Assembly (NCBI GenBank): GCA_009380075.1
Contig: WHSO01000033.1
Coordinates: 1-34,527, forward strand
Direction of reading: 5' to 3'
DNA: 34,527 nucleotides
DNA from: Alphaproteobacteria bacterium
Lineage (GTDB): Bacteria; Pseudomonadota; Alphaproteobacteria; SMXQ01
Part shown: positions 1 to 34,527 of the stretch, piece after piece
Layout of the letters: each line of letters begins with the position of its first letter
Position numbering within the stretch: position 1 is the first letter of the stretch
Made by a program: the position numbers and the translations under genes
Notes under the pieces: model-generated
The model's database searches: none
Seen by the model: only the letters and a program-made list of their open reading frames with translations
Told to the model about the DNA's origin: nothing

Positions 1-1
1 G

Positions 2-871
2 GCGGCGGGCCGCAAGCCCGGCGAACCCCGGCACCCGGTCGCACCCCGGAAAGCTACCGGAAACCGGGCCTTGCGCGGCGATGATGCCGGCCCCGGCGCC
101 CCCCGGCGCCGGCACAGGGACCACGGCGCCGGCGCGCGGCCGCGGTCGGGCGAAGGCTGGATCTACGGCCACCATGCCGTGGCCGCGGCGCTTGCCAATC
201 CGGACCGGCGTATCGAGCGGCTGCTGCTGACCCGCGACGCCGGGGAAACCCTGGCCCGGGCCGGGATCGACCTGCGAATCGCCGCGGAAATCCGCTCCGC
301 CCCGGAGATTTCGGCCGTCCTCCCCGAAGGCGCCGCCCACCAGGGCTTCGCGCTGCGGGCCGCGCCCCTGCCCGAGCGCGCGCTGGCCGACGTGCTGGAC
401 GCCCTGCCGGAGCCCGCGCCCGCCCTCGTCGTCGTGCTCGACCAGGTGACCGACCCGCGCAACGTCGGCGCCATCCTGCGTTCGGCCGCGGCCTTCGGCG
501 CCGCCGCCGTGATCCTGCCCGAGCGCCACGGCGCCGACACCACGGCGGCGCTGGCCAAGGCCGCCTCCGGCGCGCTGGAGACCGTGGCGCTGGTGCGCGT
601 CACCAACGTCAGCCGCACCCTCGACGCCCTCAAGGCGGCCGGGTTCTGGTGCATCGGGCTCGACGCCCGAGCGCCCGAGGTGCTGGCGTCGGTGGACCTG
701 TCGGGGCGGATCGCGCTGGTGCTGGGGTCGGAAGGCAGCGGGTTGCGCCGCCTCGTCGCCGACACCTGCGACCTCCGGGCCAGCCTGCCCATCGGCCCCG
801 GGATGGAGAGCCTCAACGTCGCCGCCGCCGCCGCGATCGCGCTCTACGAGGTGGCGCGCCGGCGGGGATAG
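2..871 (+). CDS. rlmB: 23S rRNA (guanosine-2'-O-)-methyltransferase, RlmB/TrmH family (5' end probably outside window)
   Basis: SpoU/TrmH-type RNA 2'-O-methyltransferase, a cytoplasmic enzyme that in the RlmB branch methylates a guanosine of 23S rRNA using S-adenosylmethionine. An N-terminal substrate-binding part contains the family-typical GHHAVAAALANP. The knotted SPOUT catalytic domain follows: DPRNVGAILRSAAAFGA (motif 1), LVLGSEGSGLRRL (motif 2) and LPIGPGMESLNVAAAAAI (motif 3), all intact. The Arg/Pro-rich N-terminal tail is common in alphaproteobacterial members. The frame stays open to the left edge of the window. The only nearby start is a TTG at 71 without a good ribosome-binding site, so the true start is probably upstream. 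The gene ends with TAG just before a tRNA gene. The family is clear; RlmB rather than a sister TrmH enzyme is likely but not proven. Confidence 0.9.
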   Translation, partial: AAGRKPGEPRHPVAPRKATGNRALRGDDAGPGAPRRRHRDHGAGARPRSGEGWIYGHHAVAAALANPDRRIERLLLTRDAGETLARAGIDLRIAAEIRSAPEISAVLPEGAAHQGFALRAAPLPERALADVLDALPEPAPALVVVLDQVTDPRNVGAILRSAAAFGAAAVILPERHGADTTAALAKAASGALETVALVRVTNVSRTLDALKAAGFWCIGLDARAPEVLASVDLSGRIALVLGSEGSGLRRLVADTCDLRASLPIGPGMESLNVAAAAAIALYEVARRRG

Positions 872-890
872 GCGTCTTGCCTCGAATTTG

Positions 891-928
891 AAACGTCCTG
901 CCCCGGCGAAGTCCGGGGCATCCACCAG
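891..928 (-). repeat. REP-like palindromic element, copy A
   Basis: This GC-rich imperfect palindrome sits between rlmB and the tRNA gene. Read on the minus strand it has the pattern GTGGATGCCCCGG, a short centre, CCGGGGCAGGACGTTTC. That matches the copies at 3911-3949 (+), 8936-8964 (-) and 8983-9017 (+). The shared core is a GGAT box, a C-rich arm, a G-rich arm and (C/G)A(T/G)GAC. Such dispersed intergenic palindromes are common in this kind of genome and may stabilise transcripts or end them. Confidence 0.55.
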
Positions 929-982
929 GTTGCCGTCCTTGCCCGGGGGCCGCGCCATCGCTATGGTGCGCCGCAGAACGGC

Positions 983-1058
983 GCCGGCGTAGCTCAGTCG
1001 GTAGAGCAACTGATTTGTAATCAGTGGGTCGTGGGTTCGATTCCTGCCGCCGGCACCA
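983..1058 (+). tRNA. tRNA-Thr (anticodon TGT)
   Basis: A complete cloverleaf can be drawn. The acceptor stem GCCGGCG pairs with CGCCGGC. The D arm is GCTC/GAGC. The anticodon stem ACTGA/TCAGT encloses the loop TTTGTAA with anticodon TGT. The variable loop is 5 nt, and the T arm GTGGG-TTCGATT-CCTGC has G-T pairs. The discriminator is A and the terminal CCA is encoded (1056-1058). Total length is 76 nt. TGT reads ACA and probably other ACN threonine codons. Confidence 0.97.
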
Positions 1059-1129
1059 CATCCGCCCTTAGCGCCCAAATGGCTCAAGGGCCCGCCAGCC
1101 CCGCTACCGCCGGGCAGGCCCACTCCCGG

Positions 1130-1858
1130 CTATATGCCGGACATGATCTCCCGGCGCTTGCGGTCGTATTCTTCCTGGCTGATGAGGCCGCGGCTGAACA
1201 GGTCATTTACCGTTTTGAGCCGGGACTCGACCGACGATGCCGGTGGTTCGGCGGCCGCCGATACCCGTGTGGCGACGATCCGACTCTCGAAGCGCGCGAC
1301 GGCATCGGTCTTCTGCTTCTCCAGCTTCGTCACTTCGCTGTGGCAGGCTTCGCTGTCACGGGCGTCGTCGCACTGTGATTTCATCTCGCTGATTCGACGG
1401 TCCCAACCTGCATTGATTTCGCTTCGTCGCCGTTCGATCCAGGCATCACGCTCCTGCTCCGACCTGAAATTTTCGGGAGTAAGCGCGATGGTTATCTGCT
1501 TTGGATACTTGTTCAGCGCACCCGTGGAGTAGTCGGTAATGCAGAGGTCGATGAAAATACAGCCGACGACGCCCCAGCCCGACGCCGAGGATTCGACCGC
1601 AAGGTTCTCGCTGAGGTGCCCGGGAGCGCGGCACTCGATTTCAAGATCGTCCTTGCTCTTCCCGATCCTGATAGCCTGATTCTCTCATGAAACGGAAGCG
1701 ACCTGTTCGCCGTCGCGCATGACGATACATGTCGCGTCTTTCGGCGACAGGTTGACCCTGACCGATTGATCCGTTCCTTCAACGATAGACGCGCACGCGG
1801 ACAGCATAAGAACAACAGCCGGCAGAGCAATTGCCGGCAAGTAGCGGCACCGTTTCAT
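1130..1858 (-). pseudogene. Lipoprotein with C-terminal SHOCT domain, interrupted by an in-frame TGA
   Basis: The reading frame begins at ATG 1858 with a lipoprotein signal (MKRCRYLP, a hydrophobic stretch, then LSACAS). The mature part starts IVEGTDQSVRVNLSPKDATC, typical of small envelope lipoproteins that continue with a K-S-K-D-D segment and a glycine-rich membrane-like stretch. The frame meets TGA at 1685-1687 (after VASVS) and then continues in the same frame with no shift: IRIGKSKDDLEIECRAPGH, a GWGVVGCIFIDLC segment, NKYPKQITI, a charged helical region and a SHOCT-like end (LFSRGLISQEEYDRKRREI). The family signature therefore lies on both sides of a single stop codon. Either this is a recent nonsense mutation, or a truncated lipoprotein is made, or the base is a sequencing error. 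A function as an outer-membrane lipoprotein is only inferred. The downstream part has no lipoprotein signal of its own. Confidence 0.75.
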
Positions 1859-1956
1859 AATCGTGTCCCCCAAGATTTTGGCGGTGCATTGTTCGTTTCC
1901 AGGGGCACAGGGTCAATCGAAAAAGTGCCTGTACTGTTCGTTAATGAGTAACATTT

Positions 1957-1985
1957 TATGTAATACTACAGGGGGGCCTTCTCAA
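1957..1985 (-). promoter_or_regulatory. Possible sigma70-type promoter for the lipoprotein gene
   Basis: In an AT-rich stretch about 100 bases upstream of the lipoprotein start, the minus strand shows TTGAGA (1980-1985), a 17-base spacer and TACATA (1957-1962). The match to consensus is partial. It is suggested mainly by position and base composition. Confidence 0.25.
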
Positions 1986-2036
1986 ATCCTCGAGAATCCC
2001 GCCGTGAACCTGATCAATGGGGACTTACGGCACATC

Positions 2037-2213
2037 TCACGCCGCGCCCCGCGCCCGGACCGACCGCAGCAGCGACCACCCCACCAGGAAGATGATGAAA
2101 AAGCGTCGGGAACAGCGCCGACGCCCCCATGATCGCCCCGAAGTAGCGGTTGCGCAGATTGTCCCCTTTCAGCGGTGGCGGGTTGAACGTCCCCCAGATG
2201 CGCTCGCGTCGCG
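2037..2213 (-). pseudogene. Decayed C-terminal copy of the membrane protein encoded at 3004-3630
   Basis: On the minus strand this segment translates to ERIW, a short variable stretch, then NLRNRYFGAIMGASALFPT. The intact neighbour has ERID, then NIRNLYFGVIMGASALFPT. Just after PT the frame must slip by one base to continue as FFIIFLVGWSLLRSVRARG and stop at 2037-2039, mirroring FHFFLMARSWLRSLRARR in the neighbour. Only the last ~55 codons are recognisable. The upstream three quarters of the gene are missing and no start codon is present. It is best read as the remnant of an old tandem duplication or of a deleted second gene, and it should not make a functional protein. Confidence 0.75.
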
Positions 2214-2221
2214 GAGTGCAC

Positions 2222-2652
2222 GATCCGACCTTCCCGCTCTGGTAATCTCGCGGTACTTGGAACGAAACGTCTAGGCGGTAAGTCCTGAGCGATTTAACGC
2301 GACCTACGTCGATCAGTCCCGCGCAGCGGTACCACGTCGGCGCCGTGGCCGCCGGTGAATGCAGTCCCCCAAGCGCGGCGCAGCTTGGCTTGTTCGATAA
2401 GCCGCGGGAGTAGCGGCGGGCTGAAGCATTTTCGAAGCCGCAATCCGTCGAGCCATAAAATTACCGCAGATTGCATCAATAAAAGGCGAGGATAAGTTCG
2501 CGGCGAGCGAATATATCATGTACTCTGCCGTCAATATTACGGTCGTACCCGCATTGACACGTCCAGGAGAGCGGTGGTTCTGCGCCGAAACGGACGCTCA
2601 TGCTTCAGGGGGGTGGCTGTCAAAACGCTAACCAAGTCAACGGGAGACCAGT
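2222..2652. other. Intergenic stretch without a convincing gene
   Basis: About 430 bases of mixed composition lie between the decayed membrane-protein copy and the small gene at 2653. Short open frames exist on both strands, but none has a ribosome-binding site, family signature or codon bias like the neighbours. The stretch 2480-2560 is AT-richer. A TTGACA box at 2554-2559 has no good -10 partner at normal spacing, so a promoter for the downstream small gene is possible but unproven. Confidence 0.5.
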
Positions 2653-2877
2653 ATGGAGCCTTCGCCAGTTTTCAGTTCCGAGCGTGCCGACATTGTCACG
2701 ATCGTGGAGTTTGCCCTGCGACATAAGGCGAGGGTTGACGTGCCGGACCGAGGCCCCAATGGCGAGGGAATCAACGGACTGGCCTACCGCGCCGCCGCGG
2801 AGAAGATTGTCGAGCACATGCACCTGACAGGGGTGACCTTCGGCTGCAACCATCCGCCGCCGCTCCTTACGGCCTAG
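2653..2877 (+). CDS. Small hypothetical protein (74 aa)
   Basis: An ATG at 2653 is preceded by GGGAGA at suitable spacing, which favours this start. The 74-residue product is mildly hydrophilic with no signal peptide or membrane segment. It has an N-terminal helical stretch (ADIVTIVEFALRHKARVDVP), a glycine/asparagine turn and a second predicted helix (YRAAAEKIVEHMHLTG), ending in a CNHPP sequence. I do not recognise the family. The gene stands alone between two pieces of non-coding or decayed DNA. The ribosome-binding site and a plausible globular pattern argue for a real gene. An opposite-strand frame over the same bases lacks these signs. Confidence 0.45.
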   Translation: MEPSPVFSSERADIVTIVEFALRHKARVDVPDRGPNGEGINGLAYRAAAEKIVEHMHLTGVTFGCNHPPPLLTA

Positions 2878-3003
2878 AGGTGTGCGGCTTCGGGACCGCG
2901 AACTCGCGCTGCTTCGTTGTTGCCTGATCCCTTCGATCCACGTTCAGCGCATGCCCGTGACGCACGGCCTAGCGCAAACGCGAATTCCTGACCTGCAGAC
3001 TTC

Positions 3004-3630
3004 CTACGTCCCTTCCCCCGCCGCCCGGCGCGCGCGCAACGACCGCAGCCACGACCGCGCCATCAGGAAGAAATGGAACAGTGTCGGGAACAGCGCCGAC
3101 GCGCCCATGATCACGCCGAAATAGAGGTTGCGGATGTTGTTCCGGCGGAACGGGTGGCTCATCAGGCTGTCGATGCGTTCCTGGTAGAGGTGGCCGCGGT
3201 CGGCCATGGTCTCGGGCAACGACAGGATCACGTTCACCAGCCAGCCCGAAACCACGAAGGCGAACAGCACCCAGAGGCCAGCAAGCACGGCGATCACGAG
3301 ATCGAAGCTGAGGTAGGCGAGGAAGCGGTGGTCGCTTTCGGCCTGCAGCGCCCGGCCGACGATGTACAGCGTCGCCGCCAGGGAGATGCAGTCGAAAATG
3401 GCGCCGAGGAAAGAAACGGGGAAACCCATCAGCACGTATTCCTGCGCCCTCGGACCGAACAGCAGGTGTGGATAGGCGGTCAGCAGGGCCCACCAGAAGA
3501 AGGCAAGATTGACGGCAAAGAAGAACAGGAACGCCTTCAGCGGGAACCACGCGGTCCGGCCGCGGAGGGCCTGGAACCAGACGAAGAAATGCTGCAGGGA
3601 GGCGCGCCAGACCGGGAAAAACTGATTCAC
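3004..3630 (-). CDS. Integral membrane protein of unknown function
   Basis: About 208 residues with four to five predicted membrane helices: around PLKAFLFFFAVNLAFFWWAL, around VLMGFPVSFLGAIFDCISLA, a long hydrophobic stretch AYLSFDLVIAVLAGLWVLFA that may hold two helices, and a last one in YFGVIMGASALFPTLFHFFL. A soluble loop (ETMADRGHLYQERIDSLMSH) precedes the final helix, and the C-terminus is Arg-rich, which suggests a cytoplasmic end. The start is uncertain. GTG 3630 (VNQFFPVW) has AAGGG seven bases upstream; GTG 3645 would add five residues. A decayed copy of the 3' end lies at 2037-2213, so this family was once present twice here. I cannot assign a function. Two inverted repeats lie directly upstream and may control it. 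Confidence 0.7.
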   Translation of the reverse strand: MNQFFPVWRASLQHFFVWFQALRGRTAWFPLKAFLFFFAVNLAFFWWALLTAYPHLLFGPRAQEYVLMGFPVSFLGAIFDCISLAATLYIVGRALQAESDHRFLAYLSFDLVIAVLAGLWVLFAFVVSGWLVNVILSLPETMADRGHLYQERIDSLMSHPFRRNNIRNLYFGVIMGASALFPTLFHFFLMARSWLRSLRARRAAGEGT

Positions 3631-3652
3631 TTCCGAACCCTTCACACATGAC

Positions 3653-3705
3653 CGGGCCCCCGCGTCTTGTGGGAATCGGGGGCCCGAAAACGAACGTCCG
3701 TTTTC
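3653..3705. promoter_or_regulatory. Two adjacent inverted repeats upstream of the membrane-protein gene
   Basis: The first repeat is CGGGCCCCCG (3653-3662) and CGGGGGCCCG (3677-3686), perfect 10-base arms with a 14-base loop. The second begins on the same G and is a 20-base near-perfect palindrome, GAAAACGAACGTCCGTTTTC (3686-3705), with one mismatched pair. Both lie within 80 bases upstream of the minus-strand gene start, where an operator or a leader hairpin would sit. No regulator family is recognised. Confidence 0.4.
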
Positions 3706-4026
3706 AACTGGAAGCTGATACTACCATGTCCCGGCAAACGTCCATCGTAATCGTGGTAAAAATACGCGCCGGCGGCGAAAGAGCGATCAAGGTTAATGGC
3801 GCGCGCGACTGCCCGGGCGAAACCTGGAGCACGTTCCCGGGGAGTTGAATCAGTTTACGGATTCGTCATCGCCCTCCCCCGACCTGATGGAGGACCATCC
3901 CGGCGATCCACCAGATGGATGTCCCGCCTGCGCGGGGCATGACGTTTCGACATCGGGGCAACACGCTCCAGGTTGGCACGGTTACGGGGCGCGCCACGCC
4001 AGGCGACGTCGGTCATGGCGGGGGTA
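3706..4026. other. Intergenic stretch carrying REP copy B
   Basis: About 320 bases lie between the inverted repeats upstream of the membrane-protein gene and the end of the AAA ATPase gene. The only structured element is the REP-like palindrome at 3911-3949. Open frames here lack ribosome-binding sites and recognisable protein features. Confidence 0.5.
3911..3949 (+). repeat. REP-like palindromic element, copy B
   Basis: It contains GATGGATGTCCCGCC, a short centre, then CGGGGCATGACGTTTCGA. It is the same element as copy A (read on the other strand) and copies C and D near 9.0 kb, including the downstream GACGTTT shared with copy A. It is intergenic, about 80 bases beyond the 3' end of the minus-strand ATPase gene. 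Confidence 0.6.
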
Positions 4027-5535
4027 TCAGGCGGTCAGCGCCGCCGGGGGGCGTACCGGCAGGGGCTTCGCGGCGGTCGCCTTGCCCAAGCCTTCGTAGC
4101 TCGAATTCACGAACAGGTTGAGCATGGCGTCCTCCACGTTCTCGCGCGTGAACTGCGGCGCCATGCTCTGGAACTTGCACGACGCCAGCACCTGGTTGAC
4201 GATGAATTTCGGCTGGAAGTACGCGAGCGGCGCTTCGTTCTCGCGGATGGTGTCGAGGACCTGCTGGTAGATGTCCTCGGTCAGTTCCAGCGTCGCGTTG
4301 CGGGCCATGTCCTCGAACACCTGGCGGAAGACCGGTTCCGGCGGCGCTTCGGTCTCCAGCTTGTAGCTGATGCGGCGCAGGAACGCGGGGTCCATCAGCT
4401 CCGCCGGGTGCAGGTTGGTGGAGAAGATCACCAGCTCGTCGAACGGCACCTGGAAGCTCTTGCCGGTGTGCAGCTGGAGGTAGTCCACCCGGTTGTTGAG
4501 CGGCATGATCCAGCGGTTGAGGATGTCCTCCGGCTCCGCCCGCTGGCGGCCGAAGTCGTCGATCAGGAAGATGCCGTTGAGCGCCTTGATGTGGAGCGGC
4601 GCCTCGTAGAACTTCGAGATCTCGCTGAACTTGAGGTCGAGCATGTCGAGGGTCAGCTCGCCGCCGGTGACGATCATCGGCCGGTGGCAGGGCACCCAGC
4701 GCAGGTCGGATTCATCCCTCTGCAGGGAGATGGGCTGCTCGCCGCCGTTGGCGCCCTTGAAGATGAGCCGGTGAACAGCGGGGTCGAAGACCTTGACGAT
4801 ATTGCCGTCGACCTCGAAGCAATAGGGAATGTAGACCACATTGCGGAAGACGTGGCCGATGCACTCGGCGATGGAGGTCTTGCCGTTGCCGGCGGGACCG
4901 TAGATCAGCATGGCCTCGCCGGAGTTGATGAACGGGCCGAGACGGTCGAGGAAGCGGTCGGCGATGACCAGGTGGCTGAACGCCTCCTCGATGGCGGGGC
5001 GGGAGACCAGTTCGTGGCTGATCCTCTGCTGCAACACCCGGGCCACGTAGGATTTGAGGGACACGGGCGCGGGGCCGACGTACTGGCTGATGTCGAGGGA
5101 TTCGACCGCCCAGTCCTTGCCGGCGGTGCTGAGGACGTAGCGTTTCTCGCCGTACGCGCCGACGAGGGATTCGGTCTGGCCCACGACCTCGGTAAGCTTG
5201 CGCTCCACCGTCATGTCGAGAAGTTCCTCGACGATGGACTGGGGCAGTTTCAGGGCGTCGGCGATCTGCGAGGCGCGCGCCAGGTTCTCGACGTACATGG
5301 CCTTGACCATGAGCTGCAGGACCAGCATCGGGTCCACGTCGAGATCCGCCAGGCGGGTCGGCGCCTTCGGGATTTCGCTGAACAGGGATTCGATCTGCTC
5401 ACGGGTGATGACGCCGAGCTTGACGAGACAATCGCCGAACCGGCCACCGTTCTGGCGCTGATAATCAAGCGCGCGCTCGATGTCGTCCTCGTTCACCCAG
5501 CCTTTGGCGGCGAGAATTTCCCCGAGTAGCATCAT
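4027..5535 (-). CDS. AAA-family ATPase with MshEN-like N-terminal domain
   Basis: 502 residues. Residues 1-52 contain a doubled motif (LGEILAAKGWVNEDDIERAL, then FGDCLVKLGVITREQIESLF) that resembles the MshEN/GspE N-terminal module; some MshEN domains bind cyclic di-GMP. The expected leading Arg is present in the second repeat and replaced by Leu in the first. A helical linker leads to a P-loop ATPase: Walker A GPAGNGKT (213-220), Walker B GIFLIDDFGR (321-330), sensor-1-like FSTNL (371-375) and an Arg pair (387-388) suited to an arginine finger. The C-terminal lid is helical. It is cytoplasmic, with no signal peptide. It lacks the Asp-box/His-box layout of secretion ATPases, so it is not a GspE or PilB. 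It stands alone, so its client is unknown. ATG 5535 and ATG 5532 are both possible starts. Confidence 0.85.
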   Translation of the reverse strand: MMLLGEILAAKGWVNEDDIERALDYQRQNGGRFGDCLVKLGVITREQIESLFSEIPKAPTRLADLDVDPMLVLQLMVKAMYVENLARASQIADALKLPQSIVEELLDMTVERKLTEVVGQTESLVGAYGEKRYVLSTAGKDWAVESLDISQYVGPAPVSLKSYVARVLQQRISHELVSRPAIEEAFSHLVIADRFLDRLGPFINSGEAMLIYGPAGNGKTSIAECIGHVFRNVVYIPYCFEVDGNIVKVFDPAVHRLIFKGANGGEQPISLQRDESDLRWVPCHRPMIVTGGELTLDMLDLKFSEISKFYEAPLHIKALNGIFLIDDFGRQRAEPEDILNRWIMPLNNRVDYLQLHTGKSFQVPFDELVIFSTNLHPAELMDPAFLRRISYKLETEAPPEPVFRQVFEDMARNATLELTEDIYQQVLDTIRENEAPLAYFQPKFIVNQVLASCKFQSMAPQFTRENVEDAMLNLFVNSSYEGLGKATAAKPLPVRPPAALTA

Positions 5536-6096
5536 TCCGCGAACTCCATCCCACAGGTGCTGTCCCGAAACCGGGTAAGCCGTTCAAGCGATTTCGGCCG
5601 GTTCGTTCGCCCGGGGACACCGGGACGGCTCTTTTCGGGTTCTTGCGGTCCATCGCCGAACCGGAAATGGAACGAAGGAAGGCGTCCGTTCCATCGGGCG
5701 CGGTGCGCCGAATGAACGGCTTGGACGGACATCACGATAGGGGCAAATCGTTAACAAATGGCAACCCCGCGACCGCCCGGATACCGGCGCGCGCCGGGAT
5801 TCCGTTCCGCGAGGGACGGCGGTTTCGGGCGCGGCTGCATACGATGCTATGGGAGACGGAGGTCACGCCGGCCCCGACGCCGGGCGCCTTTCACGGGCAC
5901 GACGCTCGACAGCGGAAATGGAATGCGGGCGACCAAACCGCCTTCCTGGGCACGCCGATGGCGCCGCCACCGTTGCGGACGGCGGAGCCTCAGCCGTTAA
6001 CCATGGCGGACCGCACCAACGGACGGGTGGAACCTGACAACGGCCCGGCGGGAGGCCGCCGGGCCGCCGGTCCCGGTTTGCCGGGAAAAATGTCGC
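5536..6096. other. Intergenic stretch, no gene recognised
   Basis: About 560 bases upstream of the ATPase gene. Several GC-rich open frames run through it on both strands, but their products are Arg/Pro/Gly-rich shadows without start signals or known motifs. It contains a perfect 14-base palindrome CCGGCGCGCGCCGG (5784-5797) and the hairpin at 6042-6065. The promoter of the ATPase gene should lie in the 5536-5760 part; I could not pick it out. Confidence 0.5.
6042..6065. terminator. GC-rich hairpin downstream of the small gene at 6097
   Basis: GGCCCGGCGG (6042-6051) and CCGCCGGGCC (6056-6065) form a perfect 10-base stem with a four-base loop, about 30 bases past the stop of the minus-strand gene 6097-6294. 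There is no U-run after it in that direction, so it is a weak intrinsic terminator or a 3'-end stabilising hairpin. Confidence 0.4.
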
Positions 6097-6294
6097 TCAG
6101 CGCCTGCCGTATTTGCACCGGCGCGCCACTTCGACGCCCATCTCGCGGCCCTCCTCGAGGGTGAAGGCGGCCTCGTCACGGCCGGCGCGCATCGAATGCG
6201 CCATGCCGATGGCGATGTTGTTGTCTTCGGAAAACCCGGCGGCCTTCAGCGCCGCCCGGATACCCTTCATCCATTCGCTCACGTTGTCACTCAT
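6097..6294 (-). CDS. Small hypothetical protein (65 aa)
   Basis: ATG 6294 is preceded by GGAAGGA at good spacing, supporting the start. The 65-residue product is soluble and mostly helical: MSDNVSEWMKGIRAALKAAG, then NNIAIGMAHSMRAGRDEAAF, a charged stretch EEGREMGVEVARRCKYGRR and a basic tail. There is no signal peptide, and the single cysteine is near the end. I do not recognise the family. The gene diverges from the solute-binding-protein gene at 6524, with about 230 bases between the two starts. Confidence 0.6.
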   Translation of the reverse strand: MSDNVSEWMKGIRAALKAAGFSEDNNIAIGMAHSMRAGRDEAAFTLEEGREMGVEVARRCKYGRR

Positions 6295-6523
6295 CCCTGT
6301 GGTCCTTCCAACACATCCTTCGCGCCGGTCCGGGGCAGCCCCGGCGGCGCGGCGGGGGAGAATTTACTGGCCTTCCGGCCACGGCAAAAGGGGCAAATTC
6401 GGTGCCTGCAAAGCCGCGGTTGTGAATCGCGCCCAAGGCCCGCTACCATTCCGGCAACGGGGATGGCCGTCGGGGCCCGGCGTCCCCGCCAACCACCGCG
6501 CCCCGTCACAGGAGGCCTCAACC

Positions 6524-7681
6524 ATGTCCGGGAATCCGCTCGCCTTCCGCACAACCATTGCCGCACCCATCGCCGCCCTGGCCGCCCTGATCGCCGCGGG
6601 AACCGCCGTACGCGCCGAACCACCGCCGGCGGCAAAGGCCTTCATCAAGCAGCTCAAGCTCACCCAGGACGTGCTCAAGGGGTGGGAAGACGAGCACAAA
6701 GTGCCGGCGGAATGGGTCGAAAAGGCGAAGAAAGAGGATACGCTCCGCATCTACGGGAGCTGGGACAACAAGCAATTCCGCGAAATGTCGCGCGCCTTCA
6801 CCGAGCGTTACCCGTTCATCAAGCTCTCCTACACGCGCGGCAACTCCAATACGCGCGTGACCAAGCCGCTGATTGCGTTCAAGGAAGGGCGCTACGTCGC
6901 CGACCTCCTGACCGGAATCGGCGGCGCCATCTTCCTGTTCCGCGAAGCCAACGCACTCACCGACCTCAAGGTCCTGCCCAATTTCGGCAAGCTGCCCGAA
7001 GGCATGGGCAGCGAAACCGGCATCTGGGCGGGCCTGCGCACGCGCTACTGGTGCATGTCGTACAACCCCAAGCTCATTTCCAAGGCCGACATGCCGAAGC
7101 GCTGGGAGGACCTGCTGACCACGGCGAAGCTCAAGGACGGCAAGCTCGCGCTGGGGCGCCTGCCCCAATTATGGCTGCTGCCGCTATGGGGCACCAAGGG
7201 CGAGGGCTGGACGGTCGATTACATGAAGAAAATCTTCTCGCAGGTCCGGCCCCAGCGCCGCAAGGAAGGCATGAACGCGCTGGTCAACCTCGTCGCCGCC
7301 GGCGAGTTCACCGCCGCCGTCGCCACCGCCGGATACCGGGTAAAATTCCTCGTCGACAAGGGCGCGCCGGTGGCCTGGCACTGCCCGGAGCCGGTCCCGG
7401 TCGCCATCTCCGAGGCCGGCATCCTGAGGAACGCCCCGAACATCCATTCGGCGTACCTGTACATGAACTGGCTGCTCAGCAAGGAGGGCCAGCTCGCCCA
7501 GTTCGTCACCAGCGCGGAGGCACCCGCCCACAAGGAGCTGTTCGGCAAGGGCTTCCTGTCCCTTCCCAAGGAGATCGAGGGCAAGTCCATCGCCTTCCGC
7601 AGCCCGGAACTCCTCGGCAACGAGGTGGAGAAGAAGTTCTTCGGCACCTGGACGCCGCTGTGGGACAACACCGCCAAATAG
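6524..7681 (+). CDS. Extracellular solute-binding protein (ABC-type, family 1-like)
   Basis: 385 residues. ATG 6524 has AGGAGG at 6510-6515, which decides the start against longer upstream frames. A signal peptide (AAPIAALAALIAAGTAVRA, cleaved before EPPP) sends it to the periplasm. The mature part has the fold pattern of type 2 periplasmic receptors of the iron/putrescine group: EDTLRIYGSWDNKQFREM, a TERYPFIKLSY strand-helix, WCMSYNPKLISKADMPKRWE (the usual hinge-side 'pxsWeDLl' region) and a C-terminal AYLYMNWLLSKEGQLAQFV helix. The ligand cannot be read from the sequence. No permease or ATPase gene is adjacent, so it is an orphan receptor here. It lies upstream of the methyltransferase gene at 7787 on the same strand, with a gap of about 100 bases, so co-transcription is possible. 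Confidence 0.85.
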   Translation: MSGNPLAFRTTIAAPIAALAALIAAGTAVRAEPPPAAKAFIKQLKLTQDVLKGWEDEHKVPAEWVEKAKKEDTLRIYGSWDNKQFREMSRAFTERYPFIKLSYTRGNSNTRVTKPLIAFKEGRYVADLLTGIGGAIFLFREANALTDLKVLPNFGKLPEGMGSETGIWAGLRTRYWCMSYNPKLISKADMPKRWEDLLTTAKLKDGKLALGRLPQLWLLPLWGTKGEGWTVDYMKKIFSQVRPQRRKEGMNALVNLVAAGEFTAAVATAGYRVKFLVDKGAPVAWHCPEPVPVAISEAGILRNAPNIHSAYLYMNWLLSKEGQLAQFVTSAEAPAHKELFGKGFLSLPKEIEGKSIAFRSPELLGNEVEKKFFGTWTPLWDNTAK

Positions 7682-7786
7682 GCGGGCATCGCGCGTTGCG
7701 ACCGGAACACGGGATCGAGGGGCGACACGGGCGGCGCGGTCCGTTATAGAACGCGGGCGATTTCATTCGAACCAGCGACGGAAAGC

Positions 7787-8902
7787 ATGACCCAGCGAAC
7801 CACGCCGCCCTTCCGCGCCGACCATGTCGGCAGTTTCCTCCGCCCGCCGGAGCTGATCGAGGCGCGCCGCAAACGCGAGGTCGGCGACATCGCCCCCGAG
7901 CAGCTCCGGGACATCGAGAGCGCGGCGGTGCGCGACGTCATCGCCCTGCAGGAGGGCATCGGCCTCAGGTCCATCACCGACGGCGACTTCCGGCGCGGCC
8001 ACTGGTGGAACGATTTCGTCCTCGCCATCGACGGCATCGAGATCCAGGGCGGCATGGAGGTCCATTTCCGCCAGCAGCCGGGCAACGAGATCGCACACGC
8101 GCCCCACCGGGCCGTCGTCACCAAGCGGATGAGCCGTCCCGGGAGCATCTGCGCCGACCAGTTCCAGTTCCTCGTGGAGAACACACGCGAGACGCCGAAG
8201 CTCTGCATCCCGTCGCCGTCCATCGTCCATTTCCGCTCGGGGCGTGAAGGCGTGGACAGGACCGCCTATCCCGACATGACAGAGTTCTTCGACGACCTCG
8301 CCCGCGTGTGGCGGGAGGAAATCGCCGATATCGCGGCCCTGGGCGGGCGCTACATCCAGCTCGATGAAGTGAATCTCGCCTTCCTCTGCGATCCCAGGCT
8401 GCGCGACGCGGTGACCAAGCTGGGCGAAAATCCCGATACCCTGCCCGCCACCTACGCGAAGCTGATCAACGACACGGTGCGCGGCCGTCCCGACGACATG
8501 ACGGTGTGTCTTCACCTGTGCCGCGGCAACCACCGCAGCAACTATGTCGCCGAGGGCGGCTACGAACCGGTGGCCGAGACCCTGTTCAACGCGATCGAGG
8601 TCGACGGCTATTTCATGGAATTCGACAGTCCGCGCGCCGGCAATTTCGAGCCCCTGCGCTTCGTCCCCAAGGACAAAACCATCGTGCTCGGCCTCGTCAC
8701 CACCAAGTTCCCGGAGCTCGAGAAGAAGGACGACCTTCGACGCCGCATCGACGAAGCGTCGAAGTACGTCGACATCGACCAGCTCGCCCTGTCGCCCCAG
8801 TGCGGCTTTGCCAGCACGCTTCTCGGCAACAAGGTCACGGTCGAGGACGAGAAACGCAAGCTGGGCCTGATCGTCGAACTGGCCGACGAAATCTGGGGCT
8901 GA
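7787..8902 (+). CDS. Cobalamin-independent methionine synthase C-terminal-domain-like methyltransferase (MetE-C/COG0620 type)
   Basis: 371 residues, about half the length of full MetE, matching the single-domain MetE-C-like (YxjG/YxjH) group. The N-terminus RADHVGSFLRP is the family hallmark. The putative zinc ligands are present: HLCRGN (His 243, Cys 245), an EFDSPRAG segment with Glu, and SPQCGFAST (Cys 339). Known relatives transfer a methyl group to a thiol such as homocysteine, but the N-terminal folate-binding half is missing, so the methyl donor and acceptor are uncertain. Some relatives act on non-folate donors or on other thiols. It is cytoplasmic. ATG 7787 has a GGAAAG just upstream. 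The orphan solute-binding protein gene upstream on the same strand may bring in its substrate; that is inference. Confidence 0.85.
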   Translation: MTQRTTPPFRADHVGSFLRPPELIEARRKREVGDIAPEQLRDIESAAVRDVIALQEGIGLRSITDGDFRRGHWWNDFVLAIDGIEIQGGMEVHFRQQPGNEIAHAPHRAVVTKRMSRPGSICADQFQFLVENTRETPKLCIPSPSIVHFRSGREGVDRTAYPDMTEFFDDLARVWREEIADIAALGGRYIQLDEVNLAFLCDPRLRDAVTKLGENPDTLPATYAKLINDTVRGRPDDMTVCLHLCRGNHRSNYVAEGGYEPVAETLFNAIEVDGYFMEFDSPRAGNFEPLRFVPKDKTIVLGLVTTKFPELEKKDDLRRRIDEASKYVDIDQLALSPQCGFASTLLGNKVTVEDEKRKLGLIVELADEIWG

Positions 8903-8935
8903 CCGACGTCGCATCGACGTCACGCGCTCTGTACA

Positions 8936-9017
8936 TCATGCTCCGCGAAGGCGGGGTATCCACCTAAATATCCATCAGGAAACATGGATTCCCCGCATGC
9001 GCGGGGAATGACGGTTT
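8936..9017. repeat. Pair of inverted REP-like elements, copies C (-) and D (+)
   Basis: Copy C (8936-8964) is the element in minus orientation (complement of GGTGGATACCCCGCCTTCGC and onward). Copy D (8983-9017) is in plus orientation with ATGGATTCCCCGC, ATG, CGCGGGGAATGACGG. They face each other about 20 bases apart, like the paired REP units of BIME-type elements. They lie between the 3' end of the MetE-like gene and the 3' end of the convergent Bug receptor gene, where they could shield both transcripts or act as a bidirectional terminator. Confidence 0.65.
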
Positions 9018-9060
9018 GGCAGGCGAGCCTTCATGCCGCCTTTGGTACTTCGGCTGCCCT

Positions 9061-10299
9061 CTAACGGCAGTCGATGGTTTTCGGCTCGTTGTTCGTGCCC
9101 GGCGTATAGGCGATGTCGCAGGTCATGCCGGCCTTGAGCTGTTTACGGTCGGCCGCCTTGCCCGTCACCTCGATCTTCGTGCGCGAGCCCGACACCTTCG
9201 ACGTGACCGTCTTGCCGTCGGCACCGGTGAAGGTGACCATGCGGCCATCGTCGGAGACATGGGTCAGCTTCGCCCCCGGTACGGACGTCGCCTCCGGCTT
9301 GCGGCCGAGCACGTCCTTCAAGAGGGCGATGGTCGCCGGGGTCTGGTCGAAGGCGGCCTTGACCACGTCTTCCACGTTGTCACCGAAGCCGGGGTCCACC
9401 GGCTTGTCGGCCTTGGACGCCTCCGTGTTGAATTCCCTGCTTTCGAGCGCCTGCTTGTAGGCGGCGCGCAGCACCGCGAGGCGGGCCGGTGGAATCCCCG
9501 GCGGGCCCGCGGTGAAGCGGGCCAGCTCCGCCTGGGACGAGATCAGCGCGATCAGCGCCTTGCCTTCGGGCGAGGTCGGCAGGTCGCGCGCCAGCGGCAC
9601 GCCGGCCTCGGGCTTGCCGCCGATCTGGAGGATGGCGCGGCCCTTGCCGCCCTTGATGAAACTCTGTACCGAGGATTCCCCGCCCATCATGCCGACCAGT
9701 TCGCCGCGCAGGATGGCGAGCTGCGAATGGGTGCCGCCGTAGCCGGGGATGATGCGCACGTTGAGGTCGAAGGCGCGGGTCAGCATGATCGTTTCCGAAT
9801 AGGCGGCGCTGCCGATGCCCGAGGCGCCGAAGCGGAACGGCGGACCCGGCTTGCGGAAGTCGAGGATGCTCTTGAATGGAAGGTTGGCCCCGGTCACCAC
9901 CATGCGCGGGTCCGACGCTGCCTTACCGATCCACGACATCTGCCGAAGGTCGAACTTGATGCCGGGCTTGCCCACCAGTTGGGCGTAGATCAGGCCGGTG
10001 TTGAAGGTGCCGATGGTCAGCCCGTTGGGGCGCGCGGCGTAGATCAGGTTGGCGCCGACCACGTGACCCGCGCCCGGCCGGTTGACCACAGCGAAGGTGA
10101 CGCCGGGCATGAAGCGCGCCATGTGGCGCGACACCATGCGGGCATAGAAGTCGTAGCCGCCACCGCTGGTGGTGGCGACGATGTAGGTGATGGTCTTGCC
10201 CTTGAAATAGGCCGCCTCGTCGGCGGCGTGCGCCGCCGGCATAAATGCGAAGATCCCGCATGCGACGGCGACCGGCAAAAAGGCCCGCACGACTGGCAT
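9061..10299 (-). CDS. Tripartite tricarboxylate transporter-type receptor (Bug/TctC family) with extra C-terminal domain
   Basis: 412 residues. The signal peptide (MPVVRAFLPVAVACGIFAFM, then PAAHA before ADEA) indicates a periplasmic protein. The Bug fold markers are FKGKTITYIVATTSGGGYD at the N-terminus, MPGVTFAVVNRPGAGHVVGAN (the conserved NxPGAG ligand loop) and a GYGGTHSQLAILRGE stretch. Bug proteins are usually about 320-330 residues. This one has about 78 additional residues after SVPGAKL, a Thr/Lys-rich beta-type domain (DGRMVTFTGADGKTVTSKV) ending with two cysteines (MTCDIAY and a C-terminal IDCR). The ligand is unknown; the family binds carboxylates and many other small acids. No TctA/TctB membrane genes are nearby. 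It is a paralogue of the gene at 20201-21325. Confidence 0.88.
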   Translation of the reverse strand: MPVVRAFLPVAVACGIFAFMPAAHAADEAAYFKGKTITYIVATTSGGGYDFYARMVSRHMARFMPGVTFAVVNRPGAGHVVGANLIYAARPNGLTIGTFNTGLIYAQLVGKPGIKFDLRQMSWIGKAASDPRMVVTGANLPFKSILDFRKPGPPFRFGASGIGSAAYSETIMLTRAFDLNVRIIPGYGGTHSQLAILRGELVGMMGGESSVQSFIKGGKGRAILQIGGKPEAGVPLARDLPTSPEGKALIALISSQAELARFTAGPPGIPPARLAVLRAAYKQALESREFNTEASKADKPVDPGFGDNVEDVVKAAFDQTPATIALLKDVLGRKPEATSVPGAKLTHVSDDGRMVTFTGADGKTVTSKVSGSRTKIEVTGKAADRKQLKAGMTCDIAYTPGTNNEPKTIDCR

Positions 10300-10420
10300 C
10301 GTCTCCCTCCCTCCGAGGCAACGGCGAATGTCGGCATTGTCCGTCGGCCCGGTACCTCGTGCAACCGGAACTTAGGGGATGGCCATGCCGAACCGCCCGA
10401 AGAAACGCCACAACGGTACG

Positions 10421-10726
10421 CTATTTGCCCTCAAGGAGCTCGCCGAAGAGCTCCTTCACCTTCTCCCTGGCGTCGCGAAGCGCCGCGCGGCCGCGCGCCG
10501 TAATGCGGTAGACGCGCCGCGCCCTCTTCCCGGCGCTGTCATGGCGGGACCGGAGATAACCTTTCCGTTCCAGGCCGTGGAGCATGGGATAGAGGGTCCC
10601 GGGGCTGAGGTCGTAGCCGTGGCGCCGCAATTCCTCGATGATGGCGAGGCCGAATATCGGCCCTTCGTCGGCATGGTACAGGATGTGGAGCCGGACCAGT
10701 CCGGCGTAAAGGTCCTTGTCGTCCAT
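10421..10726 (-). CDS. PadR-family transcriptional regulator
   Basis: About 101 residues from ATG 10726 (MDDKDLYAGLVRLHILYHAD); a GTG at 10753 would add nine residues. This is a PadR-type winged helix: FGLAIIEELRRHGYDLSPGT leads into the recognition helix LYPMLHGLERKGYLRSR, and the wing GKRARRVYRITARGRAAL follows. A C-terminal dimer helix (LRDAREKVKELFGELL) completes the short subfamily-2-like form. It lies just downstream of chrA on the same strand and is probably translated from the same message. PadR regulators next to chrA genes are known and plausibly repress the operon until chromate is present. An ATAT-type inverted repeat upstream of chrA is a likely binding site. Confidence 0.88.
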   Translation of the reverse strand: MDDKDLYAGLVRLHILYHADEGPIFGLAIIEELRRHGYDLSPGTLYPMLHGLERKGYLRSRHDSAGKRARRVYRITARGRAALRDAREKVKELFGELLEGK

Positions 10727-10759
10727 CGCTGTTCGCCGGGATTGCTCCGTCACAAAGGG

Positions 10760-12010
10760 CTAAATTACACCTTGAAGCGACGCGATGCCCCACCCGCCGA
10801 ACGCGGTCAGAAGCACGACCAGCCACGGCGCCACCTTCCAGAATGCCAGCAGCGCGAAGGCGGTCACCGCTAGGCCGAAATCGGCCGGCTTGTGGATCGC
10901 ACTGGTCCAGACGGGATCGTAGAGCGCCGCGAGCAGCAGGCCCACGACGGCGGCGTTGACGCCTGTGAGGATCGCGCGAACGTGATGGACGCGCCTCAGT
11001 TCCTCCCAGAACGGCAGGGCGCCGACGGTCAACAGGAACGAAGGCAGAAAGATCGCGACGAGACAGATCACCGCGCCGAGCCAGCCGTTCGGCGGAGAGC
11101 TCATTACCACGCCGAGATACCCCGCGAAAGTGAACAGCGGGCCCGGAACCGCCTGTGCCGCGCCGTAGCCCGCGAGGAACGTATCGTTTCCGACCCAGCC
11201 CGGCGGCACGGTTTCCGCCTGCAACAGCGGAAGCACGACATGGCCACCCCCGAACACGAGAGACCCCGAGCGATAGAAACTGTCGAAAAGTGCCAGCGAT
11301 TGCTGCGGCATGAGCGCCGCCAGCGCCGGCAGGCCAAGCAGCAGCGCGAAGAACAGGAACAGCGAAATGGCGCCGCCCAGGCGCCCGATTCCGGCGCGCA
11401 TCGCGGTATGGTCGCTCTCCCGGGACTGCCTGAAGAAAACAAGTCCGACCAGCCCGCCCGTGACGATGGCGGCAATCTGCCCAAGCGAGGTCGGCCACAG
11501 GCCGAAGACCAGCACCGCACCGACCGCGACCGTAAAGCGCGGCGCGTCGGGGCAGAGGTTGCGCGCCATGCCCCAGACCGCAAACGCGACGACCGCCACG
11601 GCCACGACTTTCAGTCCGTGCAGAAATCCCGCATCCAGAACGTCGCCATAGCCGGTAACGCCATAACCGAACAGGACGAGAGCCAGTGCCGAAGGCAGCG
11701 TGAAGGCAACCCAGGCGGCGACCGCGCCCGGCAATCCGCCCATGGAAAGCCCAATGCCGATGCCGACCTTGCTGCTGGCCGCGCCCGGCGTGAACTGGCA
11801 GAGGGCCACGAGGTCGGCGTAGCTGCGGTCGTCCAGCCACTTGCGCCGGTGCACGAACTCGTCGCGAAAATAGCCCAGATGCGCGATCGGACCGCCGAAC
11901 GACGTAAGGCCGAGGCGCAGAAAGACGAGAAAAATCTCCCATACGGGCCGGTGCCGGGCCGGCCGGCTTGCACTCCCGCCGCCAGGCTGCGCATTGGTGG
12001 TCCGATTCAT
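10760..12010 (-). CDS. chrA: Chromate transporter ChrA (long-chain CHR family)
   Basis: 416 residues with two homologous CHR halves and about ten to twelve hydrophobic segments, an inner-membrane protein of the expected length for bidomain ChrA. Family hallmarks in the first half are LRLGLTSFGGPIAHLGYFRD, RRKWLDDRSYADLVALCQF and PGAASSKVGIGIGLSMGG. The second half repeats the plan with SLVFGGGHVVLPLLQAE and FLAGYGAAQAVPGPLFTFAG. ChrA exports chromate, driven by the membrane potential, and gives resistance. ATG 12010 starts the gene. padR follows about six bases after the stop if its GTG is used. The promoter region is shared with the divergent VOC gene. Confidence 0.93.
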   Translation of the reverse strand: MNRTTNAQPGGGSASRPARHRPVWEIFLVFLRLGLTSFGGPIAHLGYFRDEFVHRRKWLDDRSYADLVALCQFTPGAASSKVGIGIGLSMGGLPGAVAAWVAFTLPSALALVLFGYGVTGYGDVLDAGFLHGLKVVAVAVVAFAVWGMARNLCPDAPRFTVAVGAVLVFGLWPTSLGQIAAIVTGGLVGLVFFRQSRESDHTAMRAGIGRLGGAISLFLFFALLLGLPALAALMPQQSLALFDSFYRSGSLVFGGGHVVLPLLQAETVPPGWVGNDTFLAGYGAAQAVPGPLFTFAGYLGVVMSSPPNGWLGAVICLVAIFLPSFLLTVGALPFWEELRRVHHVRAILTGVNAAVVGLLLAALYDPVWTSAIHKPADFGLAVTAFALLAFWKVAPWLVVLLTAFGGWGIASLQGVI

Positions 12011-12035
12011 GTGCCTGCCCCGGTATCGAAAGAAT

Positions 12036-12068
12036 ATATCGTATTCCGATATCGAAGATCGTTATATC
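12036..12068. promoter_or_regulatory. Likely PadR operator in the chrA/VOC divergent promoter region
   Basis: ATATCG (12036-12041), five bases, CGATAT (12047-12052) is a perfect inverted repeat, followed by another ATATC at 12064-12068 that pairs with GATAT 12048-12052. PadR proteins often recognise ATAT-type inverted repeats. The site lies 26-58 bases upstream of the chrA start and about 90 bases upstream of the VOC gene. Assignment to the neighbouring PadR is inference. Confidence 0.5.
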
Positions 12069-12154
12069 ATGCAAGTCGAGTTTGTGCGGCAGCATGTTGA
12101 CCGACGTCGGGTGCCGTTTGCGCAACCAGGTACAGCCGAATGGAGGGAATGATC

Positions 12155-12580
12155 ATGGCCGCAGGAAACCCCGTCGACGCCATCAGCTTTCGATTCCATC
12201 ACACCATGCTGCCGGTGGCCGATCTCGACCGTGCAGTCGATTTCTACACCCGGCTGCTTGGCATGACGGTCAAGGAACGTCACGCGAATGCGGCGCGCAA
12301 GACCGAGGTTGCCCTACTCGGCTACGGCAACGACCCAACCGCGCCCTTTCTCGAACTGACCGCTGCAACGGACACCGCTGCGAGAACCGAGGTGGCACCT
12401 CTCAACACCCATGTTGCCATCGACGCCAGCGATCTTCGGGCACTCTGCACCGTACTCGAGAACGAAGGAGTCCGTTTCCTCCGCGCATTCAAGGAAAGAT
12501 CGGACGGCAAGGGATTCAGCGCCTGGGTCGCGGATCCGGACGGCAATCCGCTGGAACTCGCCGAACGGCACGGCGCCTGA
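12155..12580 (+). CDS. VOC-family (glyoxalase/lactoylglutathione lyase-like) protein
   Basis: 141 residues from ATG 12155, chosen because GGAGGG (12142-12147) is seven bases upstream; earlier ATGs at 12140 and 12149 are too close to it. Two beta-alpha-beta-beta-beta units of the vicinal oxygen chelate fold are visible: FRFHHTMLPVADLDRAVDFY TRLLGM, then NTHVAIDASDLRALCTVLEN and WVADPDGNPLELAE. The candidate metal ligands, as in glyoxalase I, are a His near the N-terminus, Glu in PFLELT, His in NTHVAI and Glu in NPLELAE. The pattern KERSDGKGFSAWVADPDGN is close to lactoylglutathione lyases, which detoxify methylglyoxal with glutathione. The substrate is not proven. It diverges from chrA and shares its promoter region. 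Confidence 0.85.
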   Translation: MAAGNPVDAISFRFHHTMLPVADLDRAVDFYTRLLGMTVKERHANAARKTEVALLGYGNDPTAPFLELTAATDTAARTEVAPLNTHVAIDASDLRALCTVLENEGVRFLRAFKERSDGKGFSAWVADPDGNPLELAERHGA

Positions 12581-12617
12581 CGACGCGCGCGGTCGGCGTA
12601 CAGTCGGGCGGGCCGCC

Positions 12618-12824
12618 TCAGCCAACCGCGCCGCCGCAGGCGACGCAGCGCATGTTCTTGCGATCGAAGATCTTGTCGAGGTCTCCCTCCACCAGCGCGT
12701 AGTCAAGAAGGACGCGGATCGCCTTGCCCTCGTCAGGGATCCTGTACTTGGCCATCTGGTCGCGCAGGAAGTTGAGGTGATAGTCGCGTAGTTCAACCTC
12801 GGTATTGACCTTGGTGCCTGCCAT
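12618..12824 (-). CDS. Small hypothetical protein with C-terminal CxxC
   Basis: 68 residues from ATG 12824 (MAGTKVNTEVELRDYHLNFL), which has GGAGGG at good spacing; a longer form from 12839 lacks this. The N-terminal half, a short strand followed by helices (LRDQMAKYRIPDEGKAIRVL), resembles ribbon-helix-helix-like or small regulatory proteins in layout, but I cannot confirm a family. The end has MRCVACGG, a CxxC pair of the kind that binds metal or is redox-active. It is soluble, without a signal peptide. The gene is convergent with the VOC gene, leaving about 37 bases between the two 3' ends. Confidence 0.65.
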   Translation of the reverse strand: MAGTKVNTEVELRDYHLNFLRDQMAKYRIPDEGKAIRVLLDYALVEGDLDKIFDRKNMRCVACGGAVG

Positions 12825-12935
12825 TCGGGCGCCCTCCACGGGTTAGCTGGTTTTGTCTTCGCGCAACCTTAGCCCCGGGGGTTCCCGATGGGCAAGGCGG
12901 CCAGGCACGCTCTCCCCGTGCGAGAGGGGTTGCGC

Positions 12936-12956
12936 GCCCGCCTCGCGGGCTTTATC
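12936..12956 (+). terminator. Hairpin with short T-run in the hyuA leader
   Basis: GCCCGC (12936-12941), three-base loop, GCGGGC (12945-12950), then TTTATC. A second weaker inverted repeat (CTCTC/GAGAG, about 12911-12927) precedes it. No plus-strand gene ends nearby (the closest ends at 12580), so if functional it would act as a leader attenuator for hyuA rather than as an end terminator. The T-run is short. Confidence 0.3.
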
Positions 12957-12993
12957 ACGGCGGCGGGGCCGGGTGCCCACAGGCAGGGTGTTG

Positions 12994-15096
12994 ATGTCAC
13001 AGGACGGCAGGGGTGCGCGCTATCGGCTCGGCGTGGACGTGGGCGGCACGCACACCGACCTCGTACTGCTCGACCCCGCAAGCGGCGAAACGCAGGTGGA
13101 GAAGGTCGCGTCCACCCCCGCCAATCCGTCCCTCGGCGTGCTCAACGGCCTGCGCCGCTTCCTTGACAAGGGTATCGCCCCCGCCGATATCGCCTTCTTC
13201 GCCCACGGCACCACGATCACGACCAACGCACTGCTGGAAATGCGCGGGGCCAGGGTCGGCCTCCTGATCACCGGCGGCTTCAACGCGGTGCAGGAAACCC
13301 AGAACCAGGCCCGTGACGGCAACCCCTTCGACTACTTCTACGACCGTCCCGCGGCCATCGCGCCCCAGAGCCGCACGTTCCAGATTCCGGAGCGCACGGA
13401 CTACCTGGGCAACGTCCTGACCCCCCTCGACGAAGGCGCGGTGCGCGACGCTGCCCGAGCCCTCGAGGCCGCCGGCGTGGACGCCGTCGCCGTCGCCTAC
13501 CTGTTTTCGTACATGAACCCGGCCCACGAAATCCGCACCCGCGAGATCATCAACGAAATGGCGCCACGCCTGCACGTGTCGCTGTCGTCGGACGTGCTGC
13601 CGCGCATCCGCGAGTGGCCGCGCCTGTCGACGACGCTGGTCAACGCCTACCTCGCGCCGGTGCTGACACGCTACGTCGGGGACCTGTCGCGCGGGCTCGA
13701 CGCCCTAGGGGTGAGGACAGCCCAGCGTTTCCTGATGCAGTCGAACGGCGGCGTCATGCCTTTCGCCGCCGCCGAGACCGGCGAGAAGACCGTTCATACC
13801 CTGCTGTCGGGCCCCGCCGCGGGCGCCCAGGCCGCCGCCTGGGTCGCGCGGGCGAACGCGCGCGCGGGCCTGGTGACACTGGACATGGGCGGGACCAGCG
13901 CCGATATCGCCTTCATCGAGGCCGGGGTGCCGCTGGAAGTGACCGAAGGCACGGTCGCACGGCGACAGGTCGACGTGCCCGCCCTCGACATGACCACGAT
14001 TTCGGCCGGCGGCGGCTCCATCGCCCGGGTGGCGCCGGGCGGTTTCCTCACAGTCGGGCCGGAGAGCGCGGGCGCAGTGCCGGGCCCCGCCTGCTACGGG
14101 CGCAGCGGCGACCAGCCGACCGTGACCGACGCCGACATCGTCTGCGGCTTCCTCAATCCCGACTATTTCCTCGGCGGCAGCCAGCGCCTCGACGTCGCCG
14201 CGGCGGAAGCGGCGCTGAACACGCACATCGCCGGGCCCCTCGGCCTGTCGGTTCGGGAAGCCGCCACCGGCATCCGCCGCATCGTCGACGAACGCATGGC
14301 CGACGAGGTGCGGGTCTTCGCCGCCAAGCGCGGGCTCGAACCGCGCGCCTTCACCCTCTTGCCGTTCGGCGGCGCCGGCGCGGTTCACGCTGCCGCGGTC
14401 GCCGACGAACTGGGCATCGCCCGCATCCTGGTGCCGCCGCGGCCTGGGGCGTTCTCGGCCCTCGGCCTCCTCTGCTCCGACGTGGTGCACGACTACATCC
14501 GCTCCGAGCTGACCCCCCTCGCCCGCCTCGTGCCGGATCACGCGGAGGCGCTGTTCACCGAGCTGGAATCCCGCGCGCGCGCCGAGCTTGCTGCCGAAGG
14601 TCTGGGCGACGCCGAGGCACGGCTCGAACGCGAGATGGACCTGCGCTATGCCGGACAGGGCTATGAACTGCGCGTGTCGCTGGACGGCATCGGCAGGATC
14701 GACGCGGCGGGACTGAAGGCAGCGCGTGAGCGTTTCGATGCGCGTCACGCCCAGATCCACGGCCATGCGGCCCGCGAAAAGCCGGTCGAGGTAGTGAGCT
14801 ATCGCCTGCGCGCCCGGGTTGCGGTGCCCAAGGTCCAGCCGCGCGAACTGCCGGCTCCCGCGACCGGCGTCGATGCGGCGGCGGTCCTGAAGGGGCGCCG
14901 GACGGTCTGGTTCGACGGACGCGAGGGCATCGACGTTCCGGTCTTCGAACGCGACGGCCTCACCCGCGGTGCACATCTTGCGGGACCGGCCCTCGTCGAG
15001 CAGATGGACGCCACGACGGTCATCCCCGCGGGATGGACCGCGGAGGTGGACGCCTTCGGCAACCTTCTCCTCACCCGCGACGAGGCAAAGCGATGA
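12994..15096 (+). CDS. hyuA: Hydantoinase/oxoprolinase subunit A (HyuA)
   Basis: 700 residues. This is the ASKHA-type ATP-binding subunit of an ATP-dependent hydantoinase/5-oxoprolinase/acetone-carboxylase-type enzyme. Phosphate-1 motif GVDVGGTHTDLVLLD (13-27) and phosphate-2 motif LDMGGTSADIAFIE (about 295-308) are intact. HGTTITTNALLEMRG is typical of the N-terminal domain, and LLPFGGAGAVHAAAVADELG (about 456-475) is a C-terminal hallmark. It uses ATP to open a cyclic amide or ureide bond together with HyuB. The start is ATG 12994 (MSQDGRG) with AGGCAGGG upstream; longer frames upstream are not supported. The stop overlaps the hyuB start as ATGA, so the two are translationally coupled. The specific substrate cannot be read from the sequence. 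Confidence 0.92.
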   Translation: MSQDGRGARYRLGVDVGGTHTDLVLLDPASGETQVEKVASTPANPSLGVLNGLRRFLDKGIAPADIAFFAHGTTITTNALLEMRGARVGLLITGGFNAVQETQNQARDGNPFDYFYDRPAAIAPQSRTFQIPERTDYLGNVLTPLDEGAVRDAARALEAAGVDAVAVAYLFSYMNPAHEIRTREIINEMAPRLHVSLSSDVLPRIREWPRLSTTLVNAYLAPVLTRYVGDLSRGLDALGVRTAQRFLMQSNGGVMPFAAAETGEKTVHTLLSGPAAGAQAAAWVARANARAGLVTLDMGGTSADIAFIEAGVPLEVTEGTVARRQVDVPALDMTTISAGGGSIARVAPGGFLTVGPESAGAVPGPACYGRSGDQPTVTDADIVCGFLNPDYFLGGSQRLDVAAAEAALNTHIAGPLGLSVREAATGIRRIVDERMADEVRVFAAKRGLEPRAFTLLPFGGAGAVHAAAVADELGIARILVPPRPGAFSALGLLCSDVVHDYIRSELTPLARLVPDHAEALFTELESRARAELAAEGLGDAEARLEREMDLRYAGQGYELRVSLDGIGRIDAAGLKAARERFDARHAQIHGHAAREKPVEVVSYRLRARVAVPKVQPRELPAPATGVDAAAVLKGRRTVWFDGREGIDVPVFERDGLTRGAHLAGPALVEQMDATTVIPAGWTAEVDAFGNLLLTRDEAKR

Positions 15097-16748
15097 TCGA
15101 CGCCGTCACCATCGAAGTGCTGCGCAACAAGGTCGCCGGCCTGACCGACGAAATGCACTACCATTTCTACCGGTCGGGCTATTCGACCATCATCCGCGAA
15201 TCGCGGGATTTCTCCTGCGTCATCCTCGATCGCGACGGGCGCCTCATCACCGCGCCGCCGATGTTCTTCCACGGCACGGTGTATCGGCACTTCTGCGCCC
15301 GCGTGCTCGAGCTTTACGGCGACACAATGCGCCCCGGCGACGTGTTCGTGTCGAACCATCCTTATGAGGCCGGGCTGCCGCACGTTTCCGACATGGGATT
15401 CGTCGCGCCGATCTTCGCCGGCGAACGGCTGATCGGGTTTTCCGGCTCCATCGCCCACAAGGCCGACATCGGTGGCACCATGCCAGGCTCGACCTCGGCG
15501 ACGGCGACGGAGATCTTCCATGAAGGGCTGCTGCTGCCGCCGGTGCGCATCCGCGCCGGTGGCGCCCCCTGCCTCGACATCGACCGGCTGATCCTCGCCA
15601 ATTCGCGCCAGCCGGAGCTGGTGGCCGGCGACATCGGCGCCCAGGTCGCGGCCACCTGCATGGGGGTCGCACGGATGGAGCAGCTTGCCGAACGATTCGG
15701 CGCGGACATCGTTTGCGAGGCCTTCGCCGCCATCCTCACGGGCGCCACCGACGAGCTCGCGGCCGCGATCGCGGCGCTGCCGGAAGGCGCCGCCCGTGCC
15801 GAGGGATTCATGGACAGCGACGGCGTCGAGATCGACCGCATGATCCGCATGGCGGTGAACGTGACGGTCAAGGGCGGCCGCGTGCTGTTCGATTTCTCGG
15901 ACTCGGACGAACAGGCCCGGGGGCCGATCAACCTGCGCCCAAGCATGGTGGAGGCGTGCTGTTTCTATTCCCTGATCGGCTGCCTCGGCCCCGACATCCA
16001 TTTCAACGACGGCTGCCGCGACGTGGTGGATTTCAGGTACGCCCCCGGCACCATCACCAACGCGACGGCACCGGCGCCGGTGTCGAGCTACCAGATGGCA
16101 AACCTGAAGCTGGTCGACGTGATCCTCCAGGCACTGAGCCACTTCCGCCCCGAACGCGCGGTCGCCAACGCGGGATCGTCGGGGGCGCTCGGCATCAACT
16201 GGGGCAAGGGCGCGCGGCCCGGCCAGTCGAGCCTGCAATACGAGATCCTGGGCTCCGCCTACGGCGGCGGGCACGGCCACGACGGCGCGAGCTGCACCGC
16301 GACGCACCTGTCGAACCTGCATGTCACGCCGATCGAGATCCTGGAATCGGAATTCCCGGTCCGCGTCAGCGCCTTCGAGCTGATCCCCGATTCCGGCGGC
16401 GCGGGGGAATTCCGGGGCGGGCTCAGCTTTCGCCGCGCCTACGAGATGCTTTCCGACGGCATGGTGATCCGCCGTTACGACCGCGCCAAGTGCCCGCCCC
16501 AGGGCATCAAAGGGGGCAAGCCGGGGCGCGCCAGCCGCTTCGTCATCAAGGCGGGAACGGTGGAGGAGCGCGAAACCCCGGCGTCGGGGCGCTTCGACCT
16601 GAGGGCGGGGGACCGGTTCTTCCTCGAATCGGCGGGCGGCGGCGGTTACGGCGATCCCGTCGGTCGCGATCGCAAACGGGTCGAGCGTGACATCGCCGAA
16701 GGCTACGTCACACCCGAGACGGCGAAACGCGACTACGGCGCCGCCTGA
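15093..16748 (+). CDS. hyuB: Hydantoinase/oxoprolinase subunit B (HyuB)
   Basis: 551 residues from ATG 15093, overlapping the hyuA stop by four bases. Family signatures are VTIEVLRNKVAGLTDEMHYH, SRDFSCVILDRDGRL, DVFVSNHPYEAGLPHVSDMG, the HKADIGGTMPGS loop and SGGAGEFRGGLSFRRAYEML. The C-terminus LESAGGGGYGDPVGRD is characteristic. HyuB carries the metal-dependent half of the catalytic complex with HyuA, opening hydantoin-, oxoproline- or N-methylhydantoin-like rings in the cytoplasm. The pair is convergent with the histidine kinase gene. Neighbouring genes for a cysteine hydrolase and a dehydrogenase fit a short catabolic cluster, although they are not in the same operon. Confidence 0.92.
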   Translation: MIDAVTIEVLRNKVAGLTDEMHYHFYRSGYSTIIRESRDFSCVILDRDGRLITAPPMFFHGTVYRHFCARVLELYGDTMRPGDVFVSNHPYEAGLPHVSDMGFVAPIFAGERLIGFSGSIAHKADIGGTMPGSTSATATEIFHEGLLLPPVRIRAGGAPCLDIDRLILANSRQPELVAGDIGAQVAATCMGVARMEQLAERFGADIVCEAFAAILTGATDELAAAIAALPEGAARAEGFMDSDGVEIDRMIRMAVNVTVKGGRVLFDFSDSDEQARGPINLRPSMVEACCFYSLIGCLGPDIHFNDGCRDVVDFRYAPGTITNATAPAPVSSYQMANLKLVDVILQALSHFRPERAVANAGSSGALGINWGKGARPGQSSLQYEILGSAYGGGHGHDGASCTATHLSNLHVTPIEILESEFPVRVSAFELIPDSGGAGEFRGGLSFRRAYEMLSDGMVIRRYDRAKCPPQGIKGGKPGRASRFVIKAGTVEERETPASGRFDLRAGDRFFLESAGGGGYGDPVGRDRKRVERDIAEGYVTPETAKRDYGAA

Positions 16749-16796
16749 TCCCAGGCGCAGATATCGACGCGAAACGCTTTTCCGCGCAGATGGGGT

Positions 16797-18098
16797 TCAG
16801 GCGGTCAGCGACCGTGCGCCTTCCGCCGGCTTGCGGATTCGCGCCGCGGGGAAGCGCACCGTGACCGTGGTACCGACGCCGACCTGGCTCTGCAGGTCGA
16901 GGGTTCCCCCGTGCAGTTCCACCATGGACTTGGCCAGCGGCAGGCCGAGACCCGTGCCTTCGCCCTTCCGGTCGAGCTTGCTGTTGACCTGCGAGAACGG
17001 CGCAAGGCACTTGGGAATATCCTCGAGCGCGATGCCGACGCCGGTATCGGAGACCTGGAAGACGTAACCGCTGTCGTCCCGGCTCCAGTATCGCAGCGTG
17101 ACCGCGCCACCCTGTTCCGTGAACTTGATGGCGTTGGACAGCAGATTGGTCAGGATCTGCTTGAACATCAACCGGTCCGCATGGAGCATCTGCCGGGATT
17201 CGGGCGCTTCCAGGGTGAGCGTCACCCCTTCCTTCTGCGCCCGGATGCGCACGAAATTCAGGATGGCGTCGAGCGGTTCCGCGACGTCGAATTCGTCGTC
17301 GTTCAGATCGGTCTTGCCGGCTTCGATCTTCGACAGGTCGAGGATGGTGTTGATCAGGCCGAGCAGATGCTGGCCCGAATCGTAGATGTCCGTCGCGTAT
17401 TCGCGATAGAGCGGGCTGCCGACCGGGCCCATTGTCTGGTTCTTGATGATTTCCGAAAAGCCGATGACGGCATTCAGGGGCGTGCGCAGCTCGTGGCTCA
17501 TCTTCGCCAGGAATTCGCTCTTGGACTGGTTCTCGACCTCGGCACGTTCCCTGGCTTCGCGCAATTCGTTTTGCTCCTGGCGGTAGGCCGTCACGTCGCT
17601 GCAGGCGCCGACGAACGACCGCTCCCCGTCGGGATCCATGGCCGAAAGGTTCATCTCCATGTCGAACGTCCGGCCGCCTTTCCGTTGTCCCCTCAGCGGA
17701 CGTTGACGCCCGATGATCCGCGGGAAGCCGCGGTCCGAACCGCTGAAGAACTGCTCGAACCAGGCGCGATCGTCGGGCGTCACCAGAAGGGAAATGTGCT
17801 CACCGGTGATGTCGTGCTCGGAATATCCGAAGATGCGTTCCGCCGCCGGATTGAAACTCAGGATGCCGCCGCGGCCATCGAACGTGACGACCGCATCGCC
17901 GATGGACTTGATGATGGCCTGCGGCGATCGTTCGGAAAGTTCCTGTTCGAGGGAGGCGATCCTGCGGGCTTGCTTGCGGGCCGATACGAACAGGAAAAGG
18001 AAAACGGCCGCAATCGCGACAAGCACGACGACGAAGCCCGCCAGCAGAGGCCAGCCGAGTCCATAGCCAATTCCCAACGATTCGCCGAACATACCCAC
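16797..18098 (-). CDS. Membrane-anchored PAS-domain sensor histidine kinase
   Basis: About 433 residues; a GTG at 18122 would give 441. The start at GTG 18098 fits GGAAGGG seven bases upstream, while ATG 18092 is also possible. Numbered from the 441-residue form: one membrane segment (GWPLLAGFVVVLVAIAAVFL, 23-45), a short coiled linker, a PAS domain (67-180, IIKSIGDAVVTFDGRGGILS), then HisKA with KMSHELRTPLNAVIGFSE (phospho-acceptor His 210) and HATPase_c with N box NLLSNAIKF, G1 DTGVGI (359-364) and G2 GEGTGLGL (387-394). All catalytic boxes are present. The segment MGPVGSPLYREYATDIYDSG is typical of the alphaproteobacterial PleC/DivJ-like kinase group. There is almost no periplasmic domain, so it probably senses an internal signal through PAS. 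No response regulator is adjacent. Confidence 0.9.
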   Translation of the reverse strand: MGMFGESLGIGYGLGWPLLAGFVVVLVAIAAVFLFLFVSARKQARRIASLEQELSERSPQAIIKSIGDAVVTFDGRGGILSFNPAAERIFGYSEHDITGEHISLLVTPDDRAWFEQFFSGSDRGFPRIIGRQRPLRGQRKGGRTFDMEMNLSAMDPDGERSFVGACSDVTAYRQEQNELREARERAEVENQSKSEFLAKMSHELRTPLNAVIGFSEIIKNQTMGPVGSPLYREYATDIYDSGQHLLGLINTILDLSKIEAGKTDLNDDEFDVAEPLDAILNFVRIRAQKEGVTLTLEAPESRQMLHADRLMFKQILTNLLSNAIKFTEQGGAVTLRYWSRDDSGYVFQVSDTGVGIALEDIPKCLAPFSQVNSKLDRKGEGTGLGLPLAKSMVELHGGTLDLQSQVGVGTTVTVRFPAARIRKPAEGARSLTA

Positions 18099-18333
18099 TG
18101 TGAAACCCTTCCGCTGAAGCACTTATTCGTTACTGGAAGTTTTAGGGCACAGATATGTCGAATGGGTTAATGGACGCGTGTCCGCACGGCCACATGGCGC
18201 GTCGAAGTTTCGGCGGCGCCGACTGTTCGACCTGCGGACACGGAGGGCGTTAAGAGTTGGGAAAGCATGTAACAATTGGCCGGGTCGCCGGCCGGGCGCG
18301 CGTCCCGACGGCGGCTTCCGGACGAAGCGGCGA

Positions 18334-19029
18334 TCAGGCCGATAGCACGTTCTTCTTCATGCCATCGAGGTGCGCGAGCACGTCGTCCACGTGCATAACA
18401 TCGGCATACTTGTGGTGCAGGTCGAACAGGTTGACCTTGTGCGACAGCATCGAGCGGTCGTAGGTGCACTCTTCCACCACCACCGTATGGAAGCCGTGGG
18501 AATAGGCGTCGACCACCGACGCCCGCACGCAGCCCGAGGTCGATTCGCCCAAAGCGATGATGGAGCGCATGCCCATCTTGTTGAGGTGCGCGATCAGCGG
18601 CGTGCCGAAGAAGGCCGAGGCGCGCTCCTTGTAGATCACGAGCTCGCCATCCTCCGGCTTCACCTCGTCGATAATGTCGTAGGCGTCGGGCCGCAGCTTG
18701 CGGTTGTCGCGGTTGGTCGAATTGACGCCGCGGGTATCGACGTGGCGGGTCGTGTAGATGACGGGCACGCCCGCCGCGCGGGCGGCGGCCAGCACCTTCT
18801 GCGTCGGTGGCAGCGCCTTCCAGGCGTTCTCGCCGCAGGAGCCGGCATGTGCGCGGTTGGCCTCGGCGACCGGCTTGTCGCCGCCGAGGTAGGCATTCCT
18901 GTAGAGGTCGATGGCGAGGATCGCCGGGCGCTCGCCGACGTGCAGGTCACGCTCGTAAGACTTGTAGATTTCGACGAGATCGTCGTCGATGACGTCGCGC
19001 CAGCAATGGTCTTCGAACTCCCGCGCCAT
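18334..19029 (-). CDS. Isochorismatase-family cysteine hydrolase (N-carbamoylsarcosine amidase-like)
   Basis: 231 residues from ATG 19029, which has AAGGAAGG upstream; a longer frame is not supported. Catalytic triad of the family: Asp 41 in ILAIDLYRNAY, Lys 134 in VIYKERASAFFGT, and nucleophile Cys 167 in LGESTSGCVRASVVDAYSHG, preceded by the usual cis-peptide region. It has no signal peptide, so it is cytoplasmic. Family members hydrolyse amide-type bonds in isochorismate, nicotinamide, N-carbamoyl compounds or biuret. Proximity to hyuAB suggests an N-carbamoyl amidase acting on the ring-opened product, as in the N-methylhydantoin to N-carbamoylsarcosine to sarcosine route. That pathway assignment is inference. 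The gene diverges from the dehydrogenase gene at 19250 across a 220-base promoter region with a long interrupted palindrome. Confidence 0.85.
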   Translation of the reverse strand: MAREFEDHCWRDVIDDDLVEIYKSYERDLHVGERPAILAIDLYRNAYLGGDKPVAEANRAHAGSCGENAWKALPPTQKVLAAARAAGVPVIYTTRHVDTRGVNSTNRDNRKLRPDAYDIIDEVKPEDGELVIYKERASAFFGTPLIAHLNKMGMRSIIALGESTSGCVRASVVDAYSHGFHTVVVEECTYDRSMLSHKVNLFDLHHKYADVMHVDDVLAHLDGMKKNVLSA

Positions 19030-19081
19030 GATCCTTCCTTCCCTCGCAAGTATCGTCCGTCGGGCATTAGACCGCGACCGG

Positions 19082-19111
19082 CCGTTACCCGTCAACGTAA
19101 CCGGGCAACGG
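19082..19111. promoter_or_regulatory. Interrupted palindrome, candidate operator between divergent genes
   Basis: CCGTTACCCG (19082-19091), ten bases, CGGGCAACGG (19102-19111) match as inverted arms at nine of ten positions. Nested within is GTTAC (19084-19088), eight bases, GTAAC (19097-19101), a perfect inverted repeat. The site lies in the region between the isochorismatase-like and dehydrogenase-like genes, 53 bases upstream of the former start. A shared regulator for both genes is likely, but its identity is unknown. Confidence 0.45.
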
Positions 19112-19249
19112 GTCCGAATTCCGGTGGCACGCCCGCGCAAGGCCATGCTAGGTAGTGCCCTTCCCATTCCGGCCCGGCCCGGCAAAAATCGGGGCCCAAA
19201 GGCCCGTCCAACGGCGCCACGGCGCCCACAGCATCAGGGAGCACACGAG

Positions 19250-20122
19250 ATGGCACTCAAAGTCGGCTTTGTCGGGCTTGGCGAGATGGGTGGCGAAATG
19301 GCGCGCCACGTCGCCACCAAGGGCAAGAAGAAGGGGATTTCCGTCTACGGCTTCGACCTGCAGAAGAAGGCGTTGGACCGCGCCAAGAAGCACGGCGTCG
19401 TATCGGTCAAGTCGCTATCGGAACTGGCCAGGACCTGCGACGTGTTCATCGTCATGGTCGGCTACGACCACCAGGTCAAGCAGGTGGTGACCGACATCAC
19501 CAAGGACGGCAAGAAGGGCGCCGTCATCGTCATTACGGCGACAAGCCACCCCAACATGGTCCACGAATGCGCGAAGATCGCCAGGAAGGCGGGGATCGGC
19601 GTCGTCGACGCGCCGGTCTGCTACGGCCTCGACGGTGCCCGCGACGGCACCTTGATGTCCACCTGCGGCGGCGCCACGAAGGACTACGACAAGGTGCGGC
19701 CTGTGCTGGAATGCTACTCCCGTGCGGCGCCGCACCTGGGTGAGCTCGGCGCCGGCGAAATCGGCAAGACCTGCAACAACATGCTGCACTGGGCGCATAG
19801 CATCGCCAACTACGAGGTGCTGCTGCTGGCCAAGGCCTATGGCATCGACGCCCAGAAGATGCGCGAAACGCTGTTGAAGTGCCCGGGGAAAAACGGGACG
19901 CTGGAGCGCTGGGATGAAACCAAGTTCACCTGGCAGGAGAAGGACATGGACATCGCGCTCGACCTCGCGCAGAAGCGCAAGGTGCTGCTGCCGATGTTCG
20001 GCCAGGTCGACCAGCTCATCAAGATGTTCCACGCCGATGACGTGGCGGAGCTCCTGTACGACAAGAACAAGGCCCATTACCTCGGCATCGAATACAAGAA
20101 GAAGCCGATCACCGCAGACTGA
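19250..20122 (+). CDS. NAD(P)-dependent 3-hydroxyisobutyrate dehydrogenase-like oxidoreductase
   Basis: 290 residues from ATG 19250, with CAGGGA upstream. Rossmann motif VGFVGLGEMGGEMARHVA (GLGEMG at 9-14). The beta-hydroxyacid dehydrogenase substrate loop, usually DAPVSGG, reads DAPVCYGLDGARDGTL here (S to C and G to Y), which may alter substrate preference. The catalytic Lys 173 lies in LGAGEIGKTCNNMLH. The C-terminal all-helical domain has the expected length. Family members oxidise 3-hydroxyisobutyrate, reduce tartronate semialdehyde or glyoxylate, and include many uncharacterised types. It is cytoplasmic. It diverges from the isochorismatase-family gene and is convergent with the second Bug receptor, suggesting a carboxylic-acid catabolic unit. 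Confidence 0.88.
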   Translation: MALKVGFVGLGEMGGEMARHVATKGKKKGISVYGFDLQKKALDRAKKHGVVSVKSLSELARTCDVFIVMVGYDHQVKQVVTDITKDGKKGAVIVITATSHPNMVHECAKIARKAGIGVVDAPVCYGLDGARDGTLMSTCGGATKDYDKVRPVLECYSRAAPHLGELGAGEIGKTCNNMLHWAHSIANYEVLLLAKAYGIDAQKMRETLLKCPGKNGTLERWDETKFTWQEKDMDIALDLAQKRKVLLPMFGQVDQLIKMFHADDVAELLYDKNKAHYLGIEYKKKPITAD

Positions 20123-20148
20123 GCGCGGTTCCGCCGTCCGGCAGAACA

Positions 20149-20184
20149 GGAACGGGGAGCCACTGGCCCCCCGTCTGCCGTTCC
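20149..20184. terminator. Possible bidirectional terminator hairpin between convergent genes
   Basis: GGAACGG (20149-20155) and CCGTTCC (20178-20184) pair perfectly around a G/C-rich interior that can itself pair (GGGG with CCCC). It lies 27 bases after the dehydrogenase stop and 17 bases past the end of the convergent receptor gene at 20201. There are no strong T-runs, so it is only a moderate terminator candidate. Confidence 0.35.
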
Positions 20185-20200
20185 GGCAAAAAGGCCGGGA

Positions 20201-21325
20201 TCAGGTCGACTTTTCGGACTTCTCGGACTTTTTCTTCTTCGCCTTCTTCTGGGCGCACACCCCGCCCTTCGAATAGTCCTGGCAGCGCCCGCCGCCGGTC
20301 TTGGTCATCACCTGACGCAACCGATCGATGGCGGGGTCGGGCGCGGCGAAGATCTTGGCGATGAAGGCATCCATCTCCTCACCAGTGGCGAAGCGTTCGA
20401 GCATCTTCTGGCGCTTGAACTCCTGCAGGAATTGCTTGTCCTTCAGCACGTTGTTGAAGGCCGTGCGCAGGATCTTGACGCGCTCTTGCGGCACCTTGGG
20501 TCCGACCCAGTAGGATCGGCCGATCTCGGGGCCGATCAGGACCACCTCGAGCGCCTTCCGGTCCGCGTCCGACTTGGCGATCTCGAGCACGGTCGGCGCG
20601 TCGGGCCATTCCTTCTCACGCTTGAAGCCGAACTGCACGATCGGCACGATCTGCCCGTTGGTCAGGTACTCGGGCCCCGACACGTATATGGAACCGAGCG
20701 ACCAGCTCCCCATGCCCTGCAGTTCGCCGCGCTCCATCGCGAGCTTCACCTCGGTGCCCGACTTGTAGCCGCCGATCACCTTGAACTTGAGGCCGAGCAT
20801 GTTGCGGGCGAGGTAGGGATAGACGGTGGAGTTGGAACTCGCGCCGGTCGAGCCCACGATCAGCTCGCGCTCGTAGAGGTCCTTGTAGCTCTTCACTCCC
20901 GACTTGGCGCTCGCCAGAAGAAGCTCGTTGCCCGCCGACAGACGGCCGATGCCCTGGATCTTGCGGGCGTCGTACTTCACGCCGCGCGCGCCCATGCGCT
21001 GGTACATCGGCAGGTTCTGGTGCAGCGTGAACATCTCGGTCCCGTCCTGGGCGCCTGCGTTGTAGGCGTGATTCAGCAGCTTCATGCCGCCCGCGCCCGG
21101 CATGTTCTGGGCGACGATGGTGGGCTTTCCGGGAATGTGCCGCTCCATGTGGCGCGCAAGGAAGCGCGCATACAGGTCGTAGCCCCCGCCCGCGCCGGAA
21201 CTGATCAGAAGCTTGACGGTCTTCCCCTTGTAGAAATCCTCGGCTACGGCGGAAACGGCGCCCGTCGCGCAGAGCATAGCGGCGAAGGCCACCCCAAGTG
21301 GCCGCATCGGAACTGGGAGAGTCAT
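20201..21325 (-). CDS. Tripartite tricarboxylate transporter-type receptor (Bug/TctC family)
   Basis: 374 residues from ATG 21325, which has AGGAGG at good spacing, ruling out a 65-residue upstream extension. The signal peptide (RPLGVAFAAMLCATGAVSA, cleaved near AVA-ED) points to the periplasm. Bug markers are FYKGKTVKLLISSGAGGGYD, PTIVAQNMPGAGGMKLLNHA and the GSTGASSNSTVYPYLARNML region that contacts the ligand. The C-terminal ~40 residues are unusual: two cysteines (GRCQDYSKGGVCAQ) and then a lysine/serine tail (KKAKKKKSEKSEKST). No TctA/TctB genes are in the window. It is related to the receptor at 9061-10299. Convergence with the dehydrogenase gene and closeness to the hyuAB region suggest, without proving, that it captures the substrate of that pathway. 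Confidence 0.88.
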   Translation of the reverse strand: MTLPVPMRPLGVAFAAMLCATGAVSAVAEDFYKGKTVKLLISSGAGGGYDLYARFLARHMERHIPGKPTIVAQNMPGAGGMKLLNHAYNAGAQDGTEMFTLHQNLPMYQRMGARGVKYDARKIQGIGRLSAGNELLLASAKSGVKSYKDLYERELIVGSTGASSNSTVYPYLARNMLGLKFKVIGGYKSGTEVKLAMERGELQGMGSWSLGSIYVSGPEYLTNGQIVPIVQFGFKREKEWPDAPTVLEIAKSDADRKALEVVLIGPEIGRSYWVGPKVPQERVKILRTAFNNVLKDKQFLQEFKRQKMLERFATGEEMDAFIAKIFAAPDPAIDRLRQVMTKTGGGRCQDYSKGGVCAQKKAKKKKSEKSEKST

Positions 21326-21725
21326 GTTGTCCTCCTGGGCTGTAAAGCGTCGATGACGTGATTTCCTTCGGGCCACGTTCGGGTGACGCTCGCCACTACC
21401 CAAACGTGTTGCGGAACAAAAATCTACCGGGAGCATCGGCCCCGCCGCAACGGGAATCGGTCCTGCGGTAGGCGCGAATCCGGACCGGCCACCGAAACGC
21501 CGGCGGGACGTAGCCGACAAGGCTTCGGAACTCGCGCGCTTGCAAGGCGCTGGTATCGTTTCTGGACTTGGAATGGTGGCGCGAGCCGATATCTTCCGGG
21601 TTCAAAATCGGCCACAGCCCTTGGTGCTACGCATAAACTCAAGGATTTAGCCGACAATTGTTTGTATTTAAGCCTTTTTTAAGTCGAATTTGTCAGATTT
21701 GAGTCTAGGATGTGCATGCAGGGAT
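21326..21725. other. Intergenic stretch with an inverted repeat and an AT-rich promoter-like end
   Basis: About 400 bases without a convincing gene. The left part holds the palindrome at 21374-21408, close to the receptor gene start. The right part (21640-21700) is markedly AT-rich, with runs such as TTTGTATTTAAGCC and CTTTTTTAAG, probably the promoter region of the small gene that follows. A minus-strand frame over 21668-21880 lacks a ribosome-binding site and is likely spurious. Confidence 0.45.
21374..21408. promoter_or_regulatory. Interrupted palindrome upstream of the second Bug receptor gene
   Basis: CACGTTCGGGT (21374-21384) and ACCCAAACGTG (21398-21408) are inverted arms of 11 bases with one mismatch, separated by 13 bases. 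The element lies about 50-85 bases upstream of the start of the minus-strand receptor gene, a usual place for an operator. The regulator is unknown. Confidence 0.45.
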
Positions 21726-22187
21726 ATGCCTTCCACGAGTGTGGATCTACCGACTCGAATGAATGAACGGATCACGGTGCGCCAGATGAACACAGTCCGC
21801 CCGGTCGTCTTCAACCCAGCCGTGGGTTTCGTCGCCTCCCAGTTCGGAAAGCCGGCCTTCGACCGGCGGCTATCGGACAAGATCCTGGCCGCCCATAACC
21901 ACGCCTACGCCATTGGCGATGTCGGCCTAGCGGCGCAGCTGATGGCCCAGCTCGAGCGAACCGAGGAAGCCGAACGCGAGGCCTATCGCCGCAAGAGCAG
22001 CGGATCCTTCGGATCGTACAGCCCGCGCCAGTCGAGCGCGGTGGCGCACGGCAGGCTGTGGCAGGCCTACGTGGACGCGCGCAACGCGTACAACGCGTTG
22101 AGCCTGCAGGCAGGCGCACCGTCGGCCCGCGTGGTGAGAGCCGCTACGGAGATGAAACGGTGCTACGCGAAGTGGGCCCTCGCCTGA
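21726..22187 (+). CDS. Hypothetical protein (about 153 aa)
   Basis: The frame 21690-22187 is intact. Possible starts are TTG 21690, ATG 21726, ATG 21759 and ATG 21786, none with a clear ribosome-binding site; ATG 21726 has GCAGGG only two bases upstream. The conserved-looking part begins at TVRPVVFNPAVGFVASQFGK, continues with a helix-rich region (LSDKILAAHNHAYAIGDVGL, then QLMAQLERTEEAEREAYRRK), a Ser-rich loop and a helical C-terminus (HGRLWQAYVDARNAYNALSL). There is no signal peptide or membrane helix. I do not recognise the family; the helical hairpin layout resembles small cytosolic helical-bundle proteins. It is convergent with the HD-GYP gene of the Lap-type locus. Confidence 0.55.
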   Translation: MPSTSVDLPTRMNERITVRQMNTVRPVVFNPAVGFVASQFGKPAFDRRLSDKILAAHNHAYAIGDVGLAAQLMAQLERTEEAEREAYRRKSSGSFGSYSPRQSSAVAHGRLWQAYVDARNAYNALSLQAGAPSARVVRAATEMKRCYAKWALA

Positions 22188-22286
22188 GCCGTCGCTTCGG
22201 CATAACCTGAGCATCATCCCGGCACCTCCGAGTGTGCCACGGGCTAGCGGGGTCCCGGCGGCCGAACTTTCGCTGCAGCATGATCC

Positions 22287-24359
22287 TCAGCGACCTTGGA
22301 CGCGGGCCAGGAATTTTTCCCCCTCGATCGAATCGACAAACTGCTTCAAGGCGGCCACCACGGTTGCGTCGTAGCGTTCCGGATGATCGACAAGCAGTTG
22401 CATCGCTTCCTCGGGCGAAATCCCCTCGCGATACGAACGCGGCACGATACGGGCCGCGAAAACGTCCGCGACGCCGAGAATCCGCGCGGGCAGGCAGATA
22501 TCGTCGGCGATGCGGTTGGCCGGGTAGCCGCTTCCGTCGAGCCGTTCGTACATCTGGCCGATGGCATCGACCACAGGAAGCCCGAATTCCACGTCCTTCA
22601 GAATCCGGACCGCCTGGGTGATGTGCCCCTGCATGATCCTGACCTCGTCGGGGCTCAGGCGTTCCGCCTTTGCGACGATTTCCGCCGGGATGGAAAGCTT
22701 CCCGATCTGCGCCAGCATGGCAGCGATGTCGACGGTGATGAGGACGTCTTGCGGAACATGCAGCCCCGTGGCGATCCCGACGCTGACGTCCCGGACGTTC
22801 TCCGAATGGCCCCCGAGGTACGGATCGACCTGCTCGATCACGCGGACGAAGGCCCGGGTCATCGCCTGCAGGCCGCGCTGGCGCCGCTGTTCCGCCTCGC
22901 GGATTTCTGTCACGTCCCGCCCCGCGACGAGAATGCCCTCCACCTCCCCGCTTTCGCCCCGGTACGCCACCTTGGACATCTGGAAGTGGCGGACGCCGTC
23001 GGGCAGGTGCAGGACCTCCTCCACCACGACGGGCTTGTCGGAGGCAAGGGCGCGTTCGTCCGAGTGGCGCAGCCGTTCCGCGGTGCCGCGGCCGAAGACC
23101 TCGGCGTCGCTGAGGCCTTCGACGCCGTCGGACATACGGCCGATCATCCTGGCGAACGACGGATTGCCGTAGATGTAGGTACCACTTTTCCGCTTGAGGC
23201 CGATCATCTCGGTCAGCGAGTTCATGAGGCTGCCCAGGAACCGGCGCTGGGCTGCGATCCGGGAGCCCAGCTCCCGGTACTGGGTCGCAAGGGCCAGGTT
23301 GTGCTCGCTCGTCTGGTGCCGCCAGAACGCGACAAATCCGACAACGATGCAGAGCGTCAGGAGCACGCCGACGGCCGACACGCCCCAGGTGAAGGTACGC
23401 AGGGACGCCCTCGCCTCCACGGCGTTGGCTTCCTGCACCACCATCCACGGCACGCCGGGTACCCAGGTGCCATAGGAATAGACCGAGCCGCCGCCTATGG
23501 CGGCCCGCCGCGCAAAGGGGAACGACTGGCGGGGCGCCAGCGGCGCGCCCGTGACAGCTTCCAGGACGGGACGCCCGCCCGGAACGATCTCCTGCACCTC
23601 GGAGACGCCGACCTGAAACAGCCGTGTCGATTCGCCCTTGAGGGCGAGAGGTGAATCCTTGAGAACTTCGGCGAGGGTCGTGTGCACCGGTGTTGCCAGA
23701 ACGAACACACCAGACACGTTGCGCGGTGCCGCGGGATTCTCCTCTTGCGGTGGGGCGACCGGCAGGATCACGTCGAGGGACAGGCCATCGGCGTATTGCC
23801 GCACCGGCGTGACGGCGCGCGCCTTGGCCGCGATCGCCGCCGTGGCCGATTGCCGCTGACCCGGGCTCATGTTGGGCGCGCCGGCACTGGCGATAATCAC
23901 CCGGCCCTTGCCGTCGACGAGATAGACGCCGACCAGGCCCTCCTGTCGCGCGAATTGCGTAACCGCCTGCATCATATATGGAATTTGAGCCGCAAGGGCG
24001 GACTCCCTCGACCCGATATCGCCGTTCTGGCTCGCTTCGGACGCGAACAGGCGAAACACGTCGCTGCGGCTCAGCCGAAGCCCTGCGTTGCCCAGGGACT
24101 CCAGTCGGGCCGCCAGCACCTGGGCACGCGTTTCGGCGAGGATAGCAGTCCGTTGCGCAAGCTCACCGACAACGCGCGTTTCGCGCTGACTGACGATCCA
24201 GTACGCCACCCCGACGGCGACTACGATCAGGGCAGCGAAGATCAGTATTCCCCGGATCAGAAGATGACGATGGCCCGGCGGGTGGCGTTCCGCCGCGCCG
24301 GAGAACACGTGATCGAGATCGCCTGATTCGTAGTGGGTCGTAGCTGGTTGAGTCGTCAT
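22287..24359 (-). CDS. Transmembrane PAS/degenerate HD-GYP protein coupled to lapG (candidate LapD substitute)
   Basis: 690 residues from ATG 24359, overlapping the lapG-like stop as ATGA, so translationally coupled. Membrane helix 1 at about 33-56 (IRGILIFAALIVVAVGVAYW), a periplasmic Cache-like domain of ~260 residues (IPYMMQAVTQFARQEGLVGV, GSVYSYGTWVPGVPWMVVQE), helix 2 at about 324-346, a helical linker, a PAS domain (~375-490) and a C-terminal HD-GYP-type domain (~500-690). GYP is kept in ERLDGSGYP (606-613), as are H518, H579 and D632. However, the HD dyad reads AQ (A550-Q551 in AMLAQIGK), and the HH pair before ERLDGSGYP reads QM (602-603). Several metal ligands are therefore missing and phosphodiesterase activity is doubtful; a binding role is more likely. 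Its place beside lapG is where LapD, a degenerate GGDEF-EAL receptor, is often found. The LapD-like role is inference. Confidence 0.88.
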   Translation of the reverse strand: MTTQPATTHYESGDLDHVFSGAAERHPPGHRHLLIRGILIFAALIVVAVGVAYWIVSQRETRVVGELAQRTAILAETRAQVLAARLESLGNAGLRLSRSDVFRLFASEASQNGDIGSRESALAAQIPYMMQAVTQFARQEGLVGVYLVDGKGRVIIASAGAPNMSPGQRQSATAAIAAKARAVTPVRQYADGLSLDVILPVAPPQEENPAAPRNVSGVFVLATPVHTTLAEVLKDSPLALKGESTRLFQVGVSEVQEIVPGGRPVLEAVTGAPLAPRQSFPFARRAAIGGGSVYSYGTWVPGVPWMVVQEANAVEARASLRTFTWGVSAVGVLLTLCIVVGFVAFWRHQTSEHNLALATQYRELGSRIAAQRRFLGSLMNSLTEMIGLKRKSGTYIYGNPSFARMIGRMSDGVEGLSDAEVFGRGTAERLRHSDERALASDKPVVVEEVLHLPDGVRHFQMSKVAYRGESGEVEGILVAGRDVTEIREAEQRRQRGLQAMTRAFVRVIEQVDPYLGGHSENVRDVSVGIATGLHVPQDVLITVDIAAMLAQIGKLSIPAEIVAKAERLSPDEVRIMQGHITQAVRILKDVEFGLPVVDAIGQMYERLDGSGYPANRIADDICLPARILGVADVFAARIVPRSYREGISPEEAMQLLVDHPERYDATVVAALKQFVDSIEGEKFLARVQGR

Positions 24360-25081
24360 TGGACCTTTACCCCCGGAATGGGCCCGGCCGCCGGACGAAT
24401 CGGCATGACATGAGCCCATCTGGTTGTTTCGTTCACGGAATACTGAGGTACGTAAAACGTCACCTGCGTGTCGGGCAGGACCGCATCGAAGAGACTGTCC
24501 ATGATCAGGATCCTGTCATCGAGGTATACCGCAAGCACCGCATGGGGCACGGCGCGGAGTGTATCCTGCAGGACAACGATCCTGAGCTTTTCCGCCGGAA
24601 ATCCGAGCTCGCGGAGTGTGACGTATTTTATGATGGCGTAATCTTCGCAGTCCCCCGACTGGCTTATGAACTGCAGCGGCGACGCCCAGAAATCATTGAC
24701 TCCGTAGTTCTCGACATCCTCGCGATACACCCAGGAATTCAGAAAGCGGTTGATCTCGCGCAATTGCTCCACCGGTTTCAGCCCCTCGACCCGACGCTTC
24801 GACGCCCGCCAAGCGGCGGCGGCGGGGGACGGACACTTTCGCGCGTCCGCATCGCAGGCAGCGTAGATGACGTTCTCTTCCTTGATCTTGTCGAGGACCC
24901 GGGTCCACTGGGGCAGCGCCCGCAGGTTCCCGCCGATGAATTCCAGCGACCCGAAAATGCCGGCCGGACCGGTCCGCGCGGGACGCCCGACGTCGTCCGA
25001 CACGGCGGGAGGGGACAGCACAAGCGCCGCCAGGGCGGCAAGGACCGAAAGGAAAAATACGCGGGTGCTTCGGGCGAACAT
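24356..25081 (-). CDS. lapG: Periplasmic transglutaminase-like cysteine protease, LapG family
   Basis: 241 residues with an N-terminal signal peptide (VFFLSVLAALAALVLSPPAVS). This is a bacterial transglutaminase-like cysteine proteinase. The triad is Cys 145 in SQSGDCEDYAIIKY, His 180 in AVPHAVLAVYLDDR and Asp 195 in ILIMDSLF. Acidic residues flanking the cysteine (D144, E146) match the calcium-binding residues known in LapG. RFLNSWVYREDVENYGVNDF is also typical of the family. LapG cuts the N-terminal retention module of giant adhesins after a di-alanine site, releasing them from the cell surface; a membrane receptor holds LapG in check. The gene follows the membrane-fusion gene after nine bases and overlaps the PAS/HD-GYP gene by ATGA. 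A candidate substrate with a PAAG site is encoded at 29713-32280. Confidence 0.92.
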   Translation of the reverse strand: MFARSTRVFFLSVLAALAALVLSPPAVSDDVGRPARTGPAGIFGSLEFIGGNLRALPQWTRVLDKIKEENVIYAACDADARKCPSPAAAAWRASKRRVEGLKPVEQLREINRFLNSWVYREDVENYGVNDFWASPLQFISQSGDCEDYAIIKYVTLRELGFPAEKLRIVVLQDTLRAVPHAVLAVYLDDRILIMDSLFDAVLPDTQVTFYVPQYSVNETTRWAHVMPIRPAAGPIPGVKVQ

Positions 25082-25090
25082 CGGTTTGCG

Positions 25091-26494
25091 TTACCGCTCG
25101 TGCAACGCCCGCTCCCGCGCCTTCATCAGAGGCTTGAGGAGGTAGTCCAGCACCGACTTTTCGCCGGTGAGGATATCGACGGTCGCCACCATGCCCGGAA
25201 TGATCGGCAGCGGGCCTTCCTTGGCGCCCAGGTAGTTCTTGTCGGTCCGAACGATGATCTTGTAGTAGCTCTCGGACCGGCCCGAGGCATCCGTCTCGGT
25301 GATCGTATCCGCACTGATTCGTTCGACCTTCGCCTTCAGCCCCCCGTAGACGGAAAAATCGTAGGCCGAAATCTTGACGATGGCCTCCTGGTCCGGACGG
25401 ATGAAGGCGATGTCCCGTGGGCGGACTTTGGCCTCGACCAGGAGCGTATCGTCGATCGGCACGATCTCGACCAGGTCCATTCCCGGCCGGACCACGCCGC
25501 CGACCGTGTTTACCTTCATCTGCTTGACAATTCCGTTCACCGGCGACCGGACCTCGGTGCGTTGCACCCGGTCCTTGGCGGCGAAGATAGCTTCGCCCAC
25601 GGCCGTGAGCTCGTTCTGTTTCTCGGTCAGCTCCTTCTGCGCGGCCGCCTTGAACCCCAGGTAGTGTTCCTCGATCCGCCGGTTGGCCTCGCGGATTGCC
25701 GACTCGGCCCGCGGCACCGAAAGCCGGATGCTGTCGAGTTCCCGTGTGCTGTCGTTCAGGCTTCCCTGCAGCTTCAGGTATTCCATCCGGGGCACGACGC
25801 CCTGGGCGACCAGAGGGTCGGTGATCTTGACCTGCTCGCTCAGCAGTTCGACGCCCTTCGCGAGGCTGCGTTCGCGGCTTTTCAGGTCCGCCAGTTCCTG
25901 CTTTCGCTGATCCACCTGCTGCTCGATGATGGCGATCTGCGCCTGAAGCTCGTTCTGGCGCGCCATGTAGAGGTGCCGCTCCCGTTCCGCGATCTGACGC
26001 CGTTCGGCCAGCAGCTCGGGAGGGAAGGTGAGCGGCCGCTGGTACGCCTCGGCCTGCAGGCGCGCCACTGCCGCGGCCAGGCCATCGTATTTCGCCCGCA
26101 ATTCGCCGAGGCTCGAAACGAAGGTGCTGTTATCGATCTGGATCAGCGGTTGTCCCGCCTTGACGATCTCGCCTTCGCGCACCTCGATCTTCCTGACGAT
26201 GCCGCCTTCCAGATTCTGGACGATCTGGATCTGTTGCGACGGAATGACGCGGCCCTCGCCGGTCGTGACCTCGTCGAGGACCGCCCAATTCGCCCACAGG
26301 ACGGCCACGACCAGGAACACGAGAACCCCCAATATCAACGCCTGACCGAACAGCGCCGGCCGCGCGATCCCGGCTCCAAACCGGACCGGCGCGTAATCCG
26401 CGTCCGGGTGTGGAAGAAGCTTCCGGAGCATTTCCGCGAAGCGCCTGCCCGACGCCGGCATGGGATTGCGACTGGAGAAAATATCCTGTGCCAT
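25091..26494 (-). CDS. lapC: Type I secretion periplasmic adaptor (HlyD/LapC family)
   Basis: 467 residues. One N-terminal membrane helix (ALILGVLVFLVVAVLWANWA, 52-71) follows a cytosolic tail. Then come the first half of a lipoyl-like domain (IVQNLEGGIVRKIEVREGEI, ending GQPLIQID, 91-121), a long coiled coil of about 170 residues rich in Glu, Gln and Arg, the second lipoyl half (RSPVNGIVKQMKVNTVGG) and beta-barrel/membrane-proximal parts. It joins the inner-membrane ABC exporter to an outer-membrane TolC-like channel, which is not encoded in this window. The gene lies six bases after the ABC exporter gene and nine bases before lapG, so one operon is clear. Sequence and context fit the LapC-type group dedicated to RTX adhesins. 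Confidence 0.93.
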   Translation of the reverse strand: MAQDIFSSRNPMPASGRRFAEMLRKLLPHPDADYAPVRFGAGIARPALFGQALILGVLVFLVVAVLWANWAVLDEVTTGEGRVIPSQQIQIVQNLEGGIVRKIEVREGEIVKAGQPLIQIDNSTFVSSLGELRAKYDGLAAAVARLQAEAYQRPLTFPPELLAERRQIAERERHLYMARQNELQAQIAIIEQQVDQRKQELADLKSRERSLAKGVELLSEQVKITDPLVAQGVVPRMEYLKLQGSLNDSTRELDSIRLSVPRAESAIREANRRIEEHYLGFKAAAQKELTEKQNELTAVGEAIFAAKDRVQRTEVRSPVNGIVKQMKVNTVGGVVRPGMDLVEIVPIDDTLLVEAKVRPRDIAFIRPDQEAIVKISAYDFSVYGGLKAKVERISADTITETDASGRSESYYKIIVRTDKNYLGAKEGPLPIIPGMVATVDILTGEKSVLDYLLKPLMKARERALHER

Positions 26495-26500
26495 GACGCG

Positions 26501-28693
26501 TTACGCCGTCTGAGCCTTGATCTTGCCGGAATTCAGGGCCTCTATGATCTGGTCCCGCGGGCCGTCGGCGATTACCTTGCCCTGATCGAGGATGATGATC
26601 CGGCTGGCCAGCGGCAGCAGCGAGGCGCGGTGGGTGATCAGGAACAGCGTCCGGTTCTTCAGCGTGCGCGCGACCTGCGACATGAAGATCTTCTCGGTTC
26701 CGGTATCGATGCCGCTGGTCGGCTCGTCGAGAATCAGGATGGGAGGGTCCGTTACAAGGGCGCGTGCCAGGGCTACCGCCTGGCGCTGGCCGCCGGACAG
26801 CCCGTCCCCGCGTTCGCCGACAATCAGGTCGTAGCCCCGCGGGTGACGCCGGACGAAGTCGTCCACGCCCGCCATGTGCGCCGCCCGCAATATCGCCTCA
26901 TCATCGACATAGGGTGCGCCGAGGGCGATGTTGTCGCGGATCGTGCCGTGGAACAGGAAACTGTCCTGCAGCAGCGTGCCGATGCTGCGCCTGAGGTCCG
27001 CCGGGTCGATCTGGCGAACGTCGGTGCCGTCCATGGTTATCGAGCCTGAAGTCGGGTGATAAAGCCCGAGGATGAGCTTGGCCACCGTGCTCTTGCCGGA
27101 ACCGACCCGGCCGATGAGGGCAACGCGCTCGCCCGCGGCGACGGAAAAGCTGACGCCCCGGAGCGCCGGCAGCTCGGCTCCCGGATAGCTGAACGTGACG
27201 TCCTGGAAACGGACCGCCCCCCGGAAGGACGCCCGGTGCAGGAATCGCTTGGCCGCGGGACGTTCGACCGGCAGCGACATGATGTGGTCGAGGGCGCGCA
27301 ATGCCGACATGGACTGGTTCATCCGCGCCAGCAGGTTCGCGACCTGGCCGAGCGGCGCAAGCGCACGGCCGGAGAGGATCATCGCGGCAATGAGCGCACC
27401 GCTGGTGATGCTGCCGTCCTGGATCAGGTAAGCGCCGTAGATAACCACGGCGATGGTCGAAAACTGCTGCAACGACATCGACAGGGTGACGATGATCTGG
27501 GACAGGAACCGTACCCTGAGCGCGGACTCCGTCGCCTTGGCGACGAATTGCTCCCACTTGTTCTGCATCCGCCCCTGGGCGTTCAGGCTCTTGATGGTTT
27601 CGAGCCCGCCGATGGTCTCGACCAGGATGCCGTGCTTCTGGGCGGCCTCACGCTGGCTGAGTTCGACCGCCGCCTGTAGCGGCCGCTGCAGCAGCACGCC
27701 CGCCACCAGCAGCACAGGCACGATCACCGCCGGAACGATGGCGAGTTCTCCGGCAATCAGCCAGATCACCAGTATGAACAGGACGATAAAGGGGACATCG
27801 GCAAAGGCGGTGATGCTCGCCGAGGTCAGGAACTCCCGCACGATTTCGAAATCGCGCAGAATATTTGCAAAAGCGCCGGAGGAGCCCGGCCGGGAAGCCA
27901 TCTGGAGGTTCTGGACGTGTTCGAAAACCTTCGCCGACAGCAGCGTGTCGGCGCTCTTGCCGGTCGAATCGACGAAATAGCCGCGCAGCGTCCGCATGAC
28001 AAAATCGAAGCCGATCACGATCGCCACGCCGATGGCCAGAACCCACAGCGTCTCGATCGCGTTGTTGGGCACGACCCGGTCGAAGACCTGGCGCATGAAT
28101 AGGGGCGTCGCGAGCGCGAAGCAATTGACCAGCAGCGACGCGACGATTACCTGTCCGTAGATCGGCCAGAACTGCGCCAGCGTCCCCCAGAACCACGACT
28201 TTTGCAGTGCCGGGCCGTGTTCGGCGCCGACGCGCCCATCGTCGCGATATTCCGGCCGGACGAAGATGACATGACCTTCGTAGAGGGCCTCGAGCTCCCT
28301 GCGCGCGATCCGCAACTGCCCGCCCCCGCTTTCGGGCGAGAGGATCTCGCAGGTGTCGGCATCAACGTGGCGCAGCAGGACGCACGCGCCCCCGCCCACG
28401 AGAAGGAGGACGACCGGGAGGGTGAAGGCGGGAATGCCGGAGAGGGATCGCTTGGCGATGCGGCCGGTGAGGCTCGCGCGCTCGGCTGCGCGGAAGAACA
28501 ATTCGGGCGTGATCCGCCCGCCTTCGAGCGGCAGCCCGGCGACCAGTGCGTCGGGAGACACCGGACGCTCGAAGACGCGGGTCAGGGCGGCGAGGCAGGC
28601 AAGCAGCGGGTCGTCGACGTCCCGCTTGAGCGCTGCCTGGGACACGGACCAGTCCTCTGCGCGGTCGCTATGCTTGACTTGGTCGAGCGCCAT
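26501..28693 (-). CDS. lapB: Type I secretion ABC exporter with C39-like domain (LapB family)
   Basis: 730 residues from ATG 28693 (GGGAAGG upstream). The N-terminal C39-like domain (about 25-145; DDPLLACLAALTRVFERPVS) is of the kind that lacks peptidase activity in RTX exporters and binds the substrate instead. The six-helix ABC membrane domain spans about 165-470. The ATPase has Walker A GRVGSGKST (528-536), signature LSGGQ (632-636), Walker B ILILDEP (652-658) and H-loop His 688. The full length matches LapB/HlyB-type exporters. It powers export of unfolded RTX adhesins through the adaptor at 25091-26494 and a TolC-type channel. It is probably the first gene of the secretion/release operon, 226 bases downstream of the SH3 gene. 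Confidence 0.93.
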   Translation of the reverse strand: MALDQVKHSDRAEDWSVSQAALKRDVDDPLLACLAALTRVFERPVSPDALVAGLPLEGGRITPELFFRAAERASLTGRIAKRSLSGIPAFTLPVVLLLVGGGACVLLRHVDADTCEILSPESGGGQLRIARRELEALYEGHVIFVRPEYRDDGRVGAEHGPALQKSWFWGTLAQFWPIYGQVIVASLLVNCFALATPLFMRQVFDRVVPNNAIETLWVLAIGVAIVIGFDFVMRTLRGYFVDSTGKSADTLLSAKVFEHVQNLQMASRPGSSGAFANILRDFEIVREFLTSASITAFADVPFIVLFILVIWLIAGELAIVPAVIVPVLLVAGVLLQRPLQAAVELSQREAAQKHGILVETIGGLETIKSLNAQGRMQNKWEQFVAKATESALRVRFLSQIIVTLSMSLQQFSTIAVVIYGAYLIQDGSITSGALIAAMILSGRALAPLGQVANLLARMNQSMSALRALDHIMSLPVERPAAKRFLHRASFRGAVRFQDVTFSYPGAELPALRGVSFSVAAGERVALIGRVGSGKSTVAKLILGLYHPTSGSITMDGTDVRQIDPADLRRSIGTLLQDSFLFHGTIRDNIALGAPYVDDEAILRAAHMAGVDDFVRRHPRGYDLIVGERGDGLSGGQRQAVALARALVTDPPILILDEPTSGIDTGTEKIFMSQVARTLKNRTLFLITHRASLLPLASRIIILDQGKVIADGPRDQIIEALNSGKIKAQTA

Positions 28694-28918
28694 TGATGCC
28701 TTCCCCGGGGCAATCTCATTGGAAAGCGAGACATTAACGGAAAATTCCCTAACAATTGATAAAAACGTTAACCATATCGTCCGGTCCTTGCCGCCCGGGG
28801 ACGGCCCCATGGGACACTCCATGGACATCAGTGAGCGTCGCGGATTCCGGGCATCTGCGCGGGGGCCGCGGGCGATGGTGCCGTGGTATGGAAGGCGCTA
28901 GTTGCGGGGATCCCTGCC
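28694..28918 (-). promoter_or_regulatory. Probable promoter region of the lapBCG operon
   Basis: This 225-base gap separates the SH3 gene from lapB. The part nearest lapB (about 28715-28790) is clearly AT-rich for this genome, with runs such as GTTAACGTTTTTATC and AATTGTTAGGG on the minus strand and short TTAAC/GTTAA repeats. I cannot name exact -35 and -10 boxes with confidence. The position argues for an independent promoter for the secretion operon. Confidence 0.4.
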
Positions 28919-29545
28919 CTATACCGGTGCCGGCTTGGGCACTATGCGGATCACGGGGGAAGGCTTCCGGTCCCGGAAATGGTGGCGCGGCACCTTCCGG
29001 ACCTCCGAGTGAGGGCGATCACGGTGGCGACGGCTTTCGTGCCGCCGCGGCAGGCCGCAATCGACGCAATAGAGATACACCGGCTGCCTCCGCCGGGAGA
29101 CGTAGGCCCCTTCTCCGTCCGCCGACTGCGTCCGTGTCGCCGGTTCATCCGGGGACGCTCCGTCCGGTGCTTCCGAACGCGCCCCCGGGCCTCCTCCGTC
29201 CTCCCTGTCGTCGGTTTCGGGCTTGAGGTACCGTGCCGCCACCCAGCCTTCCTTGCCGATTGCCCCGAACAGCATGCCGCGCACCCAGCCGTCGCGGCGC
29301 TCGAATTCCATGATGCGGTCGTTCTTGTCCAGGCGCTCGATGACCTTGCTCTTCGGGCCGGGCGCGGCGTACAGGGCAACGTCTACGTCGGTGATGACCA
29401 GTATCTCGCCGGGCGTGGCATGCGCCTCGCCGGGCGCCATCAGAAATGCCCCAAGGGCGGTCAGGACCAATGCCAATCTTCCCCGGCGTGCGGGCGGGCG
29501 GCATCCTCGCGAGAAAGTGCCAAGGTTGACAGGACGTTCCATCAT
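28919..29545 (-). CDS. Secreted SH3-domain protein in the Lap-type locus
   Basis: 208 residues from ATG 29545 (GGAGGCGG upstream). It has a basic N-terminus, a signal peptide (LALVLTALGAFLMAPGEAHA), then a bacterial SH3-like domain (about 45-115): VDVALYAAPGPKSKVIERLD, DRIMEFERRDGWVRGMLF and GKEGWVAARYLKPE. An acidic, Gly/Pro-rich linker follows, then a CxxC (LYCVDCGLPRR) and a His/Arg-rich tail ending VPKPAPV. SH3b domains of this type often bind peptidoglycan or serve as periplasmic scaffolds. The position between the adhesin and exporter genes suggests a role in anchoring or assembling the adhesin at the envelope, which is inference. It is not a known core Lap component. Confidence 0.75.
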   Translation of the reverse strand: MMERPVNLGTFSRGCRPPARRGRLALVLTALGAFLMAPGEAHATPGEILVITDVDVALYAAPGPKSKVIERLDKNDRIMEFERRDGWVRGMLFGAIGKEGWVAARYLKPETDDREDGGGPGARSEAPDGASPDEPATRTQSADGEGAYVSRRRQPVYLYCVDCGLPRRHESRRHRDRPHSEVRKVPRHHFRDRKPSPVIRIVPKPAPV

Positions 29546-29663
29546 GACCGCCTCCATCGTATCGGAATGTGTGGCGCGACGCGGGCCTATGGCCGGCGAC
29601 AGCAGGGAACGGTTCCGATGATAGTCCGGTATCGACGGCCTTGGAAGGCCGTCCGCAAGCGAA

Positions 29664-29689
29664 AAGGGCCGCCCTGAGGGGCGGCCCTT
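29664..29689 (-). terminator. Rho-independent terminator of the VWA/RTX adhesin gene
   Basis: A perfect 11-base stem (AAGGGCCGCCC with GGGCGGCCCTT) with a four-base loop lies 24 bases past the adhesin stop. On the minus strand it is followed by CTTTTCGC, giving a short U-run. This is a strong intrinsic terminator and separates the adhesin transcript from the SH3 gene. Confidence 0.8.
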
Positions 29690-29712
29690 GCCGGACGTCC
29701 GTTCGGTCGCCG

Positions 29713-32280
29713 CTAGACCAACTGGAAATCGTTGGACGCGAACGTCGCGTCCGTGATCACACCGATGTTGGTGATGTCGGCCACCAGCACGGCACCACCG
29801 GCTACAGACGGGTTCGGATCTTGCCAGACCTGCGCCTTGTCGCCGACGTCGAAGACGAACAGGGCGGCGTTGCTGATGTTCGCATAGCCGTCGATCGTGG
29901 CCTGAACATCCGCCTCGAGAATTTCATCGAACTGAACGATGACCTCGTTCCCCGCCGCGTTCATCCCCGGACCAGCGGACGACGCACCCTCCGCATAGGT
30001 TACCGTCGTGTCGTTGTTGCCGATCCCGATCGTCCCAACGTCGAATGCGAGAAGGTCGTCACCGCCGCCCGATGTGAAGGTATTGTAATCAGTGATGGTG
30101 TCGCCGAACTCGGCGGTGGAATTCCAGCGAAAGACGTCGTCACCCGCCCCGCTGGTCAGGATGTCATTGCCCGGGCCGCCAACCAGTATGTCATTGCCAC
30201 CATTGCCGAAAATGATGTCATCGCCGCCGCCGCCATTCAGCACGTGACTGCCGCCGTTGTCGACGATGATCTCGGCACCGTCACCCCCATCGATGGCGCC
30301 GGACGCGACCGCCCTCACCGACACCACCGCGTCATCCGATGCATCGTCATTGCCGGACGCGTAGGTGAAGGTCGCGAGGTCGCCGGGATCGAACGGCCAA
30401 TCCGTGTTGATGACGACATCCGAACCGGAAACGGAGACGTTGTCGAAGTTATGTGTGTCAAAGGTCAGGATGCCGTTGACCGTCAACGGACCATCGCCGG
30501 TGTCGTTGGCCAGCAACGCCCATTGCGGCACCGTAAAAGTGACGTCGTTGTTGATGGCGGTAAGGATCGTATCCGCGTTCGCCACAACGTCCGGGGTCCC
30601 ACCTGGGACATCCGCGACATTGATCGTGAGCGTGGCCGAAGCCTGATCGCCGTTGCCGTCCTCGATCGTATAGGCAAATTCCTCGGACTGGTCGGAGTCC
30701 ACTTCCGGCGCCGTGTAGGTATAGGCCCCGGTATTGAAGTTGAATTCGAACTCACCTCCCAGGGCCGTCACGACCGTGAGGACAACGCCGCTATTCGAAA
30801 GCACGGTCCCGCCGACCGGCGAATCCGCCGTATAGGTGATCCCGTCATGGACGAAGGCGACCACGGGGTTGGGGGCACGGTAGCCGTCGGTACCCGGAGA
30901 ATCCGGCGGGGAATCGTTCCCGGCCACGCCGTCGTCGCTGATGCCGGTAAGTACGTTGCCGGTTACGGTGGACCCGACGAGCGAGGATTCGAAGGCGTCC
31001 TCGAGGGCTGCCAGAAGATCGTCGAACGAATCGATCAGCACGACGTTACCATCGGGCGACGCGACGGCGGCCAGAGCGTCCTCGGCAACGGGATCGCCAT
31101 TGAGAGCACCGCCGATACCGATCGCATAGGCATCGGCGCCGACGCTGTTCAGCGCGTCGTTCCAGGCCGCTTCATCGTTCGGCCCGAGCCCGGCACCGCC
31201 AGCCAGACCGGCACCGGAATCCCCGACACCGACCGTGGGCGCGCCGTCGCTCACGAAATAGACGGTGTTGACCAGCTCCGGCGACGCCCCGTCCCACAGC
31301 GCGATATCCGCCGCCCCGAGGAGGACCGCCGCGTCGTAGTTGGTGCCGCCCCCCTGCCCCGGCCGGTCGTTCTGGATGCTGGTGAGGACGGCATTGGCCT
31401 GATCGATCGATCCGAGCGAAAGGTACGTGACCGCGCTGCCGCCGAAGCTGACCAGCGTGACCTCGACGCCGTCGGCACCATCCTTGGCAACGGCCGCGTA
31501 GGTGTCGAGCAGTTGCGTGATGGCGTTGATACCGGTCGCAAGATTCTCGTCGCTCACGCTCTGGGAGACGTCGATGATGAACATGAGCTGGAAATTGGCC
31601 GCGACCGTTCCGGATTCCGGCGTGGACGCGAGATCCGGATTCGCCACCGGCACCGACGAAACGATGTGATCGCCGAGGCCCGCGGATTCGTCATCGGACG
31701 CCAGGAAGCCCCCTTCGGGTTCCGGCGGGCTGCGCAGGAAGTCCTCATTCGACTGCAGGGAGCCCGGCGCCAGGCCGTCGCCAATGTCACCGGGCGAGAA
31801 TGTTGCAAAGGATGCGCCGCCGCCATGGGCCACCCCCGTATCGGGACCCGCCGCCGGCGCGATGTCGAGATTCGCCCCCGATGTCGCCGCCAGGAGTTGG
31901 CCCGGGTCGATGGTGCCGATGCCCGCCACTTCGACCACCGGCGGATTGGCGCTTTCCGCCGCCGCCGTATAGCCGGCCAGGAATATCACCCCGCCGTTCG
32001 CCAGCGTGATCAGGAGCCCGCCCTCGAACTGCTGGATCTGGGCCGTCGCCAAATCGACGTCCTGGAATACCAGGCGCGCGCCCGGCCCCACCGCCACCTC
32101 GACCCGCGCGCCGGTGGGCGGCGCCGTGATCGTCACCGCCGCCAGCGCGGGACCTTGGGTCCCGGTGGCTTGAGCCAGCCGGATCACCTCATCGGCGATG
32201 GCGGTTGCCTGCGCCTCGCCCCGCGCGCCGTCTGGCGTGCCTGAGGCCTTGTCGTGTGAGGTATTGGTGTCAATGGCCAT
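29713..32280 (-). CDS. Type I-secreted LapA-like adhesin with VWA and RTX repeats
   Basis: 855 residues from ATG 32280 (MAIDTNTSHD), preceded by GGGAG seven bases upstream; an ATG at 32301 would add seven. The N-terminal 150 residues look like a LapA retention module: strands of the type GPGARLVFQDVDLATAQIQQ and LLITLANGGVIFLAGY, then a candidate LapG cut site PAAG (142-145, in DIAPAAGPDTG). Next is a von Willebrand A domain (~230-430) with MIDAS DVSQS (237-241), GGGTNYDAA and VYFVSDGAP. A cadherin/VCBS-like beta domain follows (~470-560), then RTX nonapeptides (664-717: GGGGDDIIFGNGGNDIL and onward) that bind calcium, and a C-terminal secretion signal region ending FQLV. It should be exported by the neighbouring LapB/LapC-like machine and held at the outer membrane until LapG cuts it. 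Confidence 0.88.
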   Translation of the reverse strand: MAIDTNTSHDKASGTPDGARGEAQATAIADEVIRLAQATGTQGPALAAVTITAPPTGARVEVAVGPGARLVFQDVDLATAQIQQFEGGLLITLANGGVIFLAGYTAAAESANPPVVEVAGIGTIDPGQLLAATSGANLDIAPAAGPDTGVAHGGGASFATFSPGDIGDGLAPGSLQSNEDFLRSPPEPEGGFLASDDESAGLGDHIVSSVPVANPDLASTPESGTVAANFQLMFIIDVSQSVSDENLATGINAITQLLDTYAAVAKDGADGVEVTLVSFGGSAVTYLSLGSIDQANAVLTSIQNDRPGQGGGTNYDAAVLLGAADIALWDGASPELVNTVYFVSDGAPTVGVGDSGAGLAGGAGLGPNDEAAWNDALNSVGADAYAIGIGGALNGDPVAEDALAAVASPDGNVVLIDSFDDLLAALEDAFESSLVGSTVTGNVLTGISDDGVAGNDSPPDSPGTDGYRAPNPVVAFVHDGITYTADSPVGGTVLSNSGVVLTVVTALGGEFEFNFNTGAYTYTAPEVDSDQSEEFAYTIEDGNGDQASATLTINVADVPGGTPDVVANADTILTAINNDVTFTVPQWALLANDTGDGPLTVNGILTFDTHNFDNVSVSGSDVVINTDWPFDPGDLATFTYASGNDDASDDAVVSVRAVASGAIDGGDGAEIIVDNGGSHVLNGGGGDDIIFGNGGNDILVGGPGNDILTSGAGDDVFRWNSTAEFGDTITDYNTFTSGGGDDLLAFDVGTIGIGNNDTTVTYAEGASSAGPGMNAAGNEVIVQFDEILEADVQATIDGYANISNAALFVFDVGDKAQVWQDPNPSVAGGAVLVADITNIGVITDATFASNDFQLV

Positions 32281-32827
32281 GGATCGCTCCCGTTCCGTCA
32301 TCCACCGGGCACGCCGATCGCGTCCGATGGGAACTTTGGAACCTCATGGTACTAACACTAAATTAATCATAGAGGACGAACAAGGCGGCGGCGGGTGGGG
32401 ACTCACACCACGATGTGCGGCCGGGTACGGGCTTTTGAATCCGCCGCAGGATTCCACACGGGAGCAAACTGAAATCCGTGACTACCCTTAGCTCGGAAAA
32501 TCCAGGGCTGGCTTGCGGGGCAGGTGCGGGGAGTAACTTCCGAGTAGTTTTTTCCCAGCACCTCCCTCCATAGGGGGCGGAAGGCGTGGCAAGGGCATGG
32601 TAGCCACGCCGCGGTACGTGGGCGTGGCGGGATACTCAATTTAAAAGAGTAGGTTGGAAACCTGACAGGTCGGCAGATGTTGGCAAGCCCACAGCACTGG
32701 CGGGCGGCCATATTTTGATTTCATGCATGCTGATTACGCAAAATTCCGCGCACTATCGCACCAGATAGCGCGCGGTTGACCTAAGAGCGGCCTGCTTCTG
32801 ACCACGAAGATGGGCGGAAAGGGCATA
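32281..32827. other. Intergenic region between the two adhesin genes
   Basis: About 550 bases without a convincing gene. Near 32340-32375 an AT-rich patch (minus strand TATGATTAATTTAGTG) is the best candidate promoter for the VWA/RTX adhesin. It contains TATGAT, a good -10 match, but no clear -35. The middle (32400-32700) has small frames without start signals. A terminator hairpin for the upstream large adhesin is at 32748-32773. Confidence 0.45.
32748..32773 (-). terminator. Likely intrinsic terminator of the large adhesin gene
   Basis: GCGCACTATC (32748-32757) and GATAGCGCGC (32764-32773) form a 10-base stem with one mismatch and a six-base loop. On the minus strand it is followed by GGAATTTTGCG, a short U-run. 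It lies 54 bases past the adhesin stop. Confidence 0.6.
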
Positions 32828-34527
32828 CTAAACGATTGTGGCGTTCACATTGACAATTTCGGCGTCGACCTGGACTGTTACCATGGTCGGGCCAACAGTG
32901 CTGGTGTAAACGTGGAACCCGCTCGCCGCCACACCGGCATCAGTCCATGTACCTTGCAGATTGACTGCATCGTTACCATCTCCGAGCACCGTCAGTACGT
33001 TATCAGTTGAATGTTCGATCACGTCCTCCGCCGCCAGTGTCAGGACGTTGCTCCCCGAAGTCTCGACCACCAACGTTGAAGGATTATCCGGACCTGACGA
33101 GGCTGTGCCCGTGAGATCGATCACTTCAATACTGGCAATCCCCAAAGAAGCCGTATTCGTAAGGGCCGAAAGATCGAGGGAGACACCATTTCCATCGATA
33201 CGCAAGGTATCGGTGCCAACCCCGCCATCGTAGGTGTCATCGAATGTCAAGTCGGCTCTGTCCCAAACGAGGATATCATTGCCATCGTTGCCATTTAGGA
33301 TGTTATCGCCAGCCCCCCCGTTCAAGATGCTCATACCGGAATCACCTTCAAGGATATCGTTGCCGGCCGCTCCAAATACATAATTAGTGCTTGATGACGG
33401 ATCGCTCAGCGGATTGTCGTTCCCACTTGTGCCATCGATGGAGTCGGTAAAGCCCTGAACCAGTGCCCCACCCGTATGGGTCAATGGATCAGCTGGCACG
33501 ATCACAGCGGAGATTGCTTTGGTATCACCGCCTGGCGACGCCGTCGGATCCCCAAGCTGATGGGTACCGGAACTCTGGATCACCACATCTTCAAGAGTAA
33601 CGCTGGTAACGATGATTTTTTCGTCGCTGTTCCCTTGGTCGACCCACTCCAGGGTAACGGCGTACTGTTTCGTATTGTCAATGGTGAAACCAGTAAGTTC
33701 CTGGATGACAATGGACGAATCTTTTTGACCACCCGTGGGGACAGTGATGAGAGCTTGAAAGCTGTTAGTTGGATTGGCCACCTCCGTGAAGGTAAGCAAC
33801 AATTTTGCGCCAGCTGTGCTATTCTTATTAGTTGTGATCAGGCCGTTAAGTTCTTGGAGAAGGACCACATCCGTGTCCTCGATCGTCGCCACCGCCGTCG
33901 GTGCCGTAATCGACGGCGTTGGACCCGCGACGATGGACGCGCTCGCCAGGTTCACCACAATGGTCTCCCCCGGATCCAGCTCGCTGTCGTCCGTCGCCGT
34001 GGCCACAAACGACAGCGCCGTTGGGCCACCGCCGAAGAAAGTCAGCGTGTTGGTCCCGGCGTCATAAGTCGGGTTGTTCGGGTCCGCCGCCAGCGCCGCA
34101 ATCGCATTGGCGATTACCGTCTCAATCGCCGGCGAGTAGTCCGTGCCGTCCCCCGCTGTGCCGGGGAAGTTCAAGACCACCGAGGCCGAATTGCCCACCG
34201 CCAGCGTCCCGGTCATCTCGATCGTGAAAGTCGCCGCGTTGTCGGCAAGATTCTCCTCGCTGATCGATACCGCCGCTCCCGCAGGTTCCCCTCCCTCATC
34301 ATCAACCGTCACCGCGAAAGACACTGACGAATCAATATCGGTGATGGTGACGCTTTCGGCGTCGGCCGCGCTGGCGGTGCCGTTGACCGCCGTGGCGTTG
34401 CTCAGCGTCACGGTCAGGGTCTCGGGCGAGTCGGTGAGATCGTCATCGGCTGCGGTCACGGTGAAGGACAGGTCGGTGCCGGCGAAGGCGTCGGTGAAGG
34501 TCAGGGTGGTGCCGTCGAAGCTGACCC
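32828..34527 (-). CDS. Large repeat adhesin, C-terminal part (CalX-beta and RTX repeats; 5' end outside window)
   Basis: 566 codons are visible; the frame stays open to the right edge, so the gene starts beyond it. The first part repeats a CalX-beta pattern (VSFDGTTLTFTDAFAG, DDDLTDSPETLTVTLSNATA, then AESVTITDID; later DDSELDPGETIVVNLASASI and TAVATIEDTD). A different, lower-GC segment follows (about 33450-33870), then RTX-type repeats (about 33255-33445: FGAAGNDILEGDSG, NGGAGDNILNGNDGNDILVW) and a C-terminal beta-rich secretion region ending VDAEIVNVNATIV. This is a typical end of a giant type I-secreted biofilm adhesin. The N-terminal retention module and total length cannot be judged here. 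It is probably exported by the neighbouring LapB/LapC-like system. Confidence 0.88.
   Translation of the reverse strand, partial: VSFDGTTLTFTDAFAGTDLSFTVTAADDDLTDSPETLTVTLSNATAVNGTASAADAESVTITDIDSSVSFAVTVDDEGGEPAGAAVSISEENLADNAATFTIEMTGTLAVGNSASVVLNFPGTAGDGTDYSPAIETVIANAIAALAADPNNPTYDAGTNTLTFFGGGPTALSFVATATDDSELDPGETIVVNLASASIVAGPTPSITAPTAVATIEDTDVVLLQELNGLITTNKNSTAGAKLLLTFTEVANPTNSFQALITVPTGGQKDSSIVIQELTGFTIDNTKQYAVTLEWVDQGNSDEKIIVTSVTLEDVVIQSSGTHQLGDPTASPGGDTKAISAVIVPADPLTHTGGALVQGFTDSIDGTSGNDNPLSDPSSSTNYVFGAAGNDILEGDSGMSILNGGAGDNILNGNDGNDILVWDRADLTFDDTYDGGVGTDTLRIDGNGVSLDLSALTNTASLGIASIEVIDLTGTASSGPDNPSTLVVETSGSNVLTLAAEDVIEHSTDNVLTVLGDGNDAVNLQGTWTDAGVAASGFHVYTSTVGPTMVTVQVDAEIVNVNATIV

Follow-up and report, generated by a model that had tools for sequence, protein, structure and literature searches.

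Which protein holds LapG in check when the gene that overlaps lapG does not encode LapD? The question is raised by the stretch of DNA analysed here (the window, 34,527 nucleotides), an entire contig of a 3.54 Mb genome whose assembly consists of 162 contigs and is 97 percent complete. Our analysis indicates that the gene at 22287..24359 (minus strand) very probably encodes a DvhD-type cyclic di-GMP receptor, which would restrain LapG through its dCache domain at high cyclic di-GMP. According to Font et al. 2026 (PMC13090378), DvhD of Desulfovibrio vulgaris binds cyclic di-GMP at about 99 nM and leaves it unhydrolysed. It controls the LapG-type protease DvhG and thereby decides, in sulfate-reducing bacteria, whether cells remain attached to a surface (PMC13090378).

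All the genes of the locus with coordinates in dotted form, and the features within them, are on the minus strand. The lapG gene (24356..25081) encodes a Peptidase_C93/BTLCP protein (PF06035, 69 bits in the Pfam search) with an N-terminal hydrophobic segment and an intact GDCED motif. The Cys-His-Asp triad expected of a BTLCP protease (C145, H180 and D195) is invariant in our alignment, its sequence matches the structures 4u65 and 4fgo, and the gene is single-copy in the genome. The stop of lapG and the start of the receptor gene share an ATGA overlap (24356..24359), which had been pointed out in the first-pass annotation and is confirmed by direct reading; the receptor gene therefore adjoins that of a LapG-type protease, as in DvhD-type systems. 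Upstream of lapG, domain matches identify two components of a type 1 secretion system, an HlyD-type membrane fusion protein (25091..26494) and an ABC transporter with a weak C39-like N-terminal match (26501..28828). An SH3_3-domain small protein with a signal-like N-terminus is encoded at 28919-29557, between the ABC transporter and an 862-residue RTX protein. The latter (29713..32301), with an N-terminal retention-like region, VWA and Ig-like domains and RTX repeats, is the candidate adhesin substrate. Its residues 149-152 (31846..31857), which follow a DP motif, read PAAG and form a candidate LapG site according to the consensus taken from PMC13090378. By itself this motif is weak evidence for cleavage, because one tetrapeptide of this kind could well turn up by chance in a protein of 862 residues. 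The contig ends inside the gene of a second RTX protein, of which the C-terminal portion is present (32828..34527); the operon's largest adhesin may be incomplete here.

The receptor is a protein of 690 amino acids. Hydropathy places a first transmembrane helix at residues 38-56 (24192..24248), which is a helix in the structure model also, and a second at residues 327-345 (23325..23381). Between the two is a periplasmic dCache domain (residues 65-319, 23403..24167), assigned from sequence and fold matches, the Pfam dCache_1 match over residues 65-224 being sub-threshold. Next come a PAS domain (residues 380-487, 22899..23222; Pfam PAS_4, 70 bits) and, at residues 503-667 (22359..22853; Pfam HD_5, 135 bits), an HD-GYP domain that is degenerate. 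Hydropathy, Pfam and fold matches thus bear out the earlier description of two membrane helices, a periplasmic domain, PAS and HD-GYP, and the dCache, PAS and HD-GYP domains are combined in one inner-membrane protein, as expected of the DvhD type. Crystal structures of DvhD are the best sequence matches and are colinear with the receptor (E-values of 2.6e-53 for PAS/HD-GYP, 1e-36 for HD-GYP and 5.6e-18 for dCache). The AlphaFold2 model, built on a 35-row alignment, has a mean pLDDT of 86.5, and DvhD chains occupy ranks 1-6 of the Foldseek search with this model. Superposition of the periplasmic domain on DvhD 9rc2 gives a Z score of 25.8 with 2.4 Å over 249 residues, compared with about 17 for other dCache domains. 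We regard the receptor, with near certainty, as a homologue of DvhD from an alphaproteobacterium.

When 84,980 species genomes were scanned, 80 receptor loci were recovered, whose hosts include Rhodospirillales, Kiloniellales, Sneathiella, Geminicoccaceae and Desulfovibrio. A lapG gene is located within 1.5 kb of the receptor gene in 58 of them. In our survey of 289 genomes of the class, 52 receptors were found in 47 genomes, 38 of them with lapG within 3 kb; 41 genomes carry both genes, 39 lapG without the receptor and 6 the receptor without lapG, an association with an odds ratio of 36 (p 3e-21, uncorrected for kinship). Unlinked receptors with room on their contigs were rescanned for a lapG-like motif and none was found. 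The linkage is thus conserved among relatives, where its absence had been named beforehand as a ground for giving up the idea. The search for lapG-adjacent HD-GYP genes and the alignment of their HD and HH positions, which had been suggested along with it, reveal that the HD dyad is missing in all 105 homologues examined. Within the GTDB family of this organism, lapG is present in 11 of 11 genomes, a receptor of type I (defined below) being co-directional with it in five and one of type II divergent from it in four. Two members of this family carry a divergent lapG-like gene with no adjoining receptor of the DvhD-type family (L016, 8644-9324, genome G003; L027, 10386-11168, genome G002). One lapG with a type I receptor (L057, 5242-7998) comes from a genome titled Anaerolineae (Chloroflexota); its layout is the same as that of the alphaproteobacterial locus L056 and its scores are nearly equal, and the genome is probably misbinned or mislabelled.

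The receptors fall into two sister types, and the gene in the window belongs to type I. In the receptor tree, type I (31 rows, SH-aLRT 92) stands apart from type II (56 rows, SH-aLRT 100), although a single origin of both rests on just four outgroup rows. Type I genes are co-directional with lapG (28 of the linked loci, none divergent), keep GYP and often have a type 1 secretion system near, whereas type II genes are divergent from it (29, with 1 co-directional), have lost more ligands and usually lack the GYP tyrosine. A gene for HlyD flanks 28 of the 41 type I-only loci, as against 6 of the 56 type II loci. Among 59 type II sequences, serine replaces H250 (numbering of PmGH, see below) in 50 and asparagine replaces D305 in 55; the GYP tyrosine is kept in 6, and the equivalent of DvhD R650 in 58. 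A model of the type II receptor of Dongia mobilis (locus L111; pLDDT 85) has DvhD as its best match overall, with a Z score of 20.9 for the dCache domain, compared with 17.6 for the next-best dCache structure. The lapG tree divides along exactly the same line as the receptor types (support 99), and the receptor and lapG distances are correlated within each type (0.79 and 0.66, with 0 of 2000 permutations as high). Such agreement is as expected of partners inherited together.

In three related genomes (G177, G051 and G273) both pairs, type I and type II, are present about 7 kb apart. The type I lapG of these genomes (L127, 15661-16362; L128, 14134-14826; L129, 14298-14978) has GDSED in place of GDCED, so that the catalytic cysteine is a serine. 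Genes for a type I receptor and for secretion adjoin it, and the type II pair is intact. From their sequence, these lapG genes might encode either a pseudo-protease that has been conserved or an enzyme that works with serine. A quick tree nests DvhD among the alphaproteobacterial type I receptors. A direction of transfer between Alphaproteobacteria and Desulfovibrio was considered from this nesting and dropped, as the AU test does not reject (p 0.53) a tree in which the alphaproteobacterial type I rows are forced together.

The presence of a dCache domain raises the possibility that the receptor works mainly from the outside in, with a periplasmic small molecule bound by dCache setting LapG activity and cyclic di-GMP being secondary or absent. 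Domains of this kind are usually ligand sensors, some nucleotide contacts differ from those of DvhD, and in type II the dCache domain and the lapG linkage stay even though the GYP tyrosine is mostly lost. However, the dCache domain of DvhD crystallized with no ligand seen (PMC13090378), and the nucleotide pocket of type I receptors is well preserved. Mutants of DvhD in R650, Y652, R653 and P567 have been reported to bind cyclic di-GMP poorly (PMC13090378). With DvhD numbering taken from the 9rc0 sequence and verified at 20 residues, these correspond to R641, Y643, R644 and P558 of our receptor, which thus keeps the canonical-site residues with a strong mutant effect and the bridging proline of a DvhD-type protein; Y523, L577 and Y621 of DvhD are also kept (Y514, L568 and Y612). 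GYP and the equivalents of R650, Y652 and R653 are found in 45-46 of 46 type I homologues (GYP, R650 and R653 in all 46), which suggests that the nucleotide pocket is still under selection. We therefore consider a mainly outside-in receptor unlikely.

Other contacts of DvhD have changed, namely K582, M646 and E668 (V573, R637 and H659 in the receptor) and, in the bridging site, K520 and R569 (V511 and E560). We do not regard these positions as defining, because they vary among type I homologues including the Desulfovibrio relatives. As E668 confers base specificity in DvhD, its replacement by H659, at a position variable in relatives, could mean that the receptor is meant for another nucleotide such as 3'3'-cGAMP, which DvhD also binds at about 501 nM (PMC13090378). 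Such a reading is quite unlikely, given that DvhD prefers cyclic di-GMP and that the genome contains four GGDEF domains.

Analysis of the metal site points to a domain that no longer works as an enzyme. The HD dyad is replaced by A550-Q551 (22707..22712), just as had been noted before. The HH pair, previously given as QM (602-603), was off by one and is M603-Y604 (22548..22553), because E605 is the glutamate of HHExxDGxGYP; aligning the receptor with DvhD, which has its pair at M612-N613, leads to the same assignment. The stretch ERLDGSGYP (E605-P613) was correctly called intact, including the GYP motif G611-Y612-P613 (22521..22529). This pattern is no accident, as GYP is present and the HD dyad broken in each of 46 type I homologues. 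In the active phosphodiesterase PmGH the metal ligands are E185, H189, H221, D222, H250, H276, H277 and D305, and alanine at H221, D222, H276 or H277 abolishes activity (PMC4159591). In our alignment the equivalents of H221, D222, H276, H277 and D308 are lost, while H189, H250 and D305 are kept as H518, H579 and D632, and K225 as K554, so the receptor does not have the complete ligand set of an HD-GYP phosphodiesterase. A working phosphodiesterase that lowers cyclic di-GMP, an outcome that would have told against a receptor from the start, is highly improbable despite these kept residues and the GYP motif, since four ligands that are each essential in PmGH are replaced, the HD dyad is intact in 0 of 46 type I homologues and DvhD with the same losses is inactive. 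This degenerate domain is the only HD-GYP detected in the genome, and an active HD-GYP phosphodiesterase was not found there.

The genome encodes four GGDEF, two EAL and one HD-GYP domain. One EAL protein is a REC-GGDEF-EAL protein without transmembrane helices, and the other is a two-helix protein with a divergent EAL domain, in which neither GGDEF nor HAMP was matched; neither protein therefore resembles LapD. The second (L029, 1653-2879, contig C146 of the same genome) is a protein of 408 residues with two N-terminal transmembrane helices and ECFSRIR replacing EALLR, a layout that we take to resemble that of TipF of Caulobacter. No LapD_MoxY_N domain (PF16448) was found in the genome, in a search in which positive controls were silent too; the profile repeated over the class matched in 5 of 289 genomes and in 0 of the 47 receptor genomes. 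A LapD encoded elsewhere that controls LapG, leaving the HD-GYP gene with another role, is just as improbable as a working phosphodiesterase on these domain searches, even though a gene might be missing from an assembly that is 97 percent complete, and no bona fide LapD of the kind that would have spoken against the receptor came to light.

Our preferred reading is hence a DvhD-type receptor, for which we infer nucleotide binding, the direction of signalling and control of LapG by analogy with DvhD. When cyclic di-GMP is abundant, the receptor's degenerate HD-GYP domain would bind the nucleotide without cutting it, and the change on binding would be relayed by the PAS stalk and the membrane-spanning helices to dCache on the periplasmic side. 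This last domain would restrain LapG and leave the adhesin anchored. A drop in cyclic di-GMP would free LapG, which would then cleave the adhesin after its retention module, with PAAG 149-152 as the probable site, and the cell would detach.

The idea of an enzyme-derived receptor in the LapD position, parallel to LapD, is supported, as the protein is deficient in metal ligands and unrelated to LapD. The proposed adhesin-release switch holds insofar as the homologue DvhD controls a LapG-type protease, and by analogy the receptor may do so in this organism; it is not a new kind of switch, because DvhD has already been described (PMC13090378). This kind of receptor was published in 2024-2026, including a 2024 reconstitution of DvhD/DvhG in P. 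fluorescens as cited in PMC13090378, and the first-pass annotation was right in outline. What the present analysis adds is the conserved linkage, the loss of the HD dyad in every homologue examined, the two sister types and the matching split of the lapG tree. In the part of the literature accessible to us, the distribution figure of PMC13090378 aside, we found no description of the wide alphaproteobacterial spread, of the exact co-segregation of receptor and lapG types or of type II receptors lacking the GYP tyrosine. The use of a dead HD-GYP enzyme in the place of LapD extends beyond sulfate reducers; paired with LapG, such a receptor is common in Rhodospirillales and related Alphaproteobacteria, in about one in six of the class genomes sampled. 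The two types, paired in three genomes, offer a test of receptor-protease recognition. It is conceivable, though we put it forward only tentatively, that the receptors derived from HD-GYP and linked to lapG make up a large family, found mainly in Alphaproteobacteria, with DvhD as one branch. Type II, in which the entire HD/HH/H250/D305 metal site and usually the GYP tyrosine are gone, might sense nucleotide through an altered pocket or signal from dCache instead. If true, the switch arose outside the sulfate reducers.

Among known systems, DvhD-DvhG of D. vulgaris Hildenborough (DVU1020-DVU1019; 9rc0, 9rbz, 9rc2) is the closest, with the same order of dCache, PAS and degenerate HD-GYP, loss of HD and HH with GYP kept, an adjoining protease gene, and an operon with a secretion system and a VWA/RTX-type adhesin. 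However, the receptor in the window has AQ for HD and MY for HH where DvhD has SQ and methionine-asparagine (PMC13090378), several secondary contacts differ, LapG is 241 amino acids long without the long linker reported for DvhG, and the host is alphaproteobacterial. Type II receptors of Rhodospirillales and relatives, such as that of Dongia mobilis, share dCache, PAS, an HD-GYP-derived domain and the lapG neighbour, but are divergent from lapG, have lost the H250 and D305 equivalents and rarely have secretion genes near. PmGH of Persephonella marina (4mcw) shares the HD-GYP fold and the GYP loop, but is catalytic, with all metal ligands, and carries GAF instead of PAS and dCache. LapD-LapG of Pseudomonas fluorescens likewise combines a receptor of the inner membrane, derived from an enzyme, with a BTLCP protease and a LapA-like adhesin, and the logic proposed is the same, whereas LapD is built of a LapD/MoxY periplasmic domain and HAMP-GGDEF-EAL, which our receptor does not have, and the two receptors are not homologous.
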